Positions 1 through 37,035 of a stretch of 37,035 nt of DNA are shown piece by piece. The position numbers and the translations under genes are program-made. Below the pieces are notes generated by a model. That model was not told the origin of the DNA. It made no database searches and worked only from the letters and a program-made list of their open reading frames with translations. How positions within the stretch are numbered: position 1 is the stretch's first letter; every line of letters starts with the position of its first letter. This DNA is from a bacterium (GTDB taxonomy: Bacteria > JAJVIF01 > JAPKYR01), in contig JAPKYR010000164.1 of the NCBI GenBank assembly GCA_026394215.1, positions 1 to 37,035 of the forward strand, read 5' to 3'.

Positions 1-291
1 TGGATATTTGCCATAACCTACGCCAAAACTGCGCCGCACGAGTACTGCCTTCGCGAAGACTTGAAGCGCGGCGATGTTACATTTTCTGACATGTTGTTTT
101 TCGCGCAATGCCTCTGGGAATATGGATATCAGCAGTATTTCCATTCGTATTTGCAGAGATACCTCGATGTCGATACTTATAAATATTGGACAATGGAACC
201 AGACGCGCAAACAACGTCACTCATGAATCGGGCGCCGTTGACCGAGGAAGGCATTGCAGAATTGCTGAGGAAGAATGGGTTCGAATCATGA
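1..291 (+). CDS. Hypothetical protein, C-terminal part (truncated by window start)
   Basis: The frame is open from the first base and ends at a TGA at 289-291, giving 96 residues; the N-terminus lies outside the window. The visible start, WIFAITYAKTAPHEYCLRED, resembles the opening of small uncharacterised bacterial proteins in which an aromatic residue, AKT and PHEY are conserved, so little may be missing. The rest is rich in Tyr and Phe (YGYQQYFHSYLQRYLDVDTYKYW) and ends with a short helical segment. No signal peptide or membrane segment is seen. A TTG at 61 is an internal codon in this reading and an unlikely start. Function is unknown; the family resemblance is from memory and not checked. 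Confidence 0.6.
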   Translation, partial: WIFAITYAKTAPHEYCLREDLKRGDVTFSDMLFFAQCLWEYGYQQYFHSYLQRYLDVDTYKYWTMEPDAQTTSLMNRAPLTEEGIAELLRKNGFES

Positions 292-385
292 TTGCCTGGG
301 TGTCGTCCACACCCGGTTGCCGGGAAAGATATGACATCTCCTGACGAGCCCGCCCCCCATCTCTGGCAGTTATTGACCGGGTTGC

Positions 386-1882
386 TTACGTGCCGTTTGC
401 AGGCTTTCGCACAACATATACCTGGTATAAACCGTTATCGAACACCATGTCGGAATTCTCAAATACCCTGTTTATATGCAGCTCAAGCGCCGGGTCCCAT
501 TCGCCGCAGAATTTGAACACATCCCTGTACCATGAGGACATGATCACGATGTCCGGCTCTCTCCCCCGGTAGAATCCCAATGAGGGGTCGTCTATAAAAT
601 TTTCGTTGAACCCAAGCGTAAACGCGAACCTGGAAACACCCATTATCAATTTTGAGCCGTCGTCATACTGCCTTACTGCTTCCGCGACCGGAAGATACTG
701 CGAGTGATACGGGTCCTTCAAAATCTTGTTAACATTGACGCCAACCTGGATCAGGATAAAAATCGACAGTAACCCGACTATAAAATATTTTGCCGACTTT
801 GATTTCCCCCACAGCGTACTCGCCCAGATCGCGAGAATCGCGGCGCAGAACGGCATGATGTGAACGAAGTAAACCAGGCTCTTATTACCTATGATGAGAA
901 ATGTCTGGCCGAGAAAATACGCGAGGAGGAGTACAAGAAGCGATTTCTTCTCACGCGCCCCGGATTTTCTCGACATCAGAACAGCCCCGATGATTCCGAT
1001 CAGATAGGCCAGTAAAATCAGGGCCTTGGACTTGCCAATCAATGTTGATTTTGAGTGGATCCCGTAATCAAAAAGGTATCGATTGACAATCTCGGTCTTT
1101 AAACTTCCCAGGATGGATGTATACCCCCACATTTTTCGGTCGATGTGGCTTATAAACTGGTCATAAAACGCCTGCGGGTCCTGGAGTATGTACAATCCCC
1201 ATGCGCCGAACCCGATAACGTACGGCACAAGCGCCAGAAGGACATGCTTCACTCGGATGCGGGATAAATCGAGGTACGCGTTCAGAACGACCATCCCTAC
1301 GAGAGTCACAATAGCATGGGGATGCGTGAGACCACTCGCGGCGGTAAATGTGTGCCCCAGAAATATCGCCAGAGTAAAATTTCTTTCCCGCAATGTCAGA
1401 TAAAACGCGAAACCCGCAAGCGAAAGCACAGCGCACATCATGTCCATACGTCCGCTGGCCGCTGAGAAAATGAAATTGAAATCTACCGACAGGAGAGCGA
1501 CCGCGAGAATCCCCGCGACAGGATTCCCGGTGAGTTTCCGGACAATAACGAACAAACAGAACAACCCGACAATTCCCAGGATCGTTGAAAACATCCGCAA
1601 TGAAAGGAGGCTTATCCCGAAAATCCTGAACCAGACCGAAAGCGCAAGGTACTGCAAGGGCGGTTGCCAGTATGTCCGCTCGTCCATGCGGGTGTTATAG
1701 AATCCCCTGCACTCAAGGACCGTGCAGCCCATATGCCCTTCCCTGATCAGGTTGATCGCCGGGCTTGCCGAAAACGCCTCGTCCTCCAGAGGCATAATAG
1801 CAAGCGATGTGCCTACGCTTGTTGCGACGTAAACAACCAGAATAATAATTACAATTACTACTTTGCCCGCAGTCTTTCCCAT
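386..1882 (-). CDS. GT39-type membrane glycosyltransferase (PMT/ArnT-like)
   Basis: A 498-residue polytopic membrane protein. The first hydrophobic helix (about residues 8-29) is followed by an acidic pair in the first extracytoplasmic loop (EDEAFSASPAINLIREG), the place where GT-C enzymes carry their catalytic Asp/Glu. The segment YWQPPLQYLALSVWFRIFG and the following chain of about ten hydrophobic helices fit the PMT/GT39 layout. Such enzymes move a sugar from a polyprenyl-phosphate donor to a protein or lipid outside the membrane; the acceptor here is unknown. The C-terminal about 100 residues form a soluble, probably periplasmic domain. The start is an ATG at 1882 with only a distant GGAG upstream. 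It stands alone between opposite or distant genes, but two more GT-C-like genes lie 6-10 kb away. Confidence 0.8.
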   Translation of the reverse strand: MGKTAGKVVIVIIILVVYVATSVGTSLAIMPLEDEAFSASPAINLIREGHMGCTVLECRGFYNTRMDERTYWQPPLQYLALSVWFRIFGISLLSLRMFSTILGIVGLFCLFVIVRKLTGNPVAGILAVALLSVDFNFIFSAASGRMDMMCAVLSLAGFAFYLTLRERNFTLAIFLGHTFTAASGLTHPHAIVTLVGMVVLNAYLDLSRIRVKHVLLALVPYVIGFGAWGLYILQDPQAFYDQFISHIDRKMWGYTSILGSLKTEIVNRYLFDYGIHSKSTLIGKSKALILLAYLIGIIGAVLMSRKSGAREKKSLLVLLLAYFLGQTFLIIGNKSLVYFVHIMPFCAAILAIWASTLWGKSKSAKYFIVGLLSIFILIQVGVNVNKILKDPYHSQYLPVAEAVRQYDDGSKLIMGVSRFAFTLGFNENFIDDPSLGFYRGREPDIVIMSSWYRDVFKFCGEWDPALELHINRVFENSDMVFDNGLYQVYVVRKPANGT

Positions 1883-2084
1883 GTTATTGAAATGGTCTCC
1901 ATCATAGGTCGGTTCGAGTAGCCGATTGTATCATTGAAAATCAGGCAGATACAATCAGGAAAATCAGCAATAGTGCCCCAGGCGTTGCCCATAGCCGGAG
2001 CAATGCTGTGGCCGTGGATGATTAAGAGAGAAGTAAAATAGGGATACCCTTAAGTTTCCATTCCTGATTATACATTCCCATTCC

Positions 2085-3311
2085 TCACAACTCCCCGAAC
2101 GGAAGCGCGACTATCCCATCCCCCATCGGGAGCTTGATATCGCCCGGGTGGATCAGGTATCCCGGACTGATCCTGTCGCCAAAATCGCGCATCAGTTTTT
2201 TGATTTCCTTGACCTTCTCCAGCCTCGGCGTCGCGTTCGAGGAAATTTCGATTGGTATAATTTTTTCCCCGGACTGTATAAGAAGATCGACCTCTGATCC
2301 TTTCGCAGTTCGCCAGAAATAAATAGAGGGCTCCTCACCGCGATGAAGATAGGTCTTAATAACCTCGGTAATAACAGTTGTTTCGAAAATTGCCCCAGTC
2401 ATAGGACCTTGCGCTGCCTGCTCGGGAGTTTTAATACCGGTCAGATAACAAAGAGTGCCGGTATCGGTGAAATACACCTTCGGATTTTTAACCAGGCGTT
2501 TGCCAAAGTTTTCGAAATATGGCCTCAGTAAAATTACCTGGTATGTCGCAGTAAGCACCGAAATCCACGATTTAACCGTATGTACCGATATCCCAAGGTC
2601 CGATGCCAGCCTGCTCATATTGAGAATGTTACCGCTTTGAGCTGCCAGCATCTGGATGAAGCTCTGATACAGGTCCAGATCGCCGATCTGTTTTATGGCG
2701 CGAACATCACGCTCAAGATATGTCTGTACATAACTCGAATGCCACAGATCGGTATCCTTCTGCGGATCTGTAACCAGTGCGGGATATCCTCCTCGTATAA
2801 TGTTGCCCCATAAATGTTTCCGTTCTGGTTTATTGCCAGCCCGGACCGAATTCCGATCATCCCATGGGAACCCACTTCCGGGATTTCCGGAAATCTCGCG
2901 ATTGGAAAGCGGTAGAAGACGCAGGACAGCTACACGTCCCGCAAGCGATTCAGTTATTTTCTCCATCAGCAACAGGTTTTGTGAGCCGGTAAGGATAAAC
3001 TGGCCGCAGGCATCGCGATTTGAATCGATGATATATTTGATATACCCGAACAGGTCCGGAGCGTGCTGGATTTCGTCGAAAATCACCGGAGGGGGGTTCA
3101 GCCTAAGAAATTCTTCCGGGTCATTCCGAGCTGCATCGCTTACATTGGGTTTATCAAAAGAGACATAATTATGAGTATCCGCGAATACTTTTTTCAACGT
3201 TGTCGTCTTCCCCGACTGCCGTGGACCAGTCAGCATCACGGCGGGAAACTGCGAAGCCGCTTTGATAAGGGTCTTCTCGATTGATCTGGTTATGTATTCC
3301 TTCGCATTCAT
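2085..3311 (-). CDS. AAA ATPase with DUF4143 domain
   Basis: A member of the widespread AAA_14/DUF4143 ATPase family, whose function is unsettled. From the ATG at 3311 (408 residues) a Walker A motif GPRQSGKT lies at 29-36 and a Walker B VIFDE at about 76-80, followed by the sensor-like LTGSQN. A helix-turn-helix-like stretch (LASDLGISVHTVKSWISVL) sits mid-protein. The C-terminal part, with YFWRTAKGSEVDLLI and IPIEISSN, matches the PD-(D/E)XK nuclease-like fold of the family, but the usual Lys of the 'IEVKS' motif is Ser here. The frame extends to an ATG at 3377, but the family start and the position of the upstream palindromes favour 3311. No clear Shine-Dalgarno is seen. Directly upstream are three palindromic sites, the nearest 12 bp from this ATG. 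Confidence 0.85.
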   Translation of the reverse strand: MNAKEYITRSIEKTLIKAASQFPAVMLTGPRQSGKTTTLKKVFADTHNYVSFDKPNVSDAARNDPEEFLRLNPPPVIFDEIQHAPDLFGYIKYIIDSNRDACGQFILTGSQNLLLMEKITESLAGRVAVLRLLPLSNREISGNPGSGFPWDDRNSVRAGNKPERKHLWGNIIRGGYPALVTDPQKDTDLWHSSYVQTYLERDVRAIKQIGDLDLYQSFIQMLAAQSGNILNMSRLASDLGISVHTVKSWISVLTATYQVILLRPYFENFGKRLVKNPKVYFTDTGTLCYLTGIKTPEQAAQGPMTGAIFETTVITEVIKTYLHRGEEPSIYFWRTAKGSEVDLLIQSGEKIIPIEISSNATPRLEKVKEIKKLMRDFGDRISPGYLIHPGDIKLPMGDGIVALPFGEL

Positions 3312-3322
3312 GGTTTTGAATA

Positions 3323-3465
3323 TGGTGCAATTTTGCAATCCAATTGCAAATTTACACCATTTTTCAAATAAAAACAAGTGTAATTTTGCAATCTGAATAC
3401 AGATTCACACCAAATATCAATAGAAAAATGGTGCAATAATGCAATCCAATTGCAAATTTGCACCA
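3323..3465. promoter_or_regulatory. Array of three palindromic operator-like sites, 53-bp period
   Basis: Three 37-bp sites begin at 3323, 3376 and 3429, exactly 53 bp apart, about five helical turns. Sites 1 and 3 are nearly perfect palindromes built from GGTGCAA...TTGCAATccAATTGCAA...TTGCACC; site 2 is diverged, especially in its right half. The 16-bp linkers between them are also similar, so the array is a tandem repeat of a palindrome-plus-linker unit. It covers the promoter and leader region of the minus-strand DUF4143 ATPase gene and stops 12 bp before its ATG. I infer a multi-site operator or other protein-binding array; the binding protein is unknown. Confidence 0.7.
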
Positions 3466-3520
3466 CATTCACTATTCGTTATCTATGGCTTGATCCTCCC
3501 TTACAACCGCTTCAGCCTCA

Positions 3521-3562
3521 TGCCACCCATAAGATTCCCCTAGGGGAATCTTATGGGTGGCA
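3521..3562. repeat. Perfect 42-bp palindrome
   Basis: Two 20-bp arms (TGCCACCCATAAGATTCCCC and its exact reverse complement) are separated by only TA. It lies 20 bp beyond the purH stop codon and upstream of the DUF4143 array. No T-run follows it on either strand, so it is not a standard intrinsic terminator. It may be a small REP/MITE-type element, or a hairpin protecting the purH transcript end. Confidence 0.75.
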
Positions 3563-3582
3563 CAAAAATTCGCACACTACCC

Positions 3583-5193
3583 TCAATGCTTGAAATGCCG
3601 CATGCCGGTCATGACAAGCGCGAGGCCGAGCTCGTCGGCTTTCGCGATTGTGTCGTTGTCCGCCATGCTTCCGCCGGGTTCGATAATCGCAGTCACTCCG
3701 GCAGCATGCGAGACCTCGACAGAATCCGCGAAACAGAATCCGTCCGTTGCCGCGACCGCCCCCACCGCATTTTCACCGGCTTTTCCGATCGCGATTTCGA
3801 AAGTGGCGATTCGCGACGTCTGGCTTGGACCGGTTCCGACCGTCTGTTCGGAATTCGCGAGCACTGTCGCGTTCGATCTGACATGTTTCACAACGCGCCA
3901 TGCGAGTTCCATCGCTTTCATTTCAATTTCGGTCGGCTGACGTTTGGACACGACTTTGAAATTTTCATCGTCCCAGAGTTTTGTATCGACTTCCTGTATC
4001 AGCACTCCGTGCGCGAGCGCCTTGCCCTCAAGCCGCCCAGACATATCCATTGGTAACAATAGATTTGTTTTTACGAGCCTGAGATTTTTTTTCTTTTTCA
4101 ATATTTCACGCGCTTCATGTGTGAAATCGAGCGCTACGACAACTTCCACAAACGCTTCCTTGATCGCTTTCGCGCAAGCTTCATCGACGATGCCGGAGAT
4201 TCCCGTCACATTTCCAAATGCCGCAAGCTCATCGACTGACCGCGCTTTCCGGTATGCATCCTCCGCGTTGTCGGAAATCGCGACCCCGGTCGGATTCTGA
4301 TGCTTGACAACCGCGGCACATATCTTCCCCGGAAATTCGCGGCAGATTTTCACTACCGAATCGATATCGAGAAGATTGTTGTAACTGATTTCCTTGCCCT
4401 GAAGGATTTCGGAATCGGTGATGAAATCCGCCGATTCGCCGTCAATTCGATAATACGCCCCTTTCTGATGCGGATTTTCGCCGTAGCGAGTCTCCATTAT
4501 TTTATAGAGTCCCAATGGAAGAACCTTTGGGAATAATTTTTCTGTACACTTCTCAGTATTGGGATCATCAGGGATCCGGCATCGGAAATATCGGGCTATT
4601 GCCGAGTCGTACATCGCGGTGAGATGAAACGCAGTCCGCGCGAAGTCCTCCCTCATCGACAATGGAATCCCACCTGATTTTTTCAGCACATCAATCACAA
4701 TCCGGTATTGATCGGGGCTTGTCACAATGCAGACAGACGGGAAATTTTTCGCAGCTGCGCGAACCATAGCGGGACCGCCGATATCGATTTTTTCAAGCGC
4801 GTTTTGAAGCGTGACGCCGGATTTCGCGATTGTCTCCCGGAAAGGGTAAAGGTTCGTGCAGACAAGATCGATCGGGGGAATATTGTATTTCTTCATCTCT
4901 GCGGTGTCGTCCGGAAATTCCCACGGACTGTTATCGACCGGGCGTCTCGCGAGAATTCCGCCATGGATTTTCGGCTGGAGCGTCTTCACACGGCCAGAAA
5001 ACATCTCGACCGCGCCTGTGTAGTCGCCGATCTCAATTACCGGGATGCCCTCGTCGGCGATTACTTTCGCAGTTCCGCCCGATGAGAGTAATTCAACGCC
5101 GAATTCATGCAGGGATTTCGCGAAATCGACGATTCCGGTTTTATCGTAGACCGAAAGAAGCGCGCGTCCGGGTTTCAGGATTCCGTCTGTCAT
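3583..5193 (-). CDS. purH: Bifunctional AICAR formyltransferase / IMP cyclohydrolase
   Basis: PurH performs the last two steps of IMP synthesis: it formylates AICAR with 10-formyl-THF and closes the ring to IMP in the cytosol. The N-terminal MGS-like cyclohydrolase domain shows LSSGGTAK and GRVKTLQPKIHGGIL; the family usually has His where this has Gln. The transformylase domain contains RYGENPHQ, the catalytic Lys-His pair in VVKHQNPTGVA at about residue 298, and a C-terminal VTAIIEPGGSMADND...GMRHFKH typical of the family. Length is 536 residues, as expected. The ATG at 5193 has a GGAGG 7 bases upstream; a TTG at 5196 is also in frame but too close to the Shine-Dalgarno. It appears monocistronic, divergent from the sulfatase-like gene. 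Confidence 0.97.
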   Translation of the reverse strand: MTDGILKPGRALLSVYDKTGIVDFAKSLHEFGVELLSSGGTAKVIADEGIPVIEIGDYTGAVEMFSGRVKTLQPKIHGGILARRPVDNSPWEFPDDTAEMKKYNIPPIDLVCTNLYPFRETIAKSGVTLQNALEKIDIGGPAMVRAAAKNFPSVCIVTSPDQYRIVIDVLKKSGGIPLSMREDFARTAFHLTAMYDSAIARYFRCRIPDDPNTEKCTEKLFPKVLPLGLYKIMETRYGENPHQKGAYYRIDGESADFITDSEILQGKEISYNNLLDIDSVVKICREFPGKICAAVVKHQNPTGVAISDNAEDAYRKARSVDELAAFGNVTGISGIVDEACAKAIKEAFVEVVVALDFTHEAREILKKKKNLRLVKTNLLLPMDMSGRLEGKALAHGVLIQEVDTKLWDDENFKVVSKRQPTEIEMKAMELAWRVVKHVRSNATVLANSEQTVGTGPSQTSRIATFEIAIGKAGENAVGAVAATDGFCFADSVEVSHAAGVTAIIEPGGSMADNDTIAKADELGLALVMTGMRHFKH

Positions 5194-5309
5194 CAAAGTG
5201 CCTCCTTATCGATTAGAAACCGATTGTGATTAATTAATATTGATAAATCAAGGGGGGAATAGCGGAGGAATCATAAAATATATCGATGAAAAATGGTATT
5301 ATTTAACCA

Positions 5310-5337
5310 TTGCATACCAATGTCTGATTATTATACT
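5310..5337 (+). promoter_or_regulatory. Sigma70-like promoter before the sulfatase-like gene
   Basis: TTGCAT at 5310-5315 and TATACT at 5332-5337 are separated by 16 bp and lie about 55 bp before the ATG at 5391. The surrounding 190-bp divergent region is AT-rich. An AGAGGT at 5377-5382 serves as a plausible ribosome binding site with an 8-base spacing. Confidence 0.5.
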
Positions 5338-5390
5338 ATGGTTAATTATCTTGCGATGATACCAGTTGCAGATCCTAGAGGTATTTAAAG

Positions 5391-7601
5391 ATGAGATGGA
5401 TACAAGGACTGGTTACTGCATGGATTTCGGCGATTTTATTAATTGCGATTTTATCAATTGCGGTTCTATTACCCGGATGCAACCCAAAGACGGAAAATAT
5501 TGAGCCGAAAAATATCGATTACCTGCTTGAAATGGACAAACTCGGCGTGCCGACATCCGAGTTGGCATTCAAACAGCTTGATACTGAAGTCAGGGATATA
5601 AAGCTCGACACCGAAGTACGCAGGGCGATCGGATATCCGCGCCAGGGAGTCATTCTTGTTAGAATCCCTATGGTTGTCGAGGGCGGTAAGTTCACATGCG
5701 CGGTAGCGAGCGTAACCGCGACAAATTCCAGCGTTGACTGCTGGTTTACATTCACACGATTAGCCCCGTCCGGAGTTGGCGAGGAACTGGATAGCGTCTG
5801 GGTGCAGGAATCGGAGCTGGCCACATGGCATTATGAGGAAATTGACCTGAGCGAATATGCCGGGCGGTCAATCACGATTGCAATAGAATCATCTACTAAA
5901 TCCGCGGAATATATAAACTACCTTGCGAATCCGAGATATGAAATCCCGCAGGAATCCGAGCCGAAGCGGATGATTTTAATCTGCATCGACACCCTCAGGG
6001 CAGGCTCTGTTGGCGCCTACGGCGAGGGATCCACCCTTACGCCAGTTCTGGATCAGTTTGCGAACGACTCGATCAGATTCGCCAACTGCCAGTCGGCAAG
6101 CACATGGACATTCCCGGCATGTGCGGCGATTTCTACAGGCAGATTTCCCGGATTGATAGGGGCGAGCGGGGTAACGGAAAACCTCCGCCCGGAAGAAATG
6201 ACATTGGCCGAGTTATTTTTCAACGCGGGTTACCGTACCACCGCGATAATCAATAATACCTATGTTTCCGACGGGGTCGGGATGTTCCAGGGATTCGAAT
6301 ACATGCGCCACATACCCAAACAGGCTGCCGATTTGCAGTTCGCAAATTCGCTTGAATGGATAAACCAGCACATCGGCGAGGATTTTTACCTGTACATACA
6401 CCTGTTCGACCCCCATGTTCCATACGCTCCACCGGAACCATATCTCTCCCAGTACCGTCAGGGGAGCGGACGGTTTGAAACCGAGTTCGATTCACCGAAC
6501 GAGGTCAGGGACGGATCGATTGTCCTGACCGATGAAGAGAAGCTGCAATTACGCGGCCTGTATAACGGCGAGGTGGCTTTTTCCGACACGGAACTGGGAA
6601 AATTTTTCGATCAACTGAAAGCCCTTGGCATTTATGACAATACTTCGATTGTGATTTTCGCGGATCATGGCGAGGAATTCTGGGATCATGGAGGATTTGA
6701 GCATGGGCATTCTGTTTACCAGGAAGTCACCCATGTGCCATTATTCATGAAACTGCCGGGAGTCGAACCGAGCGTCTATGAACATCGCATGAGCCTTGTC
6801 GATGTGCTGCCAACATGGCTCGGCTGGGCGGGACTGGAATATCCGGAAAATGTCTCCGGTCGAAACCTCCTGAACAATCCAACCAACCTGGACACCCGGA
6901 GTATGTTCATAGAGGACTGCATCCATGCAACGGATCGAAGGGCGGTTATCCAGGGCGACTGGAAACAGATACTGTATTTCGACGGCCAGCATGATCCGGA
7001 GCTGTACAACCTCGCTGACGATCCCTATGAGAAAAATAACCTGTTCTTATCAAGAGCCGATATCGGCACCCCTCTTACCACTGAACTTCTCATGTACTCC
7101 ATGCAGACATCGGAAGGATGCCACGTAAGGATGTACAATTTCGAGGGATACAGCGCACCGCAAAAGTACCAGCTAACCGTAACGACCCGGGGCGGCCAGT
7201 TCAGCGACATCGTTAATTCGTCTGAAGGCGTGGTGGTCGAGAATACGCTCGATCCGAACATGATAGTGGCTCAGGTTGAGTTTGGCGCCGGCGGATATAT
7301 CAGCCTTGACTTCAATGTGACTCCGGAGAACGCTGAGATAACATTCACGGCGGAATTTCTCGATGAACCGGACAAGGATTTCGACTGGTATTTAGGCGCA
7401 TCGGGTACTCCTACGGTCGGAAAGGGAGTAGCGTTAACAATGCTGGACGATTCAGTGGCTATGTCATTCCCGCAGGCACAGTTAACCAATTCTCACGGCG
7501 TGTATATCTGGTCGATCCCGCCAAGCGTTAAATCGGAATTGGCTAATTCGCTAACTCCCGAACAACGCGCGGAACTTGACGCTCTGGGGTATATTCATTA
7601 G
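5391..7601 (+). CDS. Sulfatase-fold (alkaline phosphatase superfamily) lipoprotein
   Basis: A 736-residue exported protein with a signal peptide ending in the lipobox LLPGC (Cys30), so probably membrane-anchored on the outside. Residues 40-190 form a beta-rich domain of unknown type. The sulfatase-like catalytic domain starts at about 192: ICIDTLRAGSVGAYG gives the metal-binding Asp200, FDPHVPY is at 340-345, and FADHGEEFWDHGGFEHGH gives Asp425, His426 and further metal ligands. The nucleophile region reads STWTFPAC, where true sulfatases have C/S-x-P-x-R; Thr240 takes the nucleophile place and the Arg is absent. This suggests a phosphoesterase or phosphotransferase-like hydrolase, not a formylglycine sulfatase. 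A beta-rich C-terminal domain follows from about 560. It heads a same-strand block with two GT-C-like proteins. Confidence 0.88.
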   Translation: MRWIQGLVTAWISAILLIAILSIAVLLPGCNPKTENIEPKNIDYLLEMDKLGVPTSELAFKQLDTEVRDIKLDTEVRRAIGYPRQGVILVRIPMVVEGGKFTCAVASVTATNSSVDCWFTFTRLAPSGVGEELDSVWVQESELATWHYEEIDLSEYAGRSITIAIESSTKSAEYINYLANPRYEIPQESEPKRMILICIDTLRAGSVGAYGEGSTLTPVLDQFANDSIRFANCQSASTWTFPACAAISTGRFPGLIGASGVTENLRPEEMTLAELFFNAGYRTTAIINNTYVSDGVGMFQGFEYMRHIPKQAADLQFANSLEWINQHIGEDFYLYIHLFDPHVPYAPPEPYLSQYRQGSGRFETEFDSPNEVRDGSIVLTDEEKLQLRGLYNGEVAFSDTELGKFFDQLKALGIYDNTSIVIFADHGEEFWDHGGFEHGHSVYQEVTHVPLFMKLPGVEPSVYEHRMSLVDVLPTWLGWAGLEYPENVSGRNLLNNPTNLDTRSMFIEDCIHATDRRAVIQGDWKQILYFDGQHDPELYNLADDPYEKNNLFLSRADIGTPLTTELLMYSMQTSEGCHVRMYNFEGYSAPQKYQLTVTTRGGQFSDIVNSSEGVVVENTLDPNMIVAQVEFGAGGYISLDFNVTPENAEITFTAEFLDEPDKDFDWYLGASGTPTVGKGVALTMLDDSVAMSFPQAQLTNSHGVYIWSIPPSVKSELANSLTPEQRAELDALGYIH

Positions 7602-7702
7602 GTTCCGTTTACCGGTTTCCAGCCGGCAGCGTCGATGTGTTCTGTTAAACATCATTATCAAATGTCGTTCAGTATTTTTAAATTTCAAGCATTGTGCTAT
7701 AC

Positions 7703-7731
7703 TTTCTTGTCCACTGACATGTTGTTATAAT
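7703..7731 (+). promoter_or_regulatory. Putative promoter with consensus -10 box
   Basis: A perfect TATAAT at 7726-7731 is preceded by a weak TTTCTT at 7703-7708 with a 17-bp spacer, 29 bp before the ATG at 7761. It lies in the 159-bp gap after the sulfatase-like gene, so the GT-C pair may be transcribed separately from that gene. Confidence 0.4.
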
Positions 7732-7760
7732 CAAGGCGCCGGGAAGGCTTTTCATCGGCG

Positions 7761-9869
7761 ATGAGATTACTTGAGTCAGCTTCAGTACGCAAAACAATTC
7801 AGATCGTCCTCATTTTATGGGCGGGCTATGTAATTTCCCTCTACGTAATCCACCAGAGCCATAATCTTGAGAGCATTCCGTACGATCTTCCCCGGATAAT
7901 CAAATATCTGTCCCTGAACGCATTTCTTCCGGCCTTATGGGGGATACTCTTTACAATTACGGCATATGGATTGGGACGGTTGTTTCTGGACTTAATTAAA
8001 ACGTCTTCGACGCTGGATAACCTGATCGACGACATTATTTTCAGCATTGCTACAGGATTCGGGCTTATCGGGCTTGGGACATTCCTTCTGGGTTCAATCG
8101 GACTCCTTCAGGTCTGGTTGCATGTCGGGCTTGGGGTCGCAATTGTCGCGGTCACTCACAGGAAAATCCTGAACCTGTTTAGAAACATCAAAACTGCATG
8201 GGATACAGAAAACGATCTGAGCAGCCTTGAAAAATTCATGCTTGTTTTGATCGGCGCTATTATCATATGGGGGTTGCCCTCATTTTTCTTTCCTCCATAT
8301 GGGTTCGACAGCCTGAACTCCCATCTCCCCGCCCCATTGAAGTATATCCATGATGGCCGGATCATCTTCCACCCGGAGATAAATTTTAATAATTTTCCTG
8401 AAACGGTTGAGATGTGGTTCCTGCAATCTCTGCTGGTGCTTCCGGAAGGAGCCGGATCATGGTTGATGGCAATCTGCCACCTGCTGACTACACTGACAGT
8501 ATTCGCGATGACAAGAAGGTTTTTCGGCAGAGGATCGGCGATGGTCGCGGTGATTTTTTACATCCTGATAGAGAAGGTTTTTCTGTTCGCGACGATGGCG
8601 TTTATCGATCAGGGTCTCACTCTGATGATCGTTCTCGGGACTTACGCGGCGCTTAGGTATATAAAGGAGCCATCAAGGCCTGTCGCGGTCCTTGTCGGAT
8701 TAATGCTTGGTTTTGCCTGTGGGATAAAATATTCGGCATTTATCACAGTCCTGCTTCTCGGGCTTGTGGTAATCGCATTTGAGATACAGGGTAAAAGGAA
8801 TTTCAAACGCCTTTCGATTGACCTTGGCATTTCGACCGGCATCCTTATCCTGGTTTGCTGCGTCTGGTATATTCGTAACTGGATCTGGTTCCATAATCCT
8901 CTATTCCCGTTTTATCCCGAGCTGTTCCCCACCGATGGCGGTACATACGCGCAATATATCGATGATCTGAAAATCGACCACACACGCATGCTGAGCATGT
9001 TCAGTCTGGGCGACCATGCCGGCATCCCCGCATTTTTCGCTCTACCGGTGCTTCTCACATTCGATCCATTCAGCCCATACGATCAGCAGGGCGTCGGAGT
9101 AGTCGGTCCATGGTTTCTGCTGACTTTTCCGCTGATCATTTTTCTGAGAAGCATCCCGAGGGTTCTCGCAGCGATGCTCGCGATAATAGTCGCGACATAC
9201 GGCTACTGGTACTTCTTCGAGCACATGCTCCATCTTCGGTATATGATGCCGATCTTTTCGCTCCAGGCGGCGTTCGCAGGAATGCTTCTATGGAACGGCC
9301 TCAAACCCGACTCACTGGAATATAAAAGCCCGATGCAGTGGGTCGCCCTGTCGTTAATTTTAAGCCTGTTGATCACCTGCTTCGCCGGTATCGTTATTCC
9401 CTCGGAAACTGCAAGAAAATTTCCGGTCCTTCCGGAAGAAAAAACCAAATATTACACCGATATGATCAATTCATACCGGGTTGTCGAGGATATGAACGAG
9501 ATTGCCCGGGAGGATGTCGGCGAGGGCGGCGACCCGTCGGATGTCCGCGTTTATGGATATTACATGGAGCAAACCCGCTGGTTCGCGGATTTTACGCTTG
9601 TGGGAAACCAGATCGGATATGCCGATCACGATTCATACTTGAGCCATACATCCACCGCCCGTGAACTATATGAGTGGTTGAAAAGCTACGATATTGATTA
9701 CCTGATCATGAATGTTCCCTATGCCAATCTGCAATTGAACTTAGATACCGCACTCGCGGTTCCCGACAATAAGACAAATACAACACAGGGAACCATAATG
9801 CCGGACTGGGAGCAATATTTCGAAGTGCTTGATTCGTATTACTACGTGTATTCCTTCAAGCTTAAGTAG
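7761..9869 (+). CDS. GT-C-like polytopic membrane protein (putative glycosyltransferase)
   Basis: A 702-residue protein with about 12 hydrophobic helices and a soluble C-terminal domain of about 130 residues. The loop FPPYGFDSLNSHLPAPLKYI, followed by a segment with NFNNFPETVEMW, and the later WYIRNWIWFHNPLFPFYPELF, match uncharacterised GT39-like membrane proteins in which an Asp in the first long outer loop is the likely catalytic residue. The C-terminal part (YGYYMEQTRWFADFTLVGNQ, then ELYEWLKSYDIDYLIMN) resembles the same region in the next gene, so the two are paralogs. A lipid-linked sugar donor and an envelope acceptor are inferred from the fold only. The ATG at 7761 is weakly supported by a GGAAGG 13 bases upstream. 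Only 5-14 bases separate it from the next gene, so they are very likely co-transcribed. Confidence 0.8.
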   Translation: MRLLESASVRKTIQIVLILWAGYVISLYVIHQSHNLESIPYDLPRIIKYLSLNAFLPALWGILFTITAYGLGRLFLDLIKTSSTLDNLIDDIIFSIATGFGLIGLGTFLLGSIGLLQVWLHVGLGVAIVAVTHRKILNLFRNIKTAWDTENDLSSLEKFMLVLIGAIIIWGLPSFFFPPYGFDSLNSHLPAPLKYIHDGRIIFHPEINFNNFPETVEMWFLQSLLVLPEGAGSWLMAICHLLTTLTVFAMTRRFFGRGSAMVAVIFYILIEKVFLFATMAFIDQGLTLMIVLGTYAALRYIKEPSRPVAVLVGLMLGFACGIKYSAFITVLLLGLVVIAFEIQGKRNFKRLSIDLGISTGILILVCCVWYIRNWIWFHNPLFPFYPELFPTDGGTYAQYIDDLKIDHTRMLSMFSLGDHAGIPAFFALPVLLTFDPFSPYDQQGVGVVGPWFLLTFPLIIFLRSIPRVLAAMLAIIVATYGYWYFFEHMLHLRYMMPIFSLQAAFAGMLLWNGLKPDSLEYKSPMQWVALSLILSLLITCFAGIVIPSETARKFPVLPEEKTKYYTDMINSYRVVEDMNEIAREDVGEGGDPSDVRVYGYYMEQTRWFADFTLVGNQIGYADHDSYLSHTSTARELYEWLKSYDIDYLIMNVPYANLQLNLDTALAVPDNKTNTTQGTIMPDWEQYFEVLDSYYYVYSFKLK

Positions 9870-9883
9870 ATAAGTTGAAATTA

Positions 9884-12325
9884 ATGAATGCTCTTCTTGA
9901 AATAATAAAAGAGAAACGAAAGGAACTCCTTTACGCCTGGATATTATTCGCGATATTTGTCGTGTCGCAGTATCTCTATCGGTTCGCTCACCAGGAAGAA
10001 TTTACCTTAACTGTCGCTCTTGAATATATTTTCGGTTTTTCACGATACATGATCCTGCCATGGGTCCTTACCATACTTCTTGGGTTGTCGGGATATGTAC
10101 TTGGGCGGATTTTCCTGGGGATTGTCGCGAAGGACCTGAAATACAGGTGCGACCTTGAAGAGACCATCTGGGCGATTGGAACCGGCCTGGGACTGATTGC
10201 GCTCATTACTTTTTTCATCGGGCTTGCCAAGCTGATCTACTCTTTTATTTTCGTACTCCTCTTTATTTTTCTTCTCGTTGGCGGATTTAAACACCTTAAA
10301 CATTTATCGAATGTCGTCAGGAAAGGGCTTAGACCTCTCAATCTGGATCTGCTGGAATGGGTACTATTCGCTCTTTTCGTTGCGATTGTCGCAAATACCT
10401 TCTTCCTCACATGCAACCCAACCATAAGTTACGATTCGCTCACATACCATCTTGCGGCGCCGAAGTTCTATATCCGTGAACATGCAATCGCTTATCATCC
10501 ATGGATCCATTTCAATAGCTTCCCGCAGCTTCAGGAAATGCTCCTGATGCTTCAGATGATGGTGATAAAAGACCCTGGGGGATCGCTCTCGTACTTCTGT
10601 ACATTGCTTGCCGCGGCGACTATTTATTTCACCGGGGAGATGTATTTCTCGAAAAAATCGGGCGCAATCGCAGCAGTGCTTTTCATGCTGATCCAGGAGA
10701 TTTACCAGGACAGCAAATCGGCGCTTGTCGAAAATATCCTGATTTTCTATACGGTTCTCCTCCTCCATGGATTTCTGGCCTGGGCGGAAACGAAAGACCG
10801 TCGATGGCTCGTTCTGATGGGCATCGGGGGCGGACTCGCCTGTGGCGTGAAATATTTCGGGATTACGACAGCCTTTTTCCTGATTATCCTGATGGTCGTA
10901 GCTTATTATCTCCCAAGGTTCAAATGGGAGAGGATTGAAACAGTAATCGAACCGGTTGTGGCCGGGCAATCTGAAGACGAAACCAAAAATAATAACAATA
11001 ATAATACCAATCACAAAAATATAATTAAAAAGAATAATATAAAATTATCACCGAAGGCAATAGCGAAGGAGACAAGGGTTCTAAAACCTGTCAAACCTCT
11101 TAAGCATCCCGGGCTCGTGGGAGCTATCGGACTGGTCATCCTCTGGACCGCGATTATTGGGTCGCCATGGTACATAAGGAATATCGTCCTTTTCGGGAAT
11201 CCATTCTTTCCTTTCTATGAAAACATTTTTGGTGCATTTAAATTCGGGACATTGAGCCAGTACAAAGTATCGGCTGCGATAGATCATTTAGAGATGCTGC
11301 AGTATTTTCATTACAATCTGACACCTCTGAGGTTTATCACTTCACCGTGGGACTGGACTTTCCATCATAACTATCCGTGGTTCCAGAGCGATCATCCCGG
11401 CGCGGTGGGGCCATTCCTTCTTGCGTTGACCCCGGTACTTTTATTCGTGCGCAAGTGGCGGAAGTCTGCGATCCTGTACGGATTATTTACCCTCATTTTT
11501 TACATGTACTGGCTTGTGGGAGAACGGATTCAACACCTTCGCTATATGGCGACCGCATTTCCGATTCATTGCCTGGTAATCGCGTGGGGGGTCACGGACG
11601 TCTTCAACCTGAATAAGTTTACGTCGCGAAAAAAATCGCATATTTTCATGCTCGTTCTTTTGTTGACATTCGGATTCAGCTTTTTCTACCGCACGACAAG
11701 CTATCAGGGAATAGGAGCTACTAACATTTATTTTACGGACCAGTCCCGGAGCGTTTATTTAACGGCTCAGTTGGCAGAATTCACAATAATTGACAAGGTC
11801 ATCAACACGCAGATCAGGAAAGGCGAGGAGATGGTGGCGGCGGGAGAGGTCGATGCGGCTAGGCTGGTCCTGACAAAAGATACAATAATATATGGATTAA
11901 GCTGCGAGAACAGGCGGTTTTATGTCGATTGCATGTTGATCGGTGGTTTATTCGGGTACGCGAACTATAAGGAATTCATGGATCATGCGTCGACCAGCGA
12001 TGAGCTTTACGAATATCTGCATTCACTGGGTTGCGACTTTCTCCTTGTGAATAAAACAGTGGCGCAGAGGATGGATTATCGCGTCGATATCCAGCTTCCG
12101 GAGGATGAGCAATTTACGCAAAGGTTCGAGGAGATCGCGCGGATGGGGGACGTGATTTTCTATTACCTTGCGGGACCGGGAGAGGAAAGACATCTGAGTG
12201 GATTTAATGTCGACAATGAAGGACCGAGCCAGACGGAAGGTGGGGAGACGCCGGAGTATCAGAGGATAGTGCCGGAGCAGCCTGAGGACCTGTTGGAGAA
12301 TCCAACCAGCCAGCCTGGGTATTAG
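9884..12325 (+). CDS. GT-C-like polytopic membrane protein, paralog of the preceding gene
   Basis: About 813 residues from the ATG at 9884; a TTG at 9875 is a possible alternative start. The layout matches the upstream gene: TISYDSLTYHLAAPKFYIRE with the probable catalytic Asp, HFNSFPQLQEMLLML, PWYIRNIVLFGNPFFPFYENIFG, and a C-terminal region with FGYANYKEFMDHASTSDELY. It differs by a long hydrophilic loop of about 70 residues at about 345-415 holding an Asn/Lys-rich low-complexity run, encoded by an AT-rich stretch at 10983-11050. The last 45 residues are a Pro/Glu-rich tail with no counterpart in the paralog. Likely role: transfer of a sugar from a lipid carrier to an envelope component, in a unit with the preceding protein. 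The acceptor is unknown. Confidence 0.8.
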   Translation: MNALLEIIKEKRKELLYAWILFAIFVVSQYLYRFAHQEEFTLTVALEYIFGFSRYMILPWVLTILLGLSGYVLGRIFLGIVAKDLKYRCDLEETIWAIGTGLGLIALITFFIGLAKLIYSFIFVLLFIFLLVGGFKHLKHLSNVVRKGLRPLNLDLLEWVLFALFVAIVANTFFLTCNPTISYDSLTYHLAAPKFYIREHAIAYHPWIHFNSFPQLQEMLLMLQMMVIKDPGGSLSYFCTLLAAATIYFTGEMYFSKKSGAIAAVLFMLIQEIYQDSKSALVENILIFYTVLLLHGFLAWAETKDRRWLVLMGIGGGLACGVKYFGITTAFFLIILMVVAYYLPRFKWERIETVIEPVVAGQSEDETKNNNNNNTNHKNIIKKNNIKLSPKAIAKETRVLKPVKPLKHPGLVGAIGLVILWTAIIGSPWYIRNIVLFGNPFFPFYENIFGAFKFGTLSQYKVSAAIDHLEMLQYFHYNLTPLRFITSPWDWTFHHNYPWFQSDHPGAVGPFLLALTPVLLFVRKWRKSAILYGLFTLIFYMYWLVGERIQHLRYMATAFPIHCLVIAWGVTDVFNLNKFTSRKKSHIFMLVLLLTFGFSFFYRTTSYQGIGATNIYFTDQSRSVYLTAQLAEFTIIDKVINTQIRKGEEMVAAGEVDAARLVLTKDTIIYGLSCENRRFYVDCMLIGGLFGYANYKEFMDHASTSDELYEYLHSLGCDFLLVNKTVAQRMDYRVDIQLPEDEQFTQRFEEIARMGDVIFYYLAGPGEERHLSGFNVDNEGPSQTEGGETPEYQRIVPEQPEDLLENPTSQPGY

Positions 12326-12342
12326 GAAAAAACAAATTTATT

Positions 12343-12387
12343 GGCACTAACTACAGAGGCACTAACTACAGAGGCACGAACGTTAGT
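12343..12387 (+). repeat. 15-bp tandem repeat, two exact units plus a diverged third
   Basis: GGCACTAACTACAGA occurs at 12343-12357 and 12358-12372, and is followed by the related GGCACGAACGTTAGT at 12373-12387. The third unit also forms part of the left outer arm of the inverted repeat described below. It lies just after the stop codon of the GT-C-like gene. Confidence 0.8.
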
Positions 12388-12517
12388 GAGTGCACGCCTT
12401 AGACCAATTCCACCAGACAACGATTGATTCAAATTTCAAATCGGCTCGGCAGGAGCCTGTTTAGACCGGGGACATGGTTTACAGGTGTTCGGAGACATAG
12501 TTTACACATAATATCTG

Positions 12518-13678
12518 TTAAGTATCAAGGCAAGTCCCCATGGATGCCCCCCCAGGGGGGGCATCGCGAAAGTTTATACGTAAAAGAATCTGTCTGACAA
12601 AAACCGCATTGTAAACGCCTTCCTCAACTTCGCGCACAGCCACTGGAAACCCTTTCAATCCCATCCCGACGCGCCATAATCTTCCCTTAAAACTAATCGT
12701 CCCGTGTTTGCTGACCTTCCTTATCATGTCGTCCGGCGAATATTCTATCTCGGGCATCCTTTCGGGAAACGGGATGTCGCTTAATTGAAATCTCTGAGAC
12801 GGCGTCTGAAACCCGATCGCCTCGTGCGGCCGTAGAAAATTGTAGTCCTCGCGCCACTCGTCGAAAGCCCTCTGGCACTCGGCAAGAGAGCCGAACTGCC
12901 GCGCCTGGATGACCTCTGCCTTCAGGGTCCGATGCATCCTCTCGATCTTTCCCATCGTCTGCGGGTGGTACGCGGCTGAGCGCTTCAATTCGATCCCCAG
13001 TCGGATCAGCCACAGCGCCAGGTCGGTCAGACTCTTCGGCTGTCCCGCCATCCCCCATGGATTACCGTTGTCGGTGATGATCGCGCGCGGAAGACCATAG
13101 CGCCGGAACACCTCTCTTAATCGGGTTTTCACGGTGTCACCCTTCTCGTTTGAGCATGCGCCCAACTCCAGAAGGTAGCGTGAATGGTCGTCGAGCAAAG
13201 TCAGCGGATGGCACCGCCCGAACTTCGTTTTGAAGTGCCCCTTGAAGTCCATCTGCAGAAGCCCCATCGGCGCTTCGCTTTCAAAACGCCTCCACTTTTT
13301 CGCGACGCCTTCGGAGTCCAGCCTGCCGTTGCGCCTCAGGATCTCAGTGATCGTCGACGGCGACGGGAGTCCGACCTCGCCGTAACCTTCAAGGTAGCGT
13401 TTGATCTTCCTCGCACCCCATGTCGGGCGTTCGTCGCGGATCAGAAGTACCAGTTTTTCGGTCGCATCATCCGCCTTCCATGGCGAATGATTCGGTCGTC
13501 TCGACCGCTCTTCCAGTCCGGTCTCGCCCTCTTGTGCGAATCGATCGAGCCATTTGTAGCCTGTCGGACGGCTTATTCCGAATCGCTGACACAACAGGCT
13601 TACATTTGCTTCAGGCTGACTAGCCAATATTACAAATTCCTTCTTCGGAGACATCTTGCTGACCTTTTCGAATGGCAT
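12518..13678 (-). CDS. IS481-family transposase
   Basis: About 386 residues. An N-terminal helix-turn-helix (ANVSLLCQRFGISRPTGYKW) is followed by a second winged-helix-like region (RPTWGARKIKRYL) and an rve integrase core. Counted from a TTG at 13690, the DDE residues are Asp148 (MDFKGHF), Asp207 (IITDNGNPWG) and Glu250 (HPQTMGKIERMHRTLK), with the normal 42-residue spacing between the last two. The ATG at 13678 is chosen because MPFEKVSKMSPKKEFV lines up with the usual MPWK start of this family; the TTG at 13690 adds four residues. The last codons run through a C7/G7 hairpin, so the terminal residues may not be ancestral. Confidence 0.92.
   Translation of the reverse strand: MPFEKVSKMSPKKEFVILASQPEANVSLLCQRFGISRPTGYKWLDRFAQEGETGLEERSRRPNHSPWKADDATEKLVLLIRDERPTWGARKIKRYLEGYGEVGLPSPSTITEILRRNGRLDSEGVAKKWRRFESEAPMGLLQMDFKGHFKTKFGRCHPLTLLDDHSRYLLELGACSNEKGDTVKTRLREVFRRYGLPRAIITDNGNPWGMAGQPKSLTDLALWLIRLGIELKRSAAYHPQTMGKIERMHRTLKAEVIQARQFGSLAECQRAFDEWREDYNFLRPHEAIGFQTPSQRFQLSDIPFPERMPEIEYSPDDMIRKVSKHGTISFKGRLWRVGMGLKGFPVAVREVEEGVYNAVFVRQILLRINFRDAPPGGASMGTCLDT
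12543..12565. repeat. G/C-run hairpin at the transposase 3' end
   Basis: GATGCCCCCCC, a single A, then GGGGGGGCATC form an 11-bp perfect stem with a one-base centre, overlapping the last codons of the transposase gene. It could slow or end transcription leaving the IS, but no T-run follows. The homopolymers are also places where assembly errors could shift the frame. Confidence 0.6.
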
Positions 13679-13886
13679 TTTCCACCCCAATTATTTTGGT
13701 GGCTGCCATTGTAATGTGTAAACCATGTCTCCGAACGTTTTGTAAAGGATGTGTCCGGTCTATACTTGCTCCTGCCGAGCCGTAAAAATTAATTTCAAGT
13801 GGAATTGGTCTGAGTTAGTGAGCATGGTAAAGCACTCGCTAACGCTCGTGCCTCTGATACTGATAACTGGATTTGCCCTAATACCC

Positions 13887-13915
13887 GCACAGCCCGGGAA
13901 TTTCCCGGGCCGTGC
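13887..13915. repeat. GC-rich hairpin in a gene-free stretch
   Basis: GCAC, one unpaired base, then the exact palindrome GCCCGGGAATTTCCCGGGC and GTGC form a strong hairpin. It lies in the gene-free stretch 13763-14097, which otherwise holds only the right arms of the repeat element and the AT-rich tandem repeat; I see no convincing gene there. A terminator role is possible, but there is no adjacent T-run. Confidence 0.6.
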
Positions 13916-14039
13916 CTGCTGAAACGTACTGCGTATGGAAAAGGGGGTAACTTTGTCTTGAGCGCGGACCCATCGCCCGCGTTCAATAGTAAAACAAATA
14001 CTTCATGGTAAAACCGAACTTCTCAATCTTGTCACCTTA

Positions 14040-14110
14040 TTTCAATTGTAAAAAATATTTTTTAATTGTAAAATAAATTTCAATTGTAAAATAAATTTCA
14101 ATTGTAAAAA
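14040..14110. repeat. AT-rich 18-bp tandem repeat, about four units
   Basis: The core TTTCAATTGTAAAA occurs at 14078-14091 and 14096-14109 (period 18), with diverged copies near 14060 and 14040. The array overlaps the end of the minus-strand lipoprotein gene: its last Tyr-Asn codons and TGA stop (14098-14100) are part of the final repeat unit. Confidence 0.75.
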
Positions 14111-16023
14111 CTTATTTCAGGACTTATGTAAACGTCGATTACAAAATCATTGTCGCTCAAGAGGGTTCTCAAATTATCCGAAAGTTGGATAGCTTCGACC
14201 ATCTCAGGTCCAGCGCCATAGAACGGTGGGGTGACAATATTGTCATACACGATCGGATACCCATCGTCGGTCCCATAAGCGCCGATGCCGTTCGGGTAGA
14301 AGTAATCGACCCATGCTTTCGCGGTGGGATATCCATCGTCAAGCAGGACAAGCACTTCGCACTGGTCGTTCTCGAATCTCGGGAAAGCTTCGATGAACCC
14401 CGGAATTCCAAGCAGAATCGGTTTCGCGAGGAATACGCTGTTGAAAGTGCCGTAAGTGCATGGCGGGGCGCTTAACGGAGGCGGGTAGCTCGATACAAGG
14501 ACCGGGACAACGGCGATCTGGGTGCTCACCTGATCGATCACGTTCTGAACATCCGCAAGGACATCCGCATTGTTTAGCAAAATCACAACTTCAGGTTCGC
14601 GGCCATCCGTATCGATCGCGTACAGAAGTTCGATCAGGTCGGCGATAAAGACTCCCTGATCCTCGCGCCCGATAATGTGTACGGGGCTTCCTGTCAGAAG
14701 ATAGCTTGAATCTACCGCCAGGCCGGTGTTATCCATTATCGCGGTCTGAGGCGTGATCTGGAATGTAATTTCGCTTACGGTGATTAACGAAGGATTGCCC
14801 GGCGTGTCGAGAGCCTGGATTGTGCCCTGCCGCTCGATGTAGGACGGCGGCGGAGAAACCTCCGTGACGGTAATTTCCTCTGCGGTGATGATATTGCCAT
14901 CGCGCGTCCCGGTCACCGATACATACATCCCGGTTTCCAATTCGGATGGTGCGACTGTCGACCCGAGAGAATTCTTGATAGTTGCTGAAGCGTAATCCTG
15001 GAACCTGACTCCGCCTGCGACGAGCGAGTTCGCATCGATTTCTTCGATGTCGCCGCTGCGTACGACTTTGAAATCAATGAACGGGTTGGTCGGGCCGGGT
15101 TCAACAACGATATTTTCCGCAATATTTGCGCCGTTGAAGATTGAATATTTTACGGTGGCGTTCCTGCCTGTTGAAATGTCGGACATGGCAAGCGTAGCGC
15201 CATCAACTTTACTGACAATATTTGTATTGCCCCAGATCTCGTAAGGAATTCCTTCCACGAAGAGCGTATTCGAGCCGACGCCGGAGACAGAGCCAAATGA
15301 TTCAACCGTAGTGGTATAGTCGAGAATTTCCATATAGGACGCGTGCGAGTCGGGGATGGCGTCGTTGTTGTAATCGATCGCAATCAGGTCGTCGAACAGC
15401 CCGTCGGAATCGAGATCGAAGTAAATAAGATCGGTCAGGAAATTAAGCTGAAGTAGAATCTTGCGGCTGCCGTCCGGACCATTGTACGTATAAGTCAGTT
15501 CGAGAATGTTATCGGCTGGACGGCTTACGATAATCGAGATATATGTTCCGAACGCGTTAGCGAGCGCGACAGGGATATTCAGGCTGACCGGGGTCTGCGG
15601 AAGGTTATCTCCTGTCAGGTCGGCATTGACGATAAATCTTAAATTGAAATACGCGAGCGGGTTAGCGTCGTTATTTTCGAAGTGATAGTGGCCGTTAGAC
15701 GAGAGGTTGCCCGGCTTCGGAAGCGGGGCGCCCCCGATATCGTCGCCGGGATCTATAATCCGCGCGGCGTAGTGAAGGTCGGCGGGCGCAGGGCCATCGA
15801 ACATATCGGCGGGAGGCGCAGCGAGGGAAACCGTCTCCATAAAAATAACCGATCCGGTTAATGCCGCGGTAGAAGTCACAGGCGGGATATTGGCGGGTTC
15901 TCCACCGCCTCCGCATGAAGACATGAACGAAAGGAGGGTGATAATGCACAGCAGCCCGATGATGCTCAGCATCCGGGGGGTTTTAAATCGAACAGGTTTT
16001 AAGGATTTCCAATTATACGACAT
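14098..16023 (-). CDS. Large lipoprotein with DUF5666-like repeats
   Basis: About 641 residues from the ATG at 16023, which has GGAGG 8 bases upstream. The signal peptide ends at a probable lipobox (LLSFMSSCGGGG), followed by a Gly/Pro spacer, so an outer-membrane or periplasmic lipoprotein is expected. Two or three beta-rich modules of about 70-90 residues in the middle, with patterns like GSVSGVGSNTLFVEG, VSVTGTRDGNIITAEEITV and GTIQALDTPG...ITVSEITFQI, look like DUF5666 domains. The last 150 residues, rich in Pro, Asp and Tyr, are unrecognised. No enzyme motif is visible. The gene follows the MocR regulator on the same strand with an 80-bp gap. Its final codons lie in an AT-rich tandem repeat, so the original C-terminus may have been replaced. 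Confidence 0.8.
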   Translation of the reverse strand: MSYNWKSLKPVRFKTPRMLSIIGLLCIITLLSFMSSCGGGGEPANIPPVTSTAALTGSVIFMETVSLAAPPADMFDGPAPADLHYAARIIDPGDDIGGAPLPKPGNLSSNGHYHFENNDANPLAYFNLRFIVNADLTGDNLPQTPVSLNIPVALANAFGTYISIIVSRPADNILELTYTYNGPDGSRKILLQLNFLTDLIYFDLDSDGLFDDLIAIDYNNDAIPDSHASYMEILDYTTTVESFGSVSGVGSNTLFVEGIPYEIWGNTNIVSKVDGATLAMSDISTGRNATVKYSIFNGANIAENIVVEPGPTNPFIDFKVVRSGDIEEIDANSLVAGGVRFQDYASATIKNSLGSTVAPSELETGMYVSVTGTRDGNIITAEEITVTEVSPPPSYIERQGTIQALDTPGNPSLITVSEITFQITPQTAIMDNTGLAVDSSYLLTGSPVHIIGREDQGVFIADLIELLYAIDTDGREPEVVILLNNADVLADVQNVIDQVSTQIAVVPVLVSSYPPPLSAPPCTYGTFNSVFLAKPILLGIPGFIEAFPRFENDQCEVLVLLDDGYPTAKAWVDYFYPNGIGAYGTDDGYPIVYDNIVTPPFYGAGPEMVEAIQLSDNLRTLLSDNDFVIDVYISPEISFYN

Positions 16024-16103
16024 TAAAACCGACCTCCGTTCAAATTGATTTTTTACTGATGGAACGCGATCACTTATATTATAACCACAAATCACCGGAT
16101 TCC

Positions 16104-17648
16104 TTACAACTCGCCGTACAATTTGGCAAGATCATCCAGTATATGCGGATCGGCAAGAACTTCCTTCAATGCTTTTCCGAGTCTCGCCGCGCCGTCGATA
16201 ATTTCCCCTTCCTCTAATAGACTCCAGCTCAACCTGAAACCCGACGCGTCCTGTTTGCCGGGCCAGAAGAAATTCGCGACAGCGAACTCAACTCCCCTCT
16301 CGCGGCAGTAATGATACAGCGCGAGCGATTTAACTTCCTTTGGCAGATTAACCCAGAGGCTGAAACCTCCCCTGGGTCTGGTCCATGTAATTTCTTTCGG
16401 AAAATGCTCATCCATTGCTTCAAGGAGGGCATCCCGACGCGCTTTATATATTCGCCGCGTCCGCCTTAAATGCTTGTCGAGATAACCCTTCAGGATAAAT
16501 TCGTGCATGATTACCTGCAGGAAAAAACTGTCGCCGCGATCGACGCCGCGTTTCATCCTGACAAGCGGGACCGCAAGTTTCGACGGCAGCGTCACCCACG
16601 CAAGCCTCAGTCCCGGAAGGAAGGCTTTCGAGAAACTCCCGATCCTAATGACAATGCCGTACTTATCGAGATTTTTCAGTGTGGGAACCTGCGCGCCGTC
16701 ATAGCGAAGGTCCTGCGCGTAGGAGTCTTCAATTATCGGGATTTTATTTGCCGCCGCGATATCAACCAACTGCTTTCGCCTTGCGACGGACATTACGGTT
16801 CCGGTGGGATTGTGGAAAGTCGGGATAGTAAAAATCGCGCCGATTTTGTGGCGCTTAACAATACCCTCGATTTTCTTGACCTCCATCCCGTTCGCATCGA
16901 CAGGCACGCCGTAATAAGGGATTTTACGCGCGATCAGGAGGTTCAGAATCGCGGCGTAGGTCGGCATTTCGACAATTACGCCATCGCCGGGTTTCAGGAG
17001 CAAATTTACCAGGAGGTTCAAGCCCTGCTGGAATCCGGATGTGATAACAACATCGTTCTGACCCGGCGCCATCGGAGTCCCGGACAATGCTTCCTTTTTT
17101 TCGAGCCATTCGACAAGGGGTTGGTATCCCTGAGGATGCCCATAGTCGAAGAAAAACGCCTTGGGGTCCCAGAGAAGCTGCTGAGTGATCTGTTTAATCT
17201 GCTCGAACGGGAAGAGCCGGGAATCGGGAAGAGCCTTTATAAAACTTATCGGTTTGGATTTCTGCTCGGTGGCTTTGCGCTGCGGAGGAAGAGAGAAAAA
17301 GTCGCCTGGAATATCGTATGGAGTCCAGTCCATCATCAAATCGCCGGTATCCGAACTGGTATCATTCTGGCTGGATGTAGATGGCCTTTGTTGCATTTTT
17401 TTCAGAGACGTCCTGTCGACAACAAAAATACCCGATTGCGGACGCGATTCAAGGTACTGGTCGGCGATCAGTTCCTGTGTGGCAATTAAGATGGTTTTGC
17501 GGGATACGTCAAGTTCTTCAGCTAAATCACGGGAAGAGGGGAGGCGAGTGCCGGCTGCGAGGAGGCCTGTATCGATGAGGCGGCGAACTTCGGCGATGAT
17601 TTGCCGATAGAGGGGGACAGGGGCGTTCTTGTCTATCTGGATACGCAT
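16104..17648 (-). CDS. MocR/PdxR-type regulator (GntR HTH plus aminotransferase fold)
   Basis: About 514 residues from the ATG at 17648. The N-terminal GntR-type winged helix (residues 1-75) shows PLYRQIIAEVRRLIDTGLL and GTRLPSSRDLAEELDVSRKT. An aminotransferase class I domain follows, with TSGFQQGLNLL, PTFHNPTGTVMS, EDSYAQDLRYDG and the PLP-binding Lys in GSFSKAFLPGLRLAW (near residue 338). Such proteins are usually PLP- or amino-acid-responsive transcription regulators of a nearby gene, often in vitamin B6 or amine metabolism. No such target is next to it here: downstream is a lipoprotein, and upstream a tRNA and a repeat. The ATG is preceded by GGGAGG at a rather long spacing. An upstream extension of 14 residues is open but lacks family sequence. 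Confidence 0.92.
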   Translation of the reverse strand: MRIQIDKNAPVPLYRQIIAEVRRLIDTGLLAAGTRLPSSRDLAEELDVSRKTILIATQELIADQYLESRPQSGIFVVDRTSLKKMQQRPSTSSQNDTSSDTGDLMMDWTPYDIPGDFFSLPPQRKATEQKSKPISFIKALPDSRLFPFEQIKQITQQLLWDPKAFFFDYGHPQGYQPLVEWLEKKEALSGTPMAPGQNDVVITSGFQQGLNLLVNLLLKPGDGVIVEMPTYAAILNLLIARKIPYYGVPVDANGMEVKKIEGIVKRHKIGAIFTIPTFHNPTGTVMSVARRKQLVDIAAANKIPIIEDSYAQDLRYDGAQVPTLKNLDKYGIVIRIGSFSKAFLPGLRLAWVTLPSKLAVPLVRMKRGVDRGDSFFLQVIMHEFILKGYLDKHLRRTRRIYKARRDALLEAMDEHFPKEITWTRPRGGFSLWVNLPKEVKSLALYHYCRERGVEFAVANFFWPGKQDASGFRLSWSLLEEGEIIDGAARLGKALKEVLADPHILDDLAKLYGEL

Positions 17649-17781
17649 TAAGCTACTCGCCTCCCCCTTACTTCTTACCGTTAATTGCACTCATAATATA
17701 TAGTAAAAGGTGAAAAGCGAAAATACCCAATTGGGTGCCTGTTTCAGGATACCAGTTTTTGGTGACTTTTGCAGTCTCTAT

Positions 17782-17848
17782 CGTGGCATGCGACTCTGGC
17801 GCATTGATATCTTGATTGAAAGATCATGCGCCGGAGTCGTATGCCACG
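17782..17848. repeat. REP-like inverted repeat, 22-bp arms
   Basis: CGTGGCATGCGACTCTGGCGCA at 17782-17803 pairs with 17827-17848 with two differences, both compatible with G-U pairs in RNA; the loop is 23 bases. It lies between the MocR gene and the tRNA-Trp promoter. The same sequence family occurs twice at 24574-24624. Confidence 0.8.
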
Positions 17849-17884
17849 GATTCATGCTATTTCTACAATTTAACCCTGATGGGA

Positions 17885-17913
17885 TTGACGAATATGTTAA
17901 AAAATCGTACATT
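17885..17913 (+). promoter_or_regulatory. Sigma70-like promoter for tRNA-Trp
   Basis: TTGACG at 17885-17890 and TACATT at 17908-17913 with a 17-bp spacer lie 48 bp before the mature tRNA 5' end. Confidence 0.6.
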
Positions 17914-17961
17914 TGAAAGCTGAGCTATCAAGGACCCTTCTTGAATGAAAGCAAAAATCGT

Positions 17962-18037
17962 AGGCCAGTAGCTCAATTGGCAGAGCGGCGGTCTCCAAAA
18001 CCGTAGGTTGAGGGTTCGATTCCTTCCTGGCCTACCA
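17962..18037 (+). tRNA. tRNA-Trp (anticodon CCA), with encoded 3' CCA
   Basis: The cloverleaf can be folded by eye. The acceptor stem AGGCCAG (17962-17968) pairs perfectly with CTGGCCT (18027-18033). The D stem is GCTC/GAGC, the anticodon stem GCGGT/ACCGT around the loop CTCCAAA, and the T stem GAGGG/CCTTC around TTCGATT. The discriminator base is A at 18034, whereas bacterial tRNA-Trp normally has G. CCA at 18035-18037 is encoded. Confidence 0.95.
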
Positions 18038-18049
18038 GCTTAGTTAACG

Positions 18050-18080
18050 ATACCCCCTTGATAAATCAAGGGGGTATTTT
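18050..18080 (+). terminator. Rho-independent terminator after tRNA-Trp
   Basis: A perfect 12-bp stem (ATACCCCCTTGA / TCAAGGGGGTAT) with loop TAAA is followed by TTT. It starts 13 bases after the tRNA CCA. Confidence 0.85.
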
Positions 18081-18154
18081 ACTGGTAAAGTGATAAATTA
18101 AGAGGGATTATACGTATATCCTGAACGATAAATCTTCACGAAAGGACAAATGAG

Positions 18155-20707
18155 ATGAATAACACAGTTCGCATTCCAGTATTTTTATTTTTTGTCATGC
18201 TCCTGTTATCAGGCATTGCATGCTCAAAAGGGCACTCTCCTGTTACATTACCGGATATTTCTCAAACGGAACAAATTTCCGCTCAAACTTCCACTGGTGG
18301 ACACCACCTGCTTTCTTACTCGATCATATTCGCTAATCCGGACACCATGGAATTTACTCTCGTACCGGCGAGGGCCATTTCAACCCATTTTAACATCCTT
18401 AACTGGCTTGAAAAGGATCCATGCACGGACTGCGTTACCATTACAAAAGTCCAGAAACTCCTCAATAACAACTTCCTGGTATCGCTCAGGTTTACGCATC
18501 CATTCCCGAGTACGAATGTTACCGCATTCGACGTCAGAGGAATAATGATGTTCCACGGCAGCCAGACCTACCCGGTCACCGGCCTGACCGCTTCGAACAT
18601 CTATAAGAACGATTCAGACCTGATGAATCCCGATGGATACACTGCGCTTTACAATTTCTCAACCGCCGGCCAGGGCTACGACGGTCTTCAGGGGTACCAG
18701 CAGGGCGATTTGGCATTCAGCATCCCCAACACCACAGTGAATGGCTACAAAATGTATTACTCGGATATTCCTTCTAATCTCCGACACTATTTCATCGCGG
18801 GATCACAGGTTACTGCCGACTTTGAGATTCACTTTTCAACAGGGACTGTCGCTCTTGGCTACGCGGTGGACGCCTCCTGGGCGATGCCATTCGTCATTCC
18901 GGTAACCGATCCCCTATCTCAGTTCCCCCCGGAAGCCAACTGTCCCGAACCATGGCAAGTAGTGGCCACCGAGGATCTCCTCTCCAATACTCTCACAAGC
19001 CTTGGCGGCAGCACTACAATCGCGATCGATGTATACGATTATCTGGGCATGGCAACTTACAAAACTCCGACTGTCGAATGCCCAGACCTGTTTACCGGCT
19101 TAATACCAGCAACTTTTGTAGAATCCTTGACGGATCATGACCGATGGACTGTGACTATCCCTAATTCAAACCTCGTACCCGGGGGACAGTACCGGGCACT
19201 TATAAAAGTTGAAGATAACGATAACGATACCGCCCCGTCATGGCTGGACCTGTCCACGTATCAGATAGTGACTTTAGCGGTTACGTCCCAGACCACCTTC
19301 GGTGGCTGGGCAGTCACTTTTGGCGGAGATGATTGGGATACTGCGTTATCTTCAGTTGCCGATTCCCAGGGAAACGTTTATGTAACCGGCGCCTTCTCCA
19401 CCACCTGCAATTTCGATCCCAATGGATCCGCTGTCAAAACAAGTCAAGGCGGGCGAGATGCATATCTTGCCAAGTACGATTCAAATGGAAATTTCGTATG
19501 GGTCAATACCTGGGGGGGCACAAACTGGGAAATGGGAGTTAATGTGGCATTGAACGGCGACGATGTGCTTTGTTATGGATATTACGAAGGTACTGTGGAT
19601 TTCTCAGGCGGCAGCGGGACAGATGTTCGCGAGGCAATAGGTAATATGGACTACTTTCTCTCATCGTACAACGCTTCGACCGGGGTTCGTAAATGGACAG
19701 CAACGTGGGGAAGCAACAATTACGACTATGCGAACGGATTGGGTGTCGATTTTGCAGGTAATATTTATCTTGGTGGAACGTTTGGCGGAAAATGTGATTT
19801 CGACCCCGGTTCGGCAAAATTCGAAGTAACCCCGATCGGATATGACGCATTCCTGTTAAAACTCAATAAAAACAGTGGTTTTCAATGGGTCCGCACATGG
19901 GGTGCAGACACGGGCGAGGACATGAAAGTTACCGACATCGCCACAACCCCGAGTGGTGAAACGTGGATGTGCGGTTATTTCTGGGATACTGCCGATTTCG
20001 ATCCCGGTGCCGGTATAGATATTCATACATCGACCGGGCAGGCAGACTGCTGGGCTTCCAGATTCGACCAGAACGGCAACTTTAAATGGGCTCGAACGTG
20101 GGGAAATCCAGATTCTGAGGATAAAGCATATGGAATCGAGCCTGACTTCGTGGGCAACAGCTATATCACGGGAGAATTTCGTAATACAGTCGATTTTGAC
20201 CCGGGAGCGGGTGTCCAGAATTTAGAGTCAGCCGGACTTCTCGATGCTTTCCTGCTCGAGCTTGACATAAGCGGTAATTATGTATGGTGCGGAGCCATGG
20301 GCGGGGAAGACGATGATTCCGGCCGCGGCGTTACCATCGAGTCCTTCGGAAATATTCTGGCAGTTGGCGAGTTCAGCGGCAATGCAAACGTCAGTCCTAC
20401 AGAAATACCAAGCTATCGGAACTCCAATGGCTCAAGTGATGTTTTCCTCAGCAAGATCTCGCAATCGCACGAATTTCTCTGGGGTGACGCGTGGGGGGGG
20501 ACAGACCAGGAACATTTCGATCTTTTGAACTGGTTCGAGTTTGGAAATCCAGTATCCGTTGACATTTTCGGGAAGGTCTATGTCTGCGGCGAGTTCTCCG
20601 ATGTTGTGAATTTCAATCCAAATAACGGCGATCCTGCCGATAATCACACCTCATCAGGTAGTTTTGATGCGTTTATTACAACTATCCCTCCGAACGGAAC
20701 CTGGTAG
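18155..20707 (+). CDS. Seven-blade SBBP-type beta-propeller lipoprotein
   Basis: An 850-residue lipoprotein with lipobox SGIAC near residue 23 and AAAGGA 8 bases before the ATG. The N-terminal domain, to about residue 380, carries motifs shared with the minus-strand paralog at 22000-24486: THFNILNWLEKDPCTDC, RFTHPFP, AFDVRGIMMF, NPDGYTALYNF, ALGYAVDASW and FPPEANCPEPW. From about 382 there are seven units of about 60-65 residues (GGWAVTFGG, FVWVNTWGG, KWTATWG, FQWVRTWG, FKWARTWG, YVWCGAMGG, FLWGDAWGG). Each has a conserved internal DxxGNxYxxG and usually FDP/FNP, the pattern of SBBP repeats. Seven units would close a beta-propeller. The protein is probably surface-exposed; ligand unknown. Confidence 0.85.
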   Translation: MNNTVRIPVFLFFVMLLLSGIACSKGHSPVTLPDISQTEQISAQTSTGGHHLLSYSIIFANPDTMEFTLVPARAISTHFNILNWLEKDPCTDCVTITKVQKLLNNNFLVSLRFTHPFPSTNVTAFDVRGIMMFHGSQTYPVTGLTASNIYKNDSDLMNPDGYTALYNFSTAGQGYDGLQGYQQGDLAFSIPNTTVNGYKMYYSDIPSNLRHYFIAGSQVTADFEIHFSTGTVALGYAVDASWAMPFVIPVTDPLSQFPPEANCPEPWQVVATEDLLSNTLTSLGGSTTIAIDVYDYLGMATYKTPTVECPDLFTGLIPATFVESLTDHDRWTVTIPNSNLVPGGQYRALIKVEDNDNDTAPSWLDLSTYQIVTLAVTSQTTFGGWAVTFGGDDWDTALSSVADSQGNVYVTGAFSTTCNFDPNGSAVKTSQGGRDAYLAKYDSNGNFVWVNTWGGTNWEMGVNVALNGDDVLCYGYYEGTVDFSGGSGTDVREAIGNMDYFLSSYNASTGVRKWTATWGSNNYDYANGLGVDFAGNIYLGGTFGGKCDFDPGSAKFEVTPIGYDAFLLKLNKNSGFQWVRTWGADTGEDMKVTDIATTPSGETWMCGYFWDTADFDPGAGIDIHTSTGQADCWASRFDQNGNFKWARTWGNPDSEDKAYGIEPDFVGNSYITGEFRNTVDFDPGAGVQNLESAGLLDAFLLELDISGNYVWCGAMGGEDDDSGRGVTIESFGNILAVGEFSGNANVSPTEIPSYRNSNGSSDVFLSKISQSHEFLWGDAWGGTDQEHFDLLNWFEFGNPVSVDIFGKVYVCGEFSDVVNFNPNNGDPADNHTSSGSFDAFITTIPPNGTW

Positions 20708-20761
20708 AAAACAGCGCGATTTGATTTATCGGGTCAAGGGTGCTGCAAATTCAATATTGAT

Positions 20762-20795
20762 GCCCTTTACAGCGATGTGAAGGGCTTTTGCTTTT
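20762..20795 (+). terminator. Rho-independent terminator after the propeller lipoprotein
   Basis: GCCCTTTAC (20762-20770) pairs with GTGAAGGGC (20777-20785), including one G-U pair, around the loop AGCGAT, followed by TTTTGCTTTT. It lies 55 bp after the stop codon. Confidence 0.8.
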
Positions 20796-20860
20796 CTGAA
20801 TATCCTGATCGATAAGACCAAGCCATTAAATATAATATTTACTTCCTGATTTTTTCTATT

Positions 20861-21811
20861 TTACCTGTCCTGCATGAACTGGCTGTGGGGAATCAGAAAC
20901 ACAAACACTGTTAACAGCAGAGACACCAGCGTCCAGATCGCGAATTTTCTCATTATTGAAGCATCTATCGTTTGTTTCAGGGTCTCTTTGTATGGTTTCA
21001 GGAAAGATAACAGGAGACCGGCATACGCGACAACCAGCAATACGGTCTTAGTGTCTGTGATATCGCCCAGATTTGTCAGCCCCTGTGTCGGCCACGGCAT
21101 AAATCCGGTTGCGAATGTGTACCATGTGACTGGAGGCCCGATTACTATTGTGCCTATGAAAAACGCCATACATCCCCAGAAAACCGATCGATATGCTTTT
21201 ATGAAATTAAATCTCGTGGGCTGGAAGAAAATGGTGAGCAGATAATAAAGGGCGTGATACATGAAAAGAAGAGCGCCGCAGGCAAGTACTATATGAGTGA
21301 CAAGTAAGGCTTTGCCGAACGGAACCTCCCTGATTACGCTGCCTTCATACGTCGTCCAGAAAAACTGCTTTGTCTCCTTGAAACCGCTGAACAGCCTCTC
21401 GAACCATTTCATATTTTTCCGGATTTCAAACTCCCTGCCTGTGCTGGTTTTCACATCGAGATAATAAAACCACCTGGTGCCCTTTTCTTCGAGCGGCGGA
21501 AGCAGGGCGATCCATTTTCCCGTCGGCACTCCCCCGAAATAGACCTGCTCGAACGCAAGCGGGGTGGGATCGCTGTATGTGTGCCTGCTGATCCATGCCG
21601 TCACCGATTCAGGCTTTTCGGGACCCATCTCGATAAAGCTGATCTCCAGAAAATGGTTGGATTTTATAAATTCGTCATCGTCCGGTACGAATACGTAGCC
21701 AAGGGGGGGCGAAATCTCCTTGTACATCTCGGGAGATATCATTTGCCCGATTCCGTACGCTATCGACGCGAAAGCTACAATAAGTGTAATAATAAGCGGC
21801 CAGTTACGCAT
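20861..21811 (-). CDS. Membrane protein of unknown function
   Basis: 316 residues. One hydrophobic helix at about 5-25 is followed by an extracytoplasmic beta-rich domain of about 130 residues (to about 155), then four more hydrophobic helices between about 168 and 310. The loop GPPVTWYTFATGFMPWPTQG followed by NLGDITDTKT is conspicuous: Pro, Trp, Gly and the acidic DxTDTKT would sit outside the membrane and look like a conserved functional loop. I do not recognise the family. The gene lies between two convergent paralogous propeller lipoproteins and shares the strand of the downstream-located one, with a 188-bp gap upstream. No clear Shine-Dalgarno precedes the ATG at 21811. Confidence 0.7.
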   Translation of the reverse strand: MRNWPLIITLIVAFASIAYGIGQMISPEMYKEISPPLGYVFVPDDDEFIKSNHFLEISFIEMGPEKPESVTAWISRHTYSDPTPLAFEQVYFGGVPTGKWIALLPPLEEKGTRWFYYLDVKTSTGREFEIRKNMKWFERLFSGFKETKQFFWTTYEGSVIREVPFGKALLVTHIVLACGALLFMYHALYYLLTIFFQPTRFNFIKAYRSVFWGCMAFFIGTIVIGPPVTWYTFATGFMPWPTQGLTNLGDITDTKTVLLVVAYAGLLLSFLKPYKETLKQTIDASIMRKFAIWTLVSLLLTVFVFLIPHSQFMQDR

Positions 21812-21910
21812 GATGATTCATTTCGGTATAGAATGTCAGTTACTCAAAACTAATAGCCTTATTTTACCATTTAACCACAGGAAATTATAAGGGGCATGCA
21901 AGTGTATCCC

Positions 21911-21940
21911 TAAAAATGCCGCCCGTCATATTGGGCAGGC
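21911..21940 (-). terminator. Possible terminator of the minus-strand propeller gene
   Basis: On the minus strand CTGCCC pairs with GGGCGG (one wobble) around an 8-base loop and is followed by CATTTTTAG, about 60 bp after the stop codon at 22000. The stem is short. Confidence 0.4.
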
Positions 21941-21999
21941 GTAACCACATATCTCATTCTGCAACGCCGGATTGCTTACAGTGGAATCGATACGAAGTT

Positions 22000-24486
22000 T
22001 TACCAATAACCGTCGGGACGCAGCTTCATGATGTATCCTGCATGCGATTGAGGGGCAGAAAGCAGGTATTCAGCCAAACCCGGGTCAAAATCGATTGTTC
22101 CAATGAAATATCCGCAGAGAATCGAAGAGCCGATGTCGTCGAAAACCGAATCATTGCAGTGTTCCCAGGTATCATGACCGGTCCAGGTTCGCCCCCAAAT
22201 GTATTCACCGGAGGGGCCAAGCTTCAGCGCAAACATATCCTCGTGATCGTCGCAGGTTTTCATATCCACTCCAGGACCTGGATCGAAGTCAATGCTGCCA
22301 TAGAATTCTCCGGTAATTACGACATCTCCAGCATCGCTCACAGCAACTGACTTTTGTAAAGCGTGACTGGGAGAGGATCCATAGTTCTGGACGAACAGGT
22401 GATTGCCTTCCGAATCGAACCTTGTAATAAATAATTTACCGTCCGCGGGATCCTTGGAGTCGATATCCGGTCCGGGATCGAAATCCGCGACAGAATAAAA
22501 ATCTCCGATAATGCATGTATTTCCGTACGAGTCGCATGTAATATCCGTGATGTGGTCGTCGCTATATCCTCCAAAAGTACGGCACCAGATAAAATTACCA
22601 TCCTTATTATACTTGCTGAGATAGATATCCTGTGAATCGCCATATGATGTATGTATTTCCTCACCCGGACCGGGGTCAAAATCAACAGTAAAATAATAAC
22701 CGCCTGTAACATAAACGTATCCGGAATTATCGGCGGCAACACCCATTGCTCTCTCATCTTCGGAATTTCCCCACGACCTGACCCAATTCAAACCACCCTC
22801 GGTGTCATATCGCCTGAGAAACGCATCGTTATTCTCATTCAGCCCCACCATATATATTCCCCCCGGTTCGGATGGAGACCAGCAAGCCCCTTCGCAAATT
22901 TCAACGCCAATTGCCCCGGAGGTTACAGCCCACTGATATACGCCATTTGAATTGAATTTTGAAAGGTAGAGATCTGTGACGAATCCGGTATCAACCGTTG
23001 AATGTTCATCGACGCCGGGGCCGGGGTCAAAGTCAACTGAGCCGTAAAAGAATCCGGCAAGATACACACTCCCATAGCTGTCAACGACGACCTCTTCTGC
23101 CGTATCGGGTCCACTATGCCCGAAGCTTACACCCCATCGATATAGCCCATCCGGGTCAAACTTAATCAGGAATACGTCGCCATCTCCTCCTCCATTATGT
23201 GCATCGACCCCCGGTCCCGGGTCGAAATCCATATTGCCATAAACCGTACCAGAACAGAAAATATTTCCATTCAAATCCCTTGCTATATGTTTAACAATAG
23301 TCCAGCCGGTAGGATCCTGACCACCCCATGACACAACCCATCCGGGAGAGCCGGAAGTTTCTCCGATTTCCAGCCGCGCAAGCTGGTATGCGAGAATATT
23401 GCCGTGGATTGGATCCGGCTCGTCTCCTATGACGCGAACCATCAGCCCGAATTCCCCTTCGCTTGAAGCATTCTCATTAGTAACTGATGCGGTGAAAAAT
23501 CCGATATTGGCTCCCTGTCCCCCGGTTTGAACCATGTCAATCAGTCCATCGAAAACATAAGGCGCATACAGTTGGACGGAGGAAACCGTGTCGATTCCCT
23601 GGTGGTCATATACTGCCACATTGACGATCACAAAACTGCCCGGTAATGTATCCAAAGCACCATCGACATCCACATCGATCCTGTAAGGTTCAAGGCAGTT
23701 CGCTTCGGGCGGAAAATCCACCTCCGGATCCGTAACGTCCCCGCCGGTCGGACTCCATGCCGCATCTATCGCATAGCCAAAAGCCAGAGGTCCGTCGGGG
23801 AGATGAACATCCAGAGTCTGAACACTGCTGCTCCCCGATGTAAGCATACGCCTGGGGCTTGCCTTCTGGTAAGCGACAAATGGGTTTAAAGTGGCATCCA
23901 GCAGACCGTTAATCTGGTACTTGCCGGGTGTATATTTCAATAAGGGAGATACCGGCGCATCCTGGGGATAATCGACAGGATTGAACAGGTCCGTGTATCC
24001 ATCCGGGTTTAACAAAACCAGCGAATCCGGACCCATCGTCAGGTATTGCCAGAAGGCCGGAAAAAATGTATCCGCTTTTGTGATTACGATCCCCCTTGGA
24101 TCGAAACAAGTCAACTCAGGTATGCCCGGAAACGGATGTGTGATCCGCATATCTACGGTAATTTCATTTGGTGAGATGATCGCCACATTCTGAAGGGTCA
24201 GGCAATCATTGCACGGAGCGTTTTCCATGAAATAAACAAGGTTGAAATGACTTGCCCCGGAATGCCGGGGAATTGCCTCAACGGAAGTTCTGTCGGCATT
24301 GATACTGATTTCCCAGAGCCCCAGCAATCCCCGATTGGTATAATTTTCAGATGTGAGACCGCCAGTACCGCCGAAATTCTGCTCCGGAAGCTCATCAGGC
24401 GTTGCTGGATTAATCCCGCTGCCGGAAGAACATCCGGAAAAGACAATTAATATAAATGCCATCACGGCAGGAAATATTCTACACAT
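22000..24486 (-). CDS. Seven-blade SBBP-type beta-propeller lipoprotein, paralog
   Basis: An 828-residue lipoprotein (lipobox IVFSGC, Cys19) with GGGAGG about 10 bases before the ATG at 24486. The N-terminal domain shares, in the same order as in the plus-strand paralog, SHFNLVYFMENAPCNDC, RITHPFP, CFDPRGIVI, NPDGYTDLFNP, AFGYAIDAAW and FPPEANCLEPY. From about residue 380 come seven SBBP-type units (WVVSWGG, YRWGVSFG, YQWAVTSG, LNWVRSWG, FIWCRTFGG, LFVQNYG, YIWGRTW). Most contain an almost invariant DFDPGPGVD, an acidic loop that may bind calcium; the third unit lacks it. It is likely surface-exposed. It is encoded opposite to its paralog with the unknown membrane protein between them. Confidence 0.85.
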   Translation of the reverse strand: MCRIFPAVMAFILIVFSGCSSGSGINPATPDELPEQNFGGTGGLTSENYTNRGLLGLWEISINADRTSVEAIPRHSGASHFNLVYFMENAPCNDCLTLQNVAIISPNEITVDMRITHPFPGIPELTCFDPRGIVITKADTFFPAFWQYLTMGPDSLVLLNPDGYTDLFNPVDYPQDAPVSPLLKYTPGKYQINGLLDATLNPFVAYQKASPRRMLTSGSSSVQTLDVHLPDGPLAFGYAIDAAWSPTGGDVTDPEVDFPPEANCLEPYRIDVDVDGALDTLPGSFVIVNVAVYDHQGIDTVSSVQLYAPYVFDGLIDMVQTGGQGANIGFFTASVTNENASSEGEFGLMVRVIGDEPDPIHGNILAYQLARLEIGETSGSPGWVVSWGGQDPTGWTIVKHIARDLNGNIFCSGTVYGNMDFDPGPGVDAHNGGGDGDVFLIKFDPDGLYRWGVSFGHSGPDTAEEVVVDSYGSVYLAGFFYGSVDFDPGPGVDEHSTVDTGFVTDLYLSKFNSNGVYQWAVTSGAIGVEICEGACWSPSEPGGIYMVGLNENNDAFLRRYDTEGGLNWVRSWGNSEDERAMGVAADNSGYVYVTGGYYFTVDFDPGPGEEIHTSYGDSQDIYLSKYNKDGNFIWCRTFGGYSDDHITDITCDSYGNTCIIGDFYSVADFDPGPDIDSKDPADGKLFITRFDSEGNHLFVQNYGSSPSHALQKSVAVSDAGDVVITGEFYGSIDFDPGPGVDMKTCDDHEDMFALKLGPSGEYIWGRTWTGHDTWEHCNDSVFDDIGSSILCGYFIGTIDFDPGLAEYLLSAPQSHAGYIMKLRPDGYW

Positions 24487-24573
24487 GCCCTAGGGCCTCC
24501 CTGAGAAACAGGACTGTGTGCTATCCGCTATCTATTACTCATATTATATCACTCAAGAAGGCCACCGCCTCAC

Positions 24574-24624
24574 GCGCCAGAGTCGCGTGCTACGGAATCC
24601 TTGCGCCAGAGTCGCAAGCCACGG
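24574..24624. repeat. REP-like unit, two direct copies
   Basis: GCGCCAGAGTCGCGTGCTACGG at 24574-24595 and GCGCCAGAGTCGCAAGCCACGG at 24603-24624 start 29 bp apart. Both match the arms of the inverted repeat at 17782-17848 (consensus of the other strand CCGTGGCWTGCGACTCTGGCGC). They lie in the divergent gap between the propeller lipoprotein and the zinc-ribbon gene. Confidence 0.75.
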
Positions 24625-24690
24625 TTTATGAATGGTATAATCACATCCTGACCGGAAAATTCTTTTATTTCAAATCTCAGGAGTTCGATA

Positions 24691-25341
24691 ATGAGCGACC
24701 TTATACAATTTGTGCGAAACTACACTGACCTCAGCACCGACAACGGCTTCCAGTATGAATTTTTCTGCGACCGGTGCGGGTCGGGATTCCGCACAAGGTT
24801 CAGGGAATGGAAACTCGGTACGGCGAGCGATGTGGTCGAGGGGATCGGCGGGATGATCGGCGGGATTTTCGGGCGCGCATCGAGCCTTGGCAACAAGGTA
24901 AAAACGGCGGCATGGGAGAAAGCGCACGACGGCGCGTTTAATTCATCCGTTCAGGAAATAAAGCCGGAATTCTCGCAATGTCCGCGATGCTCCAAATGGG
25001 TATGCCGCGCGGGATGCTGGAGCGAGAAGAAGGGTTTATGCAAGGAATGCGCCCCCGATTTAGGCGTCGAGATGGCCGCCGCGCAGGCGAGCAAGTCGGT
25101 CGAGGAAGTCTGGGCGCACGCAAAAATGTCGGAAGAGGACAAGCGCCTGACCGAAGAGGACTGGCGCGAGGGAGTCCGCGCAACATGCCCGAAATGCTCA
25201 GCGCCGCTCGCATCGCATACGAAATTCTGTCCGTCATGCGGGGCGAAGATCGTCGATAAGATATTTTGCGGGGCATGCGGCAAGCCGATGGATGCGTCGA
25301 CAAAATTCTGTCCCGAATGCGGCGCGAAGCATGAGGGATGA
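24691..25341 (+). CDS. Multi-zinc-ribbon protein
   Basis: 216 residues with AGGAG 8 bases before the ATG. An N-terminal CDRC pair (Cys26, Cys29) is followed by a Gly-rich stretch that may form a short amphipathic helix (EGIGGMIGGIFGRASSLG), a cysteine cluster (CPRCSKWVCRAGC and CKEC), and two C-terminal double-zinc-ribbon units (CPKC...CPSC and CGAC...CPEC). There is no signal peptide, so it is probably cytosolic. Such tails usually mediate protein or nucleic-acid contacts; the partner is unknown. It stands alone between a minus-strand lipoprotein gene and a convergent membrane-protein gene. I cannot assign a function. Confidence 0.82.
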   Translation: MSDLIQFVRNYTDLSTDNGFQYEFFCDRCGSGFRTRFREWKLGTASDVVEGIGGMIGGIFGRASSLGNKVKTAAWEKAHDGAFNSSVQEIKPEFSQCPRCSKWVCRAGCWSEKKGLCKECAPDLGVEMAAAQASKSVEEVWAHAKMSEEDKRLTEEDWREGVRATCPKCSAPLASHTKFCPSCGAKIVDKIFCGACGKPMDASTKFCPECGAKHEG

Positions 25342-25401
25342 CGGTCAACCCATATTTTTCGTAATTCACCAATTAAAATTTCGACAATAACTATTATTTA
25401 A

Positions 25402-26352
25402 TTACAAAATCGGATCCCAGGTCTGTACTCTCGGATCCCACATGCTCTTAAACTCGTTAAGCCCCTCCCCTAAATTATCAGGGTTAAACATCCTCACTAC
25501 CTGGTCCTCTGTTACCCCAAAAGTCATAAGGTATCCGGGACGAGAATCCCTTGGATAAGCAACAACCGTAAAAGTATGAACGCCATAAAAGGTGCCCATG
25601 TCTGAAATGTCAGGAGTGTTATAGACCGACCAGGTCATCGAATAATTCTCTATAATGTTTCCCAGGTTGTATCCTTCTGCAATATACAGTGTATTTTTCA
25701 AAGCCTCAAATGATCCGAAGTCCTTTTTGTCATTCGTATCCTGGTAAGCGAGTTGGCTTGATCCCGTTGATCTAAGCGTTCCTTTTGCCCGTGACATCCA
25801 TGCTTGTCGGGGGGAGGACAAAGGGATTGGGAATAGAACCGACATCAAAAACAGGAGAACAAAAATTGCTACTCCATTACTTCCCGAAATGACCCAGGGT
25901 CGCACGTCATCCTTACTTCGCTCATAAACCCAGGTTATTCTGCGGTAAGTCCCTATAGCCAGAATCCAGATGATTCCAGCATGGCAAATCCCAATAAAAA
26001 GGAAGTCATATGAAAGAAAGCTTACAGGATCAAATTCCATGTATGGCCTGATGAACAAATAAATTACGGTAACTGAGAGGATCGTCGCGATAGTAAAGGA
26101 GGTTTTCTTTTTATTCACTGGGGAGAATAAAGTCCCGAACCAGAGGAAGGCGAGTGGCCCAAAAACCAGATTTAGAATAAATGCCACGACAAAAAAGGAC
26201 TTGATGAATTTAATTACACTGTTCGGGGAATGTATGTGCGGAAGCGAAAGAAAGTAGTATTCAATAATCGCGATGATGAGCATCGCCAGGGCGAATTTTA
26301 CCCAGCTACCCGATTGTGATTTTGTTTCTATTTCGGTCGTGTCTTTCTGCAC
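25402..26352 (-). CDS. Polytopic membrane protein with pilin-like C-terminal domain
   Basis: 316 residues. About five hydrophobic helices occupy residues 15-185. The last (VAIFVLLFLMSVLFPIPL) leads directly into SPRQAWMSRAKGTLRSTGSSQLAYQD and a globular region with GSFEALKNTLYIAEGYNLGN, IIENYSMTW and FTVVAYPRD. This globular part resembles the soluble domain of type IV pilin-like proteins after their N-terminal helix, including the SQLAY and GSFxxL signatures; I infer this from pattern recognition only. No prepilin peptidase site is present at the N-terminus, so the domain would be displayed by a multi-pass anchor. The start is a GTG at 26352 without a clear Shine-Dalgarno; other starts are possible. 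Confidence 0.72.
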   Translation of the reverse strand: MQKDTTEIETKSQSGSWVKFALAMLIIAIIEYYFLSLPHIHSPNSVIKFIKSFFVVAFILNLVFGPLAFLWFGTLFSPVNKKKTSFTIATILSVTVIYLFIRPYMEFDPVSFLSYDFLFIGICHAGIIWILAIGTYRRITWVYERSKDDVRPWVISGSNGVAIFVLLFLMSVLFPIPLSSPRQAWMSRAKGTLRSTGSSQLAYQDTNDKKDFGSFEALKNTLYIAEGYNLGNIIENYSMTWSVYNTPDISDMGTFYGVHTFTVVAYPRDSRPGYLMTFGVTEDQVVRMFNPDNLGEGLNEFKSMWDPRVQTWDPIL

Positions 26353-26568
26353 GGTAATTTATTTTACCATAAAGATTTCTGTATTGAAAAATTCATACAG
26401 TCTTGCGATCACAGATTATCCGGATTCCCGTTCCCGTCATGGCCGCGGATTCCGGCGGCACCCGCTCCGCTTGTCGTCGCCACACCGCTCCATGATACAA
26501 TGTTCCTATGCTGCTCGAAGTTCGTGATGGTTTAAATGGATGTCTGTCAGAATAAAAGGAGGCCAGAC

Positions 26569-27132
26569 ATGAAATTTATTTTTGTATTATCAATGTTAAC
26601 GCTCTGTCTGCTGTTTAATTTCGTGTGTATGAAGGCTCCTAAGTATATCCCCATGCCTCAGGGTTACTGGAGCACAAATCCACTTGGCGGGCAATGGGTA
26701 ATCCGTTACTGGACTACCGACAACCAGATACCGCCATGCGATATGTGGTCCACAGTTACCCACGCCGATATGGCGGGCGTCGGACTTATTATGCAGGGCA
26801 GCGGACAGCTGGTCGGATGCACTGGTAGTAATTCTTACGCATATGATTTTCCAGCTCATCAACCCCTGCAGGACCTGGTTGAGTACATGGATCGTTACCC
26901 CGGCATTTTCTTCGATCACAGCGAATTCGTCGGCGCTGATCCAGGCAAGTATATCCTGCCCGCCGGCATGGATGAGTTCTTTGAGTTTACGATTTTGGAT
27001 CCCGACGATAGCAGTAATTGTTTCTGCATCGCGAAGGGAATCGTTCCCGGACAGCCGGTCGCTCCTGAAATTCAGCACGTGATCGATGAACTCACCGTGT
27101 GGAAGAATGAAATCCTACTGCATCCGCAGTAG
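26569..27132 (+). CDS. Small exported protein of unknown function
   Basis: 187 residues from the ATG at 26569, which has AGGAGG 6 bases upstream; an in-frame upstream extension to 26536 has no such site. The N-terminus is a signal peptide or anchor ending LLFNFVC. The Cys20 context is not a normal lipobox because Val is at position -1, so lipidation is doubtful. The mature part has several Cys and Trp residues (CDMWSTVTHAD, GCTGSNSYAYD, SNCFCIAKG) that could form disulfides. No known domain is recognised. The stop codon falls within a perfect stem-loop. It is convergent with the dGTPase-type gene. Confidence 0.72.
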   Translation: MKFIFVLSMLTLCLLFNFVCMKAPKYIPMPQGYWSTNPLGGQWVIRYWTTDNQIPPCDMWSTVTHADMAGVGLIMQGSGQLVGCTGSNSYAYDFPAHQPLQDLVEYMDRYPGIFFDHSEFVGADPGKYILPAGMDEFFEFTILDPDDSSNCFCIAKGIVPGQPVAPEIQHVIDELTVWKNEILLHPQ

Positions 27133-27136
27133 GATT
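27111..27136. terminator. Stem-loop spanning the stop codon of the small exported protein
   Basis: AATCCTACTGC (27111-27121) and GCAGTAGGATT (27126-27136) form a perfect 11-bp stem with loop ATCC; the TAG stop at 27130-27132 is in the right arm. No T-run follows, so a terminator role is uncertain. Confidence 0.45.
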
Positions 27137-27259
27137 CAGAGTTCAGAACATCGGTGGGTCGATCGGTGACTGGGGAGAAGGTAGATGAGTGGCTGGTCCA
27201 TATATCAATCACCCCTAAGCTCCGCTTCGCGTATGGGCGGCACACGCTGATACATTAGA

Positions 27260-28396
27260 CTAGAAAGGCCTAACGAGAAAATAGTCTTCAAACATTTCAA
27301 AAACGAACCGATCGGTTAGGGTCGATAAGAAATCCACCGCAATTCTTCTATGACGTGCCCCGTCATCAGCATACTTTTCCTCTTCGAAGTAGAGAATCTC
27401 TCTTTGTTCAATATAATTACCCAGCACACTACGTGCGTCATAATCGTCATAATTCATGTAACCTGATATATTATCTCTATTTTCATCAATTGCTTTCAAT
27501 ATGATGTCGAAACATATGTTCAACATATCTTTGATCCTTCCAAGCATTTCCTTAACGAAATCGTTCTCATAAATCGCCTCTATACTTAAATCGCCTAGTT
27601 GCTTCATATGTGCGGCTGCTTCATCAGAAAGACATATTTGAGTGTGATCGGAATTGGCGATTATATCAGTAACGAAATACTCAACAATTTCCCCATTCTT
27701 CTCCCCAACAGTTCTACGCAATTTTGAAGGCAACTGTGTTTTCTCAATTATCCCTTCCATAAGTGCATCCTCAATATCCCTACCTAAATAGGCGACCTTA
27801 TCTACCAGGCGGACCACGCATCCCTCAATAGTGCACGGCAATGATTGGCGAGTGCCAACTTCCTCATATTTCTTAATTGATGCTGGTTTGAGCTTTGTAA
27901 TAGATGACTCCCCGCAGTGATTAACGATGCCATCCCTGGTTGCCAATGTCAGATTTAACCCAATTATTGGTTTCTTTTGTCGCGGTTTCTCTATTTTATC
28001 CACGATTCGCAAGCTGTGATTTGCGTGCGTAAAACCTCCGATGTTGCTTGCAAGTTCATTTAATGCTGTTTCACCGGCGTGCCCGAATGGGGGATGGCCC
28101 AAATCATGCCCCAAACCAATTGCACTCGCTAAAATTGGATCACATTCAATTCCTTTATCCTTGAGGTTACGGCATATAATTGCGGAGATAGATGATACAT
28201 ATAGCGAATGATCTAACCTTGTTGAAATATGATCATTAACTGGAAAATAGAAAACTTGTGTTTTGAAACGTAGCCTTCTGAAGGCGTGAGAATAGAGTAT
28301 CGCGGTATAATCTCGCTCGTACTCCGTTCTGCCACCGAGTGAACTTAGGGGTTCATGTCTTTTTGTTGGTGGATCCTGCTTTGTTTTTTTGGCCAT
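27260..28396 (-). CDS. dGTPase-type HD-domain dNTP triphosphohydrolase
   Basis: 378 residues. Family signatures are RTEYERDYTAILYSHAFRRL, then KTQVF, RLDHSLYV with the first metal His at 63, IGLGHDLGHPPFGHAGE with the HD pair at 97-98, and DKVAYLGRDIEDAL with the later Asp. These enzymes cleave a dNTP to the deoxynucleoside and triphosphate in the cytosol; some act as anti-phage nucleotide-depletion proteins, but nothing next to it suggests a defence island. Length suits the shorter dGTPase-like group. The ATG at 28396 has GAGGCG 6 bases upstream. The gene is clearly more AT-rich than the adjoining genes, which hints at acquisition from elsewhere. Confidence 0.9.
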   Translation of the reverse strand: MAKKTKQDPPTKRHEPLSSLGGRTEYERDYTAILYSHAFRRLRFKTQVFYFPVNDHISTRLDHSLYVSSISAIICRNLKDKGIECDPILASAIGLGHDLGHPPFGHAGETALNELASNIGGFTHANHSLRIVDKIEKPRQKKPIIGLNLTLATRDGIVNHCGESSITKLKPASIKKYEEVGTRQSLPCTIEGCVVRLVDKVAYLGRDIEDALMEGIIEKTQLPSKLRRTVGEKNGEIVEYFVTDIIANSDHTQICLSDEAAAHMKQLGDLSIEAIYENDFVKEMLGRIKDMLNICFDIILKAIDENRDNISGYMNYDDYDARSVLGNYIEQREILYFEEEKYADDGARHRRIAVDFLSTLTDRFVFEMFEDYFLVRPF

Positions 28397-28681
28397 TACA
28401 TCGCCTCGCTACCGTCCGTCCTTCCCTTCTCATTATTGAAGATGCTTCACTACGCATCCCCGGCATATCACCACCAAGTACAATAACCCGAAAACTTGAA
28501 GAGCTTACTTTCCCAATACGACAGGATGAGCGGGTATTTTTGCTGTTTTTCATTGCCATTTTTGAGTACCCCATTCCCTAATTGTTATCATTGCGGATAA
28601 TAGCATAGTTAACTGTAGGGTTCAAGGAAGCCGATTCACACAATGGGTAAATAACTTGTCGGCGATCCTAATTCCCCCTCT

Positions 28682-29491
28682 CTAAAACACCAACCCCTTC
28701 AGCCACTCCGTGAAATTCTCCGCGACAACGACATTCGCGTCGTGATTAGGGTGCGAGTCCTCAGGGTCTTCGCCCGTATACTCGGCTCGGAGGCAGTTGT
28801 AATCCCGCCTCGACGAATCATCGCCCGCGAGGATTTCGAAAAGCGGATAAGCGACAAGGTTCGTCTCTCCATCGACAAACTCGCCAGTCAGCCAGTTGTT
28901 GAATTCTCTCGCCCTTGCCGCGCATTCAGGTTCGGTGCTGGCCGGAGTCAGCGGCGGGGTCGAAAACGCCACGAAAAGTATTTCCGGATGCGCACTCGTC
29001 ACGCCTTTTATCGTTTAAGCCGCGAGGTCCTCATCGGAGCAGATATTCGACGCGGGAAAGCACGATTTAAAAGCGACAATATCGTAGCGCTCGCCTTCGG
29101 GGAGGTTCCACGAGATCAGGTCGTCGAAATGCTCGGTGAATGTCTCGGGGAAATTTACCGGATCGGTGTTGTCCCCGACCCAGCCGTCGCCGTATGTGCG
29201 ATGGTGCACCTCGAACCCGGCGTCGGCCAGAAGTTGTTCCATTCCGCCGTCGAACATGAATCCGTCGCCGGTCGAGTGATGCAGGAACATGAATTTCGGC
29301 GCGCGACCCTCCGGCGCGGACCAGGTCCAGAAATTGTCGGGAATATCGGTCGATTGTGGTTCAGCCGATTGCGAGGTGTTGTCTGACGTTCGCGGGGAAT
29401 CGTCTACGTCAGCCGTCGCGGGTTTCGCGCATGACGCTATGGCGATAATCGCGAAAGTTATTATCAATACTTCCAGCATCCTGATTTTCAT
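28682..29491 (-). pseudogene. SGNH-hydrolase-like lipoprotein gene interrupted by one in-frame TAA
   Basis: One continuous frame runs from the ATG at 29491 (GGAGG about 9-10 bases upstream) to 28682, broken only by a TAA at 29015-29017. The first part has a signal peptide and lipobox (IIAIASCAK), then KFMFLHHSTGDGFMFDG, HHRTYGDGW and YDIVAFKSCFPASN. The second continues with SAHPEILFVAFSTPPLTP, REFNNWLTGE and a C-terminal HPNHDANVVVAENF. Together they form one SGNH-like exported protein of about 269 residues. A GTG at 29002 could restart the second half but lacks a ribosome site. Because the frame is preserved on both sides, this is a nonsense change, recoding or sequence error, not a frameshift. 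TAA excludes normal Sec or Pyl insertion. Confidence 0.75.
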
Positions 29492-29522
29492 TTTATTTGT
29501 CCTCCCTGGATTTATAGTATGC

Positions 29523-29595
29523 GGGGACACCTTTTTTTGCCTGTCGAGACCGGAGTAAAAGTCGAGTATATCTAAGGCAAAAATAAGGTGTCCCC
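29523..29595. repeat. Short inverted-repeat element with GGGGACACC ends
   Basis: GGGGACACCTTTTTTTGCC at 29523-29541 pairs with GGCAAAAATAAGGTGTCCCC at 29576-29595 with one inserted base; the whole is 73 bp. It fills the gap between the SGNH-like pseudogene and the CNNM gene. Its size and structure suit a non-autonomous mobile or REP-like element. Confidence 0.65.
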
Positions 29596-29614
29596 TTTCC
29601 CTTTTTACATAGTA

Positions 29615-30850
29615 CTATTTCTTTGCCGCGACATCATTACGCTGGGCGGTGATGCGAGTAATTCTCTGCCTTGCTATATGGGTCGCGATAAGTTTCCAGC
29701 CGTCGAGATCGATGCTTTCGCCGGGACGGGGCACGTTTCCAAGCTTGTGCAGAATAAATCCGGCGGCAGTATCGTATTCCCCCTCGGGAATATTAACATT
29801 GAGACGGTCGGCGAGTTTTTCAATCGGGTAACTTCCCGGAATCACAAGGCTTCCCATGACCCATTTTGCGCCCGGCTCGTCCGAATCGTATTCATCGTAA
29901 ATCTCGCCGAGAATTTCCTCGAGAAGGTCCTCTAAAGTTACAACGCCGGTGATAGTGCCGAATTCGTTTACAACGATCGCGATCTGTTCGCCTGAAGATC
30001 TGAATTCCTCGAGTAGTTTCAGTATATTTTTGGTCTCGGAAATAAAACGAACATCGCGAACATGATGGTCGACCGAATCGCCCAACTTGCCTTCCTGCGC
30101 GAGTTTGAGAACGTCCTTTGCGGCAAAAACTCCCAGCGCGTCGCTTCCATCCGGCGAAATAACCGGAAGCCTTGAATATCCGGAAGCATTTACAATATGC
30201 AGCGCTTTTCTGATGCTGTCGCCGCTTGTTATTATGACCATATCGGCGCGCGGCGTCATGACTTCGTCGACCGTCGTATCGCCGAATTTGAAGACCTTTA
30301 CCGCCCGCTCGCCTTCGGATGTATCGATCGATCCCTGCTTTGCGCTTACCCCGATCATGTGAACGATCTGCTCTTCAGTGATTATTTTACCCGCTCCGGA
30401 ATGGAAAATATGATCGATATTAAAAATTCTGGACGGCAGATAGGTTATCAGCCATGTGACCGGCGCGAGAATCTTCGAAGCGATATCGAGAGACCGCGAT
30501 ATTTTCATCGCGTTCAAGGTCGGGTGCGATAGCGACAGGATTTTCGGGGTAATTTCGGCGAAGATCAGGATAACGATGTCGACTATCAGAGTCGCGAGCA
30601 CCATATTCACTCCCCATCGCGGGAGCAGTGTATGGGCGCCGACAGCCGACATGACGATGATGCAAATATTCGTGCCGATCAGGGTTGTTCCGAAAAACCG
30701 CCGAGGATTATTGCGGAAGGATTCTACCATCTTTGCCCTTGGATCTCCCTCGGTACCCGCGTGATGCAGCAACACTCGCTGAGCGGCGATAGTGGCGCTC
30801 TCGGCAAACGCGAAGAAATAGGCGATTATTATGAAAATCACAAAAATCAC
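29615..30850 (-). CDS. CNNM/CorC (HlyC family) membrane protein, second copy
   Basis: At least 411 residues: a four-helix CNNM/DUF21 membrane domain (AFAESATIAAQRVLL, then LIGTNICIIVMSAVG, and FAEITPKILSL), a CBS-pair with VDEVMTPRADMVII, SGYSRLPVISPDG and EFGTITGVVTLEDLLEEILGEI, and a C-terminal CorC_HlyC domain. Relatives are implicated in Mg2+/Co2+ or Na+ transport. The GTG at 30850 gives the shortest standard start but has no ribosome site and cuts into the first helix region. The same frame is open upstream to a strong AAGGAGG at 30920-30926, 9 bases before an ATA at 30908-30910 that would add 20 residues; no ATG, GTG or TTG lies between. It follows its homolog closely, so the two are likely co-transcribed. 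Confidence 0.9.
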   Translation of the reverse strand: MIFVIFIIIAYFFAFAESATIAAQRVLLHHAGTEGDPRAKMVESFRNNPRRFFGTTLIGTNICIIVMSAVGAHTLLPRWGVNMVLATLIVDIVILIFAEITPKILSLSHPTLNAMKISRSLDIASKILAPVTWLITYLPSRIFNIDHIFHSGAGKIITEEQIVHMIGVSAKQGSIDTSEGERAVKVFKFGDTTVDEVMTPRADMVIITSGDSIRKALHIVNASGYSRLPVISPDGSDALGVFAAKDVLKLAQEGKLGDSVDHHVRDVRFISETKNILKLLEEFRSSGEQIAIVVNEFGTITGVVTLEDLLEEILGEIYDEYDSDEPGAKWVMGSLVIPGSYPIEKLADRLNVNIPEGEYDTAAGFILHKLGNVPRPGESIDLDGWKLIATHIARQRITRITAQRNDVAAKK

Positions 30851-30912
30851 GACTTGTGTTATGTCGTAGATTAATGGGACTGCGCCTGATTGTTGGACTC
30901 CAGCAGGTATGT

Positions 30913-32334
30913 CTATTCCCCTCCTTTATCATGGCCGTTTGCCGGAGATTGTTCGGGTCTTTGAATAACTTCCAGACTGACTTTGACCCGCCCGATACGG
31001 TTTTCTTCCACTTCAAGTACTTTGAATGTAATCAGGCCGTATATCGGGTCGTCGGTTACAAAGTCCCCGTTGCCATTTTTGGGGATTGGCGTGATGGGGA
31101 TTTCCTCGCCGACTTCCGGGATTCTCCCTAAAATCTGGTACAGAAGCCCGCCGACTGTCTCAATCCCATCGTAATCGGGAAGTTCGACGCCAATCTCATC
31201 GTCGAAATCATGAAGCGCGAGTTTCGAATCGATGATAAACGTGCCGTCATCGCACTTTTCAACGAGACGCTCCAACGGTTTATCGTACTCATCCTGAATA
31301 TCCCCGACAATTTCCTCGAGGATATCCTCGATTGTAATCAACCCGTCGGTTCCGCCGTACTCATCCATAACAATCGCGAAATGGGCTTTTCGAAGGCGCA
31401 TTTCCTCAAGAAGGCTGGTGAGATCCTTTGTGCCGGGCACAAAAAGGGTATTCGGACGGACAAGCTCTCCGATGCTCAGCTTTCCGAGGTCTCCCTGCTC
31501 CATGTGGCGAAGGAGGTCTTTCGCGAACAGCAGCCCCTTGATATGGTCCGGGGATTCCTCGAACACCGGTATCCGCGAATGTCCGTGCTCCACGATAATT
31601 TTCAGAGCGTCCTCGACCGAGTCCTCAAGATCGAGCGCGACCATATCGACCCTCGGGACCATTATTTCACGCGCTGTGCGGTCGCCGAACTCGAAAATCG
31701 AGTGGATCATCTCCATTTCCTGTTCTTCGAGGACCCCTTCATCTTCTCCCACACTCACCATGGTAATTAAATCTTCCTCGGTAACTTTCGATTTTCTTGG
31801 TTTAAGCCATTTGCCGGTCGTGACCCTGATAAGGAGCCTTGAGATTCCCTCAAGAACGAAGGCGATCGGATAAACGATTTTAATAAGCAAATTCGCGAAT
31901 GGCGCAAGCTTGATTGTGATACGTTCGGCGTTGGATGCGAAAATGGATTTCGGCAGAATTTCGCAGAACATGACCAGAATCAGGATAAGCAGCGCGTACC
32001 ATAATCCGTGAAACCACGCATGAAGATGGTACACGTGGATGCCCCAGACTCCGATGATTGTCCATAGGACGGCCAGAACCACGCTGCATGTGGTCTCCAT
32101 CGTCAGCATGACCGAGAGAAGTTTCGATGGCGTATTTAAAATATTCTGAAGGATGCGCGCGCGACGGTTGCCGTCGGCGACCTGTTCGCTCAGCCAGATT
32201 TTATTCAGGCTGAGAAGGCCGGCTTCGAGTCCCGAGAAAATAAATACCAGAAAGAAACAGATAATGATACCTGCCAGGTGTGCTATACCGGGTTGTGGGG
32301 GTAAACTACCAGTCTCTGGCAAGGACGGTTCCAC
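30913..32334 (-). CDS. CNNM/CorC (HlyC family) membrane protein, first copy
   Basis: 473 residues with the standard CNNM, CBS-pair and CorC_HlyC architecture. The membrane domain shows FSGLEAGLLSLNKIWL, MLTMETTCSVVLAVLW and FCEILPKSIFASN. The CBS region has AREIMVPRVDMVALDLED, HGHSRIPVFEE and MDEYGGTDGLITIEDILEEIVG. The C-terminal domain has GVELPDYDGIETVGGLLYQ. It is probably an inner-membrane divalent-cation or Na+ exporter. The start is a GTG at 32334 immediately next to AAGGAAG; a downstream TTG is possible. Its stop overlaps the translation-start region of the next CNNM gene, whose Shine-Dalgarno lies in its last codons. It follows ybeY after a 235-bp gap that shows no clear feature. Confidence 0.92.
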   Translation of the reverse strand: MEPSLPETGSLPPQPGIAHLAGIIICFFLVFIFSGLEAGLLSLNKIWLSEQVADGNRRARILQNILNTPSKLLSVMLTMETTCSVVLAVLWTIIGVWGIHVYHLHAWFHGLWYALLILILVMFCEILPKSIFASNAERITIKLAPFANLLIKIVYPIAFVLEGISRLLIRVTTGKWLKPRKSKVTEEDLITMVSVGEDEGVLEEQEMEMIHSIFEFGDRTAREIMVPRVDMVALDLEDSVEDALKIIVEHGHSRIPVFEESPDHIKGLLFAKDLLRHMEQGDLGKLSIGELVRPNTLFVPGTKDLTSLLEEMRLRKAHFAIVMDEYGGTDGLITIEDILEEIVGDIQDEYDKPLERLVEKCDDGTFIIDSKLALHDFDDEIGVELPDYDGIETVGGLLYQILGRIPEVGEEIPITPIPKNGNGDFVTDDPIYGLITFKVLEVEENRIGRVKVSLEVIQRPEQSPANGHDKGGE

Positions 32335-32569
32335 CTTCCTTCAAGCCGACAGGCAGATAATTTGAAACCCGGCAGACACAACACCAATTTGTGCCGTCGA
32401 TCGCACATTTTGTCGGGTCTGTATTGTCAGGGTTGTTACTACGGTGACCAGAATCGCTTTCCAAGTCTTCAACCATTTATTATATATCCAGTCAACATTC
32501 TATACATACTATCGCGATTTGTCACTAATTGGTAGCGGATTTTCGCATACACGGGTTAGGCAGTATTAG

Positions 32570-33124
32570 TTATGAGATGATTTCGAGCACAGATTCAAAC
32601 AACCTGTCTTCCAATTCTTCCATCTCAAGTCGGTCCTTATCTTTTCCATGCTCATATCCAAACAGGTGCAGCACCCCATGAATGAAACACTCGGTGAATC
32701 GCTCCAAAAAATCGATTCCACGCTCTTCAGCCTGTCTGAAAATCGTCTCCGAACTGATGACAATATCCCCGATTCCTCTCGGGGGATCATTTTCGGCTAG
32801 TTTACCGGGCATTTCACCTCTTACATAGACCGGAAAACTCAGCACATCGGTCGGTTCATCAAGATTGCGAAATATTAAATTCAGCCCCTGAATTTTCCGA
32901 TCATCGACAATCGAAACCTCAAGTTCAGTCTTTTCGGGATCGCTAAAAAGACCGAGTTCGGACAAAATTCGGCCCAGTGCATGGGATAAAACAGTTTCAA
33001 GTGAGCGCTCATCCTGAAATTCCCGACTCGCATTCTCCAGGATCGAGACCGAAACTATGGGGAGCTTGTCCATGCTGAAATTGTCGGCAGTCCTTTCATT
33101 CATCGGCGGATTGAGGCACTCCAT
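32570..33124 (-). CDS. ybeY: Endoribonuclease YbeY (rRNA maturation factor)
   Basis: 184 residues. The zinc-binding signature HGVLHLFGYEH supplies His149, His153 and His159, and NLIFRNLDEPTDVLSFP is the other conserved block. YbeY takes part in 16S rRNA 3' processing and ribosome quality control. The ATG at 33124 overlaps the end of the HD-domain gene by 29 bp and has GGAG about 5 bases upstream, so translational coupling is likely. HD protein next to ybeY is a common bacterial gene order. Confidence 0.96.
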   Translation of the reverse strand: MECLNPPMNERTADNFSMDKLPIVSVSILENASREFQDERSLETVLSHALGRILSELGLFSDPEKTELEVSIVDDRKIQGLNLIFRNLDEPTDVLSFPVYVRGEMPGKLAENDPPRGIGDIVISSETIFRQAEERGIDFLERFTECFIHGVLHLFGYEHGKDKDRLEMEELEDRLFESVLEIIS

Positions 33125-35471
33125 TTTTCTCCGATTTGTCGCTTTCGGCGCGTTTCAACTGGAACTGACGCCGCAGTTCCTCTTCCTCAGGATACTCGAT
33201 CCTGGCATGATATGAACCGATAAGGCGGTCGATAATCGTATTTTTTATGGTCTCCAGCTCGTTTAACGCTAGGCCGCATTCCTCGAACTGCCCGTCCAGC
33301 AGACGTTCTTCGTAAATCTTGTTTATCAACGATTCGATTCGGTGCGGGGTCGGTTCATCGAGCGAACGGGTCGCGGACTCCGCGGCGTCGGCGATGTTGA
33401 TGCATGCAGCTTCGAGCGACTGTGGTTTCGGACCCGGATAGCGATAGTCATATTCATTGACATACCCGTCTTCCGACATCGCGAGCGCTTTTCTGAAGAA
33501 ATATTTGATCAGGCTCGTGCCATGGTGTTGCGGGATGACATCTACGAGTTCTTTGGGAAGCCCATGCGCCTGCGCGAGCGCGATTCCATCCTTCACATGG
33601 CTTTCCACGATGATTTTTGACAACCACGGCGAGTATTTATCATGGATATTCGCGCCTTTATGCTGATTCTCGATGAAAAATTCCGGGCGCCTTACCTTGC
33701 CGATATCATGGTACATGCACGCGACACGTACGAAGTATGCATTCCCTCCGACTGCCTGGCATGCCGCCTCCGCGATTAATCCTACCATCATGGAATGATG
33801 CCATGTCCCGGGTGCATCGAGCTGCAATTTTCTCAAGAGCGGGTGATCCTGGTTGTCGAATTCGGCCAGACGGCTCGCGGTCGGGATGTTGAACGCGGAA
33901 TCGAGCACGTATGAAGCCAGCACCATGGCGACAGGAGCGGGAATAATCGAATATATCAGGATCAGAGGCTTTGCCGCCAGCACGGAAATATCCATTCCGG
34001 ACGTATAATACTGGGCGAGGAATGCTGCGGTCCAGATTAATGGGAGAAGGACGATAGACCGTAACATCAGGATTCGGGGGCTGTCGCGCCATACGATAAG
34101 CGATGCTGCAAGTCCCGGGAAGATAGCCGGAAGAAGGACTGAAGGTTCACCGGCCGCAAGAGTGACAATCACCGCCAGGAAACCGGTTACAGTCGCGGCC
34201 AGCATTCGTTTGAAATAATGTGCCATCAATACGGCTGCCCCTACAACCGGAAGAGAAGCCAGCATCAACAAAATCGGGCCTTCGCTTCCAACCGCAACCA
34301 GCGACAGCCTCTGGATCAGGAAAAAGCTGGCGAGGTAGCCGATTGTGACAATTGTGAATAGCAGGATAAAGTAACGGGAGTCTTTGAGTTGGTTGACACC
34401 CCTTGTGATCAGGTAGTGGGACCCAAGGAAAAATGACACGGCGAGTATGAGGGCGAAAAGAACAATGGATATATAACGGTTGGATCTTTCAATAGTTCCA
34501 AGCATACCGAGCGCCTGCATTATGTCGAGGTCTTCCTGTGTAACAAGCTCGCCCACCCTCAGAAAAACCTGGCCGGTACGAACTTCCTTCTGAACGGGAG
34601 GCGTGGATTCCTGGTCTATTCGTTTTGCTTCCGCAGTAGCAGCTTCATCGAGTATTGCGTTCGGGCGGACGAAGTAGCTTGCTATCTGGTAGGCTAATGT
34701 GCCCTTGTCGCGAATCGCCTCGTTTTCAGCGGATTTTTCGAGCATTGTCTCACGCAAACTGTCGAGAACCTGCACGAGGTCGGACTGGAAAATCAGGTCG
34801 ATAGATAACTCGCGGATAGCGCGTTCAATCGTGCCGTACAGCATATCGCGAGTAGTATCGTCTGCATGGATAAGAAGCCTGATATCATCGTTCGAAACCC
34901 GCTCGACAAGGTAGCTTTCGATCTGAAGCGAATCATCGAGAATGGTGTTCAAATCGACAATCGCATCCGATTCGAACTGGTCGATAGACTGCACCGGCTC
35001 GGTCTCGTCGGGCTGGGATTCGGAGGGACCCACGGTATTATCATAAGTCGATTCCGAAGAATTGCCGATATCTTCCGCCTGTTCATCAAGGCCGGATGAA
35101 ACCCGCTGCGCGTATTCAGTCGCGTAATCATCGAGTCGAAGGAAAAAATTACCCAGATCTACCGATATGCGCGGAAAGACCTTCGGATCAATGCTGAAAA
35201 CAGGATTGACCTGAGTCGCGGCAACCTCCCTTGCGGCCTGCGTCTCCTCGGTATCGGTATACATGGCGGAGTGGGGAGCGATATAATCCATCCGCGCCAC
35301 ATCCCCCACGAGCAATACATCGGATCGCGGGTTCGCGAGATGGCCGGCCGTGACCCCCATGATTAACAGAAAGCACGCCAAAGCGATCCCGAATCGCGGG
35401 GTTGCGGGATTTTTAATCAGCCTGCGCCACAGGTTGATGAGCCAGGATTTTCCATCTTTCGATGATGTCAT
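33096..35471 (-). CDS. PgpH-type 7TM-HD phosphohydrolase
   Basis: About 791 residues. An N-terminal membrane helix (IALACFLLIMGVTAG) is followed by an extracytoplasmic 7TMR-HDED domain (VGDVARMDYIAPHSAMYTD, REVAATQVNPVFSID), about seven helices (roughly residues 335-535) and a cytosolic HD domain. The HD domain shows GTWHHSMMVGLIAEAACQ, VACMYHDIGKVRRPEFF and PQHHGTSLIKYFF. Characterised relatives degrade c-di-AMP, so that is the expected activity, though whether this organism makes c-di-AMP is not shown here. The 7TMR-HDED part has an acidic, Ser/Gln-rich insert (about residues 140-165) that looks disordered. The ATG at 35471 is preferred; a GTG at 35501 is in frame. A good promoter lies about 60 bp upstream. 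It overlaps ybeY. Confidence 0.93.
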   Translation of the reverse strand: MTSSKDGKSWLINLWRRLIKNPATPRFGIALACFLLIMGVTAGHLANPRSDVLLVGDVARMDYIAPHSAMYTDTEETQAAREVAATQVNPVFSIDPKVFPRISVDLGNFFLRLDDYATEYAQRVSSGLDEQAEDIGNSSESTYDNTVGPSESQPDETEPVQSIDQFESDAIVDLNTILDDSLQIESYLVERVSNDDIRLLIHADDTTRDMLYGTIERAIRELSIDLIFQSDLVQVLDSLRETMLEKSAENEAIRDKGTLAYQIASYFVRPNAILDEAATAEAKRIDQESTPPVQKEVRTGQVFLRVGELVTQEDLDIMQALGMLGTIERSNRYISIVLFALILAVSFFLGSHYLITRGVNQLKDSRYFILLFTIVTIGYLASFFLIQRLSLVAVGSEGPILLMLASLPVVGAAVLMAHYFKRMLAATVTGFLAVIVTLAAGEPSVLLPAIFPGLAASLIVWRDSPRILMLRSIVLLPLIWTAAFLAQYYTSGMDISVLAAKPLILIYSIIPAPVAMVLASYVLDSAFNIPTASRLAEFDNQDHPLLRKLQLDAPGTWHHSMMVGLIAEAACQAVGGNAYFVRVACMYHDIGKVRRPEFFIENQHKGANIHDKYSPWLSKIIVESHVKDGIALAQAHGLPKELVDVIPQHHGTSLIKYFFRKALAMSEDGYVNEYDYRYPGPKPQSLEAACINIADAAESATRSLDEPTPHRIESLINKIYEERLLDGQFEECGLALNELETIKNTIIDRLIGSYHARIEYPEEEELRRQFQLKRAESDKSEKNGVPQSADE

Positions 35472-35529
35472 ACTTATCCGTAGGTGGTTATCCGAGTACA
35501 CCTATTAGATCGACCGAAAACCTAAAATT

Positions 35530-35558
35530 AGTATATCTATACCAGATAGGATATACAA
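35530..35558 (-). promoter_or_regulatory. Sigma70-like promoter for the PgpH-ybeY unit
   Basis: On the minus strand TTGTAT (35558-35553) and TATACT (35535-35530) are separated by 17 bp. The expected transcript start is near 35523, giving a leader of about 50 bases to the ATG at 35471. Confidence 0.6.
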
Positions 35559-35656
35559 ACTAATGTCGCTAAATCCACCGTTATCGGATTTAATTTTTGT
35601 GAAGGAAATTGCGTCGAATATGACCTTGGATTATCGAAAAGGCTTATTTGGAAAAT

Positions 35657-35778
35657 CGGCTCGGCTGGAGCCTCGCCCTCCCACGCCAACCTTATGATAT
35701 TGAATCAAGGTTTCAAGAAATGGGAGGTCGAGGCTCCAGCCGAGCCGTAAGAATTAATCTCAAGTGGAATTTGTCTAA
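35657..35778. repeat. MITE-like inverted-repeat element, uninterrupted copy
   Basis: A 27-bp arm at 35657-35683 (starting CGGCTCGGCTGGAGCCTCG) pairs with 35721-35747 with one mismatch around a 37-base loop. The right flank, GAGCCGTAAGAATTAATC through GTGGAATTTGTCTAA (to 35778), matches the right side of the element around the IS481 insertion at 13776-13813 in about 9 of 10 positions. A matching left outer end is not clear. The element touches the stop codon of the LVIVD-repeat gene. Confidence 0.8.
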
Positions 35779-37035
35779 TACAGCCTGATAATCCTGAGTC
35801 CTCCTTCCATGCATGCCAGATACGCGTAATTTCCCTGTACGTCGATATCGACCTTATAACCCAGTGTACCCAAATTCGTTAATTCAACAGGATGAACAGG
35901 ATCCAGAATATTCAGAACCACAAGACCAAGTGCGTAATCGTTTACAAAAATATACCCATTGTCATAATCTATCGATTGGGCTACCTCGCCGGTCAGATTA
36001 GCCGATCCTACAAGGCTCGCGGTAAGCGGGGCGCTTATATCGACAACTTGCAGATCGGAACTCCCGTCCGCTACGTATGCGTAATTGCCGGCAACTTTCA
36101 CTTCATATGCCAAAAATGGGAGCGCGACAGTATGGACCTCTGAAGCGGTTGCCGGGGGATCTATATCGACAACCCCCAGATTTCCATTTGGGTAAGTTCC
36201 CTCGGCAACAAAGGCATAACCGTTATAAATATCCACACCATTCGCCTGAAGTGCGGTTGGGACCATAGTCACGAACGAAGCTGTCGCAGGCGGATCAACA
36301 TCATAAATCATTAACCCCTGAGATATGTCTGCGATATATGCATAGCCCGCTGAAACTAAAACCTCCTTAGCACTATTGGTAAGCAATATTTCCTTGATAA
36401 CAGTCTCAGAACCTGGCGTCGACATGTCGATGATTACAAAGCTATAACTGCCGAGAGCATATCCGTAATTGCCATCGATATCGACCACAGATGCCAGGGC
36501 GACATCTAAAGACTTTGTCACTTGCGGGTTTTCCGGATTTGAAATATCCATAACAAGAACCCCACTGTCGGCATTTGCCAGAAGCATCCTGTTGGAGCTT
36601 ACGGCAACCTCTCTAACCTCGCCGGGATAATTAATGACTTTCGTAATTGAAAGCGAATATGGATTTGTAGTATCTATCATTAGAGTTTTCCCTTGAGACC
36701 CTGCGATCAGATAATTACCGTTAATCTTCACTTCACTCATAGAGCCAGAGCAGTACAGTGAGGATATGACCGATGCTGTTCCAGGAGGATCCACATCGAC
36801 GACTACAATTCCAGTATTCGTATCGGCAACGAATGCATATCCGTCCTTCACGTCCACGGCATAAGCGGGATTGGTAAGCGTGACAGAATTGATAATCGAT
36901 GCCGATGCGGGGGGATCGATATCGACGATCTGAAGAAGCCCGCCATAGAGCGCAAGGTAAGCATATCCTCCATCTATAGACACATCCTCACAACTGGGGC
37001 CTGTAGCCAGAGTAGTTACAATCGACGCTGACGCG
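35775..37035 (-). CDS. LVIVD-repeat beta-propeller protein, N-terminus outside the window
   Basis: The frame is open to the window end, so the N-terminus is missing; 419 residues are visible. About ten units of roughly 40 residues repeat a pattern such as GGYAYLALYGGLLQIVDIDPP, with GYAFVADTNTGIVVVDVDPP and NYAYVADGSSDLQVVDIS: a Tyr-Ala-Tyr/Phe strand, a Gly turn, and L-x-V-V/I-D. This is the LVIVD pattern of surface or secreted beta-propellers, of unknown ligand. The recurring DIDPPxTAS is unusually uniform. Its TAG stop (35775-35777) lies within the terminal bases of the MITE-like element, so the end of the protein may have been set by that insertion. Confidence 0.82.
   Translation of the reverse strand, partial: ASASIVTTLATGPSCEDVSIDGGYAYLALYGGLLQIVDIDPPASASIINSVTLTNPAYAVDVKDGYAFVADTNTGIVVVDVDPPGTASVISSLYCSGSMSEVKINGNYLIAGSQGKTLMIDTTNPYSLSITKVINYPGEVREVAVSSNRMLLANADSGVLVMDISNPENPQVTKSLDVALASVVDIDGNYGYALGSYSFVIIDMSTPGSETVIKEILLTNSAKEVLVSAGYAYIADISQGLMIYDVDPPATASFVTMVPTALQANGVDIYNGYAFVAEGTYPNGNLGVVDIDPPATASEVHTVALPFLAYEVKVAGNYAYVADGSSDLQVVDISAPLTASLVGSANLTGEVAQSIDYDNGYIFVNDYALGLVVLNILDPVHPVELTNLGTLGYKVDIDVQGNYAYLACMEGGLRIIRLY

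Follow-up and report, generated by a model that had tools for sequence, protein, structure and literature searches.

A 37,035-nucleotide stretch of bacterial DNA, referred to here as the window, carries a gene for a multi-pass membrane protein whose end looks like a globular head taken from a type IV pilin (Table 1). That this head is tethered to the membrane, and that it comes from a pilin gene, is held with high confidence. The fusion is confirmed as real, and consists of one open reading frame, five helices and then a head of 133 amino acids. The explanation preferred here is that the protein is a tethered, non-assembling pilin paralogue whose head contacts pilin or the pilus machine; as a whole, this statement is tentative and earns somewhat less than even confidence.

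A pilin head behind a membrane anchor

An earlier sequence-only reading of this DNA had proposed that the last of about five helices runs into a pilin-like domain. Hydropathy places the helices of the window protein at residues 20-38, 52-70, 83-101, 117-135 and 160-178, and the homologous head occupies residues 184-316, in agreement with that proposal. The reading frame is uninterrupted and contains, within residues 184-316, the amino acid strings that the sequence-only reading had quoted. The N-terminal tail, formed by the first 19 residues (MQK...EIETKS), is invariant in all four fusion proteins. The window protein has no Pfam or NCBIfam match at E ≤ 1, residues 1-153 show no Pfam family above the cut-off for the window row, and no output domain was recognised in the protein by family-library searches.

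Table 1. Features of the fusion gene and of the segment preceding it, in window positions.
Feature	Position	Strand	Description and basis
Whole open reading frame of the fusion	25402..26352	-	316 codons and a stop, starting at GTG; membrane protein with five helices and a pilin head at the C-terminus
Residues 1-153: N-tail and helices 1-4	25894..26352	-	N-tail, helices, profile search
Residues 154-183: helix 5, degenerate pilin alpha1-N	25804..25893	-	Alignment with prepilin L003
Residues 184-316: pilin head, from alpha1-C (AWMSRAKGTLRSTGSSQLAYQ) to WDPIL	25405..25803	-	Homology; predicted to lie outside the inner membrane (K/R count)
Conserved upstream element TGGTAAAATAAATTACC	26353..26369	-	Abuts the GTG; resembles an extended -10 box

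GTDB species genomes were scanned with a peptide pattern, which matched 28 stretches, two of them confirmed. A full-length fusion at 56% is found in the MAG CSMAG_1386, filed at NCBI as Planctomycetota. There, three fusion genes lie in tandem (locus L009), and their products are 58, 51 and 56% identical to the window protein by alignment; another contig of that genome (L010) carries a pair of lipoprotein-like genes that share this head. Genome G001, of the same genus as the window, holds three fusion places at 52-58%. Recurrence of the fusion in related genomes, which the sequence-only reading had proposed as a check, is thus observed in the form of three tandem homologues in a congeneric genome. 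The four-helix part gave strong profile matches only in two genomes of the window's genus, and five weak matches from beyond the phylum (E 0.003-0.009) are regarded as chance similarity between membrane proteins. C248, a gene encoding a single transmembrane helix, resembles the first 34 positions of the four-helix part (E 2.4e-4) and looks like a shortened fusion gene. No plasmid match was obtained, and two scans of viral contigs returned no relative.

The head has nine further matches at E ≤ 1 in the window's genome, spread over seven genes. One of these genes, on contig C307, encodes a prepilin (KGFTLLELLVV..., PF07963 E 6.5e-10) whose head is 73% identical to that of the window protein over 129 aligned codons; the window head and its L009 homologues are 64-68% identical. 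A profile of 22 collected heads, from which the pilin helix was omitted, matched seven pilin heads outside the phylum (hhalign 96.2, pairwise E 2.4e-9). Against the same outside-phylum profile, 16 heads from non-pilin carriers reached 94.6, and the narrowest profile, made of seven heads of the fusion, one-helix and lipoprotein group, reached only 51.8. In a first control set of 60 stretches, two scores were high (80.1 and 99.7) and are presumed to come from leftover pilin frames. For the second set, 15 of 101 frames were removed because of a prepilin pattern or a head match, and the remaining 86 stretches gave maxima of 6.4 against the all-heads profile and 1.2 against the outside-phylum pilin profile, these two being the profiles used for controls rather than the non-pilin-carrier or the narrowest one. 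Because the head is 73% identical to that of a prepilin of the same genome, and because head-only profiles match pilin heads outside the phylum, the window head is judged to be homologous to pilin heads and pilin-derived. The pilin-type head on a multi-pass protein that the sequence-only reading had proposed is therefore upheld, and its suggested check for true pilins with a similar domain yields prepilins with the same head, including the C307 protein of the window's own genome.

Structure prediction speaks neither for nor against the pilin fold. AlphaFold models had a mean pLDDT of 42.8 for the full protein (six-row alignment) and 42.3 for helix 5 plus head. Foldseek returned 69 matches at E ≤ 10 for the latter low-pLDDT model, none of them at E ≤ 0.001, and no pilin was named among the best 50 of the 69. 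The profile of 22 heads had 0 matches at E ≤ 1 among PDB sequences. The pilin fold attributed to the window head is thus a prediction from homology and not from the structure model.

When helix 5 is aligned with prepilin C307 (L003), with the residue register read by eye, the Gly of the cleavage site is replaced by Trp and Glu5 by Ser; the homologue L009a has Pro and Gly at these two positions. Pro22 and the AWMSRAKGTLRS stretch are retained in the window helix. No match to PF07963 or TIGR02532, which would mark the class III signal of a type IV pilin, was found at E ≤ 1, and the pilin-like helix is, by hydropathy, the fifth of five rather than a single N-terminal helix free to leave the membrane. 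The prepilin cleavage site is missing, as had been noticed from the sequence at the outset. In the account of pilus assembly given in part of PMC10191384, the prepilin leader is cut by prepilin peptidase and Glu5 matters for docking, with one tip subunit of natural pili being devoid of Glu5. Since helix 5 carries no prepilin peptidase site and four more helices hold the protein, the window protein should be unable to build pili.

Lys and Arg residues number 10 in inside loops versus 3 in outside loops of the window protein, and 9 versus 3, 10 versus 4, and 7 versus 2 in the L009 homologues. As these counts favour the inside loops, the N-tail is probably inside and the head outside. The stretch immediately following helix 5 is K/R-rich (3-5), contrary to the positive-inside expectation, and the true prepilin has the same K/R-rich stretch at the same place in the alignment.

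Carriers and ancestry of the head

The head profile matches all four examined genomes of this little-sampled phylum, at 54 places with E ≤ 0.001. In a scan of 385 genomes, with at most 11 candidates scored per genome, matches at E ≤ 1e-4 were obtained in four genomes, which are the four of that phylum in the set. Thirty stretches read in six frames yielded 60 head-bearing frames, which were sorted using a loose prepilin pattern, helices from hydropathy and signal peptides recognised by eye. A prepilin motif is present in 36 frames and absent from 20; four were left unjudged (C215, C225 and G003 C1, without an N-terminal part, and C71, which has a degenerate GFSLIG motif). The 20 motif-less carriers comprise four five-helix, two three-helix and five one-helix proteins, two lipoproteins, six proteins of secreted type (signal-like N-terminus, no lipobox; one with two heads) and one LRR protein. 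The head is not always C-terminal, and some 35-90 residues follow the match in C280, C436 and C84. That relatives put the same head on several kinds of envelope protein suggests that pilin heads are reusable as stand-alone parts.

Several individual loci deserve mention. At L078:6853-7809 (G003 C162), a signal-like N-terminus is followed by two pilin heads in tandem, and at L081:9200-10696 (G003 C91), a protein that appears LRR-like by eye, and whose start is off the contig, has a pilin head at its end. At L074:8473-10580 (G002), a true prepilin comes first, and the next gene encodes a 420-aa protein whose N-terminus is signal-like and which ends in the same head. Prepilin genes with distant forms of the head are clustered at L060 (G000 C199) and L059 (G003 C80), where they number at least eight and at least nine, respectively.

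A first tree was built from 34 heads of 33 of the 60 frames, the 27 left out being 23 prepilins and the four unjudged frames. The window head groups with the three L009 fusions and the one-helix protein C248 (96/87), next to the C307 pilin (93/84), and the carrier label requires seven changes, two of them forced by well-supported branches. In a second tree, from which six long-branch rows (two carriers and four prepilins) were removed by hand, the window clade is recovered again (90/88) and the label requires six changes (5-6 over bootstrap trees), three of them forced. The G002 prepilin groups there with the adjacent 420-aa carrier (96/89) and the nearer G003 heads group together (97/93), while support is weaker (87/87) for a group of the nearer heads from the window's genus. 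Some heads depart from this grouping by genome: four distant prepilins, drawn from all four genomes, cluster together (100/99), and the heads of the secreted C171 and of C280/C436 stand apart in the second tree. One clade of all 19 carriers was rejected (p-AU 2e-25), as was one clade of nine close carriers versus three prepilins (p-AU 1e-11); the test is weakened by the naming of the groups after the first tree was known, and it does not fix a direction of change. Because a single carrier clade is rejected, transfer of the head between carriers seems to be recurrent.

The tree paths from the window head, 0.53-0.57 to the fusion genes and 0.66 to C307, contradict the ranking by identity, in which C307 comes before the L009 homologues. 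A slowly evolving pilin may be sufficient reason for the likeness to C307. In the 88 columns of residues shared by the C307 pilin and the window head, the fraction of shared codons is 0.35, which is at chance (0.34 expected), and at the DNA level the C307 pilin and the window gene have no identical run longer than 12 bases. These two values indicate that the C307 and window sequences split long ago, with no recent copying or gene conversion. Among themselves, the fusion genes and C248 share 0.58-0.79 of codons. The pS values above 0.75 had raised the idea of recoding; the sharing of codons at chance level shows saturation instead. Codon bias gives no clue to expression, the C307 pilin having an unremarkable ENC of 56.6 (290 of 400 slices of window genes have a lower or equal value). 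Between the window gene and L009a, dN/dS is 0.33 in the N-terminal part and 0.27 in the head, both rough values that come from Nei-Gojobori counts at a dS of 0.75-1.25. Helix 5 is looser, with dN/dS up to 1.18 in some pairs.

The upstream element and the gene neighbourhood

A version of TGGTAAACTAAAWTACC directly precedes the GTG codon in each of the five genes of the window clade; besides the window copy listed in Table 1, these elements are at L009:4001, 5022 and 6010 and at L002:1116. A pattern made from the five elements, with up to two mismatches allowed, gave six matches in the four genomes, five at the clade genes and one, with two mismatches, in G003; the reversed pattern gave one match. 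The element may represent an extended -10 box promoter with a leaderless start. In the same test, 13 of the 21 window genes, whose starts are not curated, also have no Shine-Dalgarno-like stretch, so that its absence does little to indicate a leaderless start. In the C307 pilin gene, AAGGAGG precedes the ATG.

No prepilin motif was found in the six frames of the window, and therefore no operon link is visible there by this motif search. The platform protein (PF00482) is present in all four genomes of the phylum and the prepilin peptidase (PF01478) in two of the four; the latter was not found in the window's own genome, which is 93% complete. Elsewhere in the window, the middle of a large membrane protein encoded at 9875-12325 contains a low-complexity stretch rich in Asn and Lys (NNNNNNTNHKNIIKKNN), and the frames at 18155-20707 and 22000-24486, on opposite strands, encode two secreted repeat proteins that look alike and have FDPG-type motifs.

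Possible roles of the tethered head

According to the preferred explanation, a type IV pilin gene of this lineage would have been duplicated, and the duplicate would have lost the prepilin leader, the cleavage site and Glu5. A four-helix membrane anchor would have been placed in front, the old pilin helix becoming a fifth transmembrane helix that is not extracted into a filament. The head would then be anchored at the outer face of the inner membrane, in the place that pilin heads occupy until they are assembled. It would work by contacts, most likely with pilin or the pilus machine, and through them report on or tune the pilin supply. The conserved cytoplasmic tail and the loops could relay this contact or set the place of the protein. 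Such contact could signal the supply of pilin, block it or simply mark a site. The sequence-only reading is partly supported as a whole, and the sensor or decoy that it had suggested is a possible role. Common partners for both heads may be argued, though not strongly, from the fact that the pilin head is old yet still close. Observations that speak for the paralogue are the likeness of its head to C307 and to pilin heads outside the phylum, the missing prepilin motif, the K/R counts, the dN/dS values, the old split from C307, the upstream element of its own at each fusion copy and the platform protein in all four genomes. Several observations speak against it: the occurrence of this head also on lipoproteins, on secreted proteins and on an LRR protein, which would fit a general binding domain as well; the absence of a prepilin motif from the window and the failure to find PF01478 in its genome; and the AlphaFold pLDDT of about 42, the score of 51.8 for the narrowest profile and the tree paths closer to the fusion genes. 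Contact of the window head with the pilus system, taken by itself, is possible but somewhat doubtful.

The head could instead be a general extracytoplasmic binding domain with no link to pili, the five-helix protein being the sensing end of a small receptor. This is also possible, if on the whole a little more doubtful. It accommodates a head shared by one-, three- and five-helix, lipid-anchored, secreted and LRR carriers, a window without prepilin motif, and the existence of an exported family, DUF2950, with a C-terminal half resembling pilin heads. It sits less well with a window protein in which no output domain is recognised and whose head is closer in identity to its own pilin (73%) than to L009 (64-68%), although on this last point the tree paths say the opposite. 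It has also been considered, as an unlikely but not negligible alternative, that lineages of this phylum repeatedly moved their own pilin head onto polytopic, lipid-anchored, secreted and LRR carriers, where it would serve as a fixed or released matched head that recognises or controls the pilus. Portability of the head may be wider still, as pilin heads seem to be present also in DUF2950 proteins and in a DUF4190 fusion from beyond the phylum.

The DUF4190 fusion (L121, genome G209, frame from 1237) is a protein of 917 aa made of a zinc ribbon, DUF4190, a pilin head and a further C-terminal part. Its head reaches hhalign 98.3 against outside-phylum pilin heads and 13.4 against the all-heads profile of the phylum. 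Like the window protein, it has a multi-pass N-terminal part followed by a pilin head, but the anchor is a DUF4190 with zinc ribbon and an additional part follows the head. The survey covered 30 DUF4190 loci, with long frames viewed to 330 residues and the DUF4190 frames of L119 and L125 left out; L109, L111 and L116, pilin-like at the C-terminus by eye, were rejected (hhalign 0.1), and only L121 was borne out. PF13828 (DUF4190) has no match at E ≤ 0.001 in the four phylum genomes. For DUF2950 (PF11453), proteins L134-L137 and L139, from genomes outside the phylum, were compared: the C-terminal half scores 83.3 against outside-phylum pilin heads, 63.4 against all heads collected, and 21.7 and 17.7 against two narrower profiles, versus 0.1-0.3 for the N-terminal half. 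These exported proteins share with the window protein a C-terminal half resembling a pilin head and differ from it by their N-terminal half, which has a signal-like N-terminus by eye. PF11453 has no match in the four phylum genomes. A G080 prepilin (L138) matches the DUF2950 model at E 9.8e-4. Given L121 and the C-terminal half of DUF2950, the grafting of the head would not stand alone in nature, and a pilin head on another carrier does not appear to be unique to the phylum.

The remaining alternatives are weaker. It is improbable that the head is a sorting or docking tag, by which carriers would be handled by, or placed beside, a type II secretion or type IV pilus machine. The C-terminal position of the head in five-helix, three-helix, lipoprotein and LRR carriers would suit a tag, as would its place at the end of the 420-aa protein with a signal-like N-terminus whose gene immediately follows that of a true prepilin in G002, but C280, C436 and C84 continue beyond the head, one secreted protein has two heads, and a polytopic protein needs no export through such a machine. 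Decay of functionless pilin duplicates would account for the loosely conserved helix 5 and for the seemingly shortened C248; it is very improbable in view of intact reading frames, constraint on both halves, four full-length copies and a conserved upstream element. The gonococcal pilS locus is a store of silent pilin cassettes, and many divergent heads per genome beside one close prepilin might recall such a store for pilin variation. This idea is hardly credible here, since a pilS-like cassette would have to be nearly identical in DNA to the pilin that is expressed, and the window gene shares with the C307 pilin neither a long DNA run nor codons above chance. A missed gene boundary joining a membrane protein to a pilin gene, against which the sequence-only reading had cautioned, can be dismissed: the same uninterrupted fusion is found in four genes of two genomes, three of them tandem full-length homologues in a congeneric genome, and a head made by itself would lack any visible export signal. 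The only point in favour of such a boundary is that one Met lies in helix 5 and another at the head start.

The preferred explanation, that of a tethered pilin paralogue, can be set against known systems. In Pseudomonas, PilS senses PilA; it would resemble the window protein as a multi-pass protein that monitors pilin in the membrane, but it is a histidine kinase and has no pilin head. With type IV pilins that have a class III signal peptide, such as C307 (L003), the window protein shares the head, alpha1-C, Pro22 and the probable orientation, and it differs from them by the absence of the cleavage-site Gly and of Glu5 and by the four helices in front. In Geobacter, GSU1496/GSU1497 (PilA-N/PilA-C) represent a head protein encoded beside a short pilin with which it pairs, as far as described in the consulted parts of PMC5174107, PMC10191384 and PMC11046646. 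There too the head is set apart from the pilin's own alpha1-N stick, whereas the window head is covalently placed behind membrane helices and no prepilin motif lies in the six frames of the window. Other domains are grafted on the pilin module in PilB and PilC of S. sanguinis (PMC10191384) and in CpaL of Caulobacter, which has a possible prepilin cleavage site (PMC12607857, in part). The window protein resembles these as a case of domain grafting that involves pilin, and is unlike them, to the extent that these sources describe them, in that its pilin head is grafted on a foreign anchor, that is, in the reverse direction.

A word search of the open-access literature found no pilin head on a polytopic protein described in titles or abstracts. 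Pilins have been seen as filament subunits onto which other domains are grafted (PMC10191384, in the part consulted). In this phylum the traffic seems to be reversed: on more than one occasion the head would have left its stick and become attached to another envelope protein. Should the tethered heads be in contact with the pilus, they would serve as natural probes of pilin recognition. If they make no such contact, the pilin head would be an unrecognised general envelope domain, and families such as DUF2950 could be re-annotated.
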